Source of the DNA: Mariniblastus sp.
Lineage (GTDB): Bacteria; Planctomycetota; Planctomycetia; Pirellulales; Pirellulaceae
Direction of reading: 5' to 3'
DNA length: 64,000 nt
NCBI GenBank assembly: GCA_022447555.1
Contig: JAKVBF010000001.1
Coordinates: 25,560 to 89,559, forward strand
Both the position numbers and the translations under genes were made by a program. Positions 1 to 64,000 of this stretch are shown here, piece by piece (position 1 is the first letter of the stretch; the number at the start of each line of letters is the position of its first letter). The notes under the pieces are model-generated. The model was not told the DNA's origin. It worked only from the letters and a program-made list of their open reading frames with translations, and did no database searches.

Positions 1-252
1 AAACTCGAGCTGGAAAAACGGCAACGCAGCGCTAAGGTTGAAGCAGCCCAGAAGGCCAGCGCGGACCGTTTGCGCCAAGCCGAACTGGAGAAGCAACAGC
101 GGAAAGCCAGTCGTTGGTCCGCCAGACAGGCAATTGTAGAAACGACGCGTCAAGCTGCTCTGGAACGTCAGCAGAAACTCGAGCTGGAAAAACGGCAACG
201 CAGCGCTAAGGTTGAAGCAGCCCAGAAGGCCAGCGCGGACCGTTTGCGCCAA
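1..252 (+). repeat. 78-bp exact direct repeat (1-78 and 175-252), 174-bp period, in frame
   Basis: aaactcgagctggaaaaacggcaacgcagcgctaaggttgaagcagcccagaaggccagcgcggaccgtttgcgccaa occurs at both positions; divergence begins at 79/253. Confidence 0.9.
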
Positions 253-624
253 ATCGAACTGGAGAGGCAACGACGTAAAAATACAGCAGAACAACAACGC
301 CAAGCGGCGCTTGCACAGACTCGCCAGTCAGCAATTGAACGCCAGACAAAAATCGAGCTGGAAAAACGGCAACGAAATGCGAAACTGGAACAACAGAGAC
401 AAGCCATCGCCGACAGGAACCGGCGACGAACGGCTGAAATCCAGCAGCGGAAATTGACAGCAGAAAAGCAGCGGCAGATCGCTGCACAACAACAACGCGC
501 ACGTCAATCTGCGATTGAAAAGAAACGCCAACAAGTCGAACAGCAAAAGCGGCAGCAATCGACACCGTCCAAAAAAAGATCGGAACCCAAGAAGAAACGG
601 AACTCAGGGAAACCTGGTAAGTAA
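1..624 (+). CDS. K/R/Q/E-rich repetitive coiled-coil protein, C-terminal part (5' end outside window)
   Basis: Frame 1 is open from base 1 to the TAA at 622-624; the ORF-track start at 70 is an internal TTG. Sequence is low complexity with repeated (I/L)ELEKRQR...AxxxRQ units. Confidence 0.7.
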   Translation, partial: KLELEKRQRSAKVEAAQKASADRLRQAELEKQQRKASRWSARQAIVETTRQAALERQQKLELEKRQRSAKVEAAQKASADRLRQIELERQRRKNTAEQQRQAALAQTRQSAIERQTKIELEKRQRNAKLEQQRQAIADRNRRRTAEIQQRKLTAEKQRQIAAQQQRARQSAIEKKRQQVEQQKRQQSTPSKKRSEPKKKRNSGKPGK

Positions 625-730
625 TCTTGCTTATGGGTGAAGCCCTTTTAGATGCCGGTTCCAACACCATTGGCCCAGCACTTTCTAAAGGGGCTTCAAC
701 CGGTCGAATCCATGAAATCGATCTAGGCCG

Positions 731-1801
731 TTATCGAATCAAAAAACCATGACGATGAGGGTCCGCGGGATCGATCCAATACTCGTTTCGGCCCGTAAAA
801 TAAGCTACACCGGTGACTTTCGGAATAATCGCTGGTTTGCTTCCCAATTCAATCTCCCTCAGTGCACAAACATCAAACGTCGTCCCCAAAATACTTTCGA
901 TGGTGATCGTTTGACCCAGCTCTATTTCACCGCGCGCGTGAAGAATAGCCGCTCGCCCGCTGACCCCGGTACCGGTCGGGCTCCGGTCCACTTCACCATC
1001 CGCAAAAACACAAACATTCCGACTGTGGTGGCGAGGGTCACGGGCAGATCCGTAAAAGACCGTCCCGTATAGAAAAGAGAGCTCCTCGTGCTCTGGATGG
1101 TTAATCTCACATTGCTGTTCAACTGCCACCTTGATTCTTCGGCCTACATCAATCAACTGCTCCACATTCTTTTTTGCCAAAGCAAAATCGAATTGCTCAA
1201 TGTCAACGTACGCATAGTAGGCCCCGCCATACGCTAAATCAAACTGAATCAGGCCCAGCGATCCAACATTAACTCGCTGATCAGCCATCGTCACAAATGC
1301 CGGCACATTCTCAAAGGAGACCGACGTTACCTGACCTCCCTTGACCGTCGCCGAAGCAGTGATCCTACCGGCCGGTGAATCGATCTTTACTGTTGTGATT
1401 GGCTCGACAGCCGGCACCCACTCGGATTCCACCACTAATTTAGTCACGGCGATAATGCCGTGCCCACACATCGAGCTATATCCTTCATTATGGAGAAACA
1501 AGACCCCAAAATCAGCCTGGTCCCCCATAAACTTCTCATTCGGAGGGGTCAGAATACACCCATACATGTCTGCGTGACCACGAGGCTCCCACATCAAAAG
1601 TGTTCTCAAATGTTCCAGTTGACTTTTGCAATATTCGCGTCGTTGGATCACGTTTTTACCGGGAATTTCAGGGGCACCCGATACAAGAATTCGAAGAGGC
1701 TCTCCCGCCGTATGCATGTCGACCGTAACGACCTGATTCCACCCCTCATCAGGCTTGAACGCACTCAATTTTTCTGCCCATCTAAGGCGATCGAACGACA
1801 T
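731..1801 (-). CDS. Proline racemase family protein, probably trans-3-hydroxy-L-proline dehydratase type
   Basis: Motifs SSMCGHG and DRSPTGTGVSGR; second catalytic Cys replaced by Thr as in L3HYPDH-type enzymes. Confidence 0.85.
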   Translation of the reverse strand: MSFDRLRWAEKLSAFKPDEGWNQVVTVDMHTAGEPLRILVSGAPEIPGKNVIQRREYCKSQLEHLRTLLMWEPRGHADMYGCILTPPNEKFMGDQADFGVLFLHNEGYSSMCGHGIIAVTKLVVESEWVPAVEPITTVKIDSPAGRITASATVKGGQVTSVSFENVPAFVTMADQRVNVGSLGLIQFDLAYGGAYYAYVDIEQFDFALAKKNVEQLIDVGRRIKVAVEQQCEINHPEHEELSFLYGTVFYGSARDPRHHSRNVCVFADGEVDRSPTGTGVSGRAAILHARGEIELGQTITIESILGTTFDVCALREIELGSKPAIIPKVTGVAYFTGRNEYWIDPADPHRHGFLIR

Positions 1802-1825
1802 CTTTATCCCACTTGTTTTATATTC

Positions 1826-2752
1826 CTATCTATTGAGTTCTATCCATTGACCTTTTAGAAATTTAGAACGACGTGGATTAAACTCTGTGATGTTAGAAAA
1901 AGTAGGAAGTAAATCCGTTCGAACATCGTAATCTGCCGATTGCACCGCCCAAGATCCGAGTCGGTTTGTTGGCGGTAATGCGGCTTGGCTGGTCAACAAT
2001 TCGACTTCAATTTGAAGCAGTCGCTCCAGTTGAATCGATGACGGCTCGCCCGCCTCCAACATACGACCCACGTCATCCCAGCTGCAAAGATCCGACCAAT
2101 GATTCCAAGCTTTCTTAATGACATCGCGATTCCATAGCTCTGTTCCCCGCTCCCGATCACCCGTTCGCACTGCCTTAACCAACTCCAAAAGCTGGTTCTT
2201 AGTTTCTTCTTCAATTTCCATTGGGTCTTCTCTCAACTCGTCAACTTTCTGAACGTTCCTCAACTGGTGTAAAAAAGCCAGTTTGTAAAAGGCGCGGCGT
2301 TCGCTTTCGGTCCGGGCCAAAGAAATAAGATTCCGAATCGAGCTATCTCTTAATTCAGGGTAACCTCGTATCTTGATCTCTTGGTCAGCCCAATAGGCAA
2401 CAATCAAAAACAGGCGTATTGCCAAATCTCTGGCTTGCTGGTCGGTACTCTGTCCTGCAAGCTCTTCGGCATAATCTCGATAGTCATACAAATTTTCAAT
2501 ATTAAGTTGAGATAATCGAACGTCGTCAACAGTCACAACCAAAGCTGCAATCTCCTCGTGCGAAAACCATCTACCTTCGGTGGGCAACGTGGCGCGAGAT
2601 CGAAACAAAACACCCTGCTCGGATTGCTTGACCACCTTGCCAAAAATATGCCGGTGCTTACCGGAGTCATTCCAGACCAGCAAATCTGCATGCACCAAAG
2701 AAGTCTGGAAAATCAGGAGGAGGATCCCGGTGCAAACGAGGGGCTTAGCCAC
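1826..2752 (-). CDS. Hypothetical secreted protein
   Basis: Long ORF with N-terminal hydrophobic signal-like segment (LVCTGILLLIFQTSLVHA); overlaps the upstream gene by a few nt, suggesting an operon. Confidence 0.7.
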   Translation of the reverse strand: MAKPLVCTGILLLIFQTSLVHADLLVWNDSGKHRHIFGKVVKQSEQGVLFRSRATLPTEGRWFSHEEIAALVVTVDDVRLSQLNIENLYDYRDYAEELAGQSTDQQARDLAIRLFLIVAYWADQEIKIRGYPELRDSSIRNLISLARTESERRAFYKLAFLHQLRNVQKVDELREDPMEIEEETKNQLLELVKAVRTGDRERGTELWNRDVIKKAWNHWSDLCSWDDVGRMLEAGEPSSIQLERLLQIEVELLTSQAALPPTNRLGSWAVQSADYDVRTDLLPTFSNITEFNPRRSKFLKGQWIELNR

Positions 2753-5537
2753 GGGCCTTCTCCTGCAATTCGCTTGTTTTTTCCTTTCGCAGTAGGGCTG
2801 CCAGCTTCCACAAGAAAAACTCCGTGATTAACAGACGCCGATCATTGGACGCGTTTTTTTTCATCGACGCGTAATAAACGGGCAAAAGCGATTCAACTTC
2901 CTCCGCGCGACCAGAACCGCAAGCCCTTAATTCCGCACCCAAAAAATCAATCAAAAGCTGATTCAATACGACCGCCCGAACGATCGGAGGTCCATTGTCT
3001 GCAATGGCCAAGCCCCTCAAAGATCGGAGCCTTCCGGGTTCATCCTCCGACGAAGCATACAAACCGGCCAGGGCTTCCGAATAGCCACCTGACGGGCTGA
3101 ACGTATTTCCTGACCATCGATCCAAAATCGACACTCTCATCGCAAAGGCATCCTCTTGATAACGGCCTAACTGTTCCCAGGCGAACGCCACATTCGTCTC
3201 GCCATCTTTTTCCGCACTGGCCACCAAATCAACGCGACTTTGTAAAATCCCCAATGCATATATTACCAGTGAGTGCTGAACACACTGCCGCCACCTTTCC
3301 GGAGGATCCAACTTACAATCTTGATCCGTCAACAGCCGATAGATGGTCAATACACGGTCTGATTGTCCAGAAAAATTGCCGACCCAATCGGCTGTTGCCA
3401 GATGCATATTGGGTAGATGCGAAAACTTGGGCAACAAGCCCTCGATCATCAACCATTCTTTAAGTTCGGAGGGCGCCAGGGCATAGTCTGCCAGAACCGC
3501 GGCTTCCTCATAAGAGAAATCTCGAAACCGCGACGCGATATCGGCCAAGGCAGAAAACGCTGACGTGCGTACCGCCAGTCGATCCGTTCCTAAACTTAAC
3601 TTCAATCGCTCGAATGCGCGCTTCTTTTCACGAATTTCCGAAGGCGTGGGACCCTTAGCCAGGGGCGGGGCGATTTGACCACGTGATTCTAATCGAGGCA
3701 CCCCCTCTCGTAACAACTCTTTGAGCAGCGGATGATCTTGTGCCGTCTTCAGCTCCGCAATGTATGCCAATGAAAGATTCGAAGAATAGGTCAACCGCGC
3801 AATCAATTCTGGAGAAACCCTCGTTTTCTCTATCGCCAAAGTCTCTAAAGGCAATTCAAATTGATCGATTTGCGGATTTGTCAAAACGATTGGGAATCGA
3901 ACAAGACGATAGGCTGATCGGACTTCATTCAAACGTTCTCGTTTCTCAGCAGGTTCATCACCGATGATTGAAACATCAAGCCGTTTTACCAGCTCGCCGG
4001 CGATAAAATCAGCGGCAGTCTGATTGTCCATCTGAATCAATCGATCGATCCATTGAATGGCTTGAGACTGATTAGAGGATGCAATCAGCTCCGCGAGTGT
4101 CTTTTGGATCGTCTTCCAATGATTCATATCGTTATCCAACATGGTCAACACGGCCGTAGAACGAACTTGAAAAAAAATCTCTGGATCTAACATTGGGCGC
4201 GTCACCGCCGACAGATGATCAACCAGGGCTGCACTTTCACTCGGGGACCGGTAACTCATATGGACCAACTGATTCCACAAATCCAGAGCCAGTTCTCGGT
4301 TCGCTTTGGCAACGAATACAGCCCGTTTCATTCCATCGGGCAAAAGACCAAGAAAACGCAACGCCAAGTCTCGCGCGGGCTCCAGTCGTGATGAAGTAGA
4401 TTCCTCTCTGATTTCGACCGAATCGTATAACACGGCGGAGAGTAGACGAATGGCCCCAAAGCCCTCCACCACTTGGCGTGCGGTAACGAAATCTGGCTGT
4501 GAAACTCTATCAAGCGATTTTTCCAAAGACTGCAAAACACAATCTTCGACCTCCGGCTCGGCCGCCGCAAAGTAAATCAACGCCACCAAATGGTTGACTG
4601 AATCGGCATTTTGAGGTTCCAGTTTGGCTAGTTCGATTAAACGCCTTAATCCCGAAAGTCGCCGTTCCCCGTCCGCAGACAACATCGAAGTCTCGATGCT
4701 GGCAAAATGGGAACTCTTAATCTGAGCGGAGGCCTTCGCCAAAGATTCGCTCCACCCAGTCGGTTTTTCAGATCGCGACAAGCCAGAAACATCCCCCGCC
4801 ATGTCCGGAGCAAACCCATGTGGGCGGGCCGTTGGAAACCAGACCATCTGCCACGCCAACATCATCAGCGAAAGGGCAGCCATGCAAACGATCGCACCTA
4901 TGATAGGCCACCGCCAAGTTTTCGGCAGCCACTTAGACCTTGTGTTATCAGCAAGAGTTTGCTGGATCCGCTGATCAACGGTCTCGCGATCCAAACCCCA
5001 TTGTTCTCCGATACGGTAAAGTTCTCTCAACTGAGCCGGCTCAACCCCCTGCTGAGACCCCAACGTATCCACTATCAAACGATTGCCGAACCACACAGCA
5101 TCGGCTTCGGCAATGCGTCCGATACCGAGTTGCTCGGAAGTCGTTTGGATCAGCTCATGCGCGCGAACTTCCTGAATCTGATATTTTCTCGCGGCGAGAT
5201 CGAGCGCCCGGTTTTCAATCGCTATACTGAGTACTCGCCCTTGAAAAGGCTTAAACTCTCTCTGCAAAAAATCGACGAATGAACGCTCCCAATGATTGAG
5301 GGCTTCCGAAAATTTTGCAGTGCCCTGCAACGTCTCGATGGCCTGATGGAATTGTTGGGAAGTCAATTCCAACCGCACCGCTAGGGATTGAAGCCGCAAT
5401 CGACAGGATTCACTCAACCCCCGCTCCGCAGCAATGATTGCCCCGGCTTGACGTAAAAATAACCGCAAGCGAGGGTCCACAGGCTGATTTTCTGCGTGCC
5501 CAGAATCTTGAGTTTCTGATCCATGCTCTCTTTTCAT
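2745..5537 (-). CDS. Large hypothetical protein with one predicted TM segment
   Basis: 930-aa ORF; hydrophobic stretch WPIIGAIVCMAALSLMMLAWQMVW; helical-repeat-like C-terminal part. Confidence 0.75.
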   Translation of the reverse strand: MKREHGSETQDSGHAENQPVDPRLRLFLRQAGAIIAAERGLSESCRLRLQSLAVRLELTSQQFHQAIETLQGTAKFSEALNHWERSFVDFLQREFKPFQGRVLSIAIENRALDLAARKYQIQEVRAHELIQTTSEQLGIGRIAEADAVWFGNRLIVDTLGSQQGVEPAQLRELYRIGEQWGLDRETVDQRIQQTLADNTRSKWLPKTWRWPIIGAIVCMAALSLMMLAWQMVWFPTARPHGFAPDMAGDVSGLSRSEKPTGWSESLAKASAQIKSSHFASIETSMLSADGERRLSGLRRLIELAKLEPQNADSVNHLVALIYFAAAEPEVEDCVLQSLEKSLDRVSQPDFVTARQVVEGFGAIRLLSAVLYDSVEIREESTSSRLEPARDLALRFLGLLPDGMKRAVFVAKANRELALDLWNQLVHMSYRSPSESAALVDHLSAVTRPMLDPEIFFQVRSTAVLTMLDNDMNHWKTIQKTLAELIASSNQSQAIQWIDRLIQMDNQTAADFIAGELVKRLDVSIIGDEPAEKRERLNEVRSAYRLVRFPIVLTNPQIDQFELPLETLAIEKTRVSPELIARLTYSSNLSLAYIAELKTAQDHPLLKELLREGVPRLESRGQIAPPLAKGPTPSEIREKKRAFERLKLSLGTDRLAVRTSAFSALADIASRFRDFSYEEAAVLADYALAPSELKEWLMIEGLLPKFSHLPNMHLATADWVGNFSGQSDRVLTIYRLLTDQDCKLDPPERWRQCVQHSLVIYALGILQSRVDLVASAEKDGETNVAFAWEQLGRYQEDAFAMRVSILDRWSGNTFSPSGGYSEALAGLYASSEDEPGRLRSLRGLAIADNGPPIVRAVVLNQLLIDFLGAELRACGSGRAEEVESLLPVYYASMKKNASNDRRLLITEFFLWKLAALLRKEKTSELQEKARG

Positions 5538-5540
5538 GAG

Positions 5541-8105
5541 TCAATGCTCCCTTTCCAATTCTTTCGAAAGAGACTGATATCTCATGGTCCATGAATCCGA
5601 CATTTGCGGACTCAGATGCATCGTCTGCTGTAGCACACTTCTGGCGTTTGGATCTCCTGTTTTCCATAAACAACGGCTTAGTTCGTACTTGGACTCATAC
5701 CAAAGCTCTGAACCTGGCTCCACGCCATTAGCCAGGGTTCGCCACAAAGGCAAACCCGATCGGAATTGTTCTCTTTGGCTTTTTAATCTAGCGAGCGCGA
5801 CAAGATACCTCTTGCGGTTGGGGAAGACTTGGATCAAGCGAGTAAGGCACTCATCCGCCTGCTCCAATTGGCCAGCCCTCGCATAAAATTCGCTTAAGCG
5901 GAATAAAGTCACACGACTGTTTTTAGAATTCATTAACCTATTCGGCTCAATGCCCACGACCTCTGACAAGCGGCGCAGGTCCGCAATTGCGATAGCCACC
6001 TCTGACAAGCTCAACTCAGCCGCCGAACCATAATTCTGCGCTAAGTAGATTAATGCCGACTTTTCATAGGTTGTGCGCTCAGATCCCTTAAGTAACTGCC
6101 TCGCAAATTGACTGGCGGCAGCCTGATCCCCTCGTTTTTCTGCAAACCTCAAGTTGTAATACGCTAACTGCTGAGCCTCTCTCTGATTGCCCTCTAATTC
6201 CTCAATCAGTTGGCTCGCCCGACCTAAAAATGACAAGGGATCTGACGTCTCCCGCTCGACTCTCAACATCGCATCTAAAACCCAAAATGTGGAACGCAAA
6301 CACTGAGCCTTAGTGGCTGTGGTGGAATCTTGCAACTCTCGGTCGTAACCACACAGCTGCCGCAGTGCACGCATTCCCATGGTACTATCTTCTTGATACC
6401 GTTGCTTAAAGAAACGGTATTGATGCCGCACCACTTCAAGCTGAACCTGACTGTAATACACGTCGCTACGGGGTATCGATTTAAGCTTGCTAATCGCTTG
6501 CTGGGGATCCATTGCATTGTACAAAAGACGGCGACTCTGAAATTCAACCCGCTGCGTGTAAAGACTTTGCGGGAACCAATCGAAAAACCGATCCAGAACC
6601 GCCATCGCTTCACTTGTCGTCCGAGGGTTTGACATAGCGATGGCTGCGAGTCCGCGACATTGCATCCACATCGCCTCGGAGGCCAACTCGGGTGATTCGT
6701 ATCGCAACTGGCGGGCCACCTCCTCAAACCGAACCGTAGCCTCTTTTAACTTCCCCTTTCGAAAATCGATCGACGCAATAAGAAATTGACACCTAGCTAA
6801 GTCGGTTTCGGGTGTCGAATCATCTGCGGCTTCCAAAGCATCGCGCAAAGACTGGTCAGCCAAATCAATGCCTCCGTGGCCTCGCTCCGCTTGGTAAAAG
6901 TGGAAACTACCTTGAGCCCAACTGCCAAGAAACTGGCTATTCTTCCAATGTTTTGGCCGCTCTTTGATGATCGGAACCAGGCTGCCAAACTCCCTCGCCC
7001 GCAAGAGGCCGAGTACACTCCGGTCAAGCAGTGCGTCCGAAATTCCTGGTGCTGGAGAACGGGCTGCAACGCTTGATCGATAAGTTGCAAGCCATAACCC
7101 ACGCTGCTGTCTTGGACTCAAACTCGCTACGTCCAAGGTTTGGATGTAGGCGTTAACGCTGCCCCACTGACGCGCCAAAACCATAGATTCTAACCGCCAT
7201 ACGGGTAGTTGCTCTTTCGCGGATCGAGCCCCCGTCATTCCCTCTAGGACGGAAAAACAAAAATCGCTTTCTTCACGACTTCCCTTGGCCCTAAACACCA
7301 TGGCCAAACCGAGCAATGCTTGGAATTGCCAGGACGTTTCCAGATCGAACCACTGCTTTCCAATCGACGTTATCGATCCCTCTGCGGGCATCTCTAGAAA
7401 ACGACGGAAATGATCCTCCGACTTAAGCAGCCAAGGAGAGGTTTCATCCTCTGAAACGCCTAGGAAATAGGCGGTCCAACCTAGAAGATACTGGCAATGC
7501 GAAATCCGCCCCTCTGACGTAGCCAACAAGCTATTTTTTCTGGCGATCTCAACTTGATTCAATTCCGGAAGCAGCTGCAAAGAAAGGAACTCGCGGTCCA
7601 ACCTTTGATATAGGGATCCCAAATCAAAACGCACTTCCTTAAGCTCTCCGATCACCTGAGAACGTAGCTCGGGTGGTCGGCCCCCAAACCACCAATCATG
7701 GAAGTCTCGCTCCACTCGCTGATAACGAGCATGTTGAATGGCTAGATCCAACCCTTCTGCGGCAATCGTCGGATAATCCCTAAGCAGCGACTCGGCCCGC
7801 TTCAGCAATCCCGGGTCGTTATCACTCCATCGTTCGGCTAATAAACCTGCTTGATAAAGTCGCCCCAACCGCTGAATGAGTAACCCCTGTTTTTTGGGTT
7901 CCGATTCACGAGACAATTGCATTTCAACTTCAACGATCAACAGTCGATCCAGGCCTCGAGATTCGAGAAATTGCTCCAACAAAACACTTTCACCGGCAAG
8001 TCGCTCATCTGATTGATGAGCAGCCGTCGCGCTGACAAGGTTACACAAACCTATCACCAGGAAAGCCTGTAACGAAATTTCGACAATCCAATCCACCCGT
8101 GGCAT
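5541..8105 (-). CDS. Large TPR-like hypothetical secreted protein
   Basis: Start set at MPRVDWIVEI (ATG at 8103-8105), just after the ExbD stop; signal-like N-terminus; TPR-like helices (e.g. LSEFYARAGQLEQADECLTRLIQVFPNRKRYLVALARL). Confidence 0.75.
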   Translation of the reverse strand: MPRVDWIVEISLQAFLVIGLCNLVSATAAHQSDERLAGESVLLEQFLESRGLDRLLIVEVEMQLSRESEPKKQGLLIQRLGRLYQAGLLAERWSDNDPGLLKRAESLLRDYPTIAAEGLDLAIQHARYQRVERDFHDWWFGGRPPELRSQVIGELKEVRFDLGSLYQRLDREFLSLQLLPELNQVEIARKNSLLATSEGRISHCQYLLGWTAYFLGVSEDETSPWLLKSEDHFRRFLEMPAEGSITSIGKQWFDLETSWQFQALLGLAMVFRAKGSREESDFCFSVLEGMTGARSAKEQLPVWRLESMVLARQWGSVNAYIQTLDVASLSPRQQRGLWLATYRSSVAARSPAPGISDALLDRSVLGLLRAREFGSLVPIIKERPKHWKNSQFLGSWAQGSFHFYQAERGHGGIDLADQSLRDALEAADDSTPETDLARCQFLIASIDFRKGKLKEATVRFEEVARQLRYESPELASEAMWMQCRGLAAIAMSNPRTTSEAMAVLDRFFDWFPQSLYTQRVEFQSRRLLYNAMDPQQAISKLKSIPRSDVYYSQVQLEVVRHQYRFFKQRYQEDSTMGMRALRQLCGYDRELQDSTTATKAQCLRSTFWVLDAMLRVERETSDPLSFLGRASQLIEELEGNQREAQQLAYYNLRFAEKRGDQAAASQFARQLLKGSERTTYEKSALIYLAQNYGSAAELSLSEVAIAIADLRRLSEVVGIEPNRLMNSKNSRVTLFRLSEFYARAGQLEQADECLTRLIQVFPNRKRYLVALARLKSQREQFRSGLPLWRTLANGVEPGSELWYESKYELSRCLWKTGDPNARSVLQQTMHLSPQMSDSWTMRYQSLSKELEREH

Positions 8106-8106
8106 C

Positions 8107-8532
8107 TTAATCCCCCGGTACATAGACAACCGACTGAAAACCAGTTGTCTTGCACAGATCAATCACCTTAGCCACTTTTTCAAATGGAACACCATCCGAA
8201 ACGCGAATGAAAGACCCATGTTTTTTATGTTGAAATCCTCTCAATGGCGCTTCAAGATCCCTCAGATCGACTGTTTTGATAGCGCCTAACTGAAATAGCG
8301 TTCGACCATTCAAGTCACTGATCTGAATCACAGCAGGCTGTAAGTCAGGCTGTTGCAGCGCCCCCGTAGCACCCGGCTTGTGAATGTCTGCCAAGATCTG
8401 TCGCTCTGGCTGTACAAAGGTTGCCGTAACTAAAAAAAAGATCAATAGTAAAAAGACCACATCGATCATGCTGGTCATCGACAGCTCAATCTTGGCGTGC
8501 TCGCGAATTGGACGTTTATTGCTAAGTTTCAT
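8107..8532 (-). CDS. ExbD/TolR family biopolymer transport protein
   Basis: IELSMTSMIDVVFLLLIFFLVTATF, typical ExbD N-terminal TM motif. Confidence 0.9.
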   Translation of the reverse strand: MKLSNKRPIREHAKIELSMTSMIDVVFLLLIFFLVTATFVQPERQILADIHKPGATGALQQPDLQPAVIQISDLNGRTLFQLGAIKTVDLRDLEAPLRGFQHKKHGSFIRVSDGVPFEKVAKVIDLCKTTGFQSVVYVPGD

Positions 8533-8546
8533 AATCGTATCTGCTG

Positions 8547-8963
8547 TTACTCACCCGCGACTGCCGCGTAAACTTGACTGAACCCTAAATCGCTTAGCTG
8601 TCGGATCAAACCATTGACATGCTCTGCAGGGCAACGTCGATCACATCGCAATTCAATCCGAACTTGCGTCGGATCGTTAGCCTTCGATCCAAGCAACTGT
8701 TCTAACGCCCGCGCGGTTCGATCCAGTGTATATTGTTCGCCCGATAATATGATTTTTCCATCGGAGTCCATATTAATGGTGACGGTTGCAGGTGATGATT
8801 TTTCAGCGACACCATCGACACGCGCCAAAGACAGCGGGTGTTCTGCAACTCGATTAATTTGAGAAACCGTAAGAAAAAAGATGATTAGCAAGAAGACAAT
8901 GTCGATCATTGGGGTCATAACAAACCCAGTTGAGTGATCGCGTTTTGTCTTACTAAGCTTCAT
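8547..8963 (-). CDS. ExbD/TolR family biopolymer transport protein (second copy)
   Basis: GFVMTPMIDIVFLLIIFFLTVSQI motif. Confidence 0.9.
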   Translation of the reverse strand: MKLSKTKRDHSTGFVMTPMIDIVFLLIIFFLTVSQINRVAEHPLSLARVDGVAEKSSPATVTINMDSDGKIILSGEQYTLDRTARALEQLLGSKANDPTQVRIELRCDRRCPAEHVNGLIRQLSDLGFSQVYAAVAGE

Positions 8964-9040
8964 AATCTGCCATTCACCCGTTTCTCATCCACGTTTAGCC
9001 CACCACCGATCCGCTCCATTCAAGCCATCGCTTGGAAACT

Positions 9041-9901
9041 TTACTTCAATGTTTTCTTGCGGCCCAAAGGCATCATGACGCGTTCAATTCGCTTGCCGGC
9101 TTCGGCAACAATCGAGTCAATTTTATTGCGGAAATAGCTGTAAGCTACCATTGTCGGAATGGCGACCACCAAACCCAATAACGTGGTGATGAGAGCCTGT
9201 CCAATTCCACCAGCCAGCTGCCCGGGTCGCGCCATGCCGTCTAATGCTGCGATCGTTGTGAACGCTTCAATCATTCCCAATACAGTCCCCGTCAAACCGA
9301 GCATCGGTGCTACCGACCCGATAACGTTTAAAACCTCTGTACGCCGATATAATTGACTTGTTAAATCTTCACCAGCCTCCTCGACGGCCGAGCGGTATTC
9401 AGCAAAACCAAACTCACTACTTTGGTAGCGATTAAGCCCGGCCAAAATCACTTCGGTGGCTAAACTGTAATTCTCCGGATCGCGGCAGAAATCGACCGCC
9501 CGTTTGATATCACCGGCTAAGATCAGATCTTCGATCTCCCCCAAAACAGGTGCGGGCATCAAATGTTTTCGGCGAATCGAAACGAAATGCTCGATGATGA
9601 AATATGCGCTCACAACCGAAAGAAGTAAAATCACGCAGACAATCGCCACACCAAACGGGTTGCCAGCAAAAATCATTTCCAAGAGCGTTGGCTGCGAAGC
9701 GCCCTCGAACAAATCGACCGAATCCACCAGCAACTCTGGATCCGCCGTGATCTGGGGAGGCAATGCTTCTTGGCCAGTGACCCGACGGGGCGTAAGGCAA
9801 GTGATGAGTCCTGTAGAGATAAACAGGAACTCTAAGCAACATGAATGGAAAATCTTATGCAAAGATGGGACCTTTATTAAAGACTGCGGAAAGTGAATCA
9901 C
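9041..9901 (-). CDS. MotA/TolQ/ExbB proton channel family protein
   Basis: GSVAPMLGLTGTVLGMIEAFTTIA...LAGGIGQALITTLLGLVVAIPTMVAYSYFRNKID; overlaps preceding gene by ATGA. Confidence 0.9.
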   Translation of the reverse strand: MIHFPQSLIKVPSLHKIFHSCCLEFLFISTGLITCLTPRRVTGQEALPPQITADPELLVDSVDLFEGASQPTLLEMIFAGNPFGVAIVCVILLLSVVSAYFIIEHFVSIRRKHLMPAPVLGEIEDLILAGDIKRAVDFCRDPENYSLATEVILAGLNRYQSSEFGFAEYRSAVEEAGEDLTSQLYRRTEVLNVIGSVAPMLGLTGTVLGMIEAFTTIAALDGMARPGQLAGGIGQALITTLLGLVVAIPTMVAYSYFRNKIDSIVAEAGKRIERVMMPLGRKKTLK

Positions 9902-11097
9902 TGCTGATCTTCGGCCTTGACCCTACGTCCATGATACGTGTCAAAGTACTTGTCTAAAAGCTCGCGTTTGAGAATTTCCGCTTCTTCGACATTTCCAATT
10001 TGTTTGGCCACCAAGAAGGCCTGATAGAGCGAGGCAGACGCGATGTGCCGGTCAACCCCTTCACTGGCTGCGGCAATTTTTAAAAATAAAAGGGAGGCCC
10101 GATCAGAATCGGTCGGAATCCGCTGAGCAGCCAAAGCTAAAATGAAGTCCACTACGGTAGACTGCGAACGCGTCAGTCCAGCGCGCCACACAGGATATCG
10201 AAGGTCCTCAATACGCTCGCCGGCCTCGCCTTTTAATTCAAGTTGAGCCGCAAAAATGGGAGCCCAATTTGAGTCTTGCTCGGCCAACTGGCTTAACCAC
10301 TTTTCCGCCAACTCCTGCTCACCTCCACAAATTGCCAAAGCCGTCCCGTAAACCTTGCCGACCTGCTGTTCTCCAAGTCCCTGCTGCCGCAACAAAGACA
10401 ACTGCCTTCGAGCCGCTTCCGCGTCAAAAAAAATCGGGGTGATCAGCGGACTCAGCGCTTCACCCTTTGGTGAAACCATCAATTCGGCCCCTGGGGGCAG
10501 ACTGGAATCGAATGTAAATTTGTCCCTGACCTCTCTGGCTCGCAAAAAAGGCTGGACTGCCGCCGCCCGATCACCCGCATGCAACCGAGCGCGCATCGTC
10601 CCCAAAGAAATCAAATAGTCAAATCTCGCTTCCGCTAACGAGCTGGGCGGACCGTTTAATGTCTCGTACAAAGGCTCTACCAACTTGACCAGTGAGGCGA
10701 CGTCACCGATCGATAAACGATGCCGAATACGAAATAGGGGTAGGCCACGCGTTTTCAAAAAGCTGTCAAATGATTTCTGAGCTCCCTCCGTTCCAACTGC
10801 CCCTTCGGTTCCTACAGGCAGTGTTGCCTGCAAAACATCGTCCCAGTTAATTGTGGTTCCGTCGTTGAGATAAACTCCATGTTTATCAAATCGCTTGATT
10901 TCTGACTTCGGAATCTCCAAACTTCGCAACACCAAATTTGATTGCGCAAAACCATGATGACTGAGACTGACAACACCTAAAACCGTGAAGACAAAGAGAC
11001 ACCTGCTCGGGTACCACTTCGCTCCGAAATCCTGTCGAAGCCGCGAACGCGATACCCGAACGACTCCCCCAAACTCTGGCAATATCCTCATCGTCAA
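9898..11097 (-). CDS. Hypothetical secreted protein, first large gene of the ExbB/ExbD operon
   Basis: 399-aa ORF with signal-like segment (CLFVFTVLGVVSLSHHGFAQ); translationally coupled to ExbB. Confidence 0.7.
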   Translation of the reverse strand: MTMRILPEFGGVVRVSRSRLRQDFGAKWYPSRCLFVFTVLGVVSLSHHGFAQSNLVLRSLEIPKSEIKRFDKHGVYLNDGTTINWDDVLQATLPVGTEGAVGTEGAQKSFDSFLKTRGLPLFRIRHRLSIGDVASLVKLVEPLYETLNGPPSSLAEARFDYLISLGTMRARLHAGDRAAAVQPFLRAREVRDKFTFDSSLPPGAELMVSPKGEALSPLITPIFFDAEAARRQLSLLRQQGLGEQQVGKVYGTALAICGGEQELAEKWLSQLAEQDSNWAPIFAAQLELKGEAGERIEDLRYPVWRAGLTRSQSTVVDFILALAAQRIPTDSDRASLLFLKIAAASEGVDRHIASASLYQAFLVAKQIGNVEEAEILKRELLDKYFDTYHGRRVKAEDQQ

Positions 11098-11112
11098 AAA
11101 GGCCCCTGCCGT

Positions 11113-11586
11113 TTAGTATTCTATTTCAACCGCGAAATTGCGAAGGTCTGTATAAGCCGATGCTGCCAGAGTGTCCGCTATTTCAAAACCTTGACGCGTC
11201 AGTGAAAAATCCCTCTGCAAATGATGGATCACCAATCCCGACTGACACAATTGCCGAAAACCATCTAGAAATTTCATCGTTTCCCGGGGCGCATTTTTCT
11301 TCCGAAATAACAACCGACAATCTTCATCTACTTCCACGCAGATGGCCAACAAGCGATCGCTTGTATCAAAGGCCTCTGGATTACCCCGAAGGTCAAACAT
11401 GCCGCGATTACGCGCCAGCGACAAGAGTGCATTGGCGTAATCGTCTAGCTCGCTAATTGATGACGCAGCACCGCTCAGCGCTTGTCCACACAAGTCAGCA
11501 AACGCAGCAATCGTGGGCGCGCCACAACTCAGTTCAGACCAATTTGCACCGCTATTGCCGGTGGAATTCAGATTTCGAAGCAACAT
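11113..11586 (-). CDS. Hypothetical protein
   Basis: ORF 11113-11598, likely start MLLRNLNSTG; same orientation, close to the next gene. Confidence 0.5.
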   Translation of the reverse strand: MLLRNLNSTGNSGANWSELSCGAPTIAAFADLCGQALSGAASSISELDDYANALLSLARNRGMFDLRGNPEAFDTSDRLLAICVEVDEDCRLLFRKKNAPRETMKFLDGFRQLCQSGLVIHHLQRDFSLTRQGFEIADTLAASAYTDLRNFAVEIEY

Positions 11587-11730
11587 GTTTGCCACCAAAT
11601 GAAAATGGACTAAATATGAAACAATTTAAACCTCAGGTCGTTTTTTCAACATCTTCGCAACCCAACAGTAGGACCCTTGGTCGGAACGAACCGCCTGCAA
11701 AACGTCTTCGTTGCAACCAAAATTGAGTCG

Positions 11731-13140
11731 CTAGAGAGCGACGGTTTGCCCGCGCTCCGGAATCAACACGGGGCCTATCCCACTTTTATCCAAAAGTTGC
11801 TTGAAGGGCTGGGCGCTATCCATTTCGCAATGAACCAGAGCGATTTTTTCAAGGTCTCCTTCTTCCGCCATCGCCTGCGCCCAATTAAAAAGCTCGCTCT
11901 GGTCCGCATGTCCGCTACTGCTCTCCAAACGTCGGATCTGAGCCCGCGCTTCATAGGGCTGGCCGAATATTTTTATGATGTCAAGCGATTGATCAAGCAG
12001 GATTCGACCCAAGGTATGAGGTGCCTGGAACCCTGTGAATAATATAATCGTCTCTGGTTGTTCAATGTTGTTTTTCAAATGGTGCAAAATTCGACCCGAC
12101 TCGCACATTCCCGACGCGCTAATAACCACACAAGGTTCCCTTAGCTGATTGATTGCTTTCGATAGTTCTACGTTGCGAACGTAGTACAGGTCATGAAAGG
12201 CTAAGGGATCCTCATCCTCTTCGATCATGATCTGCTCTAGCATTTCATCGTCGTAGCATTCAACATGCTCTCGAAAGACATTGGTTGCATTGACTGCGAG
12301 CGGACTGTCGACAAACACCTTCATCTTCGGTAATTCACCAGCTTCGGCCAACAGATTTAATCGATAAACGATCTCTTGGGTCCTGCCGACTGAAAAAGCC
12401 GGAATGATGAGCTTTCCTCCCGATTGATGAGCGTCCATCGCGGCTTCGAGCAGCACCTGCTTGGCATCGCCACCCTTGGGATGTAAGCGATTTCCATAGG
12501 TCGCCTCCATAATGATCATGTTGGCTCCGGGGATCGTCACCGGGTCTTTGAGTATCGGCATATCGGGGCGACCGATATCTCCGCTGAAAACCAGTTTGAA
12601 AGGAGACTGTCCCGGACGCTGCATTTCCAACTCAACCATCGCAGCGCCTAACATGTGCCCAGCTACGTGAAAACGACACTGCATTCCAGGAGTCGGCTCA
12701 AAGTTTGTATCGTAACCGATTGGTCGAAACTGTTTGATCGCTGCGACCGCATGTTCTTGCTCGTACAACGGCGTGAATGGCTTCTCATTGTTTTTTTTTC
12801 GTTTCCGATTGACGTACTTGACGTCACTCTGCTGGATTTTAGCGCTATCTAGGAGTAAATAAACCGCTAGATCGCGTGTGGCGGAAGTGGCATAAATAGG
12901 CCCTTTGAATCCACTTCGCACCAGTGAGGGAAGGTTGCCGCTGTGATCAATATGGGCGTGGGATAAAATCACGGCGTCAATCTCGGAACCCTCAAATGGT
13001 AGGTCTCGGTTCCGTTTGAAGGCATCGCGACGACGGCCTTGAAACAGACCGCAATCAAGCAAGATTTTCTTCCCCTGATAATGCACGAGATGCATCGATC
13101 CGGTCACCGTTTGTGCAGCGCCCCAAAACTGAACAATCAT
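11731..13140 (-). CDS. MBL-fold / beta-CASP metallo-hydrolase with RNA specificity domain
   Basis: MIVQFWGAAQTVTGSMHLV..., HAHIDHSGNLP (HxHxDH), VFSGDIGRPD, SSSGHADQSELFNW; start at internal Met. Confidence 0.9.
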   Translation of the reverse strand: MIVQFWGAAQTVTGSMHLVHYQGKKILLDCGLFQGRRRDAFKRNRDLPFEGSEIDAVILSHAHIDHSGNLPSLVRSGFKGPIYATSATRDLAVYLLLDSAKIQQSDVKYVNRKRKKNNEKPFTPLYEQEHAVAAIKQFRPIGYDTNFEPTPGMQCRFHVAGHMLGAAMVELEMQRPGQSPFKLVFSGDIGRPDMPILKDPVTIPGANMIIMEATYGNRLHPKGGDAKQVLLEAAMDAHQSGGKLIIPAFSVGRTQEIVYRLNLLAEAGELPKMKVFVDSPLAVNATNVFREHVECYDDEMLEQIMIEEDEDPLAFHDLYYVRNVELSKAINQLREPCVVISASGMCESGRILHHLKNNIEQPETIILFTGFQAPHTLGRILLDQSLDIIKIFGQPYEARAQIRRLESSSGHADQSELFNWAQAMAEEGDLEKIALVHCEMDSAQPFKQLLDKSGIGPVLIPERGQTVAL

Positions 13141-13366
13141 GGTAAGGTCCCATATTAGGTAGAATGAGAAACAATTGGTTATCGCAGCAAACGTCCCCGC
13201 CCAGCACATACGAATCGGTCAAAAACGCGAAACCCATTGTGAATCAGCGACCTGATCTGATCGCCGAGACTCACATGATTTGACAGCGAACGATACACTC
13301 TTTCGCCCTCCGAAACCTTCGTCAAAGCACCTGCTTCGTAGCCGCAAGAATCAAGCCTTAGCAAAC

Positions 13367-13933
13367 CTACGATTTAACCCTCTCGACGTATTCTCCGGTC
13401 CGAGTATCGATTCGGATGATGTCACCCATGTTTACAAAAATCGGCGTAGGGAATTCTCCACCCGTTTCCACTTTGACCGGCTTGGTCACGTTCGTTGACG
13501 TGTCTCCCTTAGCTCCCGGCTCGCAATACTCCACTTTGAGCTCAACGTGATTTGGGGGTGTCATGATGATTGGGTTACTGTTAAACAGCGTCATCTGACA
13601 ATTCATTCCGTCTTTCAGATATCTCCAATCATCACCCACTTGCTCCGCCGCCAATTCATACTGATCATAGGTTTCACTGTTCATGAAGACAAACGTATCT
13701 CCCTGGCGGTACAGGTATTGGACTGAGACCTCCATCACATCGGCCTCTTCCAATGTATCCCCACCTTTGTAGGTCCGCTGCAGAGTCGTTCCTCTCACGA
13801 GGTTCTTGAGTTTACATTTGTAAAGAGCGTTGCCTTTGCCCGGTTTTACAAAGTTCATCTCCGTCATCAGGTATGGCTCACCATCAATTTGAACTTTGAG
13901 TCCCTTGCGAAAATCGTTGGTTTTGTAGGCCAC
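13367..13933 (-). CDS. efp: Elongation factor P
   Basis: MAYKTNDFRKGLKVQIDGEPYLMTEMNFVKPGKGNALYKCKLKNL with conserved KPGKG loop; C-terminal IRIDTRTGEYVERV. Confidence 0.95.
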   Translation of the reverse strand: MAYKTNDFRKGLKVQIDGEPYLMTEMNFVKPGKGNALYKCKLKNLVRGTTLQRTYKGGDTLEEADVMEVSVQYLYRQGDTFVFMNSETYDQYELAAEQVGDDWRYLKDGMNCQMTLFNSNPIIMTPPNHVELKVEYCEPGAKGDTSTNVTKPVKVETGGEFPTPIFVNMGDIIRIDTRTGEYVERVKS

Positions 13934-14116
13934 TTTATTCTGTCCTGCTTAATGGTTCATGGGCGGTTGTGAAAAACTTCGCGACGGGGACACTGTTCCT
14001 GCGGCGAAAATCTACTATTTTGGAAGAAGGCCAATTCTATCCAAAAAATCGACCGTTGTCGGCGCCGAACGGGCGTCATTTTCTCAAGCAAACGCTGGTG
14101 TTTTCATAGGTTTTTC

Positions 14117-15133
14117 ATGGTCCAACCAATAACTAGAGACATGATCGACCTAAAAACCGATCTGACGTGGCAACAGCATATGAAAAATGCCATTCGAACC
14201 TCTCAGGGTTTAGCCTCGGCGTTGGATCTGCCGCTGTCCGAAATTGCCTCCGGTGACGCGACTCAACCGTTTCCACTATTCGCTCCCCTGCCCTTCGTCT
14301 CCCGAATGGAACCGGGAAATATCGAAGACCCTCTTCTACGTCAAGTATTACCTGTCGCAGAGGAAAAAATCCAAGCCGAAGGGTATCTGAAAGACCCGCT
14401 AAAGGAGGATCAATTCTCTATTTCCCCCGGTTTACTGCACAAATATGATTCGCGAGCGCTGATGATTATCAACGGTACCTGCGCGATACATTGTCGTTAT
14501 TGTTTTCGCCGAAATTTTCCCTATCAGGAATCGTTACAGTCAACCGGTGATTGGGACCGAGCCATTCAGCAGATCGAGTCCGACGTATCCGTTCACGAGA
14601 TTATCCTTTCCGGCGGGGATCCTCTCACGGTGGTCGATGATCGGTTGACTGAACTGGTGCAACGTCTCGATCAGATCCAGCATTTACAACGACTCAGAAT
14701 TCATACTCGTTTGCCGATCGTCATTCCACAGCGTATCACTGGGGATTTGATTGAGACGATCAACGAAACCAGAATGGCGATCACCATCGTGGTTCATGCC
14801 AATCACGCCAACGAAGTTGACGAATCCGTTGCCCATCACTTGGGACGTCTCTCTCAAACTCGGGCAACCGTTCTGAATCAATCCGTTTTACTGCGTGGCA
14901 TCAACGATGATCCGAGTGAGCTAATCGAGTTAAGCCAGCGTTTGATCGCGTGCGGGACAGTACCTTACTATCTGCATCAACTGGATCCGGTGATCGGCGC
15001 TCAGCACTTTCATGTTCCGATCCAGCAAGGGCGCGAAATCATCAAGGAAATGCGAACCCGTATTTCAGGTTATTTGGTCCCACGCTACGTTCAGGAGAGA
15101 CCCGGGCAGCCCAATAAAACTCCGCTCGAATGA
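14117..15133 (+). CDS. epmB: EF-P beta-lysylation protein / lysine 2,3-aminomutase family radical SAM enzyme
   Basis: CAIHCRYCFRRNFPY radical-SAM CxxxCxxC, ILSGGDPL, RIHTRLPIVIPQRI; size matches EpmB; divergent from efp. Confidence 0.9.
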   Translation: MVQPITRDMIDLKTDLTWQQHMKNAIRTSQGLASALDLPLSEIASGDATQPFPLFAPLPFVSRMEPGNIEDPLLRQVLPVAEEKIQAEGYLKDPLKEDQFSISPGLLHKYDSRALMIINGTCAIHCRYCFRRNFPYQESLQSTGDWDRAIQQIESDVSVHEIILSGGDPLTVVDDRLTELVQRLDQIQHLQRLRIHTRLPIVIPQRITGDLIETINETRMAITIVVHANHANEVDESVAHHLGRLSQTRATVLNQSVLLRGINDDPSELIELSQRLIACGTVPYYLHQLDPVIGAQHFHVPIQQGREIIKEMRTRISGYLVPRYVQERPGQPNKTPLE

Positions 15134-15179
15134 AGCCAACTTACCCAGACAATTACCTTTCCCGCGACCGATTGAGACA

Positions 15180-15968
15180 TCAGGAAAAAAGGTTGTCCAA
15201 GTACTCGATCGACTGGGCACATTGAGTCGCGCATTCGCTTTCACTGTCTCGCTCAATCGTGATATATCCGGAATAGCCATTTTCTTCTAGGACCCCCAAC
15301 AGACCTGGCATATCCACCGAACCCCGCCCAAGCTGCACCTCGAGGCCACGGCCAAGTGCCAAATCTCTCACGGCATCCCTCGCGCGAAAATTCATGACAT
15401 GACTCCCCAAGGCCTTGAGCGAGTCCTCCGCCGAAAACCCGTTGATGATAATCTCACCCGGATCAAAATCGACACCGAGAGTCATCGGAGGTAACGAATC
15501 CATCAAGCCCTTTAGGCGATCTCCATCCTCCGACGCCGTTCGCGCTGCCAGCCATGCTCCAGCCCGCTGACTGTGAACCCCAATATCGGTTAGGGCCTGC
15601 ACCATCGTCTGTCGCCGATCATCGGACGGATCCTCCGGGACTCGACCGATCCGATTGGTGACAACAGTTGCCCCCAGTTGATAAGCCATGTCGATCGCAT
15701 TCTTGGTAGCGTCAATTCGACGCTCCAAATCCTCCGAGTCATCGTATCCACGACGGGTCGGGAAATGAATGGCTGAAACATTCAAACCTAAATCCGTCAA
15801 CATTTTCTTGAGGTGTCGAACACCCGTACGGGTCAATTCTGAGGGGCGTAACTCAGTCCGAGCATTGATTTCCACACCCTCAGCACCGATCGCTGCTGCG
15901 GTAGCCAAGGCTTTCTTCAATGGCTGCCTGAGACTCTCCAGACAAAGGCCTTTTTTTAGCTTTAACAT
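15180..15968 (-). CDS. Sugar phosphate isomerase/epimerase (xylose isomerase-like TIM barrel)
   Basis: VGAEGVEINAR-like start, VDFDPGEIIINGFS, C-terminal GYSGYITIERDSE. Confidence 0.75.
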   Translation of the reverse strand: MLKLKKGLCLESLRQPLKKALATAAAIGAEGVEINARTELRPSELTRTGVRHLKKMLTDLGLNVSAIHFPTRRGYDDSEDLERRIDATKNAIDMAYQLGATVVTNRIGRVPEDPSDDRRQTMVQALTDIGVHSQRAGAWLAARTASEDGDRLKGLMDSLPPMTLGVDFDPGEIIINGFSAEDSLKALGSHVMNFRARDAVRDLALGRGLEVQLGRGSVDMPGLLGVLEENGYSGYITIERDSESECATQCAQSIEYLDNLFS

Positions 15969-16085
15969 GTCATTCCTACCTTACCAGATCCACTTTGGCT
16001 TCCATCGTATGTTACATTCCTATTTTATTGAATTGGCCACACCTGCATGGCCTTGATGATTGCCTTATTAGGACAATTGAATTTC

Positions 16086-16877
16086 ATGACTTCGATTCAA
16101 GATATCTGCGATTTTCTTGACTGGTTTGCTCCGCAACGATTGGCTGAGGAATGGGATAATGTGGGCCTTTTAGTAGGCGATCGCAATTCCACCGCCAACC
16201 GCGTGATGACCTGTCTGACCATCACGCCCGCCAGTGCGGCAGAGGCCATTAACAAGGGCTGCGACCTGATCGTTAGCCATCACCCACTACCTTTTCAGCC
16301 GCTCAAAAAAATCACCGCCGACGCAATCTCCACCCGAATGTTGTTGGATCTCATTCGAGCCGAAGTCGCGGTCTACAGTCCCCACACGGGATTCGATTCA
16401 GCAGCTCATGGGATCAACCAATCATTGGCCGAATTGGTCGGCATGGAGAATCCCAAGCCCATCATCCCCATCCCCAACGATCCCGACGAGCTGGGCTCAG
16501 GCCGAATCGGGGACCTTAACCCATCCATTTCGCTTGCCGAACTCGTTGACCGATTGAAAGCGTCCTTATCCGTTGGGCATGTTGGGGTCGTGGGCCAAAT
16601 GGATGCCACAACTCATCGGATCGCATTGGCATGTGGCAGTGGTGGCACTTTTTTGGAGTCGGCAAGGCAACTAGGCTGCGACACCTTCGTGACAGGCGAA
16701 GCCAATTTTCACACCTGCCTGGAAGCCGAAGCAACCAATACCAACCTGATCCTTTTGGGACATTATGCGAGCGAACGATTTGCCTTGGAAAGGTTGGCGA
16801 GCGAACTTGGAAAACAGTTTCCAGAGGTCGATTCCTGGCCTAGCGTTCAAGAGTCCGACCCCCTGAAAAGATACTAA
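16086..16877 (+). CDS. Nif3-like dinuclear metal centre hexameric protein
   Basis: IQDICDFLDWFAPQRLAEEWDNVGLLVGD, LIVSHHPLPFQPLKKI, ACGSGGTFLESARQLGCDTFVTGEANFH. Confidence 0.9.
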   Translation: MTSIQDICDFLDWFAPQRLAEEWDNVGLLVGDRNSTANRVMTCLTITPASAAEAINKGCDLIVSHHPLPFQPLKKITADAISTRMLLDLIRAEVAVYSPHTGFDSAAHGINQSLAELVGMENPKPIIPIPNDPDELGSGRIGDLNPSISLAELVDRLKASLSVGHVGVVGQMDATTHRIALACGSGGTFLESARQLGCDTFVTGEANFHTCLEAEATNTNLILLGHYASERFALERLASELGKQFPEVDSWPSVQESDPLKRY

Positions 16878-16986
16878 TTTTTAGGATTTTTCGGGCCTTA
16901 ACTGGTCAGATTCCAGTTTGCGTTGACCCCCCGTCAACGGTCTCTAGAATGTGGAGACCCTTTCATCCGACAGTTGGATTTTTTCA

Positions 16987-17727
16987 ATGCCAAACAAATA
17001 TTTAACGGCCCTTCCCGTTTTCAACGAAGTTCATTCTGTCGAGTCAGTTTTGGATGAAGTGACTCGATTCAGCCCCAACGTCCTTGTTGTAGATGACGGT
17101 TCAACCGACGGCACATCGGATAAATTAACCTCGCGAGAGGATATTCTACTGGTAACACACCGAGCGAACCGTGGCTATGGAGCAGCCCTGAACACCGCGT
17201 TTAAATATGCAATCGACAACAACTATGAATTTCTGACCACGATCGATTGTGACGGCCAGCACGAACCTCAACGGATTCAGCAATTTGTGACCGCTTGTCA
17301 GAATACCGGCGCCGATATCGTGTCGGGTAGTCGATACTTGAAATCGTTTGAAAGTGATACACCCCCACCCCAACAACGGCGTCGCATCAATCACGCCATC
17401 ACCCACACCTTGAATCAAAAACTGGGACTAGGGCTGACCGACGCTTTTTGTGGATTCAAGGCCTACCGGGTAGAGGCACTCGGTCGTTTGAATCTGACGG
17501 AAACAGGTTATGCGATGCCCCTTGAACTTTGGGTCCAGGCTGCTTGCCACAATTTATCCGTTGTGGAGGTTGCGGTACCGCTGATTTACCTGGATGAAAC
17601 TCGCTCGTTTGGTGGTAAATTAGATGACGCTAATATTCGAATTGCATACTACAATGATGTGATGAATCGAAGCTTTGCAGCCTTACCAGAAAACTGCCCA
17701 AAACTGTTAGGTGATCGTGTTGGATGA
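16987..17727 (+). CDS. Family 2 glycosyltransferase
   Basis: MPNKYLTALPVFNE...VLVVDDGSTDGTSD, TIDCDGQHEPQRI; start at internal ATG. Confidence 0.85.
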   Translation: MPNKYLTALPVFNEVHSVESVLDEVTRFSPNVLVVDDGSTDGTSDKLTSREDILLVTHRANRGYGAALNTAFKYAIDNNYEFLTTIDCDGQHEPQRIQQFVTACQNTGADIVSGSRYLKSFESDTPPPQQRRRINHAITHTLNQKLGLGLTDAFCGFKAYRVEALGRLNLTETGYAMPLELWVQAACHNLSVVEVAVPLIYLDETRSFGGKLDDANIRIAYYNDVMNRSFAALPENCPKLLGDRVG

Positions 17728-17737
17728 AAGTGCGACG

Positions 17738-19300
17738 ATGATCGAATATCGCCGCTTGCGCGCACCTGACGAGGACCGAGGATCACTTGTTGAACCGGCA
17801 TTTGAGGATGCCTCCGACCTCGTCTTTGAAAACCAGGCATCGGCAGCGAGACAATCACCGGAGATCGCGGGCCAGTCCCTTGCGAATTTGTCGGAACTCG
17901 GCAGGACGGAACTGCTCGATTTAGCGTTTCGCTATACCTCTTCGTACCGAAACACGGCCCTGGATCAACGAAACGCCAACACCATCGTTATGTCGGGGCA
18001 TCAGCCAAAGCTTTTCCACCCGGGCGTCTGGTTTAAAAATTTCGCCCTCTCAAATTTGGGCAAGCGACTCGGCGCAACGCCCGTCAATCTGATTGTGGAT
18101 AACGACATTGCCGGCGTGACCTCAGTTTCGGCTCCGGATTTGAAGGGTTCCACAGCAACCATTAACCATATTCCCGTCGATCAGCCGGGGGCTAACATAC
18201 CGTTTGAGTGTCGTTCTATTGTTGACCCGTACTACTTTCGTCAATTTAGTCGTCGAGCAACAGACGCCATGCTTGGGATGGTGGTCACCCCTCTTGTCGC
18301 GCGACTATGGCCCCATGTCTGCTCTCAACTCACAGCTGACTCAAACTATGGCGCTGTGCTGGCCAAAGGACGGCACCTTTTGGAGCAGGATGCCGGGTTG
18401 GAAACTTTGGAAGTCCCTCTCAGTCAAGTCGCCGAAACAAAAGCGTTTTCATATTTAGCTCTAGAGATCTTTCAGAGGATTCAAGATTTTCACACGGCCT
18501 ACAACACCTGCCTTTATGATTATCGGGACATCCATCGCATACGAAGTAACTCGCATCCTGTCCCTGCATTAGAGAAGGAAAACGGATTCTATGAAGCTCC
18601 GTTCTGGGTTTGGCACACCCAACACCCGATCCGAAAGCCACTCTTCATTAAACGAGACCGTAACGGACACCGATTAACCGATCGATCGGGTTGGCAAGTC
18701 ACCATTGAAGTCGATAACTTTGCCGCTCAATTCTGCGAACTGCGCGATCAGGGAGTCGCCATTCGACCAAGAGCACTGGTCACAACGCTGTTCAGTCGAA
18801 TGATCTTGAGCGATCTGTTCCTACATGGGATCGGCGGTTCCAAGTACGACCAACTGACTGACGCCATTGCCCAGCGATTTCTAAATTTCGAAATGCCAAA
18901 GCATCTCACACTGACAGCAACGGCCACCCTACCCTGTGAAACAGAGAACGTCCTACCCTCAGACGTGACCGATTTGGACACATTGGATCGGGACTTGCGA
19001 TTCCACCCGGAAAATCACGTTGCGGGAGACGCCCCGCAAATCGCCAAATGGGTTGCCCGAAAACACTATTGGTTGAACCAAGCATTGCCGCCAGGAAAAC
19101 GAAAAGATCGGCACCAAGGAATCAACCAATGCAATGAACAGTTACAAGCATTTGTCCAACCCTCCCGTCAGAGACTGGCTCAGGAACGCGAGCAACTAAC
19201 GAGCCAGCTTAAAATCAACCAGATTGCAAGGTCTCGTGAATATAGTTACTCCCTCTTCCCGGAAAACCTGATCGAAGACCTTAAAACACTCGCTCAATAA
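17738..19300 (+). CDS. Conserved hypothetical protein
   Basis: ~520-aa ORF; motif SGHQPKLFHPGVWFKNFALSNLGKRLG is vaguely reminiscent of BshC-type enzymes but not assignable by eye. Start may be GTG 17711. Confidence 0.65.
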   Translation: MIEYRRLRAPDEDRGSLVEPAFEDASDLVFENQASAARQSPEIAGQSLANLSELGRTELLDLAFRYTSSYRNTALDQRNANTIVMSGHQPKLFHPGVWFKNFALSNLGKRLGATPVNLIVDNDIAGVTSVSAPDLKGSTATINHIPVDQPGANIPFECRSIVDPYYFRQFSRRATDAMLGMVVTPLVARLWPHVCSQLTADSNYGAVLAKGRHLLEQDAGLETLEVPLSQVAETKAFSYLALEIFQRIQDFHTAYNTCLYDYRDIHRIRSNSHPVPALEKENGFYEAPFWVWHTQHPIRKPLFIKRDRNGHRLTDRSGWQVTIEVDNFAAQFCELRDQGVAIRPRALVTTLFSRMILSDLFLHGIGGSKYDQLTDAIAQRFLNFEMPKHLTLTATATLPCETENVLPSDVTDLDTLDRDLRFHPENHVAGDAPQIAKWVARKHYWLNQALPPGKRKDRHQGINQCNEQLQAFVQPSRQRLAQEREQLTSQLKINQIARSREYSYSLFPENLIEDLKTLAQ

Positions 19301-19312
19301 CATAGGTCGGCG

Positions 19313-21391
19313 TTAGTGGACTCTCTGACCAGGCACAGCCCCTTCATCAGGACTCAATAAAAACACCTCGGCACCACCGGCTCCCGAGGCGCAAACCATT
19401 CCCTCGCTCAAACCAAATTTCATCTGCCTTGGTTTTAGATTGGCCACCATCACCACCAATCGCCCAACTAGTTTCTCCGGTTCGTAAGCCGCTTTAATGC
19501 CAGCAAAAACCGTCCGGGTTTCATCCCCCCCAAGGCTTAGCTTCAGTTTCAATAACTTTCGAGCGCCATCGACGTGATCCGCTTCGACCACCCTCGCCAC
19601 GCGCAAGTCAACCTTCACAAAGTCATCAATCGTACATTCCTCGGTCATCGGCTCAGCTGCTAGGGCTTCACCGCCGTCTTGAAACTTAGCCGTTGATTCG
19701 GAGAGAGTGGCTGCCAATTCTTCGGCTTGCTCTTTTTGAGTGTCGTCAACCATTTTATCGATATCCTTTTGATCAATTCGTTTCATCATGTGTTTGAATT
19801 TTGCTACTGGTGTACCCAATTGTGGTGTCTTTGATTGCTCCCAATCGGTGATCGGCTCGCCTAATAAAGTTTCCGTCTTTTTCGCTAAATCAGGTAAGAC
19901 AGGGCTCAGATAAATGACCAGCTGTCGAAAGAGGTTAATCGCGACAGTGCATACATCTTGCAACTGGCCAGCCCGTGCAGGATCTTTCTTTAGGTTCCAA
20001 GGCTCTGCCTGTTCCACATAAGGATTAGCCTCGTCGGCCAAAGCCATGATCAAACGCATGGCACGATTGTAATCACAACTTTCATAAGCTTCGGCAATTT
20101 CCTCCCCTGCCGCCGCGGCCTTATCGAACAGGCCTCCATCGTCCGGATAGACCGAAGCCAATCCGACATCTCTGACAAACTTAGCGCTTCGGGAGGCCAG
20201 ATTCACGACTTTGTTTACAAGGTCCGAATTGACCTTCATCACAAATTCTTCGAGGCTTAAATCAATATCGTCGAGCTTTGGCCCCAGTTTTGATGCGTAA
20301 AAGTAACGTAGCGCTGAGGGATCTAAATGACGATGGAACGTTTCAGCCTTGATAAAAGTCCCTTTGCTTTTGGACATTTTCTCACCATTGACTGTCAAAA
20401 AGCCATGGATATGAACTTTGGTGGGTAACTGAAAACCTGCCGTCTTGAGCATCCCAGGCCAAAACAGTGTATGGAAATAGGTGATGTCTTTCCCCAAGAA
20501 ATGGTGGATCTCACATTCTTCACTGCGCCACCAATCATCAAGGCACTCCCCATTCTTATCACACCACTGCTGAGTAGACGCGATGTAACCAATTGGCGCG
20601 TCAAACCAGACGTACCAAAAATGCCCAGGGCTATCCGGAATCTCAAATCCAAAATAAGGCGCGGGCCGCGAGATGTCCCAATCTCGTAAGATTTTTGCTC
20701 CTTCGGGGGAATCGCCAGAACCCAAGAAGTGACCTTTTAAATAGTTTGCGACTTCGGGCTGTAAATGATCTTCGTTTTGCGTCCACTGCTCAAGAAACCC
20801 GTGCAGCTGTTCCAATTCGATAAACAAATGCTCAGCTGTCCGAATTTCTGGAGTGGATCCCGATAGGGTGCTGATCGGATCAATTAATTCAGCCGGAGTA
20901 TAGGTCGTTCCGCATTGACTGCAATTATCACCAGGCTGATCAGGACTCCCGCAAGTAGGACAAGTTCCACGAACGAATCGGTCTGCTAAAAAAGTTTTCT
21001 GCTGAACATCAAAGAGTTGCTCAACATCCTTGGTTTTCACCAGCCCGGCTTCTCGGATCGCGGACCAAATTTCCCCACATAACTGCCGATTCTCAGAACT
21101 ATGAGTGCTGCCATAGTTGTCGAAACTGATTTGAAAATGACTAAAATCTCGCTCATGCTCTTGCTGGGATTGAGCAATGACCTGCTCTTCTGATCGCGAT
21201 TCTCGCCTCGCACGAAGCATGATTGCCGTACCATGAGTATCATCAGCACACACATAAACGCAGTGATTTCCACGCAATCGCTGAAAACGCACCCAGATGT
21301 CCGTTTGGATATATTCAACCAAATGTCCTAAATGGATCGGTCCGTTGGCATAGGGCAATGCCGACGTGACCAATATCCTTCGTTTGCTCAT
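19313..21391 (-). CDS. metG: Methionyl-tRNA synthetase
   Basis: [51 protein letters not shown] zinc region, MSKSKGTFI (KMSKS), C-terminal EMAP/tRNA-binding domain. Confidence 0.97.
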
Positions 21392-21506
21392 AATGGAGTC
21401 CATCCAACCGGGAATTACCCAATCATTCAAAATTCAAGAATCACCGACCCCGATTCTATCCCAAAATCTCCAATCGCGTAGGGCAGGCGTTTTAAACGGA
21501 ACAAAC

Positions 21507-22637
21507 ATGAACAAAAATCAAGCCGCAGACCACTACACCATCCACGACGCCGATGAAATCTTTTCACCCGGTTTATTAATCTTTAAGGAGCTCGTTGAGC
21601 ACAACCTCAAGGCGATGATTCAAATGGCAGGTGGTCCGCATCGTTTGTGCCCTCATTGCAAGACTCATAAAACCCGAGAGATCATACGAATAGAAAAGGC
21701 CATGGGCATAATGAGCCATAAATGCGCAACCGTGGCGGAGGCTGAAATGCTGGCGACAGAGGGGATCCCCGAAATCTTATTGGCTTATCAAATGGTGGGC
21801 CCCAACCTGAAGCGAATGGTTGAACTCGTCAAAACGTTCCCCGATACCCAATTCACCACGCTTATCGACCACCCGACTGCGGCAGGCCAATTGGGTCGGC
21901 TGATGAAGTTAGCTGACCAAGAGATCGCCGTCTTAATCGATCTCAATCCTGGAATGGATCGCACAGGGATTGAGCCGGGACCCAACGCGATGGAACTTCT
22001 AGAAATGGTAATGGGTTTGGAAGGTCTTCAACTGCAAGGGCTTCATTGGTACGACGGTCAAAACCGACACGCGGATTTGCAGCAGCGCAGACTGGCTGTG
22101 GACAACGGGTGGAACCGCTTCACCCTTTTTCGCGATCAAGTGTTGATGAATGGAATACCCATTCAGAGGATTGTCGCGGCTGGCTCCGGCTCCTTTCCTA
22201 TTTTAGCTGAAAAGGGCGAGCCTCAGCTGCAGCTCAGTCCTGGTACAACGGTATTATTTGACTCCGAACTCGCGGAAATCTTTCCTGAGATGCCCTTTAT
22301 CCCAGCCATTGGGATCTTGACGCGAGTCGTCAGCCGAAATCGTTGGAACGAGGTGACGCTCGATGTCGGTCACAAGTCTTGCGCGGCCGATCAGCCTGCT
22401 GGCAATCGTCTCAGATTTCCACAATTCCCCAACGCAAAAGAAATCAATCAAACCGAAGAGCATTTGGTCATTTCCGACCCCGCGGTAAATGAGCTCAATC
22501 TCGGTGACGCCATTGTGGCATTGCCGCGGCACGCCTGCCCCACCACAGCGGTCCATCAATTCGCAGACGTGATCTCCAATCATGAGCGGGTCGCACAATG
22601 GAAGATCGCAGCCCGGGATCGCATGTTAACCATCTAG
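21507..22637 (+). CDS. D-threonine aldolase-like / alanine racemase N-terminal domain PLP enzyme
   Basis: CPHCKTHKTREI PLP-lysine region typical of the D-TA/DSD family; C-terminal DVGHKSC and CPTTAVH metal-site-like motifs. Confidence 0.8.
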   Translation: MNKNQAADHYTIHDADEIFSPGLLIFKELVEHNLKAMIQMAGGPHRLCPHCKTHKTREIIRIEKAMGIMSHKCATVAEAEMLATEGIPEILLAYQMVGPNLKRMVELVKTFPDTQFTTLIDHPTAAGQLGRLMKLADQEIAVLIDLNPGMDRTGIEPGPNAMELLEMVMGLEGLQLQGLHWYDGQNRHADLQQRRLAVDNGWNRFTLFRDQVLMNGIPIQRIVAAGSGSFPILAEKGEPQLQLSPGTTVLFDSELAEIFPEMPFIPAIGILTRVVSRNRWNEVTLDVGHKSCAADQPAGNRLRFPQFPNAKEINQTEEHLVISDPAVNELNLGDAIVALPRHACPTTAVHQFADVISNHERVAQWKIAARDRMLTI

Positions 22638-22660
22638 CGTTTTAAGAACGCCCCAGTTCA

Positions 22661-23962
22661 TTAATCATTGAATTTGGATGTGATCAGAGTGATGTTCTGA
22701 CCGCCAAAACCAAAACTATTGTTCAGGGCAATTTCAACGTTCGCATCGCGAGCTTCGTTAGGAATATAGTCGAGATCACACAGTGGGTCCGGGTTTTCGT
22801 AGTTGATCGTTGGTGGCAAAACGCCATCTCGAATGGCCATCAAACAGACGATCAGCTCCGTCGCTCCAGCCGCCGCAATCAAGTGCCCCATCATACTTTT
22901 AGTGCTTGAAATGGGTGTCTGGTTGGCCCGATCGCCAAAGACCTCCCGGCAAGCCCGAGACTCTACCTTGTCATTGACCGTGGTACTGGTGCCGTGGGCG
23001 TTGACATAATTTACCTGCTCCGAATTCAACCCGGCATCGTTAAGTGCCATCCTCATGCACCCAATCGCACCACGACCTTCGGGGTGAATGTCTGTAATCC
23101 GATAGGCATCCGCAGTCGATCCATATCCGATCACTTCCCCTAGAATATTAGCGCCCCGCTTACGAGCAAACTCTAATTCCTCGAGAACAACCATCGCCCC
23201 GCCTTCGCCCAACACAAATCCGTCTCGTAATCGATCAAACGGACGGGAAGCTCCAGTGGGATTATCGTTGTTGGTTGAAAGTGCCGTCAGCAGGTTGAAT
23301 CCAGTGACCCCAAACGGGTGAATCATACTGTGAGTCCCACCCGACAGCATCACGTCGGCCTCACCCCGTCGAATGATTTCGGTAGCTTCGCCCACCGCCT
23401 GGCTGCTGGCAGCACACGCGGTCAGGCAGTTCGCGTTGGGCCCTTGTGCATTGAACATGCTGGCGATGTGACCGACCGGCATACTTGGTTCCTGCTCTAA
23501 TTCCAAAACGGGATTGAGCCGACTCAGTCCAGATTCTGTAAATTTCACAACATCGAGATTGCCTTCTTCATCAATTGACTCGGCCATCATTTCAGCGAAT
23601 GACATAAAGTCTTGATTGCCTTCGCCGCTTCCCATGTAGACCCCAAATCGTAACGGGTCAACAATGGCATCTAGAACGCCTGAATGAGCCATGGCCTGCT
23701 TGGCTGCCCCCGCAGCAAACTTCGTGTGACGCCCGCGGAATTTCCAAAGTTCAGGATCTTCCCCCGTATCGCAAATATCCCAGTTTTTTATCTCCGCAGA
23801 GATCCGTGTTGGGAACTGACTCGCGTCAAAGATTGTCGTGTAGCCGACGCCAGACTGACCTTCTCTCACCGCCGACCAAACGGTTTCCACATCATTTCCC
23901 ATCGGGTTGATCATCCCAACACCTGTGATGACCACTCGGCGTCGCTGATTCGTTGCAATCAT
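22661..23962 (-). CDS. fabF: Beta-ketoacyl-ACP synthase II
   Basis: RRVVITGVGMINPMGNDV, TACAASSQAVGEA (Cys), VNAHGTSTTVND (His), SSTKSMMGHLIAAAG (Lys, His), NNSFGFGGQN. Confidence 0.93.
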   Translation of the reverse strand: MIATNQRRRVVITGVGMINPMGNDVETVWSAVREGQSGVGYTTIFDASQFPTRISAEIKNWDICDTGEDPELWKFRGRHTKFAAGAAKQAMAHSGVLDAIVDPLRFGVYMGSGEGNQDFMSFAEMMAESIDEEGNLDVVKFTESGLSRLNPVLELEQEPSMPVGHIASMFNAQGPNANCLTACAASSQAVGEATEIIRRGEADVMLSGGTHSMIHPFGVTGFNLLTALSTNNDNPTGASRPFDRLRDGFVLGEGGAMVVLEELEFARKRGANILGEVIGYGSTADAYRITDIHPEGRGAIGCMRMALNDAGLNSEQVNYVNAHGTSTTVNDKVESRACREVFGDRANQTPISSTKSMMGHLIAAAGATELIVCLMAIRDGVLPPTINYENPDPLCDLDYIPNEARDANVEIALNNSFGFGGQNITLITSKFND

Positions 23963-24031
23963 ATCTGGTTCTTTCGACTACTCGACCAAAACTTTTCGGA
24001 TTGGGCCGACACGATCAAAATGGCCCAACAA

Positions 24032-24571
24032 CTATGAGACCGATAACTCTGACCGTTCGGCCTTCAGCATGAATTCAGGAATTTTGATGGGGGAACCGTC
24101 CGGGTTCACACCAACCTCAAATAGTTTCCACACTCTCAAGCTGCGGCAAAGCCCGGCGGGCTCAAACAATTTGACATCCTGAAATTTTTCGTCATTTAAA
24201 ATGGCGAACATCAGTTCCATTTTTGACAAAATAAAATCTCCACGCCGAACCACGCCTTTGACAACCGCGCCATCGGCATTGAAAGTGCTAATATCAGCAC
24301 GCAGCGTCAATAAGTCGCCTGGAATCGCCTCCGCAAACATTTCAAGCTTCATGATTTTTGCCAGCACCAAGCGATCTTCAAAATCGCTAATCTGAGTACA
24401 TAGGATACCCCCTGTCTGAGCCATTCCCTCAACAATTAGAGAGGAAGGATAGGTGGGGTACCCCGGTACATACTCATCGATAGCCTCCTCGCTGAGGCTG
24501 ATTGACCGAACGGTGACCGCATGCTGACCGCTGACGAATTCTGTGAAACGGTCAAACAAAAACCAACGCAT
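24032..24571 (-). CDS. FabZ-like hotdog protein, catalytic His not conserved
   Basis: MRWFLFDRFTEFVSGQHAV...EYVPGYPTYPSSLIVEGMAQTGG aligns with FabZ HFPGHPxFPGVLxxEAMAQ. Confidence 0.75.
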   Translation of the reverse strand: MRWFLFDRFTEFVSGQHAVTVRSISLSEEAIDEYVPGYPTYPSSLIVEGMAQTGGILCTQISDFEDRLVLAKIMKLEMFAEAIPGDLLTLRADISTFNADGAVVKGVVRRGDFILSKMELMFAILNDEKFQDVKLFEPAGLCRSLRVWKLFEVGVNPDGSPIKIPEFMLKAERSELSVS

Positions 24572-24671
24572 TGACATAGCTCGCAAAAACAACGAGCTGG
24601 TCCCCACCAATGAGGCCAGCTCATTTAAGACTTGGCGTGTATTTCCTAATGGTGTCTACGGCCAAGCTTCG

Positions 24672-25055
24672 TTATGAAACTTTGGTCGCAACATAATTGC
24701 AAAGATCCTGGACCGTCAGAAGATTACCGAAGTCTTGGACCAGCGGATTTTCTTCAAACTTTGTCAGGTCTGCAAAAGGCATGCGCTCTTTCAACTTGAT
24801 CAATCCGGTCTCAGTGACTCGTCCATCTTGAACGTATTCCGCGTTCGTTAGAACATCATCCGGGAACAGGTCGTCACGTGGAATGGTGATGTCAAAAGCT
24901 TTTTCCAGCTTAAAGACAATATCCAGAAAGTCGATGGATTCCGCTCCGAGGTCGCCAACCAACGTCGCTTCTGGAGTGACTTCATCATCATCGACCCCCA
25001 AAGCGTCAATGAGGGCCTCTTTGACCTTTTCAAACACCTCTTCGTTACTGGGCAT
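24672..25055 (-). CDS. Acyl carrier protein (extended, 127 aa)
   Basis: VKEALIDALGVDDDEVTPEATLVGDLGAESIDFLDIVFKLEKAFDITIPRDDLFPDD; phosphopantetheine Ser in GAES(I). Confidence 0.9.
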   Translation of the reverse strand: MPSNEEVFEKVKEALIDALGVDDDEVTPEATLVGDLGAESIDFLDIVFKLEKAFDITIPRDDLFPDDVLTNAEYVQDGRVTETGLIKLKERMPFADLTKFEENPLVQDFGNLLTVQDLCNYVATKVS

Positions 25056-25143
25056 TTGTCACAATCTCCTGGTTTATTCAGTGTTGGTTCTAGGCAGTAT
25101 TGCCGCGTAATAGTGTGATCTATTTGACCCGATTAAGGCAATA

Positions 25144-25656
25144 TCAGGATAGTGACATTACGGTCTTCGAGGGATTATTTGGATTCATCTGGTCACAGAG
25201 CAAACGAAATGTCTTTTTGTACTGGGCGGTGTTGTATTCATCCACAAAAGCATCCGAGATGCCACGATCTGCTAAATTGTAGCTTTCTAGGACCATCCGA
25301 CCAACAACAGCTACTTCTCCATTAATTGAACCGGAAACTCGCAAATTTGTAAGGCGTTCCTTACGAGATTTAATCTGACAACTTACGTTCAGCGTGTCTC
25401 CAGGTTGCACGAAACCTTGGAATTTCATGCTTTTTGTTTCTTTTAGTGCTACATATGAGTTCTCAAAATCTTCCGATACTCGCACCAACCACATACCCGC
25501 CTGAAACAAGGATTCCAGCATTAAAACGCCGGGCATAACTGGAAACCGGGGGAAATGATCGGCTAAATAGCCCTCCGATAATGCCAAGCATCGACAAGCC
25601 TCAATCGACTCGCCTTTCTTGAGACTCAGAATTCGATCCAATTGGGTGAAACGCAT
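25144..25656 (-). CDS. 3-hydroxyacyl-ACP dehydratase FabZ-like
   Basis: DHFPRFPVMPGVLMLESLFQAG retains His and Glu. Confidence 0.8.
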   Translation of the reverse strand: MRFTQLDRILSLKKGESIEACRCLALSEGYLADHFPRFPVMPGVLMLESLFQAGMWLVRVSEDFENSYVALKETKSMKFQGFVQPGDTLNVSCQIKSRKERLTNLRVSGSINGEVAVVGRMVLESYNLADRGISDAFVDEYNTAQYKKTFRLLCDQMNPNNPSKTVMSLS

Positions 25657-25796
25657 TCACTTTCCGCTAATTGAAAGTCCTGTCGGCCAAACGTTTTAAC
25701 ACACCTGCGTGCAACGGATTTTGCCGCATTTAAAAGTCGACAATATAGCAAATCGCCCATATTGCCACAACAACAAAACAAAGGCAAAACAAAGCT

Positions 25797-25821
25797 AAGA
25801 CCCGCCAAAAGCGGGTCTTTT
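25797..25821. terminator. Perfect 9-bp hairpin in divergent intergenic region (terminator-like)
   Basis: aagacccgc-caaaa-gcgggtctt followed by tt; lies between divergent genes. Confidence 0.5.
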
Positions 25822-25971
25822 GGGGTAATGCGAGGCCTCTAGAAAGCCGTTCCTAAAACTGTTTTTTGACGAGTTGGTGACAGCGTTGAGGAATTTTAAA
25901 TTCAATCTCCACACCCAGTCTAGCCCAGCTTATCGTTTGTCATGACGACCAATGCTTGGTAGATTCTTGAA

Positions 25972-27735
25972 ATGCGTCGAGGAATTGCAGTATCCCCTGG
26001 CGTTGCTATTGGGACGGCTTATGTCATCCACGAAATATTCGTGAATCCCGATACCAAACGCCTCAAGGATACGGAAATCACAGCCGAATTGGCAAATTAC
26101 GAAACTGCCCGTGACAAGGCGGCCGTCGACCTACGCGCTTTGGAAAGAAAGGTCGACGCTCAAGTAGGCCATGAAGAGGCCTCTATTTTTGCGGTACACC
26201 GGTCGATTCTGAGAGATACAGCCTTCACCAACAAAATCCGCGGCTGGATCGTTGACGATCGCATGACGGCCGCGGCATCCCTCCACCGACTTTTGGGTGA
26301 GTACACGACCCTGTTTTCCAAGACGAACGACGATTATCTAAAAGAACGCCTCAATGACGTTCGTGATGTGGTCATTCGGCTAAGCAGCCACCTCTCAGAC
26401 CAGTTAAATCCAATGCGGGACGAAGAGCTCGATGGCCCAGTGATCGTTGTTACCGATGAGCTACTGCCTAGTCAGGCAGTCGTTCTAGGCGATCTCGACG
26501 TGCGTGGAATTGTGACTCAAGCGGGTAGCGAAACCAGTCATGCCGCCATTATTGCCCGCAGTCGTGGGATTCCTGCTGTCTCTGGATTACGGGGCATCCT
26601 CAAGCGAATCAAAAATGGCGATACGGTCGTGGTGGACGGCCGAGACGGACACGTTGAGGTCAATCCGAACTCTGAATCATTGGCGGCCTTTCGAAAACTT
26701 GAGCGCGAGTTTTTCGATCTTAAGGACCACTTAGCCGAAAACAGGGAACACCCATCCGAAACACTCGACCGCACATCTTTACGACTAGAAGCCAACATTA
26801 ACGGGCTGCCCGATGCAGTCGCATCGTCAGCAATGGGTGCGTCCGGCGTGGGACTGTATCGAACGGAATACCTCTACCTGACCCATCCAGACGTCCCGGA
26901 TGAAGACGAACAGTATCAGGTTTACAAAGAAATTGTTGCTAACAGCCCCAATCACAACGTCACGATTCGCACCCTCGACATCGGTGGTGACAAAACCGTA
27001 GCCTACTTAGGTCATAATCACCAAGAGGCAAATCCGTTCATGGGCTGGCGCAGCATTCGCCTCTCATTTGAACACCCCGAATTTTTTAATACACAAATTC
27101 GTGCGATCGTCCGGGCCGCCAGTGATTTCCCGGAAGGGACGGTTCGGTTGATGTTTCCAATGGTGACAACCGTCGAGGAAATTCGGAAACTTCGGAACAT
27201 GGTGCGGCGAGCCTACAAGACGCTCGCCAGTCAGGGTAGCCCTGCCAAAGAACTCCCTATCGGCATGATGCTGGAAGTTCCCGCGGCCGCGGTATCGATT
27301 GGAAATATGTTGGATTTAGTAGATTTCGTTTCGATCGGATCAAATGACTTAATTCAGTATTTAATGGCAGCCGACCGGGATAACCCCAAGGTCAGCCACC
27401 TTTGCCAGCCCTTGGCTCCTCCGGTCCTGCAAGTCCTCAAGAGCGTGATCACGGCATGTAACGAGGCCAACAAACCTGTAACCGTCTGTGGCGAAATGGC
27501 CGGCAAACCCAAAGCCTTTGTCTTGTTATTGGGGATGGGTTTAAGACGTTTCAGCATGAGCCCCGCTTTCATTCCTTCAATCAAGCAACTGGCGAGTCAA
27601 ATTTCCGTGGCCGAGGCGGAACAGATCGTTGATTCCGTGGTGAAACTAAAAACCATCACTCAAGTCAAGAAATTCATGACTCGCCAAATCGAGCAAATTG
27701 CCCCGAACCTGACGATTCTCGATACGCCTAGCTAA
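25972..27735 (+). CDS. ptsI: Phosphoenolpyruvate-protein phosphotransferase (PTS Enzyme I)
   Basis: GIVTQAGSETSHAAIIARSRGIPAVSG, EVPAAAVSIGNML...VSIGSNDLIQY, VCGEMAGK. Confidence 0.93.
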   Translation: MRRGIAVSPGVAIGTAYVIHEIFVNPDTKRLKDTEITAELANYETARDKAAVDLRALERKVDAQVGHEEASIFAVHRSILRDTAFTNKIRGWIVDDRMTAAASLHRLLGEYTTLFSKTNDDYLKERLNDVRDVVIRLSSHLSDQLNPMRDEELDGPVIVVTDELLPSQAVVLGDLDVRGIVTQAGSETSHAAIIARSRGIPAVSGLRGILKRIKNGDTVVVDGRDGHVEVNPNSESLAAFRKLEREFFDLKDHLAENREHPSETLDRTSLRLEANINGLPDAVASSAMGASGVGLYRTEYLYLTHPDVPDEDEQYQVYKEIVANSPNHNVTIRTLDIGGDKTVAYLGHNHQEANPFMGWRSIRLSFEHPEFFNTQIRAIVRAASDFPEGTVRLMFPMVTTVEEIRKLRNMVRRAYKTLASQGSPAKELPIGMMLEVPAAAVSIGNMLDLVDFVSIGSNDLIQYLMAADRDNPKVSHLCQPLAPPVLQVLKSVITACNEANKPVTVCGEMAGKPKAFVLLLGMGLRRFSMSPAFIPSIKQLASQISVAEAEQIVDSVVKLKTITQVKKFMTRQIEQIAPNLTILDTPS

Positions 27736-27800
27736 GTTCTCAGTTGTTAAACCTTCGGTAACCCGCACCTTTCCCAAAATCACCGTTTGATAGAACCGGC

Positions 27801-28385
27801 ATGAACAACGTCGCAGGCTACATTTTTGATTGTGATGGAACGCTTACTGACTCGATGCCACAACATTTCATCGCGTGGCGAACAGTGATGGAAAATCACG
27901 GCATTGAATTTTCAGAAGATCGATTTTACGAGTTGGCCGGCATGCCGACCGAAAAAATAATCAAAATACTTTCAATGGAACAAAATGTTGTCATTGATCC
28001 CGAATTGGCCAGCCAAGAAAAAGAGCTCGCGTTTTTTAAACAAATTGATCAACTCCGCTCGATTGAGCCGGTCGTCAGCAAAGCCCAATCTCTATTCGGC
28101 CATTACCCCATCTCCGTGGCAAGTGGTGGAACCCGTGATTCGGTCCTCGCTCAGCTAAAACAAATTGGAATTCACGAACTTTTCCCAGTCATTGTCACTG
28201 CCGAAGATACGCAACGTCACAAACCGGAACCCGATGTCTTTTTAAAGGCTGCTCAGCTGATGAATGTTGAGCCACACCTGTGTTGCGTCTATGAAGATTC
28301 AGACTTGGGGATCCAAGCCGCCAAAACAGCCGGAATGCAATGGTTCGACATCCGCACAATTCACACACCGCGACGTGTTACCTGA
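27801..28385 (+). CDS. HAD superfamily hydrolase, beta-phosphoglucomutase-like
   Basis: YIFDCDGTLTDSMPQH, VASGGTRDSV, KPEPDVFLKAA, VYEDSDLGIQAAKTAGM. Confidence 0.9.
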   Translation: MNNVAGYIFDCDGTLTDSMPQHFIAWRTVMENHGIEFSEDRFYELAGMPTEKIIKILSMEQNVVIDPELASQEKELAFFKQIDQLRSIEPVVSKAQSLFGHYPISVASGGTRDSVLAQLKQIGIHELFPVIVTAEDTQRHKPEPDVFLKAAQLMNVEPHLCCVYEDSDLGIQAAKTAGMQWFDIRTIHTPRRVT

Positions 28386-28400
28386 GAGTAGCAGACACAT

Positions 28401-28423
28401 AAAAAAGCCGTCTTACGACGGCT
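28401..28423 (-). terminator. Rho-independent terminator of trxA
   Basis: Minus strand: agccgtc-gtaa-gacggct followed by tttttt. Confidence 0.85.
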
Positions 28424-28457
28424 CCCAGAGGTTAGCAAACTGCTTCCGCTCAGGCTA

Positions 28458-28775
28458 TCAAACTTTATGAGCGTTGATCAGTTCCTGTAATTTGCTCTTA
28501 GGGACAATCCCTTGAACACGTTCAACTTCTTCGCCACCTTTGAACACCAAGATTGTTGGAATGTTGGCAATACCGTATTTCATGGCAATGCTCTGACCAT
28601 CGTCGACATTCAGTTTACCAACTTTCACATCTGAATTTTCAGAAGCCAACTCGTCGATAATAGGTGCAATCTGACGACAAGGGCCGCACCATGGCGCCCA
28701 AAAATCGACCACGACAGGATTGTCGGATTGCAGCACTTCAGTTTCAAAATTATCAGCAGTAAATTCAGTTGCCAT
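28458..28775 (-). CDS. trxA: Thioredoxin
   Basis: VVVDFWAPWCGPCRQIAPIIDELA; start at MATEFTADNF. Confidence 0.97.
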   Translation of the reverse strand: MATEFTADNFETEVLQSDNPVVVDFWAPWCGPCRQIAPIIDELASENSDVKVGKLNVDDGQSIAMKYGIANIPTILVFKGGEEVERVQGIVPKSKLQELINAHKV

Positions 28776-28942
28776 ACGGCCCTCCGTTAGGTGCAAAGTC
28801 GTATTGCGCGATTGGTCCGCGCCGTCCCAAGAAATTTTAGCCCGTTTGGACTAACCGTCAATGAATCTTAAAAACTCGCCAAAAACATCGGACTTTGGCT
28901 CAGAGACACTCAGCCCGACCAAATTTCCCTGATCCCCGCAAG

Positions 28943-31018
28943 TTACATCGCAAACGCCGCAGCCACTTCAGCCGGGGCGGGTTCGTACTCGAGCGGCTCC
29001 ATCGAGCTACCCGCTCTTCCTTGGCTGAGACTGCGCATCGCATTTGAATAGCCAAACAGCTCGCCCAACGGTGCGTGAGCCTCTATAAATGTCATTCCAT
29101 TACGGTTGTCGGTGTTCACGATCCTCGCTCGCCGCTGCATCAAATCGCTGACAAATTCACCGTGATAATCGTCTGGCGTGGTGATGTTCAATTTCATAAT
29201 CGGCTCTAACAGAACAGGGCCTGCTTGCTGAAGTGCCGCCTCGAATGCCTCTCCGGCAGCAATGCTGAACGCCATCTCGGAAGATTCTTCGGTTAGTTCG
29301 GCATCTAACAGGCTGACCCGAATCTTGGACAAGGGGAAGCTACCGATAATGCCTCCACCTTCGCCGCGCGCGATCAGCTCTTCTTTTACCGCTTCGAGGA
29401 TCGCTCCGGGTAATTTTCCGGCCACGCCAGCAGTGCGGACACTCACGCCCGACTCGACATTTTCATCTGGCTCCATCCGAATCTTCAGCTTAGCAAACAA
29501 CTGCTGGCCATTGACTAAACGATGGCATTCACCTGTTACCTCAACTGCCGCGCTAATGGTTTCGCGATAAGAAACACGAGGCTTGTGGACTTTGACGTCC
29601 AAGTTGAAATCTCGCAACAGACGATTCTTGATCACTTCCAAGTGCAACTCCCCCATTCCGGCAATCAGCGTTTGGCCCGTGTCCTCGTTTTCAACCGCCT
29701 TGAACGTTGGGTCCTGACGACGCAGTAAAACCAAGATATCCGCCAACTTGGTTCGCTCACCAGTACTCTCAGGCTCGATAGCCATCTCGATCACCGTCTC
29801 AGGAAACTCAATGGACTCCAGCTGTATCAAACCTTTTTGCTCACACAAGGTGTCACCCGTCACGGCATATCGGGGACCAATCACGCCAACAATGTCGCCC
29901 GCGGTTACGGAGTCCACTTGGGTTTCTTTTTTGGTCGCGTGAATCTGCCACAACTGGGCAACGTTCTCTTTTTTATCTTGTCCAGGACACACGACTCGCG
30001 TATTTGATTTGAGTTGACCTGAGTATACTCGCACCCAATAAAAGTCACCGGTCTTGGCTGGCAATATCTTGAATACCAAACCACAAAACGGCTCTGAAAC
30101 ATCCGGCTTTCGTGTTTCTCCTTTTTCAGGATTCTTGGGATCCACCCCTTCAACCGGGGGCCGATCGAGCGGACTGGGCAAATAAAGTTTGACGCAGTCC
30201 AATACTCCTTGTACCCCCATGCCGTGCAGTGCGCTACCGCAAACTACCGGCTGGATCATCCTCTGTAACGTCGCCTGCCGAATTACTTGATGAATTAATT
30301 TTGGAGGAATGGGCTCATCCGCAAATGCTTTTTCCATCATCTCATCGCTGAACTCATAAAGAACTTCCAGCAAATCGGTATGCGCCAACTCCGCTTCATC
30401 CTGTAATTCTTCGGGGATCTCTTGGGTCTTCATCGTCTTGCCTTCATCGGCAAAGGTGATCAGCTTCATCTCGATCAGGTCGATGATTCCGCGAAAACAA
30501 TCGTCAATGTGGGATGGCCCCTGACCTACGGGAAGTTGGATCGGCACCGGATTACCATTGAGTCGTGACCGGATATCGCTAACAACTCGTGTAAAATCGG
30601 CACCCTCTCGATCAAGTTTGTTGATAAACGCGATGCGGGGCACCTTGTATCGATCCGCCTGCCTCCAAACCGTCTCGCTTTGCGCCTCAACTCCTTCTCG
30701 TGCGCTAAATACGACAACCGCCCCGTCAAGAACGCGAAGACTACGCTCCACTTCTGCCGTAAAATCCACATGCCCAGGTGTGTCAATCAAGTTGACGTTG
30801 ACATCATCCCAATCAAAGGTCGCACATGCTGAGTAGATAGTGATGCCACGGTTTTGTTCCTCTGCATCACTGTCCGTAGTCGTCGTCCCGCTATCGACTT
30901 TCCCGACGCGATGTTTGGCTCCACTTAGGTAAAGCATCCGCTCGGTGACGGTTGTTTTGCCGGCATCAATATGGGCAATGATCCCTATATTCCGAAGCTT
31001 ATCAAGTTTACGTGACAT
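28943..31018 (-). CDS. fusA: Elongation factor G
   Basis: MSRKLDKLRNIGIIAHIDAGKTTVTERMLY; DTPGHVDFTAEVERSLRVLDGAV; NKLDREGADF. Confidence 0.97.
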   Translation of the reverse strand: MSRKLDKLRNIGIIAHIDAGKTTVTERMLYLSGAKHRVGKVDSGTTTTDSDAEEQNRGITIYSACATFDWDDVNVNLIDTPGHVDFTAEVERSLRVLDGAVVVFSAREGVEAQSETVWRQADRYKVPRIAFINKLDREGADFTRVVSDIRSRLNGNPVPIQLPVGQGPSHIDDCFRGIIDLIEMKLITFADEGKTMKTQEIPEELQDEAELAHTDLLEVLYEFSDEMMEKAFADEPIPPKLIHQVIRQATLQRMIQPVVCGSALHGMGVQGVLDCVKLYLPSPLDRPPVEGVDPKNPEKGETRKPDVSEPFCGLVFKILPAKTGDFYWVRVYSGQLKSNTRVVCPGQDKKENVAQLWQIHATKKETQVDSVTAGDIVGVIGPRYAVTGDTLCEQKGLIQLESIEFPETVIEMAIEPESTGERTKLADILVLLRRQDPTFKAVENEDTGQTLIAGMGELHLEVIKNRLLRDFNLDVKVHKPRVSYRETISAAVEVTGECHRLVNGQQLFAKLKIRMEPDENVESGVSVRTAGVAGKLPGAILEAVKEELIARGEGGGIIGSFPLSKIRVSLLDAELTEESSEMAFSIAAGEAFEAALQQAGPVLLEPIMKLNITTPDDYHGEFVSDLMQRRARIVNTDNRNGMTFIEAHAPLGELFGYSNAMRSLSQGRAGSSMEPLEYEPAPAEVAAAFAM

Positions 31019-31136
31019 GAGAGATTCGCCTTCAGCGGCAGATTTCAATGACCAACACTGGCGGCGCCAACCGGCGCACAACCACCAAGTGTCTCCGTTT
31101 CAGTATCTCTTGGGCACACCGAACAACCCGGCGCGT

Positions 31137-31164
31137 AAAAAAACCGCTCGGTGAAAGAGCGGTT
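31137..31164 (-). terminator. Terminator downstream of rpsG, upstream of fusA
   Basis: Minus strand: aaccgctc-tttcacc-gagcggtt followed by ttttt. Confidence 0.8.
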
Positions 31165-31186
31165 GTTATTTTGGTCAGCGATAAAA

Positions 31187-31657
31187 CTACCAAGCAAAAT
31201 GAGCAAACGCTTTGTTTGCATCTGCCATACGGTGGGTATTTTCTCGCTTCGTCATGGCAGCGCCTTCACGGTTGTATGCCGCACATAGCTCATCTGCCAG
31301 TTTCAAATGTGTCGGACGGCCTTTTTTGTCCCTAATCGCAATGAGCAACCATCGAATTGCAAGTGATTGCTGTCGCGCCCGATTGACTTGCATCGGGACT
31401 TGGTAGGAAGCACCACCCACCCGCTTTGAACGCACTTCAATCTGGGGCTTAACATTCTCAACGGCTTGGGTAAATACCGCAATCGATTCCTGATCTGGCA
31501 TTCGACGCTTAATTTCATCCAATGCATCATAAAAGACACCCTGAGCGATGGTCTTTTTACCATCCCACATCAGGCAATTGATAAACTTAGACGCCAACTC
31601 GGAATCGAATTTCGGATCCGGCCGGAGTTGTGTTCTACTAGAGGTTATACGACCCAT
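31187..31657 (-). CDS. rpsG: 30S ribosomal protein S7
   Basis: [46 protein letters not shown]. Confidence 0.97.
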
Positions 31658-31688
31658 GATTTATATCTGATCTTTTCCTGGCAATGAA

Positions 31689-32054
31689 TTACTTTTTGGC
31701 GCCGTAGCGACTTCGCGACTGCTTACGATTCTCAACACCCAGCGTGTCTTGAGCACCTCGGACCACTTGATACCGAACACCGGGCAAGTCACGTACACGG
31801 CCACCTCGAACGAGCACAATCGAGTGTTCTTGGAGGTTGTGCCCCTCACCTGGAATGTAAACCGTTACCTCTTTGCCATTGGACAATCGGACACGGGTGA
31901 TTTTCCGAAGTGCGGAGTTAGGCTTCTTCGGAGTCATCGTCCGAACTTGCAAACAAACGCCCTGTTTTTGCGGACAGCGATCCAAGACCGGAGCCTTGGT
32001 GAACTTCCGCTTTTGTTTACGGCGTTTTCGTACTAACTGATTGATGGTTGGCAT
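31689..32054 (-). CDS. rpsL: 30S ribosomal protein S12
   Basis: [71 protein letters not shown]. Confidence 0.98.
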
Positions 32055-32201
32055 CTATGGTTTGCCCTGCAAAAGCCTAAAATTTACCTGTTCGGGAATC
32101 CGTAAGGCTACCCGTTTTAACTAACGCGTCAAGCTCTAATTGCAATTTTGAATGGACTCAGCAAAGCAATTCAAGCCTGTTTTCCATGTCTGGGGCGACA
32201 A

Positions 32202-35200
32202 TTACTGACCCCCGTTCAACTCATCTTGCCAAGCCCGCAGCTCTTCCCAACGCCCTTCGGCCGCCATTTGAGCCTGATTCGGCCAAGTCGTCGGGTCGTG
32301 AGCTGAGTATTGATTCCCGGCGGCCGTCAACAAGTCGGCTACCTGCTGGGAAGTGAAACCGGCCAATTGAACGTAACTCGTTACACCTGAGGCATTTAAG
32401 ATCTCCTCTATTTTCGGGCCGATTCCTTCAATCAATTTCAGGTCGTCGACCGGTAACTGCTGTACTGGCCGCCCGCCATCGAGTTGATCCTGCCAAGACT
32501 GCAAATCATCCCACTGACCTGCAGCCGCCATTTGTGATTGGCCAGGCCAGGTAGATGGATCGTGAGCTGCATATTCGCTTCCCAAAATCATGCCGAGCTG
32601 TTCCGGCGTCACCGAAGCGAGATCAGCAAAGGTTCGAACACCACTCGAAACAAGAATCTCCGCGATTTTTGGCCCAATCCCTTCGATCCGGGTAAGGTCA
32701 TCCGCGGGTGGTAATTCCGCTGGAGCTGGGGTCGCAGGGGCCGCTTCGACACCACCATGCAATTGCGATTGCCAAGCCCTTAGACCTTCCCAGTCTCCAG
32801 ACGCAGCCAACTGAGCTTGGTCAGACCAAGTCGTCGGATCGTGCATCGCAAACTGAGCTCCCAACATCTCTCGGAGTTGGTCCGGAGTTCGGCTTGCCAA
32901 ATCGGGATAGGTCGTCACACCAAATGCATTCAGCATTTCTGCGATTTCCGGACCGATCCCCTCGATTTGCGTCAGGTCATTCGGTCCCGTTTCAACCACC
33001 ATGTCCGTTGTCGGCATCCCTAGCATCGCGGCGCCATCGCCACCAGGCATCCCTGCATCCTCAAAACCTCCCGTCAGTATGTCGACACCCATCGTCGGTG
33101 CTTCAGAAGACGGAGTCGGTGCAGCCGCACCAGGCTCAAGCAGAGGAAAGCTCTGCTCTAATGATTGAATCGGAGCCGCCGCCATCGAACGCAACGCTTC
33201 CAAGTTGTACTGGACGTCCGACTCTTGGAAGGTTCGGAACCCGGTACCCGCAGGAATGAGATGGCCGAGAATAACGTTTTCTTTCAGACCCACCAAATTG
33301 TCGATCTTGCCCGCCAACGCTGCCTCGGTCAGTACCTTTGTGGTTTCCTGGAAACTGGCCGCCGAGATAAAACTGGAGCTTTGCACCGAAGCTTTGGTAA
33401 TGCCCAAAAGTTGTGTGCTGGCCGTCGCCGCGCTAGGCTTTTTACCTTTGGCGGGCTTGCCACCCAATGCTTCGATTTTCGAGTTGGTGTCTTCAACGAT
33501 TACCTTCTTGACGACTTGCCCTTTAGCGAAGTCACTGTCACCAGGATCGGAGATTTTCAGCGATTGAGCAAGTTCTTCGTTGACCACATTGAATTCGAAA
33601 CGGTCACAAACCAGTCCTGGCAAAAGATTGGTATCGCCAGTCGTTTCAATTTTCACCTTTCGCAGCATCCGAGCCACAATGATTTCAATGTGCTTGTCAT
33701 TAATCTCAACCCGCTGGCTTCGATAAACGCTTTGAATCTCGTGTGTCAGATACTGCTGAACAGCCTCTTCGCCTGAAACATGCAGGATGTCGTGAGGAAC
33801 CAACGGCCCATCAATTAACTGCTGACCCGCTTTCACATGGTCACCGGTATGAACGCGGAATCGCTTTCCAGGCGGCACCAAATGCTCAATTTCGATGCCC
33901 GCCTCATTGCGAACAATGATCATCCGTTTTCCGCGTTTCTTCTCCGCCAGAATCTCAACCACGCCATCAATCTCTGAGAGAACGGCAGGGTCTTTGGGTT
34001 TACGAGCCTCAAAGATTTCGGTTACCCGCGGGAGACCGCCAGTGATATCGGAAACACCTGACGACTCTCGGGGAGTTTCAGCAACCGCCGAACCAGCCGA
34101 AATTTCCTGACCCTCATCCACCATCACGTTGGCACGCTCGGGTAGGTAGTAAACATCCAGCGGCTTACCATCCGCATCTTCGATCACAATCTGGGGATGC
34201 ATGTCGCCTTTGAAATCGATGATGGTGCGACGAATGGTTCCGCTGCTATCTTTTTCAGACTGAACCGTTTCACCCTCGACGATATCCTCAAATCGAATCC
34301 GTCCACCAACTTCCGCCAAGACCGGAACCGCATGAGGATTCCATTGGCAAAGCACTTGACCAGCCTTCACAACCGTATCGTCATGAACCTTCAATACGGC
34401 ACCCGTTGGAACCGCATGATTTTCCAACTCGCGGCCCCGAGGATCGAGAATGGCAATTTCACCGTTTCGGTTGAGTACCACAGTGTCACCACTGGAATTG
34501 GTTACGTAACGCATCCGCGTCAGCTTGACCGTACCTGCTTTTTTACACTTACGTTCGTTCTCTTCAGTTTGCGTGTTGGCAACACCACCAATATGGAACG
34601 TCCGCATGGTCAACTGGGTTCCAGGCTCGCCAATACTCTGGGCTGCGATGATCCCGACCGCCATGCCCTCTTCAACCTCGGCACCCGTCGACATATCCAT
34701 GCCGTAGCACTTACGACAGACCCCCAGTGCGGCTTCACAGGTCATCGGGCTGCGAACTTGAATCTTCTCCAGACCCAACTGCTCGATCTTCCTGGCAATT
34801 TCCGGAGTGATCATCTGGTTTTCGCGAACGATCACTTCGTCAGTCACTGGATTCACAATGTTCTGTCGTGAGACACGCCCATTGATCGCAGTCGCCAGAC
34901 GGACTTCGACTTGCTCGCCACGATAAATCACACCCTTGGTGATCCCTTGCGTCGTTCCACAATCATCCATTGTGATGACAACATTTTGAGCAACGTCGGC
35001 AAGCTTTCGTGTTAAGTACCCCGAGTCGGCTGTCTTCAAGGCCGTGTCGGCCAATCCTTTCCGAGCACCGTGAGTCGAACTGAAATACTCCAGTACTGAC
35101 AGACCTTCTCGGAAATTCGCCTTAATCGGCGTTTCGATAATCTCTCCGGTTGGCTTGGCCATTAAGCCACGCATTCCAGCCAACTGCCGAATCTGCTCGA

Positions 35201-37376
35201 CACCACCACGAGCACCAGAGTGAGCCATCAGATAAACCGGATTGACGTACCCCAAACCACCTCGGTCATCGACCTCCATGGCCGCCATCATTTCTTTGGT
35301 GATGCTTTCGCGGGCGTGCGTCCAAGTATCAAGTACCTTGTTGTATCGCTCTTTTTCTGTGATCACACCACGCTCGTAGTGCTTGCGATATTTCAGTACC
35401 TCCTTTTCAGCCTCCGCTACAATTTTCTCTTTGCTATCGGGTGTCACGAGATCGTCCGTGGCGAACGAAAGTCCACTGCGAGTACTCTCCCGGAAACCCA
35501 ACTGGTTCATGTCGTCCAACAGATTGATCGTTGCACGACGCCCCAAACTCTGGTACGCATCCGAGATCACCGTCGCCAGATCACCACTTCGCATACCATA
35601 GTTGTAGAAATCCATTCCAGCAGGCAACATCATATTGAACAGAACACGACCATAAGAAGTTTCAATAATCTGACTTGGCAACTTCTCCTCTTCACTTAAT
35701 CGCACAGAGCGACCTTCTGGCAATCGCACTTTAATCTTGGCATGCATCGTAATGATGCCTTGCGAGAAGGCAGAATCCGCTTCGTCCAGTGAACTGAACG
35801 TCATCCCCTCACCGGTCTGGTTCGGCAGAAGCAGCGTAATGTAATAACAACCCATCACCGTGTCCTGAGACGGACTCATGATTGGTTTACCGTTGGACGG
35901 AGCAAAAATATTATTCGTCGACAACATCAACGTATGAGCCTCAACTTGAGCCTCGATAGAAAGCGGCAAGTGCACCGCCATTTGATCACCGTCAAAGTCC
36001 GCATTGAAACCTTTGCAAACCAGGGGATGCAAGTGGATCGCGTTTCCTTCGACTAAGGTCGGCTCAAATGCTTGAATGCCCATTCGATGCAACGTCGGAG
36101 CACGGTTCAAAAGTACAGGGTGATTCTTGATCACAAATTCCAGAATATCCCAAACTTCCTCATCCTTGCGTTCCAGCATTTTCTTCGCGCTTTTAATCGT
36201 ATCCGCATGCCCTAATTCCTTGAGCTTGCGAATAATAAAAGGCTGGTAAAGCTCTAGAGCGATTTTCTTAGGCAAACCACATTGATGCAACTTTAGTCGC
36301 GGTCCAACTACAATCACACTACGGGCCGAGTAATCAACACGTTTACCCAACAGGTTTTCACGGAAACGCCCTTGCTTTCCCTTGATCATGTCGGTCAGGG
36401 ACTTTAGAGGACGATTGCTACTACCGAGAACGGGGCGTTTGCAACGGTTGTTGTCAAACAAAGCATCCACCGATTGCTGAAGCATTCGTTTTTCATTCCG
36501 AATGATTACTTCCGGTGCATTCAAATCGACCAGTTTACGCAAGCGATTGTTTCGATTGATGATTCGGCGATACAAATCATTCAAATCACTTGTCGCAAAG
36601 TTGCCTGAATCTAATAGAACTAACGGCCGAAGATCTGGCGGGATTACAGGAATGACATCCAGAACCATCCATTCAGGCTTGTTATCACTATCTCGAATCG
36701 CTTCGACAATTTTCAAACGATTGGTAAGATCTTTTCTTTTCTGCTTGGAACCGGTTTCCGCCAGATCGACCCGCAGCCGCTCAGATAACTCAACGAGATC
36801 TAACTCAGAAAGTAGTCCACGAACCGCTTCGGCACCCATCCCGGCTTTAAAGGCATCGTCACCAAACTGAGCACGTGCGGCGCGATACTCCTCTTCGGTC
36901 AACAGCTGCTGCTTTTCAAGATCCGTTGTCCCAGGATCCGTCACAACGTAATCCTGAAAATAAATCACCTTTTCAAGACTACTGGTCTTCATCGCAAGCA
37001 GGTTACCCAAACGACTAGGCATCGCTTTGAAGAACCAGATGTGCACGACCGGGGCAGCCAGCTCAATGTGACCCATTCGTTTACGACGCACTCGCGAGTG
37101 GGTCACCTTGACACCACAACGGTCGCAAATCATTCCCTTGTACTTCATTCCGCGGTATTTACCACAGGCACACTCCCAGTCCTTTTCCGGACCAAAAATA
37201 CGCTCGCAAAACAGACCATCCTTTTCAGGGCGGTAAGTTCGATAGTTGATCGTTTCGGGCTTTTTTACTTCGCCCATCGACCAACTGCGAATATCATGCG
37301 GTCGTGCCAGACTGATTTTTACCGAGGCGTAATCGTTTACTCGTTCGTATGAGGTGTCGGCTATCGCCATGTTCAC
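32202..37376 (-). CDS. rpoC: DNA-directed RNA polymerase subunit beta' with C-terminal HhH-repeat extension
   Basis: [58 protein letters not shown]; 1724 aa with three C-terminal repeats. Confidence 0.97.
32205..32981 (-). repeat. Three protein-level HhH-type modules at the RpoC C-terminus (32751-32981, 32472-32702, 32205-32447)
   Basis: Consensus (D/N)DLxxIEGIGPxIxEIL...GVxTxxxLAxxTxxQL...(Y/F)xxHDPxTWxxQxQxAAxGxWxxLxxWQxxLxGG three times. Confidence 0.93.
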
Positions 37377-37487
37377 CTGCTCCTTATCTAGACCACTGAG
37401 GGAATTGTCTCAAAACTATCAGGATGTTGGGTTCGAATATAGGTTTACGACGAGTTCACCCAAACATTCGCCGTAAACCATCGCGTT

Positions 37488-40400
37488 CTAGCCGCGTCGT
37501 TTTTCAAGTTGCATGTTGAGCCCCAAACCGCGAATTTCGTTAGTCAAAACATCGAAGCTGGCCGGGGTTCCCGCCTCCAATGTATTTTCACCTTTGACCA
37601 TTGATTCATAAATTTTGGTACGGCCTTCGACATCGTCACTCTTGACCGTCAACAACTCCTGAAGGATGTAAGCGGCTCCATAAGCTTCCAGAGCCCAAAC
37701 TTCCATCTCTCCGAATCGCTGTCCACCAAACCGGGCTTTTCCGCCAAGCGGTTGCTGGGTAATCAACGAGTAAGGCCCTGTACTTCGGGCATGAACTTTA
37801 TCATCAACCAAGTGATGCAGCTTCAACATATAGATGTATCCGACCGTCGTTTCTTGGCCGAGCCGTTCACCGGTTCGCCCGTCGTAAAGGTAGGACTTAC
37901 CATGCCGCGGCAATCCGGCTTCCTCCAAACAATCGTTGATTAATTCTTCGGTAGCCCCGTCAAACACAGGAGTGATCGCTTGGAATCCGAGCTTGGAACC
38001 TGCCCACCCAAGATGGGTTTCCAGAATCTGTCCCACGTTCATCCGACTGGGTACGCCCAGCGGATTGAGCAGAATTTGCAAAGGCGTGCCATCTTCGAGA
38101 AACGGCATATCTTCGACCGGCAGGATTTTGGCAATCACACCCTTATTACCGTGACGACCCGCCATCTTGTCGCCCACTGAAATGGTACGCTTGGTCGCAA
38201 TGTAAACCTTAACCATCTGGAGAACACCACTACGCAATTCGTCACCACGTTTCATGCTGTTGACGACCCGATCCCGGACATCCATCGCTGTTTCCACGGA
38301 CGTCCAATAGTCTTGGTAGATCTGCTCAATCTGGGAAACACGATCGGCACTTCGCATGCCACCGACGACGGTGCTCAGCCTAAAACTGGCCGCCTTTTCA
38401 GCAATGAATTTGGGATTTTGATCCCGCGTCAAAGGGGTCTCATCTTCGTCAGTCAGGGTTTTACCAGTCACTTTTTCCATCGCTGCGATCATTGCAGTGA
38501 AGGCCATAGCAACGGCTTCGTTCCCCTCTGTCTCAGCTGCCTTAAGGTCTTTTTCAAAAACCTTTCGCTCTTCCTCTGCCAAACTCATCCGACGCGAGAA
38601 ACGCTGAGCGTCAATCACAATCCCCTCGATCCCCGAGGGAACTTCAAGAGAATCGTTTTTAACATCTTCACCCGCTCGGCCGAAAATCGCGTGTAAGAGT
38701 TTTTCTTCCGGCGTCAATTCTGTCTTAGATTTCGGCGAAACCTTTCCGACTAAAATGTCCCCGGGTCGCACATACGTACCCACCTGAACAATGCCGTTGT
38801 CATCCAGATTTCGCAATGCTTTTTCGCTGACATTGGGAATGTCTCGTGTGAACTCTTCACGGCCCAACTTGGTTTCGCGAATCTCGACGTCGAATTCTTC
38901 GATATGAATCGACGTATAGGTGTCGTTTTGAACCAACTCTTGGCTAATGATAATGGCATCTTCGTAGTTGTAGCCGTCGAACGACATGAATCCAACCAAG
39001 ACATTTCGCCCCAAGGCCAACTCGCCCTTGTAGGTTGCGGCGCCATCAGCAATCACCTCGTTCTTCTCAACCCGTTGGCCCGGTTTGACGAGAGGCTTTT
39101 GATTCAAACAAGTTCGCTCATTCAAGCCGACGTATTTCTTTAAAGGATAGATATCCGTGCCAACCTCGATCCGCGTTGAGTCAACGTAGGTCACCTTTCC
39201 GGCTCGCAGGGATTTGATCACCATACTGGAGTTCTCGGCGACGATCCGCTCCATACCCGTGCCCACGATCGGAGGCTCGGCCACCAATAAAGGCACAGCT
39301 TGACGCTGCATGTTAGAGCCCATCAAAGCTCGGTTTGCATCGTCGTGCTCAAGGAAGGGAATCAGCCCCGCCGACACGCCCACCATTTGTGACGGGGCAA
39401 TGTCGATGTATTGAACCATTTCTGGTGCCGCCAAGTCAAAGTCCGCTCGGTAGCGTGCAATAATATTACCGCCCAATTGTTTGGAACCTACAATCTCACC
39501 GTTTTCAACCGACGTATCAGCCGGCGCGACATACGCCTCCGACTCTTCGTCAGCCCTCAACCAAACGATGTTCTCAGTGATCTTGCCTTTTTTGACTTCC
39601 GCATATGGCGTTACTAGAAAACCGTAATCATCCACACTGGCAAAAATTGCCAGGCTGGAGATCAGCCCAATGTTGGTTCCCTCAGGCGTCTCGATCGGAC
39701 AAATACGACCGTAGTGAGAAATGTGAACATCGCGAACCTCAAAACCAGCTCGCTTACGGTTCAAACCACCCGGACCCAACGCGGACAAACGTCGCTCATG
39801 AGTAAGCTGACTTAGCGGATTGGTTTGATCGACCACCTGCGAGAGCTCACCACGGCCAAAGAAGTATTCGATCGCCGCAGAGATGCTTTTCGGATTCACC
39901 AAACTACGCGGTGTCATATCTTCCTGATCCTTGAGACTCATCCGCTCTTGAACCGTCCGACGCAGCTTGAGAAAGCCTTTCCGCAACTCATCACTCGCCA
40001 ATTCATCAATGGTCCGCAGCCGACGATTCCCCAAGTGGTCAATATCGTCAATCATCGCGTCGCCACCGGGAACCGAAAGCTCCAGCAAGTAACGAATCGA
40101 GGCTAAAATGTCCTCAGGACGCAGAGTCATTTCTTTTTCCGAAACGCCGAGATCTAACTTGCGATTGATTCGGAAACGTCCCACCTTACCGAGGCGATAA
40201 CGGTTCTCGTCGTAAAACTTCTCGGTAAACAAAGTCCTCGCTTTCTCCAAAGCAGGGGGATTGCCTGGTCGCAATCGCTGGTAAATCCGGAGCAACGCTT
40301 CTTCATGACTGGATGTCGAGTCATCGGCCAAAGCGTTGAACACAATTTGCGTTCGCGGTGCCGGCATGACTTCACAGGTTTTTACGTTCGCGGTGCAGAT

Positions 40401-41243
40401 CGTCTCCGCACAGTCTTTGGAGATTTTACGCCCCGCTTCAACGATGATTTCGCCCGCCCGATCGCTGGTTCCAGGATAAACGATATCATCGACAGCAATC
40501 TTACCTTCCAGCTTGGAGGCACTTCTCCCATCAACCACCTTCACTTTGGCGGTGTCATAAAACGCTCGCAGGATTTGTGAATCCTCGCTGTACTTAGGAT
40601 CCATCGCTCGCAATAAAGTGATCGCCGAAAACTTTCCACTCTGGTCAATCCGAACCGTCATGGAATCTTTTTTCGTGACGTTCAATTCAATCCAACTGCC
40701 CCGCTCGGGAATCACCCTGCAGCTCGCTAATTTCCGATCCGAAGTCGTGTCGTTTTCAAGGACAAAATCAATCCCCGGACTACGATGTAACTGACTGACA
40801 ACAACTCGCTCAGCACCATTGATGATGAACTCACCACCACCCAGCATGATCGGGATGTCTCCGAGGAACACTTCTTCCTCCACCGGTTCATCCTTCGCCA
40901 GTCGCAGCCAGACGCGAAACGGCTGTCCGTAGGTCAGGCGCAGCTGTCGACACTCTTCAGGCGTGTAACGCGGTTTGCCCAACTCATAGTGCAGGTACTC
41001 AAGACGGAGCTGTTTATCATAACTCTCGATCGGGAAGATTTCTTTCAGAACACCTTCAATGCCCTGATCTTTCCGTTTCTCGATCTCCAAGCCGGTTTGC
41101 AAAAAATTGCCATAGCTCACCGTTTGGATTTTTGTTAGATCAGGTGGGATCTCATAATTGCGACCGCTGCCATATCGCCGAACAGCTTCTGGTTGTAAAC
41201 GTCGCTCAACTGGGGTTGCCATAAGCGCAGAATCTCCAATCAA
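37488..41243 (-). CDS. rpoB: DNA-directed RNA polymerase subunit beta
   Basis: [90 protein letters not shown]. Confidence 0.98.
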
Positions 41244-41587
41244 AAATTGAAACCGAGTTGTTTCAACTCTGGGGTGTTAGTTTTTTTTCGAAGCGAGTGA
41301 ATCAAAGAATGTCCGTAACTACTTAACGAGGAAATCGCCAACTGGAAGCACCATGAAACTGAAGTCCACAAGGTGGCGCGAGGGCACACCAAATTGACCG
41401 CGGAAAACAAATCATGATTTGACAATAGCCATCGCCTCTCGTTCAGCACACGCCGTGAAACGATCTTTGCGGGTACTGCTATCAAGCCAATCACTTGAAC
41501 GCAGCTCCCAGTTTCACGACGGGTTGGTCGGTAGCCTTGCACGCAACTCTCAACGAACAAAACACGGACAGGCCTTGGAACAAATAC

Positions 41588-41660
41588 GCATTGCGAGGCC
41601 ATCCTCTTCCCGCAATGCGACGATAAATCGGTTTCGGGTCAGCCCATCAAGGCCAACCCG
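41588..41660 (-). promoter_or_regulatory. Two hairpins in the rplL-rpoB intergenic leader (possible attenuator/processing site)
   Basis: Minus strand: 10-bp stem cgggttggcc/ggctgacccg (two G-U) at 41635-41660 and perfect 9-bp stem cgcattgcg/cgcaatgcg at 41588-41619. Confidence 0.5.
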
Positions 41661-41667
41661 ACTGTTC

Positions 41668-42078
41668 CTACTTCATCTCGACGCTACCACCGGCACCTTC
41701 GATGTCGGCTTTAATCTTTTCAGCGTCTTCTTTGGACACGGCTTCTTTCAAAGTAGCCGGGCAGGATTCAACCATCTTCTTGGCTTCCATCAGAGAAGCA
41801 CCAGTGACCGCTTTAACCTGCTTGACGACGTCCAGCTTCTTATCACCAAAGCCAGTCAATACAACGTCAAACTCAGTTTGTGCTTCGGCCGCGGCTTCAC
41901 CACCGCCACCGCCACCACCGGACATCACAACGGCGCCACCAGCAGCTGCCTTGATACCATGAACCTCTTCTAGGTAATCACTCAACTCTTTGGCAGCCTT
42001 AAGTGTCATCTCTGCAATCTGATCGCCCATCTGCTTAGCCGAATCAGAGTATTCTACGGTTGCTGTTTCTTCAGACAT
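41668..42078 (-). CDS. rplL: 50S ribosomal protein L7/L12
   Basis: EFDVVLTGFGDKKLDVVKQVKAVTGASLMEAKKMVESCPATLKEAVSKEDAEKIKADIEGAGGSVEMK. Confidence 0.97.
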   Translation of the reverse strand: MSEETATVEYSDSAKQMGDQIAEMTLKAAKELSDYLEEVHGIKAAAGGAVVMSGGGGGGGEAAAEAQTEFDVVLTGFGDKKLDVVKQVKAVTGASLMEAKKMVESCPATLKEAVSKEDAEKIKADIEGAGGSVEMK

Positions 42079-42223
42079 TTCGTCGTCACCTTTCTTAAAA
42101 CTAACGCTGCTCACCACCTGCGGGAATGAGAGCCGCTTTTCGTCATTACAATCTATATGAATTATCTCAACTGCTTACCGCACAACAAACAGTCAAATTT
42201 TGTTCCTGAATCGAAGCCAGGCC

Positions 42224-42745
42224 TTAATCTTCACTCCCGGCCTTCTCCTTAACCTGGCTGGCCAATGCCGAACCCGGTCCCGTCAATTGAGCCGCCAACT
42301 GACTTCCTGGGCCAAGTATCTGGCCGACCAGCATGCTCAACTGCTCTGCCCGACTCGGCCACTTACTTATCTCTGCCACACGCTGGGGAGACAGCTGTTC
42401 ACCGTCCATCACCCCGCCGCGGGTTTCAAACTCCTCAAAGTCCTCATCCTGGTTCAGATCTTCAACTTCCTTCACCAGAGAGACAAAATCCTCGGCACCC
42501 CAAAGCACCGCATTGGTTCCGCCTACTCCTTCAAAAGCAGGAGCAAGGGCTGTACCTTCAGTGGCCCGACGAGCCAGGCTGTTCTTAACAACCAACAGGC
42601 TGATGTCCTTCTCGCGAAGACGCTTCCGTAACGCACCATTGGAATTAGCATCCAAGCCAATCACATTCGCCAAAACACAATCCGTAACACCTTCCAGGCG
42701 ATTCGAAATATCTTTGGACAACAGATCTTTTACGTATTTACTCAT
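42224..42745 (-). CDS. rplJ: 50S ribosomal protein L10
   Basis: MSKYVKDLLSKDISNRLEGVTDCVLANVIGLDANSNGALRKRLREKDISLLVVKNSLARRA. Confidence 0.95.
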   Translation of the reverse strand: MSKYVKDLLSKDISNRLEGVTDCVLANVIGLDANSNGALRKRLREKDISLLVVKNSLARRATEGTALAPAFEGVGGTNAVLWGAEDFVSLVKEVEDLNQDEDFEEFETRGGVMDGEQLSPQRVAEISKWPSRAEQLSMLVGQILGPGSQLAAQLTGPGSALASQVKEKAGSED

Positions 42746-42787
42746 TGGAAAAATCTTTCCAGTTATCTATCTAACTACACAAATGAA

Positions 42788-43465
42788 TTAAGCGGCAACG
42801 GCAATACCGGGACTCATCGTGGCCGAAATCGAGATACTCTTGACGTAGGTGCCTTTGGAAGAATTCGGCTTCAACGAATCAATCAACTCGATGAAGGCCG
42901 CAATGTTCTCTTCTAATTGCTTTGGCTCAAAACTCATACGCCCAACCACGGCGTGCACGTTCCCGCCGCTATCATTGCGAAACTCCACCTTGCCCGCCTT
43001 ATACTCAGACACCGCTTTCGCCACATCAGGTGTCACCGTCCCAGCACGAGGAGAAGGCATCAAGCCACGAGGACCGAGCACACGACCCAAAGGCCCAACC
43101 ACACCCATCATGTCAGGCGATGCGATACATACATCAAAGTCAAGCCAACCATCTTGAACTTTCTTAGCCAACTCCTCCTGGCCCACTTCATCCGCACCCG
43201 CCTCGGTTGCGGCTTCTGCGGCGGGGCCTTTTGCGAATACCACGATTCGCTGACTCTTTCCGATCCCATGGGGCAATACGATTGATCCGCGAACAAGCTG
43301 CTCGGCCTGCTTAGCATCAATCCCCAAGTGCATATGTATTTCGACCGTCTGATCAAATTTGGTTCCGTCAAAACCCTTCAAGACCGCAACCGCCTCTGGC
43401 AATGCAAGAGGATCCTCAGTCACTTTTTCAAAGAGTCCACGATAACGTTTAGAATGTTTACCCAT
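42788..43465 (-). CDS. rplA: 50S ribosomal protein L1
   Basis: [49 protein letters not shown]; start at internal Met. Confidence 0.96.
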
Positions 43466-43532
43466 TACTTTGTATTTCCGTGCTTCCAACGAGCCTGCGT
43501 TGTTTTCTTTTCTTAACCCGACGCAACCAAAC

Positions 43533-43958
43533 TTAATCGGTAACATCGATCCCCATACTACGGGCCGTTCCTTCAATCATCCGACACGCGTGATCCAAAT
43601 CGCGTGCATTCAGGTCTGCCATCTTTTTCTCACAAATCTCCTCGACCTGCTTACGAGAAACTTTCGCCACCTTATCCCGGTTGGGGACTCCCGAACCTTT
43701 CGCAATCCCTGCTGCGATTTTCAACAGCGCGGCAGCGGGTGGACTTTTGGTAACAAAATCGAACGAGCGATCGTTGTAAACCGAAACAATGACCGGGATG
43801 GGAGTCCCATTGAACTCCTTCGTGCGGTCGTTGAATTGCTGCACAAACTGCCCGAGGTTGATCCCAAACTTACCCAGCGAGGTACCCACCGGTGGAGCGG
43901 GAGTGGCCTGTCCACCAGGAACTTGAAATTTCGCCTGTCCAACTAACTGTTTTGCCAT
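43533..43958 (-). CDS. rplK: 50S ribosomal protein L11
   Basis: [47 protein letters not shown]. Confidence 0.97.
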
Positions 43959-44005
43959 TTCTACTATCTCAATCTATTCTGTGCGTGATCCCAACGACGG
44001 GCCGC

Positions 44006-44791
44006 TTAAACGTCTTCGACCTGCCAGTGATCCAGCTCGACGGGATTCGGGCGACCAAAGATATTAATCATCACCGTCACACGCCCGTTTCGCTCATCAA
44101 TATTGGAAACTTCGCCTTCGTAATTCTGAAAATAACCCTCTTTGACACGGACACGATCTCCAACGCTGAACTTAATCGCCGTCTTCGGCTCTTCGCTCTC
44201 CTCGTCTTCGGGAGGACGCGTCGTATCAATAATTCTTTTGATCTCGTCAGACGAGAGCGGCGCCGGCTTGCCAGCAGCCCCTGTAAAGTCACCAATCCCC
44301 GGCGTTTCTCGAACCAAGAACCAAGTGTCGTCGTTAATGGACATCTTGACCACGATGTAGCCAGGGTACAACTTTCGCTTAACAATCCTCTGCTTACCCG
44401 ACTTGGCAAATTCGCGAACATCTTCGGTAGGGACTAATATGTCACCAAAAAACGGCTCATATCCAGCCATCTTTACCCGACGCTGCAACGCCGCACAAAT
44501 CGACGTCTCTCGATTCACTTGCACTTTCAAGATGTACCAATCCATCTCCAAGTCATCTTCTACAACCATCTCTTCATCGACAAACTCTTCAATCGGTGAG
44601 GCGTCTTCGTCACCCGACTCTTCTTCCTCGTCTTCCACAACCATCTCATCAGGACGAAACCCGAATTCATTCACCTCTTCTTCCTCAGCCACATCCACCG
44701 GCTCCGAGACCTGAGGGGTATCAGCAGCCAACACGGGGTCACCTTCCGACTCCGCGGCTTCGTCATTCGAAATGGAATTGTCTTCAACCAT
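44006..44791 (-). CDS. nusG: Transcription antitermination protein NusG with acidic N-terminal extension
   Basis: MDWYILKVQVNRE NGN domain, KRKLYPGYIVVKM, KOW FSVGDRVRVKEGYFQNYEGEV; preceded by ~80 acidic residues. Confidence 0.95.
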   Translation of the reverse strand: MVEDNSISNDEAAESEGDPVLAADTPQVSEPVDVAEEEEVNEFGFRPDEMVVEDEEEESGDEDASPIEEFVDEEMVVEDDLEMDWYILKVQVNRETSICAALQRRVKMAGYEPFFGDILVPTEDVREFAKSGKQRIVKRKLYPGYIVVKMSINDDTWFLVRETPGIGDFTGAAGKPAPLSSDEIKRIIDTTRPPEDEESEEPKTAIKFSVGDRVRVKEGYFQNYEGEVSNIDERNGRVTVMINIFGRPNPVELDHWQVEDV

Positions 44792-44801
44792 CTGCAGCGC
44801 C

Positions 44802-45245
44802 CTAGCCGGTATACCGAATCCCGATAACTTCAAAAATCTTCGTCCAAATCACATCAAAAGAGAACAGAGCCAACGCCATCGCAAAAATAACAAAAATCAC
44901 GACACACGAAGCGCTCCACAACTCAGTCTTGCCTGGCCATGAAACCTTATTCATCTCAGCTTCAACCGCAATCAAAAAGTCCGCAAATCGCGTATAATTA
45001 ACCACACGATAGGCAAACCAAACGCCAATACAGCCAATCAAAAAAGGAACCGCATACTTCGCACCGACAAACCAGCCTGAAACAAACGACACCCTCGAAA
45101 TCTCGTAGGCAGCCAAACAGACCAACACCACAACTGCAAGGAAGGTCACCTGCCGCACAATCCGACCCTGATTCGGCTTGTACAAACCAACATTAAAAAG
45201 CTCGGACCAGAAACTTCCCTGACTGTCCTGCTTTTGCTTTGCCAT
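44802..45245 (-). CDS. secE: Preprotein translocase subunit SecE
   Basis: AEMNKVSWPGKTELWSASCVVIFVIFAMALALFSFDVIWTKIF; located between tuf and nusG. Confidence 0.93.
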   Translation of the reverse strand: MAKQKQDSQGSFWSELFNVGLYKPNQGRIVRQVTFLAVVVLVCLAAYEISRVSFVSGWFVGAKYAVPFLIGCIGVWFAYRVVNYTRFADFLIAVEAEMNKVSWPGKTELWSASCVVIFVIFAMALALFSFDVIWTKIFEVIGIRYTG

Positions 45246-45394
45246 TGAACTCATGGATTACCTCTATACCGAATCACGAACGACTCAATCCCTACTGCTC
45301 GAAACCCAGCTCAATAAACCTATTCACTACAAAAACCACTACTCAATACGTGCCGTCGCCAGTCAAATCTCAATCCAATTCGACTGCAAACAAA

Positions 45395-45467
45395 CAGGGG
45401 CGGAGGGACTTGAACCCGCAACCGCTGGTTTTGGAAACCAGTGCTCTGCCAATTGAGCTACACCCCT
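45395..45467 (-). tRNA. tRNA-Trp (CCA)
   Basis: AGGGGTGTAGCTCAATTGGCAGAGCACTGGTTTCCAAAACCAGCGGTTGCGGGTTCAAGTCCCTCCGCCCCTG folds as cloverleaf; anticodon loop TTCCAAA. Confidence 0.95.
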
Positions 45468-45560
45468 TTAACCTGGTGCATCCGACTCAAGTCCTGACTC
45501 GCCTTTCTGCGCCGAAAGCGTCGTACGAATTCCTCGCCCGACGCCAACGCCTAAACCAAA

Positions 45561-45589
45561 CAGGCACGTGCCATGTCAGCAAGTGCCTG
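45561..45589 (-). terminator. Hairpin downstream of tuf, weak terminator or processing stem
   Basis: caggcac/gtgcctg 7-bp inverted repeat with long loop, then tttggttt on minus strand. Confidence 0.4.
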
Positions 45590-45605
45590 ATCGAATTCCT
45601 TCTAT

Positions 45606-46802
45606 TTACTCTAGGATCTTGGTGACAACACCCGAACCAACCGTACGACCACCTTCGCGAATCGCGAAACGAACGTCGCTATCAATCGCAACCGGTTTGT
45701 GTAACTCAACGCTCAACTCAACATTGTCGCCAGGCATACACATTTCAGCACCCACCAAATTGGCGGTGCCTGTCACATCCGTAGTTCGAAAGTAAAACTG
45801 GGGTCGATAGCCACTAAAGAAAGGGGTGTGACGACCACCTTCCTCTTTACTCAAACAATAGATTTGAGCCTCAAATTTAGTGTGTGGCTCGATAGAACCA
45901 GGCTTGGCCAAAACTTGGCCACGCTGGATCTCATCTCGCTTAATACCCCGCAGCAGACAACCAACGTTGTCTCCAGCGCGACCCTGATCGAGAATCTTAC
46001 GGAACATCTCAACACCCGTGCAAACGACCGTCCGAGGCTCATCACCCATACCGATGATCGCAACCTCTTCACCTGTATTGATCACGCCACGCTCAATACG
46101 ACCTGTCGCCACGGTACCCCGACCTTCAATTGAGAAAACATCCTCAATCGCCATCAGGAAAGGCTTGTCATCTTCCCGAGGAGGTTCCGGGATATGGTTA
46201 TCAATCGCGTCCATCAAGTCAGAGATGCATTTACTGGCATCCGCATCGTCAGGGCTATTGTAGGCAGGCAATGCGGAACCACGAACGATTGGCGTATTGT
46301 CGACGTCAAAATCGTACTTGCCTAACAATTCCTGCACTTCCATCTCAACCAGCTCGAGCAACTCCTCATCATCGACAAGGTCACACTTATTCAAGAACAC
46401 AACCAAAGCCGGAACGTCAACCTGACGAGCCAACAACACATGCTCTTTCGTCTGAGGCATTGGGCCATCAGCCGCCGACACAACCAAGATCGCACCATCC
46501 ATCTGGGCAGCACCGGTGATCATGTTCTTGATGAAGTCCGCGTGACCGGGACAGTCAATGTGAGCATAGTGACGGTTGTCTGTTTCATATTCAACGTGAG
46601 AAACCGCGATCGTCACGGTCTTGGTTTCATCACGAACCGTACCACCCTTTGCGATGTCGGCATACGTTTTCTTCTCAGCCAAACCTTTGGCGGCCTGAAC
46701 TGCAAGAATTGCACCGGTCGTCGTCGTTTTTCCATGGTCAATGTGACCGATAGTCCCAACGTTTACGTGCGGCTTACTACGATTAAAAGTTTCCTTGGCC
46801 AT
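45606..46802 (-). CDS. tuf: Elongation factor Tu
   Basis: [71 protein letters not shown]. Confidence 0.98.
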
Positions 46803-46890
46803 ACTTTAATTCACCTGTTTGATCACTAACCAAGTTAATAAACAACTCGACCACGCAAGGCCGAAGCTATAAATAAACACAAAAACCCAA

Positions 46891-46963
<73 letters not shown>

Positions 46964-47009
46964 AGATATTTAACGGCCCAAAATCCAGTCCTATCAGTCG
47001 TCTCATTTA

Positions 47010-47080
<71 letters not shown>

Positions 47081-47318
47081 TGAATCTCAATCAAACCAGC
47101 CATGGCGATTGGCCATCCGTGATTCGATTGCGCTAAGGTAGCCCTGAGCTACGCAAGCGCCATCGAAATAATGTATCAAATAAAGCCGAAACCCCAATGG
47201 CTAAACCACCGATGAGACAGGCTTTTCACTCGTTTCACTGCGAATCAAAAATTTGGCTGCTTCCAGCCGGGAAACCGCCCAACAGACTGCCTCCAGCAGC
47301 ACCATCAAACACTTTCAG

Positions 47319-47400
47319 TGGGGGGTGCAGGATTCGAACCTGCGAAGGCTGAGCCAACAGATTTACAGTCTGTCCCGTTTGACCGCTTCGGTAACCCCCC
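47319..47400 (-). tRNA. tRNA-Tyr (GTA)
   Basis: GGGGGGTTACCGAAGCGGTCAAACGGGACAGACTGTAAATCTGTTGGCTCAGCCTTCGCAGGTTCGAATCCTGCACCCCCCA; long variable arm, anticodon GTA. Confidence 0.95.
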
Positions 47401-47459
47401 TGGCAAAACCAAGGTTTTTTCTTAAATCTTTATCCAAACACAGCTTAGAGAAAACAAAG

Positions 47460-47532
47460 AGCCAGCGGAGGGAGTCGAACCCACGACCTGCTGATTACAA
47501 ATCAGCTGCTCTGCCAACTGAGCTACGCTGGC
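47460..47532 (-). tRNA. tRNA-Thr (TGT)
   Basis: GCCAGCGTAGCTCAGTTGGCAGAGCAGCTGATTTGTAATCAGCAGGTCGTGGGTTCGACTCCCTCCGCTGGCT; anticodon TGT. Confidence 0.95.
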
Positions 47533-47834
47533 CGGACTTTGGAAAACAGGTAGGTAAATATATCGAATTCGGTTGGACCCGCAATACGAAATGAGGGGAT
47601 TAAATCCAACTGTTTCCTTGCGAATTATGCGGAATATTGGCCGTTGATTTGAACCAATTTTAAAAATCTTCAAGACGAGCTTAAGATACGGTTGCCGGGA
47701 TTCAGGCCTCAATTCAGGGGCCAGGGCCCGAGATCAGTCCGGCGATCGAAACCGAAACGGCCTGCACAATCCCGTCTGCAAAATGGCTGCCCCCCCCCAA
47801 TTGGGTGTATTGGGCGTGCTGCACCACGGAGCAC

Positions 47835-47864
47835 AAAGAAACAGCCTGCCAAATGGCAGGCTGT
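47835..47864 (-). terminator. Terminator of the sigma factor gene
   Basis: Minus strand: perfect 10-bp stem acagcctgcc-attt-ggcaggctgt then ttcttt. Confidence 0.8.
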
Positions 47865-47903
47865 CGAAAGGTGAATCCTAGTGAAGCTGTGATCCAAATG
47901 ACC

Positions 47904-49580
47904 TCAACTCACTTTGGGATCGTCAATGTTTTCATCCTTGGCCGCCGCCCTGAGCTTTGTCAGCGCCCGAGCCTCAATTTGCCGAATCCGCTCCTTTGTA
48001 ACCCCCAACAGGGCGCCAACTTCCTTGAGCGTCTGCGGCTCCTGATTGTAATCCAGACCAAAACGACTGATTACAATCTTCCGCTCTCTTTCATCCAGAC
48101 TCTCCAATATCTGATTGACCTGCTCCTCACGTCGCTTTTGCGCCGACTCCAGCATGTAGCGATCCGTTCGTAGATCCTCTTTCGACAAGAAAATTTCTTC
48201 GGAAGTTGGTCGAAAACGATCCTTCTGCTTGAACTCATCCGGGATTGTTCTGGCAAAGTTTTTCATGATGGCCCAACTGGCATAAGTACTAAACTTATTA
48301 CCGCGTGAGTAATCAAATTTCTCGACCGCCCGAATCAACGACATATTCCCATCACTGACCAATTGAAAAAAGTCTTCGTTAGCCGAAACATGCCGCTTTG
48401 CGATGGACACGACCAGCCTTAGGTTGGACTTCACGATCAAGTTCTTTACTTTCACTGCCGCCCCATAAAGCTCTTCAATCTCATCCATCTCGGATGAACG
48501 AGCCTGATTGGGATCCAGTTTGTCTCGCAATTGCCGGGCTTTGCATTTCAGGAAATTGAATTTCCGAAACAGGTACTGCTCCTGTTCTCGCGTTAGTAAA
48601 GCTACTTCGTACAACGATGCCAGGTACCGAGGTAGGCCAGCGGGTGGCTTGCTACGGCGCGTCGCCTTTTCAGGCTGAGGCATTTCGGATTCCACAATTT
48701 TCTTAAAGGCACTTTTACGATGAAATTCGGCGTTGTCCATGAAATCCAATGGTAAGTCTAGGATCATGTTTGCGCGAACTTCATTGATCACTCGATAAAC
48801 GGTCGTTTTCGTCCTGCAATACCGTTTGGCCAGTACATCCGCACTCTTACCAGAGACAAAATCGGCATAAATGCGCTCTTTCATCTCCAGATTCAAAGGC
48901 CCTGTTTGATCCGGAAATACGGCGATATCCGGATAAAACTGATCAAATTGTTTGATTGTGTACCGAATGGTCTCAACGCTGCGCTCCATCGACTTGGCAA
49001 TCCGACGAGTGACATCGGCCGGGCATCCGCCTGCTCGTGCCAAACGACGAGCTCTTTCAATGATCTCGTCTTTATCTTCCCTCGTCAGTTGGCTGAATCG
49101 CTCACCACGACGAACTTTTTCGCGATTGTTTTTAACGAACTGATCGACACTACTATGCAGGAAGCCAACACGTTTTCGGCCGCCGTCAAAGATAAATTTA
49201 CGGCTAACTAATCCTTGTTGTCTCCATCGGGAAATAGTTTTACTTGATACGTTAAACATCTTGCTCAGCTGGTCCACGGTATGGACCGGTTGACCCGATT
49301 CGTCTGCTCGCACGTCGGCCGATTCAGACAAGTCCTCGATCAAGCAAAACAGGTCGTGACACAGATCCTCACCCTCTATCTTGATGATCGGCGATTGTTC
49401 CGGACGAAAACCCGTGACTCGAAAGCAGACATACTCGTAGTTATAATTTCGTTTGGGCTGGATATCTCGCAATAATTTTTCTGCACAATCGACCTGTTCG
49501 ATTTTCTTTTCGCGGGGTGCAAACCGAACCTGCTGATCTCGTAGTTCGCGAATCGCGTCACATTTGTAATCGGTATGCAT
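47904..49580 (-). CDS. Sigma-70 family RNA polymerase sigma factor with N-terminal HTH-containing extension
   Basis: Region 2: NLIVKSNLRLVVSIAKRHV...EDFFQLVSDGNMSLIRAVEKFDYSRGNKFSTYASWAIMKNFAR; region 4: LDERERKIVISRFGL...TLKEVGALLGVTKERIRQIEARALTKLR; N-terminal VHTVDQLSKMFNVSSKTISRWRQQGLV. Confidence 0.9.
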   Translation of the reverse strand: MHTDYKCDAIRELRDQQVRFAPREKKIEQVDCAEKLLRDIQPKRNYNYEYVCFRVTGFRPEQSPIIKIEGEDLCHDLFCLIEDLSESADVRADESGQPVHTVDQLSKMFNVSSKTISRWRQQGLVSRKFIFDGGRKRVGFLHSSVDQFVKNNREKVRRGERFSQLTREDKDEIIERARRLARAGGCPADVTRRIAKSMERSVETIRYTIKQFDQFYPDIAVFPDQTGPLNLEMKERIYADFVSGKSADVLAKRYCRTKTTVYRVINEVRANMILDLPLDFMDNAEFHRKSAFKKIVESEMPQPEKATRRSKPPAGLPRYLASLYEVALLTREQEQYLFRKFNFLKCKARQLRDKLDPNQARSSEMDEIEELYGAAVKVKNLIVKSNLRLVVSIAKRHVSANEDFFQLVSDGNMSLIRAVEKFDYSRGNKFSTYASWAIMKNFARTIPDEFKQKDRFRPTSEEIFLSKEDLRTDRYMLESAQKRREEQVNQILESLDERERKIVISRFGLDYNQEPQTLKEVGALLGVTKERIRQIEARALTKLRAAAKDENIDDPKVS

Positions 49581-50174
49581 CTGTAAACCTCTTTCCTACC
49601 CAGCTCAGCAATTATTCTGACATCCAATGCCAAACAAATAATTCCAACCGGACTTCTGATCCTTGCAACACAACAACACTCCTTGTTGCCGACACCTGAT
49701 TGACGCTGCCCATGGTTCAGACTTACGCCTAAAATCGTGAACGGTTCAACTTCCGTGCATTTTTTGAATTCGCTGATCGGATCACAAAACGTTAATTGAC
49801 CTTGATTTAGATCACCCGACTAGCCGCTTCAAAAAAAGCGCACAGCTCCACGTCCACATGGCAGCAAAAGCCATTCCAAAAACCACTGAACATCCCAAGA
49901 TTTCGAGGCATTCTTGGAAAATCGTGGTTTTTACGGAAGTAGTTCACTTAACGGTGGTGGATGCACCCGCTCCAAAAGGTAGGCATATCCACGTTTGCTT
50001 CGCAATTAATTGCGGTTCGAGACGAGTTTTCTCGATTTGAGACAGTTTTTGAGACGATAAGTTCCGAAAGAAACCCTGCCGAGACACCGAATGGACAGGA
50101 TTCCCCTGAAATCGGGCGTTCTCGGCCTAATGGGTTCGCTGGAGCGTTTCAAATATTGGCAAAAATCCGAGTAA

Positions 50175-51572
50175 ATGATGAAAATTCCTAAAGGAACAAC
50201 CGTAATTTCAGGAAGCCTTTTAACCTTGATTCTATTGCTCGTAGCCGCACCTGCTTCGGCTCAGCAATTCGATCTCTCTTCTGAAGTCGATCAAGGAGAG
50301 TTTCAAGCGGCTCGATTCCAAGTTGAGTACTCAGGACACATCGTGGTCGATCTCTCTCGAGATAAAAAGCTGGACGCGAGTATTTTACCGATCGATGTCA
50401 AAGGCCAATTTTCCTTTGACCAGCAATTGAGCGGAAAGCCCAACTCCATGCAGGCCGTTCGTTATTACACCAAGGCGTCAGCCAATATTAAGGCCGGCAA
50501 AGGACACAAGGCATCCCATTTAGAGCCTGAGAATCGCTACATTCTAGGACGTATTCGGACTTTGGAAAATCAAAATCAGTTCCAGATTGCCTCGATTGGA
50601 TCGGTTCTTCAACGCTCTGAATATGAATTATTACGCAACCCCTGTGATCCGGTTGCCTTGATTGGATTACTCGATCAACAAGGCGTCTCCATCGGCGATA
50701 CTTGGCAAGTGGAGAAAGGGGCCTTGGGCCGATTTCTCAATATCGACCACGTCATTTCGGCCGATGTGGATTTCAAACTAAAAAATGTCAATGGCTCCAA
50801 AGGGCTAATTCATATAGCAGGTCATGTGAAGGGTGAAATTGACGATGTTGTCACGGAACTAGATGTTACCGGCTCACTTCAGCTCGATGTTGAGCTGAAT
50901 CGTATCACTGCGGTCCGTATCAACATCAATCAAGAAACCGATCCCGGACAGGTCGCCCCCGGTTTTGAAGGTCAAATAAAACTCGACATGCGCATCAAAA
51001 CCCTCACCCGCAGCACACACCTAACGCGAGATAAGTTGGCAGCTGTGATGACGGGCACCAAAATCAAGCAGTCTTTTTTACTGAAGCCCAAAGGCGCTCC
51101 ATTTTCCGTCGTTCATAGTCCCAACTGGCGCGTGATTGCCTCCGAAGAAGAGGCGGCTGTCCTCCGCTACATTCACAATGGAAACCTACTTGCCCAATGC
51201 AACATTGTGCAACTTCCCAGTCGTCCAGCCGATAAACCACTTCCACTAAAGGCCTTTGAAGCCGAAGTAAAGAAAATGATCCAAAGCTCCGAAAGCCTTA
51301 CCATCAAATCATCCAGCACCGCCGAAACGGCTAATGGGTACCCAGCCCTACGGGTGGTGGTTGAGGGCTTCGAGTCCGGGGTGCCAATCCGCTGGCTTTA
51401 CTACCACATCTCGAACCAGGACGGGCTCGCCTTGACCTGCGTGTTCACGCTAGAGAAGCAAATTGCTGAACAGTTTGGAAAAGCCGACCAGACATTTGTC
51501 AATCGAGTTCAATTGTTAACTCTCGCTGCCCCACGTCAAACCGAAAAAAACGAGGACGAGACCATCCGTTAG
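50175..51572 (+). CDS. Hypothetical secreted protein
   Basis: Signal peptide-like N-terminus (ISGSLLTLILLLVAAPASAQ); 465-aa ORF. Confidence 0.75.
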   Translation: MMKIPKGTTVISGSLLTLILLLVAAPASAQQFDLSSEVDQGEFQAARFQVEYSGHIVVDLSRDKKLDASILPIDVKGQFSFDQQLSGKPNSMQAVRYYTKASANIKAGKGHKASHLEPENRYILGRIRTLENQNQFQIASIGSVLQRSEYELLRNPCDPVALIGLLDQQGVSIGDTWQVEKGALGRFLNIDHVISADVDFKLKNVNGSKGLIHIAGHVKGEIDDVVTELDVTGSLQLDVELNRITAVRININQETDPGQVAPGFEGQIKLDMRIKTLTRSTHLTRDKLAAVMTGTKIKQSFLLKPKGAPFSVVHSPNWRVIASEEEAAVLRYIHNGNLLAQCNIVQLPSRPADKPLPLKAFEAEVKKMIQSSESLTIKSSSTAETANGYPALRVVVEGFESGVPIRWLYYHISNQDGLALTCVFTLEKQIAEQFGKADQTFVNRVQLLTLAAPRQTEKNEDETIR

Positions 51573-51715
51573 TTCAGATCTCGGAACGAGAGGGAGTCTC
51601 CCCCTGAGGCAAACTCTAGAACGGACGGCCCAAGCAACTACTTCAAGTCGTCAGCTCGATCGGTTAATCTTTCGAGCTTAAAGCTCGAATCACTCAATAC
51701 TTAGCAGGCGAACTT

Positions 51716-52546
51716 ATGCTTGATCTTCACGATAAAATCCAAGACGGCATCGAATTTATCAAGGGTCAGTGGGACCATCGCGCCGAAGCCGGAATCATCT
51801 TGGGTACTGGACTCGGGTCGCTAGTGGCCAATATCGATGTTCAAGCGTCGATTGAATATAGTGACATCCCGCATTTCCCCAAATCAACCGCCACGAGTCA
51901 CAAAGGCCGTTTGATTTGCGGGCACCTAGGTGGTCTTCCCGTGATGGCAATGGAAGGCCGATTGCATATGTATGAAGGCTATTCGCTCAAGGAAATCACA
52001 CTGCCGGTCCGAGTCATGAAAGCCATGGGCGCTGAACTTCTTGTCGTTTCCAACGCTTGTGGCGGGCTCAACCCCTATTTTCAACTAGGGGACATCATGT
52101 TGATCGAAGATCAAATCAATCTTATGGGAGACAATCCATTGATTGGAATCAATGATGATCGGCTGGGTCCAAGATTCCCTGACATGTGCGAGCCCTACTC
52201 CCACGACTTGATCGAGCGAGCGCTGCAACTAGCGCGAAAAAACGATATTACCGCTCACAAAGGGGTCTTTGTTGCAGTCGCGGGGCCAAATTTGGAAACG
52301 CGAGCCGAGTATCGATTTCTGCGAACTATCGGCGCCGACGTCGTGGGTATGTCAACCGTTCCGGAGGTGATCGTCGCAGTCCATTGTGGCATGCGAGTGG
52401 TTGGATTCTCCATTGTGACCGATATGTGTTTACCTGACGCCCTAAAACCGGCCGACATTGACGAGATCATTCGAACGGCCAACGAGGCCGAGCCAAGATT
52501 AACGGAATTGGTGATGGGCGTTCTGGCTGCCGAGAGAAATGGATGA
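51716..52546 (+). CDS. Purine nucleoside phosphorylase (copy 1, Asp at base-specificity position)
   Basis: GIILGTGLGSL, HFPKSTATSHKGRL, MEGRLHMYEGYS, VSNACGGLNP, AGPNLETRAEYR, GMSTVPEV, IVTDMCLPDAL. Confidence 0.92.
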   Translation: MLDLHDKIQDGIEFIKGQWDHRAEAGIILGTGLGSLVANIDVQASIEYSDIPHFPKSTATSHKGRLICGHLGGLPVMAMEGRLHMYEGYSLKEITLPVRVMKAMGAELLVVSNACGGLNPYFQLGDIMLIEDQINLMGDNPLIGINDDRLGPRFPDMCEPYSHDLIERALQLARKNDITAHKGVFVAVAGPNLETRAEYRFLRTIGADVVGMSTVPEVIVAVHCGMRVVGFSIVTDMCLPDALKPADIDEIIRTANEAEPRLTELVMGVLAAERNG

Positions 52547-53367
52547 ACCCAGTCGATATGGAACGGGCTGCGGACGAAGCAGCGGAGTTTGTCAGGCGGC
52601 ATATTTCGCAGCCCCCCCGGTTCGCCTTGATCTTAGGTACCGGCTCCAACCAATTGGCTGATGGCATCGATACCGAGACCGTTTTAGATTTCGAAACGAT
52701 TCCACATTTCCCAGCCAGTACCGCGACCGGTCACCGCGGCCAGCTTGTTCTGGGACAACTTGCGGGCCAACCAATCATCGCCATGCAAGGACGATTCCAT
52801 CTTTATGAAGGCTATTCGATAGACACGACGACCCTGCCTATTCACATGTTGGCTCGACTGGGAATTCATTTTTTGCTGGTCAGTAATGCCGCTGGTGGAC
52901 TCAATCCACAGATGGTCAGCGGTGATCTGATGTTGATCGACAGTCATCTTGATTTGATGTTTCGCACCTCTCCAAATTTAAGCAGACCTTCTCCCCCTCG
53001 GCCCAGCCTGCGAAGTGATCAGTATGACCGACAAATGCTGGAAGACGGATTGGCCTGTGGGAGACGCCACCACTTTACCGTTCACCGAGGAGTTTACGCC
53101 GGCATGCTGGGCCCTAATTACGAAACCCGCGCGGAATATCGATTACTGAGAAGGATGGGTGCGGATGTGGCCGGCATGTCGACGATTCCCGAAGTCACCG
53201 TCGGCACCCGATACGGAATGCGCATCTTGGGGATCTCTCTGGTGACCAACGTCGCAAACCCCGACTCCCTGCAGCCCACCTCCGGTGATCAGGTGATCGC
53301 GGCAGCACAAGCCGCGGCGCCTAAATTGAAGGCGGTGGTCATTGATGCAATCAGCCGCAACGCTTGA
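52543..53367 (+). CDS. Purine nucleoside phosphorylase (copy 2, Asn at base-specificity position)
   Basis: LILGTGSNQLAD, HFPASTATGHRGQL, MQGRFHLYEGYS, VSNAAGGLNP, GPNYETRAEYR, GMSTIPEV, LVTNVANPDSL. Confidence 0.92.
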   Translation: MNPVDMERAADEAAEFVRRHISQPPRFALILGTGSNQLADGIDTETVLDFETIPHFPASTATGHRGQLVLGQLAGQPIIAMQGRFHLYEGYSIDTTTLPIHMLARLGIHFLLVSNAAGGLNPQMVSGDLMLIDSHLDLMFRTSPNLSRPSPPRPSLRSDQYDRQMLEDGLACGRRHHFTVHRGVYAGMLGPNYETRAEYRLLRRMGADVAGMSTIPEVTVGTRYGMRILGISLVTNVANPDSLQPTSGDQVIAAAQAAAPKLKAVVIDAISRNA

Positions 53368-53508
53368 TTTCCCCTCAATTCTCCAATCTTTGGTTGAAGC
53401 GTTCGACGGCTAGCAATCGCAAATCAGCCTAGGTTCTCATACCGCTTCTTGATAAACTTCGCCGTCGATTTAGCTATCAAGACCAATCATGGATCAAGGA
53501 CGATTAAA

Positions 53509-54540
53509 ATGCGAAGTGGCCAATATTCAACCGCCCTTATGATGATCTGCTGCGCTACCATCTACTGCTTGGCCAGCATAAGCGACGCTCAAAACGACAT
53601 TCAAATCGGTGCGACCTTTGGCGACACCGAAATTCAAAATCAGGCCGCTCAAATTCGAGCAGCTCAAAATCAACCGACGCAGCCCTTCCCTTCTCTGACG
53701 GCTGACCACCTGAAATACATCGACGACTTGTTAGGGATTTGGGAGCAAAGCAGCAGCCAGGTCAAACGCTACACCTGTGATTACATGTGTTGGGAATATG
53801 ACCCTGAGTTTTGCAACTGGCGATCGCCCGGCAACAATAAGTTGGCCGCATACATGATCAAATCGGGGCAAATTCGTTTTTCCGATCCAGATCAGGCTCG
53901 CTTTGAAACCTCCGCCCTCTGGGGTTTTGCTGGTCCTCCAACTGAGCCGGGACAGGATCCTAAATACCAACAACGCGACAAGGAAGAAAACCGGGAACGC
54001 TGGATCTGCGATGGCCAAGCGATCTACGAGTTTGACTTTCAGAACCAACGTCTATACGAAACGGCGATCCCGATTCAAATGCAGGGTAAGGGTTTGGTCA
54101 ACAGCCCTCTACCCTTCCTTTTCGGGGCTAAAAAAGAACAGATTCTTGATCGGTATTGGGTTCGTGTGATTACCCCTCAAGGAGCCGTGAATGAATATTG
54201 GCTGGAAGCTTGGCCCAAACGCCGCGAGGACGCTCAGACCTATCAAAAAATCGAACTCGTCATTGCTAAAGAGGATTTCCTACCAAAATCACTTCACATT
54301 TACGCACCCAATTATGACCCCGTCAAAAATCCTGTCAGTCGAGCGTTTGAATTTCAAAATCGAAAAATTAACAGCAACTGGTCAAATATACAAAACGCCT
54401 TGGGCTGGTTTGTCCGACCCACCACACCCATTGGATGGAAACGGGTAGATCGCAACGCCTTTCAATCCCAGCCGCAACAAATCCCTCCCCAAGGGTTGGC
54501 CCGACCGGCAGCAGCTCCGACCGATAAACAGATTAAATAA
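53509..54540 (+). CDS. Planctomycete-type secreted protein (resembles TIGR03009 family)
   Basis: Signal-like N-terminus; RYTCDYMCWEYDP, KSGQIRFSDPDQARFET, WICDGQAIYEFDFQNQRLYE; family recalled, not searched. Confidence 0.7.
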   Translation: MRSGQYSTALMMICCATIYCLASISDAQNDIQIGATFGDTEIQNQAAQIRAAQNQPTQPFPSLTADHLKYIDDLLGIWEQSSSQVKRYTCDYMCWEYDPEFCNWRSPGNNKLAAYMIKSGQIRFSDPDQARFETSALWGFAGPPTEPGQDPKYQQRDKEENRERWICDGQAIYEFDFQNQRLYETAIPIQMQGKGLVNSPLPFLFGAKKEQILDRYWVRVITPQGAVNEYWLEAWPKRREDAQTYQKIELVIAKEDFLPKSLHIYAPNYDPVKNPVSRAFEFQNRKINSNWSNIQNALGWFVRPTTPIGWKRVDRNAFQSQPQQIPPQGLARPAAAPTDKQIK

Positions 54541-54567
54541 ACTTGGATTTTATCTGAGAGATCATTG

Positions 54568-54592
54568 CCCGGTCCAATCGACCGGGTTTTTT
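54568..54592 (+). terminator. Rho-independent terminator
   Basis: cccggtc-caatc-gaccggg followed by tttttt. Confidence 0.9.
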
Positions 54593-54614
54593 GTTTGATC
54601 ATTGTCTGCCCGCG

Positions 54615-55637
54615 TTATCTTATAGAACGCCCCACAAAGGTCGACCAAAATCCGGTCACCATACCGACTGCCAAACCGGCTCCATGAGCCCAGTTGGCGA
54701 CGTTCCCGACGATCTCTGTCGAAAAGGGCAGCATGCAAAAGAAGAAAAAACCCATGATGATCAACACCGAAGACGAGGGAAGGAAAAAACCACTTGAACG
54801 ATCAAACAGGGATTTCATCCAGATGAATCCGAACATGGCAAACACGACGCCCGACATCCCACCCAGCGCGGTCAATAAAACCCCTTGTCCGTCAATGAAC
54901 GTGACTGAACCCCCAATTGCTGCCGGTACTAAACATTGGACGAGATTAGACAACATGGCCGCGACAATCACCAAAGTCGCCATCCAACCAGTACCGTATC
55001 GATTTTCGACTCGTCCACCCAGTTGAAACAGCATGATGCAGTTAAACAAAATGTGGAACACACTGAAGTGAATAAAAATGGGCGTGATCAATCGCCATAA
55101 TTCACCTCGTGAAATGCTGGCTAGACGAACGCCGAGGGTCTGAGCTTCAACTTCATCTCGAGTCCGTTCCTGCTCCGCCGCTGGTACCTTCCAACCGTTG
55201 AACGCCAGCGACCGAAATACGGGCTGGTTCCAAGATTGCTGAGCGCCAAAATTTGTCGCCAAAGCCACAAAAACGCAAAGCCCAATCAAGAATAATGTGA
55301 GCGGTTGCCGTCGTTTTCCAGGACGGGTGGGATTCACCTTAACCACCCGCTTTTGAACCTCAAGACGTTTTTTTTCCTGCTGCCTAGCAAGTGAATCGGC
55401 TTCACTAATGGCCGCCCGATACTTTGCGTCCGACGGATTTTGCCGAAACTCCACAAGGCAAGATTTAGCCTGATCAAGTAGATCCTCATCCTTGACCCAT
55501 ATTTCAAAATGCTGATCCACCGGATCAATATGGTTCTGGATCCCTTGCATGAAAAGATACGCTGACAAACAGCGGACTTCGCCTTCGTCTGATAATGATC
55601 CAATGAGTCGCATGTGAATTTTCGCGCCGATCAACAT
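54615..55637 (-). CDS. Rhomboid family intramembrane serine protease
   Basis: FSVFHILFNCIMLFQLGGRVENRYG, LGGMSGVVFAMFGFIWM (GxSG), NWAHGAGLAVGMVTG (His); soluble N-terminal domain as in GlpG. Confidence 0.9.
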   Translation of the reverse strand: MLIGAKIHMRLIGSLSDEGEVRCLSAYLFMQGIQNHIDPVDQHFEIWVKDEDLLDQAKSCLVEFRQNPSDAKYRAAISEADSLARQQEKKRLEVQKRVVKVNPTRPGKRRQPLTLFLIGLCVFVALATNFGAQQSWNQPVFRSLAFNGWKVPAAEQERTRDEVEAQTLGVRLASISRGELWRLITPIFIHFSVFHILFNCIMLFQLGGRVENRYGTGWMATLVIVAAMLSNLVQCLVPAAIGGSVTFIDGQGVLLTALGGMSGVVFAMFGFIWMKSLFDRSSGFFLPSSSVLIIMGFFFFCMLPFSTEIVGNVANWAHGAGLAVGMVTGFWSTFVGRSIR

Positions 55638-56360
55638 CGGCTTTGGGGTTCAACAGATGGGCCAGCTACAAGCGCAAAACAGATCGCTAGGAGTCGGTTC
55701 AGTAGGGCAACGCTCAATTTTACTTTAATGCCTCAGATTATCTATCCGAGATAAAAATTTGTCCATCGTCTTAGTGTCAGCAATCGAATCCTCAATTGGC
55801 TGTTACCTTGTTGACCATTTTTCGCGATAGTTCGTCGCCACTCTGTGCAAAACTCAAGGCAAATATGAATCAAAAGTGAAACATGTCGAGGGAACCTTCG
55901 ATCTTTCAGACCGATACGGCTGCATCACAAAAGAAAGCGATTCGATAATCGAATCCCTAGTTAATTCTAACAAAATCTCCGATCCGGCAGCTTGCCAGCG
56001 AAATTAGTGAGCTGGCAAAAGCGATAGTAATCCGGAAAGGATTTTTCGAAGGCTTCCGTTCACTCGCCACCGAAACACTGGTTTCGATAGGCGGTGTCAT
56101 CTGATTCAAGCAACCCGACTCCGGAGACGGTCAACCGGAGCGGCCCGGTAATCCGACTGATTCATTGTGAATCTTCGCTCTGATCAAGCTCGACCAGAGG
56201 GTCATCGGTCTGGATGGGATGGTTTTTAAAGCAGCTTTGAAACGCCCACACGGGACTTTCTCCGATGTCCTCTTATAGCCGGACCCCATCGATCCGCCTA
56301 AAATTAGGGACGTCTCGTAACTAGCCCGCTATCTTACGTAACGTATTCTTCCAATCAATC

Positions 56361-56897
56361 ATGATCTATCTCTGGATTATCCTGTTCATTGTGTTCCTGA
56401 TCGTTTTTTGGCTAACCAATCTATTTGGGATGCCGGGGAACTGGTTCATGATCGGAGCGGCAGCCATCTGGACTTGGCTGTTAGGTGACTCCTTTGCCGC
56501 CATCGGGTGGAAACCGATTCTGTTGGTCATTGCCTTAGCCGGACTCGGGGAACTACTTGAGTTTGGGGCCTCCGTTTTAGGAACCAAAAAAATGGGAGGT
56601 GGCCGCCGAGCCGCAACACTCAGTGTTATCGGTTCGGTCATCGGTGCAATCGCAGGCGCTTTCATCGCATTACCCATCCCAATCCCCGTGATTAGTTGGG
56701 TTGTCAGCAGTGTCTTGTTCGCCTGTATCGGGGCACTAATTGGTGCGACGTTGGGCGAAAAGTGGCAAGGTAGCAGCTTGAATTCCAGCCTTAAGGTGGG
56801 GGGAGCAGCCTTCGCTGGACGGTTTGTGGGTACCCTGAGCAAAATCGGGATTGGGGCGGTGATTCTGACAATCGTGGTTGTCGGTCTCTTTTTCTAA
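56361..56897 (+). CDS. DUF456-type small membrane protein
   Basis: Several TM segments with glycine-rich motifs (VIGSVIGAIAGAFIALPIPIPVISW; GAAFAGRFVGTLSKIGIGAVIL). Confidence 0.75.
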   Translation: MIYLWIILFIVFLIVFWLTNLFGMPGNWFMIGAAAIWTWLLGDSFAAIGWKPILLVIALAGLGELLEFGASVLGTKKMGGGRRAATLSVIGSVIGAIAGAFIALPIPIPVISWVVSSVLFACIGALIGATLGEKWQGSSLNSSLKVGGAAFAGRFVGTLSKIGIGAVILTIVVVGLFF

Positions 56898-57100
56898 GAC
56901 CAGTTGTTGCGATAATATGAACTGAAGCGGTCGCTAGCTCCGACAATTTTGATCGCAACCCATGAAACGGATTCCAAGTCTTAAACCCGAGACTAAGACT
57001 TAGCCGATTCATATAGTAAGGGGGTCGGTGTTTGGTTTCCGTTTTGAATTCATCCAGCACCAGCCCAGTACTTTTTTGCCCTAAAAAGAACGATCCGAAA

Positions 57101-58066
57101 ATGAAAACATCCTCTTCTCTTTTGGCGACCCTGTTACTGCTCCTATGCTGCGGTTCTCTCCTAATGGGTCAGCAGGAAAGCGTGCCGACAGCCAACCCAA
57201 AGTCGGTTGAATTGCCAAGTTGCGTGGTGGTGCTGATCGAAGATATTGACGTGCCAGCCCTCGAGAGTGGGCAGCTCAGTAACGTGTTCGTCAAAGAGGG
57301 TGATGCGGTCAAAAAAGGGCAAACGGTTGCCCAGCTAGATGATCGAATCGCCAGTCGCCTAAAAGAAGAGTCTCAAAAGAAATATGAAAGTTCCAAGTTA
57401 CGCGCTGCAGACGAAAATGAAGTCAAAGCGGCTGATGCAAGAGTGAAACTAGCCATGGAAGAATTTGCAAAAACGCGCGATCTAAGGGCCAAGGGCTCCA
57501 AATCCGACTTTGAATTCAAGCGGGCCAAATACTCAATGGAAAGTTCCCAGTTCGATTTACTCGCTGCCGAAACGGCTAGACAAATCGCCGCAGCCGACGC
57601 GCAGGCAGGAGCGATTCGTGTTGATGCCGCATCGGACAGTGTCGCGCGACACAAAGTCACTTCAAAAATCGACGGTCTGATCTTCGAACGATTCCGAGAC
57701 GAAGGTGAGTGGGTCACCGCCGGTGACAAAATCATGCGGATCGCCAGAATCGATCGTCTACGTGTCCAAGGTCACGTTAAGAGTTCTCTATTTGATCCCC
57801 ATGAACTCGTTCGGCGGCCGGTCACGGTCACCTTGCAACTTGCTCGAGGCCGAACAGCCGAATTCAATGGACACATCACCTTTGTGGGGATCGAAAAGCG
57901 AGGTGGCCGCCACTCCGTTTGGGCGGAAGTCAACAATCGAATCGAGAATCAACGATGGGTCCTGCAACCAGGCAGCGAAGTTGAAATGAAAATTCATTTG
58001 GATCGGGCACCCGTGGCGACGGTTCCGGAAATCCCCCTTAATAGGCAGGGGACGACGACTCGCTAA
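57101..58066 (+). CDS. HlyD/RND-type periplasmic adaptor protein
   Basis: SGQLSNVFVKEGDAVKKGQTVAQLDDRIA lipoyl-like motif, coiled coil, RDEGEWVTAGDKIMRIARIDRLRVQGHV. Confidence 0.8.
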   Translation: MKTSSSLLATLLLLLCCGSLLMGQQESVPTANPKSVELPSCVVVLIEDIDVPALESGQLSNVFVKEGDAVKKGQTVAQLDDRIASRLKEESQKKYESSKLRAADENEVKAADARVKLAMEEFAKTRDLRAKGSKSDFEFKRAKYSMESSQFDLLAAETARQIAAADAQAGAIRVDAASDSVARHKVTSKIDGLIFERFRDEGEWVTAGDKIMRIARIDRLRVQGHVKSSLFDPHELVRRPVTVTLQLARGRTAEFNGHITFVGIEKRGGRHSVWAEVNNRIENQRWVLQPGSEVEMKIHLDRAPVATVPEIPLNRQGTTTR

Positions 58067-58097
58067 GCTCCAGCAATCGTACCGCTCGTCATATCAA

Positions 58098-59186
58098 TTA
58101 CCTTTGCACAAACGCCGTCGAAAACCAAAGAAACGGTTTGCCGGCTTCATCCAATCGCATCTCGGCTCGCATTCTTGGACGGGATTGGCTGAGGAGTTTT
58201 TGGATCGCGACCATATAGGCGAGGTTTTCACGGACGAGGGTGACATCGGTTTCACTCATTTCAATACCGGCTCGGGCCAGTGAGTTTTGATCATAGAGAA
58301 ACGGGATCGCAACCCGACGTTGAATGGCTCCTAAGGCTTGATCTAGTTGATAGTTCTGAATCGCTATATTTTCGCGATCGAATAATTTGGGTTCATAAGT
58401 CTTTAGTGGCGACTCTGTTGGCCATCCAATAGGCCAATGCTCTTCGGTTGCGGTTGAATCGACAATGTGCAGTTGCGTGGTTCCCCCCTGCTCCCGCTGC
58501 GGCACCATGACCAGTCCGAGCGGCCTAAGTATGGCCGCCAACGCCGTACCCCCAGTGACACCCTGCAGTTCCTCAGTGATCACGCTATCAGCTCGCATTG
58601 CCTTGCGAGCCGCCTTATCTAATACAAATTCAAGTCCTGACTGACGCAACACTTGCTCCACCAGTTTGGCAGACGGCTGGTTCAACGTGCTGGTTTGAAT
58701 CGGCTGCCTCAAACATTTGTAAACAGCAACTAATTGCTCTGAGGTCAGTCCAAAAGCCTTCTTTTCCGCCAATGTCACTTTCGATCCATCGTCTCTCAAC
58801 TGCTTTACAAATTCTCGCATCCCATTCTTGTCATTGATCGAGAACTGGCGGCCGGGCACCACCAGCTGGCCGCCACGGATGACTCCTTTTACTTTAACCA
58901 CCACGATCTTTCCGGAACTCATCTCTTGAATATCTGGTTTGCCAGCCGGATTGGTCCGTGAGCGAATTCGATCAGCACCAATGTCTGACAAGACCTCCAT
59001 CCACTGCTGTTGAATGGACAATCCCGCCGACTGGTTCGCACTGACTTCCAATTCAACGAGCCGATTTTGAGCCGTCAACGAGCCACAAAAAAAGAGCCCT
59101 GCAAAAAGCGCTGCGGCGCAGGAAAACATTTTCATTAATCCATTCCAAATCATCTTCATACCCGTTGTTCGCTTCAGACAGTCCAC
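58098..59186 (-). CDS. Hypothetical secreted protein
   Basis: Signal-like N-terminus (MKMFSCAAALFAGLFFCGSLTAQ); 362-aa ORF. Confidence 0.65.
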   Translation of the reverse strand: MDCLKRTTGMKMIWNGLMKMFSCAAALFAGLFFCGSLTAQNRLVELEVSANQSAGLSIQQQWMEVLSDIGADRIRSRTNPAGKPDIQEMSSGKIVVVKVKGVIRGGQLVVPGRQFSINDKNGMREFVKQLRDDGSKVTLAEKKAFGLTSEQLVAVYKCLRQPIQTSTLNQPSAKLVEQVLRQSGLEFVLDKAARKAMRADSVITEELQGVTGGTALAAILRPLGLVMVPQREQGGTTQLHIVDSTATEEHWPIGWPTESPLKTYEPKLFDRENIAIQNYQLDQALGAIQRRVAIPFLYDQNSLARAGIEMSETDVTLVRENLAYMVAIQKLLSQSRPRMRAEMRLDEAGKPFLWFSTAFVQR

Positions 59187-59189
59187 CCA

Positions 59190-60038
59190 CTAGTCGCTTA
59201 CACCGTATCGTCCAATACAGTAAATAGCGTTGAACAAATCCTTGATTCCGATCTTTTTCCCTTCGTCATATCCACGGCTATTGTAGGTAATCGGTACTTC
59301 GATAAATCGAAACCCTCGTCTTGCCAGCTTGGCCGTGATTTCTGGTTCTATACCGAACCGATCCTGCTCGATCCGAATGCTTTCAATCACATCCAGCGTA
59401 AACAATTTGTAGCAAGTCTCCATGTCCGTCAACTTCAATCCACTCAACATGTTCGACGCGCCCGTCAACAGGGCATTACCCATGCGGTGAACTAACGAGT
59501 CATCTTGTATCTTAGGTCCCAAGAAACGTGAGCCGTAAACCACATCGGCGTCCCCTCTTAAAAGGGGCTCCAGCAGTCTGGGTATATCACGAGGATCGTA
59601 TTCCAAATCGGCGTCTTGTACTACAACAAAGTCACCTGAACACTTTTCAAAACCTCTCCGAAGCGCTGCACCCTTTCCCTGATTTTCTTCCTGGAAAATG
59701 ACATGGACACCTGGTGACGAAGCCAATCGCTGCAATAATTCTCGCGTCCCATCCGTGCTGCAATCATCGACCACGACAATCTCCGTATCCAACGGCAGGG
59801 CCGCCACTCGAGTGATTACCTGAATGATGGTACTCGCCTCATTGAATACCGGAATCACGACCGACAAGACGTAATCGATTCTCAGCCCCTCGCCCGAGCT
59901 TACATCTGCAGACACGTAACTTTGCAATTCGTTTTCAATCAAATCCTGACAGTCGGTCAGTTGACAGAGGATCGAATTCAATTGTTCATCATTTGACAAA
60001 GAACTGGCTTTCTGATTTTTTAGCCGTCTGGCACTCAT
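59190..60038 (-). CDS. Family 2 glycosyltransferase (polyprenyl-phosphate sugar transferase-like)
   Basis: SVVIPVFNEASTIIQVI, EIVVVDDCSTDGTRELL, QDADLEYDPRDIPRLL. Confidence 0.88.
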   Translation of the reverse strand: MSARRLKNQKASSLSNDEQLNSILCQLTDCQDLIENELQSYVSADVSSGEGLRIDYVLSVVIPVFNEASTIIQVITRVAALPLDTEIVVVDDCSTDGTRELLQRLASSPGVHVIFQEENQGKGAALRRGFEKCSGDFVVVQDADLEYDPRDIPRLLEPLLRGDADVVYGSRFLGPKIQDDSLVHRMGNALLTGASNMLSGLKLTDMETCYKLFTLDVIESIRIEQDRFGIEPEITAKLARRGFRFIEVPITYNSRGYDEGKKIGIKDLFNAIYCIGRYGVSD

Positions 60039-60261
60039 TGAGATTTATCGACCGTTTCCCATATCTTAAGGTTCTAATTAAAAATCTGAACCAAGCCTCT
60101 GTTGATTTTCCAGATGGAATACCAAGGTTTTGTGATTGGGGGCCAACTTACAGGCCCATTCAGCGTCGAATCCACCCTGTTTTGATCACCCAAACTTACA
60201 GACTGCGGCTGATTGGAAGCGTCATCCACACTTTTGACCCCAAAACCCGGACTAAGCCGTC

Positions 60262-60313
60262 TTGGTACAAGGGTTTGGTACAACGGCTTGGTACAACGGC
60301 TTGGTACAACGGC
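60262..60313. repeat. Tandem repeat, 4 x 13 bp (ttggtacaacggc)
   Basis: ttggtacaagggt + three exact ttggtacaacggc units. Confidence 0.95.
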
Positions 60314-60429
60314 TTGCCCTCAGTAATGAAGGGTTGCAGATGTTGCTCGAATGTTCAAATCTTTGACGTAAAGTCACACAATACGGTTGTCTATAAATCA
60401 GGACTCGGCCAGGACCCCAAGCAGGTCAG

Positions 60430-60467
60430 CCTGTTTACCTCGTTTGCACCTGTTTGCCTCGTTTGCA
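60430..60467. repeat. Tandem duplication, 2 x 19 bp (cctgttt[a/g]cctcgtttgca)
   Basis: Two adjacent units differing at one base. Confidence 0.9.
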
Positions 60468-60745
60468 AGTCGAGGGCATAAGCCGTTCGATAAAAAAACA
60501 GGTCCGCTCCTCTCAGATGGCGGTGGGCATCTCAGCATTCACTAGGAAATTTTGAATCTCAGAAAGCGATTTTCTCGGTGCATCACGAAACACTCACCCC
60601 GCTCAAGCGGTACGTGCGGACAATGATTACAGACGTCACCAAAGCGAGCAGCCGGCGTTACGGAAATCATTAAGTGATCCCAGTCCGCCGGCGATCCAGT
60701 GGCTCTCCAGAAAAGTCGACAGCCTGTGGCATTCATACGTCGTGT

Positions 60746-61570
60746 TCAGACATCGGGCATCCATTCAATTTCATCGGTCTGATAGAGGACTCGGCCCTCC
60801 ATGCCGCCGCTCACAAACAGGCACTGTCCGTTAATATGACCCGCAAGTCGGTTCGAAGCCAAAAACATCGCCGCTGATGCTACATCTTCGGGACGTCCAA
60901 ATTTCTGCATAGGAATGGTTTGAAGTGCCCGCTTCATCGCCTCTTGATTGCCTGAAAATTTCCTAGTCATTGGGGTTAAGGTCCAGCCAGGGCAGACGCA
61001 GTTGATCCGACCGCCGGCCAGCACTTTGGGGATCTCATTTTTCAACGAATTCAATAAACCACTCATCAACCCACCTTTGGCGGTTGCGTAATCGGCATGC
61101 CCGGCTTCGCCAATCATTCCCGCAGTCGAACCAATGAGCACAATCGAAGGGTTTTCGATTGAGTTCCGGACGCAGCTGGCTAGAAACTCTCGAACACAAA
61201 GAAACACGCTCGTCTGATTCGCAGCCAGAGTGTCATTCCATTGCTCGAGTGACATTTGGTGTAAAGGCACTTCGCGGGAAGGCCAATGACCTGCGTTGGC
61301 AATTAAGATCTGGGGTCCGCTTAGGTCTTCCTCAACTTGGGCAAACATTTGTCGAACCTCCGGTTCAACTCGTAAATCAGCCCCCACTACGATCGAATCA
61401 GAAATTGATTTTGAGAGGTTTTGGGCATTCTGCTCCCCTTTAAAATAGTGAATCGCTACTCGCGCACCCTCCTCAGAAAAATCCCTGACCAAAGCCCCGC
61501 CAATTCCGCCGCTTGCGCCGGTGATGATTACGGTTTTCGAATCGAGCCCTGATTTCATCGACTGCCCCAA
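60746..61570 (-). CDS. SDR family oxidoreductase
   Basis: KTVIITGASGGIGGALVRDF, ANAGHWPS, YATAKGGLMSGL, GRPEDVASAAMFLAS. Confidence 0.9.
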   Translation of the reverse strand: MGQSMKSGLDSKTVIITGASGGIGGALVRDFSEEGARVAIHYFKGEQNAQNLSKSISDSIVVGADLRVEPEVRQMFAQVEEDLSGPQILIANAGHWPSREVPLHQMSLEQWNDTLAANQTSVFLCVREFLASCVRNSIENPSIVLIGSTAGMIGEAGHADYATAKGGLMSGLLNSLKNEIPKVLAGGRINCVCPGWTLTPMTRKFSGNQEAMKRALQTIPMQKFGRPEDVASAAMFLASNRLAGHINGQCLFVSGGMEGRVLYQTDEIEWMPDV

Positions 61571-61598
61571 AAAAAAAGCCGCAGTGATTCACTGCGGC
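61569..61598 (-). terminator. Rho-independent terminator of nrdB
   Basis: Minus strand: gccgcagtg-aat-cactgcggc followed by ttttttttt. Confidence 0.88.
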
Positions 61599-61634
61599 CA
61601 TTGCTTTAATCAACGAGGCCAGTCGGCCTCTTTC

Positions 61635-62702
61635 CTAATCCCAGTCAAGCGTTCCACCCGTTTGATATTCGGTTACACGGGTTTCGAAAAAGTTCTTTTC
61701 TTTTGCAAGATCCATCGTCTCACTCATCCATGGAAAGGGATTCGAACTTCCGTATTGTGTTGCCAAACCAATTCGCTCCAATCGGCGATCTGCGATGAAC
61801 TGGACGTAATCGCGGAACAACTTAGCGTTGAGACCGAGGACACCATTAGGGAGGCAGTCTTCGGCATAAGCAATTTCAAGTTCGACGGATTCGCGAACTC
61901 GATCAATCATCTGCTGTTGGAATTCAGGAGTCCATAGATGTGGGTTTTCAGCCTTGATGCCGTTGATCAAATCGATCCCGAAATTCAGGTGAATCGATTC
62001 GTCACGCAAAATATACTGAAACTGCTCCCCAATCCCCTTCATCAGATTCCGGCGATGGAACGACAGAATCATCACAAAACCGGTGTAGAAAAAGATACCT
62101 TCCATGATCAGATAAAAGCCGATCAGGTTCTTCAGTAGCGACTGGGCCCCCTCAAATGTCGTCGTGGTGAAGTCAGGATCTAGTACCTCCTTGGTTAGTT
62201 CCATTTCGAACGCGTCTTTTCTGGCGATCGCCGGAACTTCGTTGTACATGTTAAAGACTTCGCCTTCATCCAGCCCTAGACTTTCTACCACATACAGAAA
62301 GGTGTGACCGTGCACGGCCTCTTCAAAAGCCTGCCGTAACAAGTACTGACGACATTCGGCGTTGGTAATGTGTTTGAATACTGCCAAAACCAGATTGTTT
62401 CCAACCAAACTCTCTGCAGTCGAAAAGAAACCGAGGTTACGCATGATCACATGGCGCTCACCATCAGTGAGTTGATCCGACCTCCAGATCTCGATGTCCT
62501 TGTTCATCGGAACTTCTGTGGGCATCCAATGATTAGCACAGCCATTCACGTAATGTTCCCAAGCCCACTTATACTTCAGTGGCATCAACTGATTGACATC
62601 AACTTGATGACAATTGATAAGCCGCTTTTCATTGGCATCTACTCGCGAGCCGGATCCATCTTGCGCTTCGTTTGATTCGTTCGCGCGGATGTCTGTCGCC
62701 AT
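61635..62702 (-). CDS. nrdB: Ribonucleoside-diphosphate reductase beta subunit
   Basis: [38 protein letters not shown] metal-ligand motifs. Confidence 0.93.
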
Positions 62703-62820
62703 ATTGCTACTCCTTGCAATTCTTAGGTCAAATAATATCAGGTGTGTTTTAGTTGGTAGGATGTTGGCGGGCCAAGACCGCCAAACGGGTTAACTGCAAA
62801 ACCAAGATGATCATAACGAC

Positions 62821-62845
62821 CAGCCTGATATAAAATACCAGGCTG
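62821..62845 (-). promoter_or_regulatory. Hairpin in the nrdA-nrdB intergenic region
   Basis: Minus strand: cagcctggtat-ttt-atatcaggctg, 11-bp stem with one G-U. Confidence 0.6.
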
Positions 62846-62857
62846 ATATCATCAAGA

Positions 62858-64000
62858 TCACTGGCAGGCCTCGCAGTCGGGATTGTCGACCGAACACTGT
62901 TGAACTTCTGCTTGCCGCTCAACTACAACATTCGAAGAATCACTGGAATTCTTCATCCATCGAGGCTGTACCCCAAATTTGTTAATGTCTACGGTCGATT
63001 TTTCCACCTGTGTCGCACCCAGCGATCGCAGGTAATAGGTCGTTTTCAAGCCGGCCATCCAAGCCAGACGATACATTTCGTCCAGCTTACGACCGCTTGG
63101 TTCTTCAATATAAAGGTTCAAGGATTGTCCCATATCGATCCATTTCTGACGTCGACTAGCACATTCAATGATCCACTTTGGTTCGATTTCAAACGCGGTG
63201 GCGTACCGCGTCTTGATATCTTCTGGTAAACCAGGGACTTCACCCAACGAACCGTCATAATACTTGATCGTCTCAAGCATTTCATCGCTCCACAGGTTCC
63301 GTTCTTTCAACTCGTTGATCAGCTTGATGTTGACTTGGACGAATTCGCCCGAAAGATTACTCTTAACAAACAGGTGTTTGTAGGTCGGTTCGATCGATTG
63401 CGTGACGCCAATAATGGTTGAGATGGTTGCCGTCGGGGCAATCGCCATCACATTACTGTTCCGCATCCCATCCTTCGCCACTTGATTTCGCACGACGTCC
63501 CAATCCATGGTCATGGATTTATCCATCTCGACCGACATGCCTCGCTGCTCTTCCAAAAGGTCAATCGTATCAATCGGCAGCATCCCTCGATCCCACTTCG
63601 ATCCTTCGTATGTGGAATAGCTCCCCCGCTCGGCAGCCAATCGACTGGATGCCATGATCGCGTGGTAAGATATGGCTTCCATGCTGTGATCCGCAAACTC
63701 AACCGCTTCTTTACTGGCATAACTGATGCCACAGGCGGCTAACGCGTCTTGAAAGCCCATCAATCCAAGACCAATTGGGCGGTGCTTGTGGTTCGAATGC
63801 TTGGCCTCTTGGGTCGGGTAATAGTTGATATCAATCACATTATCCAACATTCGAATCGCCGTCGACACCGTCTCCTCGATTTTATCAACATCGAACTTAC
63901 CATCGGTCACATGGTTCAACATATTAATGGAACCAAGATTGCAAACAGCCGTTTCGGTATCGGACGTATTCAGGAGAATTTCCGTGCAAAGATTGCTGCT
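62858..64000 (-). CDS. nrdA: Ribonucleoside-diphosphate reductase alpha subunit, C-terminal part (5' end outside window)
   Basis: Frame stays open beyond the listed Met ([31 protein letters not shown]); [18 protein letters not shown]-terminal [12 protein letters not shown]. Confidence 0.95.

Follow-up and report, generated by a model that had tools for sequence, protein, structure and literature searches.

A 558-aa sigma-70 protein of planctomycetes combines an RpoD-related sigma half, from which domain 3 is missing, with an N-terminal array of helix-turn-helix (HTH) domains: one of BldC/MerR type, a probable second one, and one of Mor type. Its gene occupies 47904..49580 of the window, the 64,000-nucleotide stretch of DNA analysed here, and lies on the minus strand, as do its domains, leader and upstream elements described below. 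The reading frame starts with ATG, 104 full-length sequences were aligned, and no curated NCBIfam model covers the family. The genome is that of a Mariniblastus-like member of the Pirellulaceae (a MAG), whose closest named relatives show 94% identity in this protein. The original prediction had placed a sigma-70 factor with an HTH-bearing N-terminal part of about 300 aa at 48681-49580, an interval that corresponds to residues 1-300. The reading frame, Pfam, AlphaFold2 and recurrence among orthologues confirm this architecture, to which we add two features that had been overlooked: a probable middle HTH (residues 165-216) and the missing sigma domain 3.

Sigma factors normally depend on separate activators. 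We propose, with a probability of about one half, that the multi-HTH sigma, a single-copy core factor of its planctomycete class, unites promoter recognition and activation in one protein, as a sigma factor with a tethered activator. For this protein, we infer DNA targets, binding to core RNA polymerase and the direction of regulation as follows. The HTHs would recognise particular DNA sequences close to a target promoter and thereby anchor the holoenzyme or set its orientation; this binding would compensate for the missing domain 3, and only promoters that combine a sigma site with an HTH site would fire. That the fused HTHs make the sigma factor its own activator, as had been suggested from the sequence, is a plausible idea and our leading model. 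A conserved, single-copy sigma factor that carries its own DNA-binding array and lacks domain 3 would be a natural test of the role of this domain and of whether a sigma factor can incorporate an activator of its own. It may also regulate genes globally, in a phylum for which little is known about gene regulation.

The N-terminal half

AlphaFold2 modelling of the N-terminal 305 aa, using an alignment of 56 sequences, yielded a mean pLDDT of 89.9 and predicted an alpha/beta fold at residues 1-95, a winged HTH at 102-151, and tri-helical units at 167-215 and 231-274. The pTM was 0.61 for the N-terminal half and 0.53 for the whole protein, and the placement of the domains relative to each other is not fixed by the model. 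The alpha/beta domain (residues 1-95; 49296..49580) reached pLDDT values of 90-96 by blocks; neither Pfam nor PHROG gave a noteworthy match for it, and it was assigned to no known family.

HTH1 (residues 99-152; 49125..49286) is a winged HTH of the BldC/MerR/excisionase type. It includes the first motif of the original prediction (VHTVDQLSKMFNVSSKTISRWRQQGL, beginning at residue 99), which AlphaFold2 folds as helix-helix-hairpin-helix at 102-151. In the full protein, the Pfam matches to HTH_17 and MerR at 101-152 fall below the cut-offs; the segment alone matches HTH_17 with an E-value of 1e-5. Profile comparison of HTH1 returned the structures 6amk/6ama (E 0.0008-0.002), labelled by the tool as putative DNA-binding proteins, which we take to be BldC, and a PHROG excisionase profile matches residues 86-202 (E 6.9e-9). 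Among nine segments of the protein HTH1 ranks second in conservation, with 2.88 bits per column compared to 3.19 for sigma region 2 and 2.83 for region 4, and K114, R118 and G123 are invariant in the 56 sequences. We also considered whether the protein belongs to the MerR family of regulators. This assignment was rejected: the HTH scores below the MerR and MerR_1 cut-offs, and HTH2 and HTH3 are located where the coiled coil would be.

Residues 165-216 (48933..49088) probably form a second, tri-helical HTH. This call is mainly based on the AlphaFold2 model, with helices at 167-182, 187-198 and 202-215, and on conserved residues, R200 and R206 being invariant and S201, E203 and T204 nearly invariant in the 56 sequences. 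Pfam support is weak: HTH_38 is matched in a single orthologue (L078; E 0.003), and its match in the window protein is not significant.

HTH3 (residues 227-274; 48759..48902) is a Mor/C-type HTH and contains the second HTH-like stretch proposed earlier (SADVLAKRYCRTKTTVYRVINEV, residues 246-268), for which AlphaFold2 likewise predicts a tri-helical fold, with helices at 231-242, 247-253 and 258-274. The Pfam Mor profile scores 25.1 bits at 222-272 and 27.9 bits for HTH3, both above its curated cut-off of 24.9; the match covers positions 53-99 of 107, so the complete Mor domain is not present and the N-terminal dimerisation part is absent. In addition, HTH3 matches a PHROG profile of a late transcriptional activator (E 9.7e-6), and HTH_23 exceeds its Pfam cut-off in the window protein. 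Matches to HTH_23, HTH_17 and Mor recur in 80, 79 and 70 of 81 orthologues, respectively, which excludes chance. A PDB fold search with the whole N-terminus produced nothing below an E-value of 1e-3, and many of its weak matches are HTH proteins; the N-terminal half had no match among 50,697 phage records. The original prediction would have fallen had there been no structural HTH in this region. Instead, HTHs are confidently predicted and conserved.

The HTHs could, however, be autoinhibitory or protein-binding rather than DNA-tethering. In one such scenario, the N-terminal half mainly serves as an inhibitory or sensing module, as sigma region 1.1 or ECF extensions can, and the HTH folds keep regions 2 and 4 masked until a signal acting on residues 1-95 or on DNA frees them. 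This would give a role to residues 1-95, whose fold is predicted with confidence but belongs to no known family. It would also agree with the part taken by ECF extensions in ECF regulation, as described in passages of a review (PMC8103513). Yet the invariant basic residues in the recognition helices of HTH1 and HTH2 would be superfluous for inhibition alone, and neither Pfam nor PHROG detected a ligand-binding family in the N-terminal half. We consider this explanation unlikely.

The sigma half

The C-terminal half contains sigma regions 2 and 4, as predicted originally. Pfam identifies Sigma70_r2 at residues 383-440 (PF04542, 50.6 bits, cut-off 24, E 1.7e-13) and Sigma70_r4 at 492-545 (PF04545, 62.9 bits, cut-off 24.1, E 1.9e-17), which places the protein in the sigma-70 family. 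Alignment with three RpoD-like proteins and an RpoS-like protein of the same genome showed that regions 1.2, 2 and 4 are retained and that domain 3, about 70 residues, is missing. Region 1.2 and the helices following it correspond to residues 315-378 (48447..48638), as is also indicated by PDB matches to SigA. Region 2 (residues 379-449; 48234..48446) is altered in its subregions 2.3/2.4, where WW is replaced by WA and QAIT by KNFA. In place of domain 3, which in other sigma factors provides the extended -10 contact and the sigma finger, residues 450-484 (48129..48233) form a linker about 70 aa shorter than in the RpoD proteins of the same genome, with pLDDT values below 50 at 450-472. Region 4 (residues 485-548; 47937..48128) carries an RpoD-like -35 recognition helix, VT(K/R)ERIRQIEA.

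The phylogeny called for in the original prediction places the family, along with short relatives found in other planctomycetes, beside RpoD and RpoS and away from the FliA-like protein and the four tested ECF sigma factors of the same genome (FastTree, 232 columns; branch supports were not printed and the exact branching is provisional). Two class assignments were tried and rejected. The first, a primary sigma factor (RpoD/SigA, group 1), had been named as a possible refutation should the family prove to be the primary sigma of the phylum. It does not hold: domain 3 is missing, TIGR02393 scores 146 bits against a cut-off of 354, and the genome contains three other RpoD-like genes. The second is an ordinary ECF sigma factor (group 4), with which the protein shares the absence of domain 3, but it keeps region 1.2 and groups with RpoD/RpoS.

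Comparison with known regulators

Group 1 and 2 sigma-70 factors (RpoD/SigA, RpoS) are the nearest clade in the tree and share regions 1.2, 2 and 4 as well as the recognition helix. They differ from the multi-HTH sigma in that the latter has no domain 3, has altered regions 2.3/2.4, carries the HTH array in place of region 1.1, and coexists with three RpoD-like genes. BldC/MerR-type and excisionase proteins resemble HTH1 in fold and sequence, yet these are separate small proteins, whereas HTH1 is fused to a sigma factor. Likewise, HTH3 exceeds the Pfam cut-off for the Mor/C activators of phage Mu. Mor/C activators act in trans on RNA polymerase, whereas HTH3 is located in cis on the sigma factor and matches the Mor profile in its HTH portion alone.

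Planctomycete ECF sigma factors with N-terminal extensions (formerly ECF87-89) exist, none of which had been studied experimentally according to passages of a review (PMC8103513). By that description, they share with the multi-HTH sigma the phylum, an N-terminal extension, and sigma2 and sigma4 domains on a short linker; unlike them, the multi-HTH sigma keeps region 1.2 and groups with RpoD rather than with the four tested ECFs of the genome. The family may nevertheless already have been named among ECF87-89. The helix-turn-helix passages of two ECF reviews (PMC8103513, PMC8999054) do not contain an HTH-fused sigma architecture, the main text of a paper on essential genes of Planctopirus names only the housekeeping sigma factor (PMC10632474), and the relevant passages of PMC4598750 and PMC8567305 do not describe the multi-HTH sigma.

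Promoter and upstream elements

The multi-HTH sigma gene is preceded by an ECF-type promoter, GAACCGTTCACGATTTTAGGCGTA (GAAC-N16-CGTA; 49724..49747), which belongs to a conserved motif upstream of the orthologues. GAAC-N16/17-CGTA is present in 55 of 104 upstream regions, in 49 of these 90-240 bp from the start codon, and on the opposite strand of the orthologue upstream regions there was none. An unbiased dyad search in 92 upstream regions ranked GAAC-N17-CGTA first, with 31 occurrences against 1.0 expected (z 24.5; the highest z after shuffling was 8.9). In the family f3, the -10 element is CGTC. Many orthologues lack the GAAC/CGTA promoter, which counts against the proposed model. Upstream of some orthologues (L114, L096, L097), TTGACA/TATAAT-like promoters, and not the ECF type, are apparent by eye, which suggests promoter turnover. 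A further conserved element, TTGGAA-N6-TTTTGC (49862..49879), was seen in the upstream alignment, and TTGG-N8-TTGC occurs in 23 of 92 upstream regions (1.4 expected).

The ECF-type promoter is at odds with the RpoD-like region 4.2 of the protein itself, which makes self-recognition through region 4 unlikely. GAAC-N16/17-CGTA also occurs a short distance before the reading frame at 18 of 28 loci that encode orthologues of L007, an ECF sigma factor of the same genome, most of these loci coming from one genus. This shared motif makes an L007-type ECF the candidate driver of the multi-HTH sigma gene, which it would transcribe from GAAC-N16/17-CGTA. The protein encoded directly after the L007 ECF gene at one locus (L158:1501-3269) has 360 aa and, judged by eye, a probable membrane-spanning segment; it may be an anti-sigma factor.

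In f3, a 14-bp palindrome (GTTCGCATGCGAAC with at most two changes, or GTTCGYRYRCGAAC) lies over the -35 element and ends in its GAAC. Seventeen of the 23 sampled f3 genera other than g262 have it, and it is missing in all five genomes of g262, the genus that has lost HTH1 and HTH2. This pattern might indicate that the HTHs mainly serve autoregulation, the protein binding the -35 palindrome of its own gene to repress or activate it while the sigma part works elsewhere as an ordinary alternative sigma factor. However, g262 represents a single loss event, and the palindrome is absent or degenerate in all 12 g5 genomes, where HTH1 and HTH2 are intact, so that it provides a hint of autoregulation and not a test. 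Moreover, Pirellulales commonly show just the GCGAACTT half-site. Autoregulation through the palindrome is thus only hinted at, and as the main function of the HTHs it appears distinctly unlikely. In five further f3 genera the palindrome was not found within 700 bp. In some upstream regions, GCGAACTT half-sites precede ACTT or CGTC by 15-18 nt, with CGTA further on; these may be connected with the ECF promoter or with a possible second promoter.

The mRNA leader and CsrA

The 5' leader of the gene (49581..49717, its start placed from the promoter) contains hairpins with GGA loops and CANGGA motifs, for example at 49674-49688 and 49617-49633. In 75 orthologues, the 112 bp that precede the ribosome-binding region contain 83 GGA hairpin loops (26 ± 4.8 expected from dinucleotide shuffles) and 54 CANGGA motifs (13.5 ± 4.1 expected). 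Regions upstream of tuf, of nusG (n=4), of the divergent gene and of two further genes stayed near their nulls, and regions upstream of secE show an excess of CANGGA, too (11 against 2.4). A start-proximal hairpin displays compensatory changes in nine of 12 predicted pairs (24 orthologue sequences).

CsrA binds to hairpin sites of the GGA-loop/CANGGA type. Several ANGGA sites, GGA in hairpin loops, and CsrA itself are all found here: the genome encodes six csrA genes at six places. Together, the GGA-loop leader and these genes make it likely that CsrA controls the mRNA of the multi-HTH sigma, with CsrA-type proteins acting on the hairpin leader. In 40 relatives, we counted 3-14 csrA matches each. 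Transcribed by an ECF of the L007 type and controlled by CsrA, the multi-HTH sigma would form the second tier of a sigma cascade. We are somewhat more tentative about this fuller reading, i.e. a class-wide core sigma factor without domain 3 that chooses promoters by its fused sequence-specific HTHs and is controlled by an ECF sigma factor and CsrA, and hold it at a little below even odds.

Distribution and gene neighbourhood

Of 298 genomes of the planctomycete class, 288 have a match to the N-terminal 310 aa, nearly always a single one. Outside the class, in a sample of the phylum, N-terminal matches occurred in 15 genomes of 10 families, some of them partial and some at contig ends, and most other genomes of this sample had matches to the sigma core only. 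Genus g262 (five genomes) gave no N-terminal match; its protein of 368-392 aa consists of HTH3 plus the sigma half (40-46% identity). As g262 is nested inside the family in the tree, its loss of HTH1 and HTH2 is secondary. At one g262 locus, tuf directly follows the shortened sigma gene.

HTH1 and HTH2 are dispensable in g262, and the retention of the gene after their loss argues against the tethered-activator model; at the same time, this genus offers a built-in control, naturally devoid of two HTHs. The same observation would fit an ordinary alternative sigma factor whose inherited extension plays a structural role without binding DNA, but HTH1 is more conserved than region 4 and almost every genome of the class retains the full-length form, which renders this explanation very improbable. 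Short relatives of the sigma half (300-400 aa) lacking HTH1 and HTH2 exist both within the class, where some genomes have them as paralogues, and in other lineages of the phylum (G181, G048, G069, L042, L043, L155 and others).

Downstream of the multi-HTH sigma gene, tuf is found at 42 of the 54 Pirellulales loci that extend 4.5 kb or more in this direction, mostly followed by secE and nusG; class-wide, about half of 20 loci keep tuf-secE-nusG in this position. In the window, the sigma gene and tuf are separated by tRNA-Thr, tRNA-Gly, tRNA-Tyr and tRNA-Thr genes, and apart from tRNAs no Rfam family near the sigma gene scored above its gathering threshold. A divergent gene (50175-51572), present at 71 of the 73 Pirellulales loci for which 2 kb or more of upstream sequence is available, encodes a predicted secreted protein of 465 aa with a weak match to DUF6263. 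Beyond it, at 51716-53367, the window contains two adjacent paralogous genes for proteins of about 275 aa that, judged by eye, resemble purine nucleoside phosphorylases.
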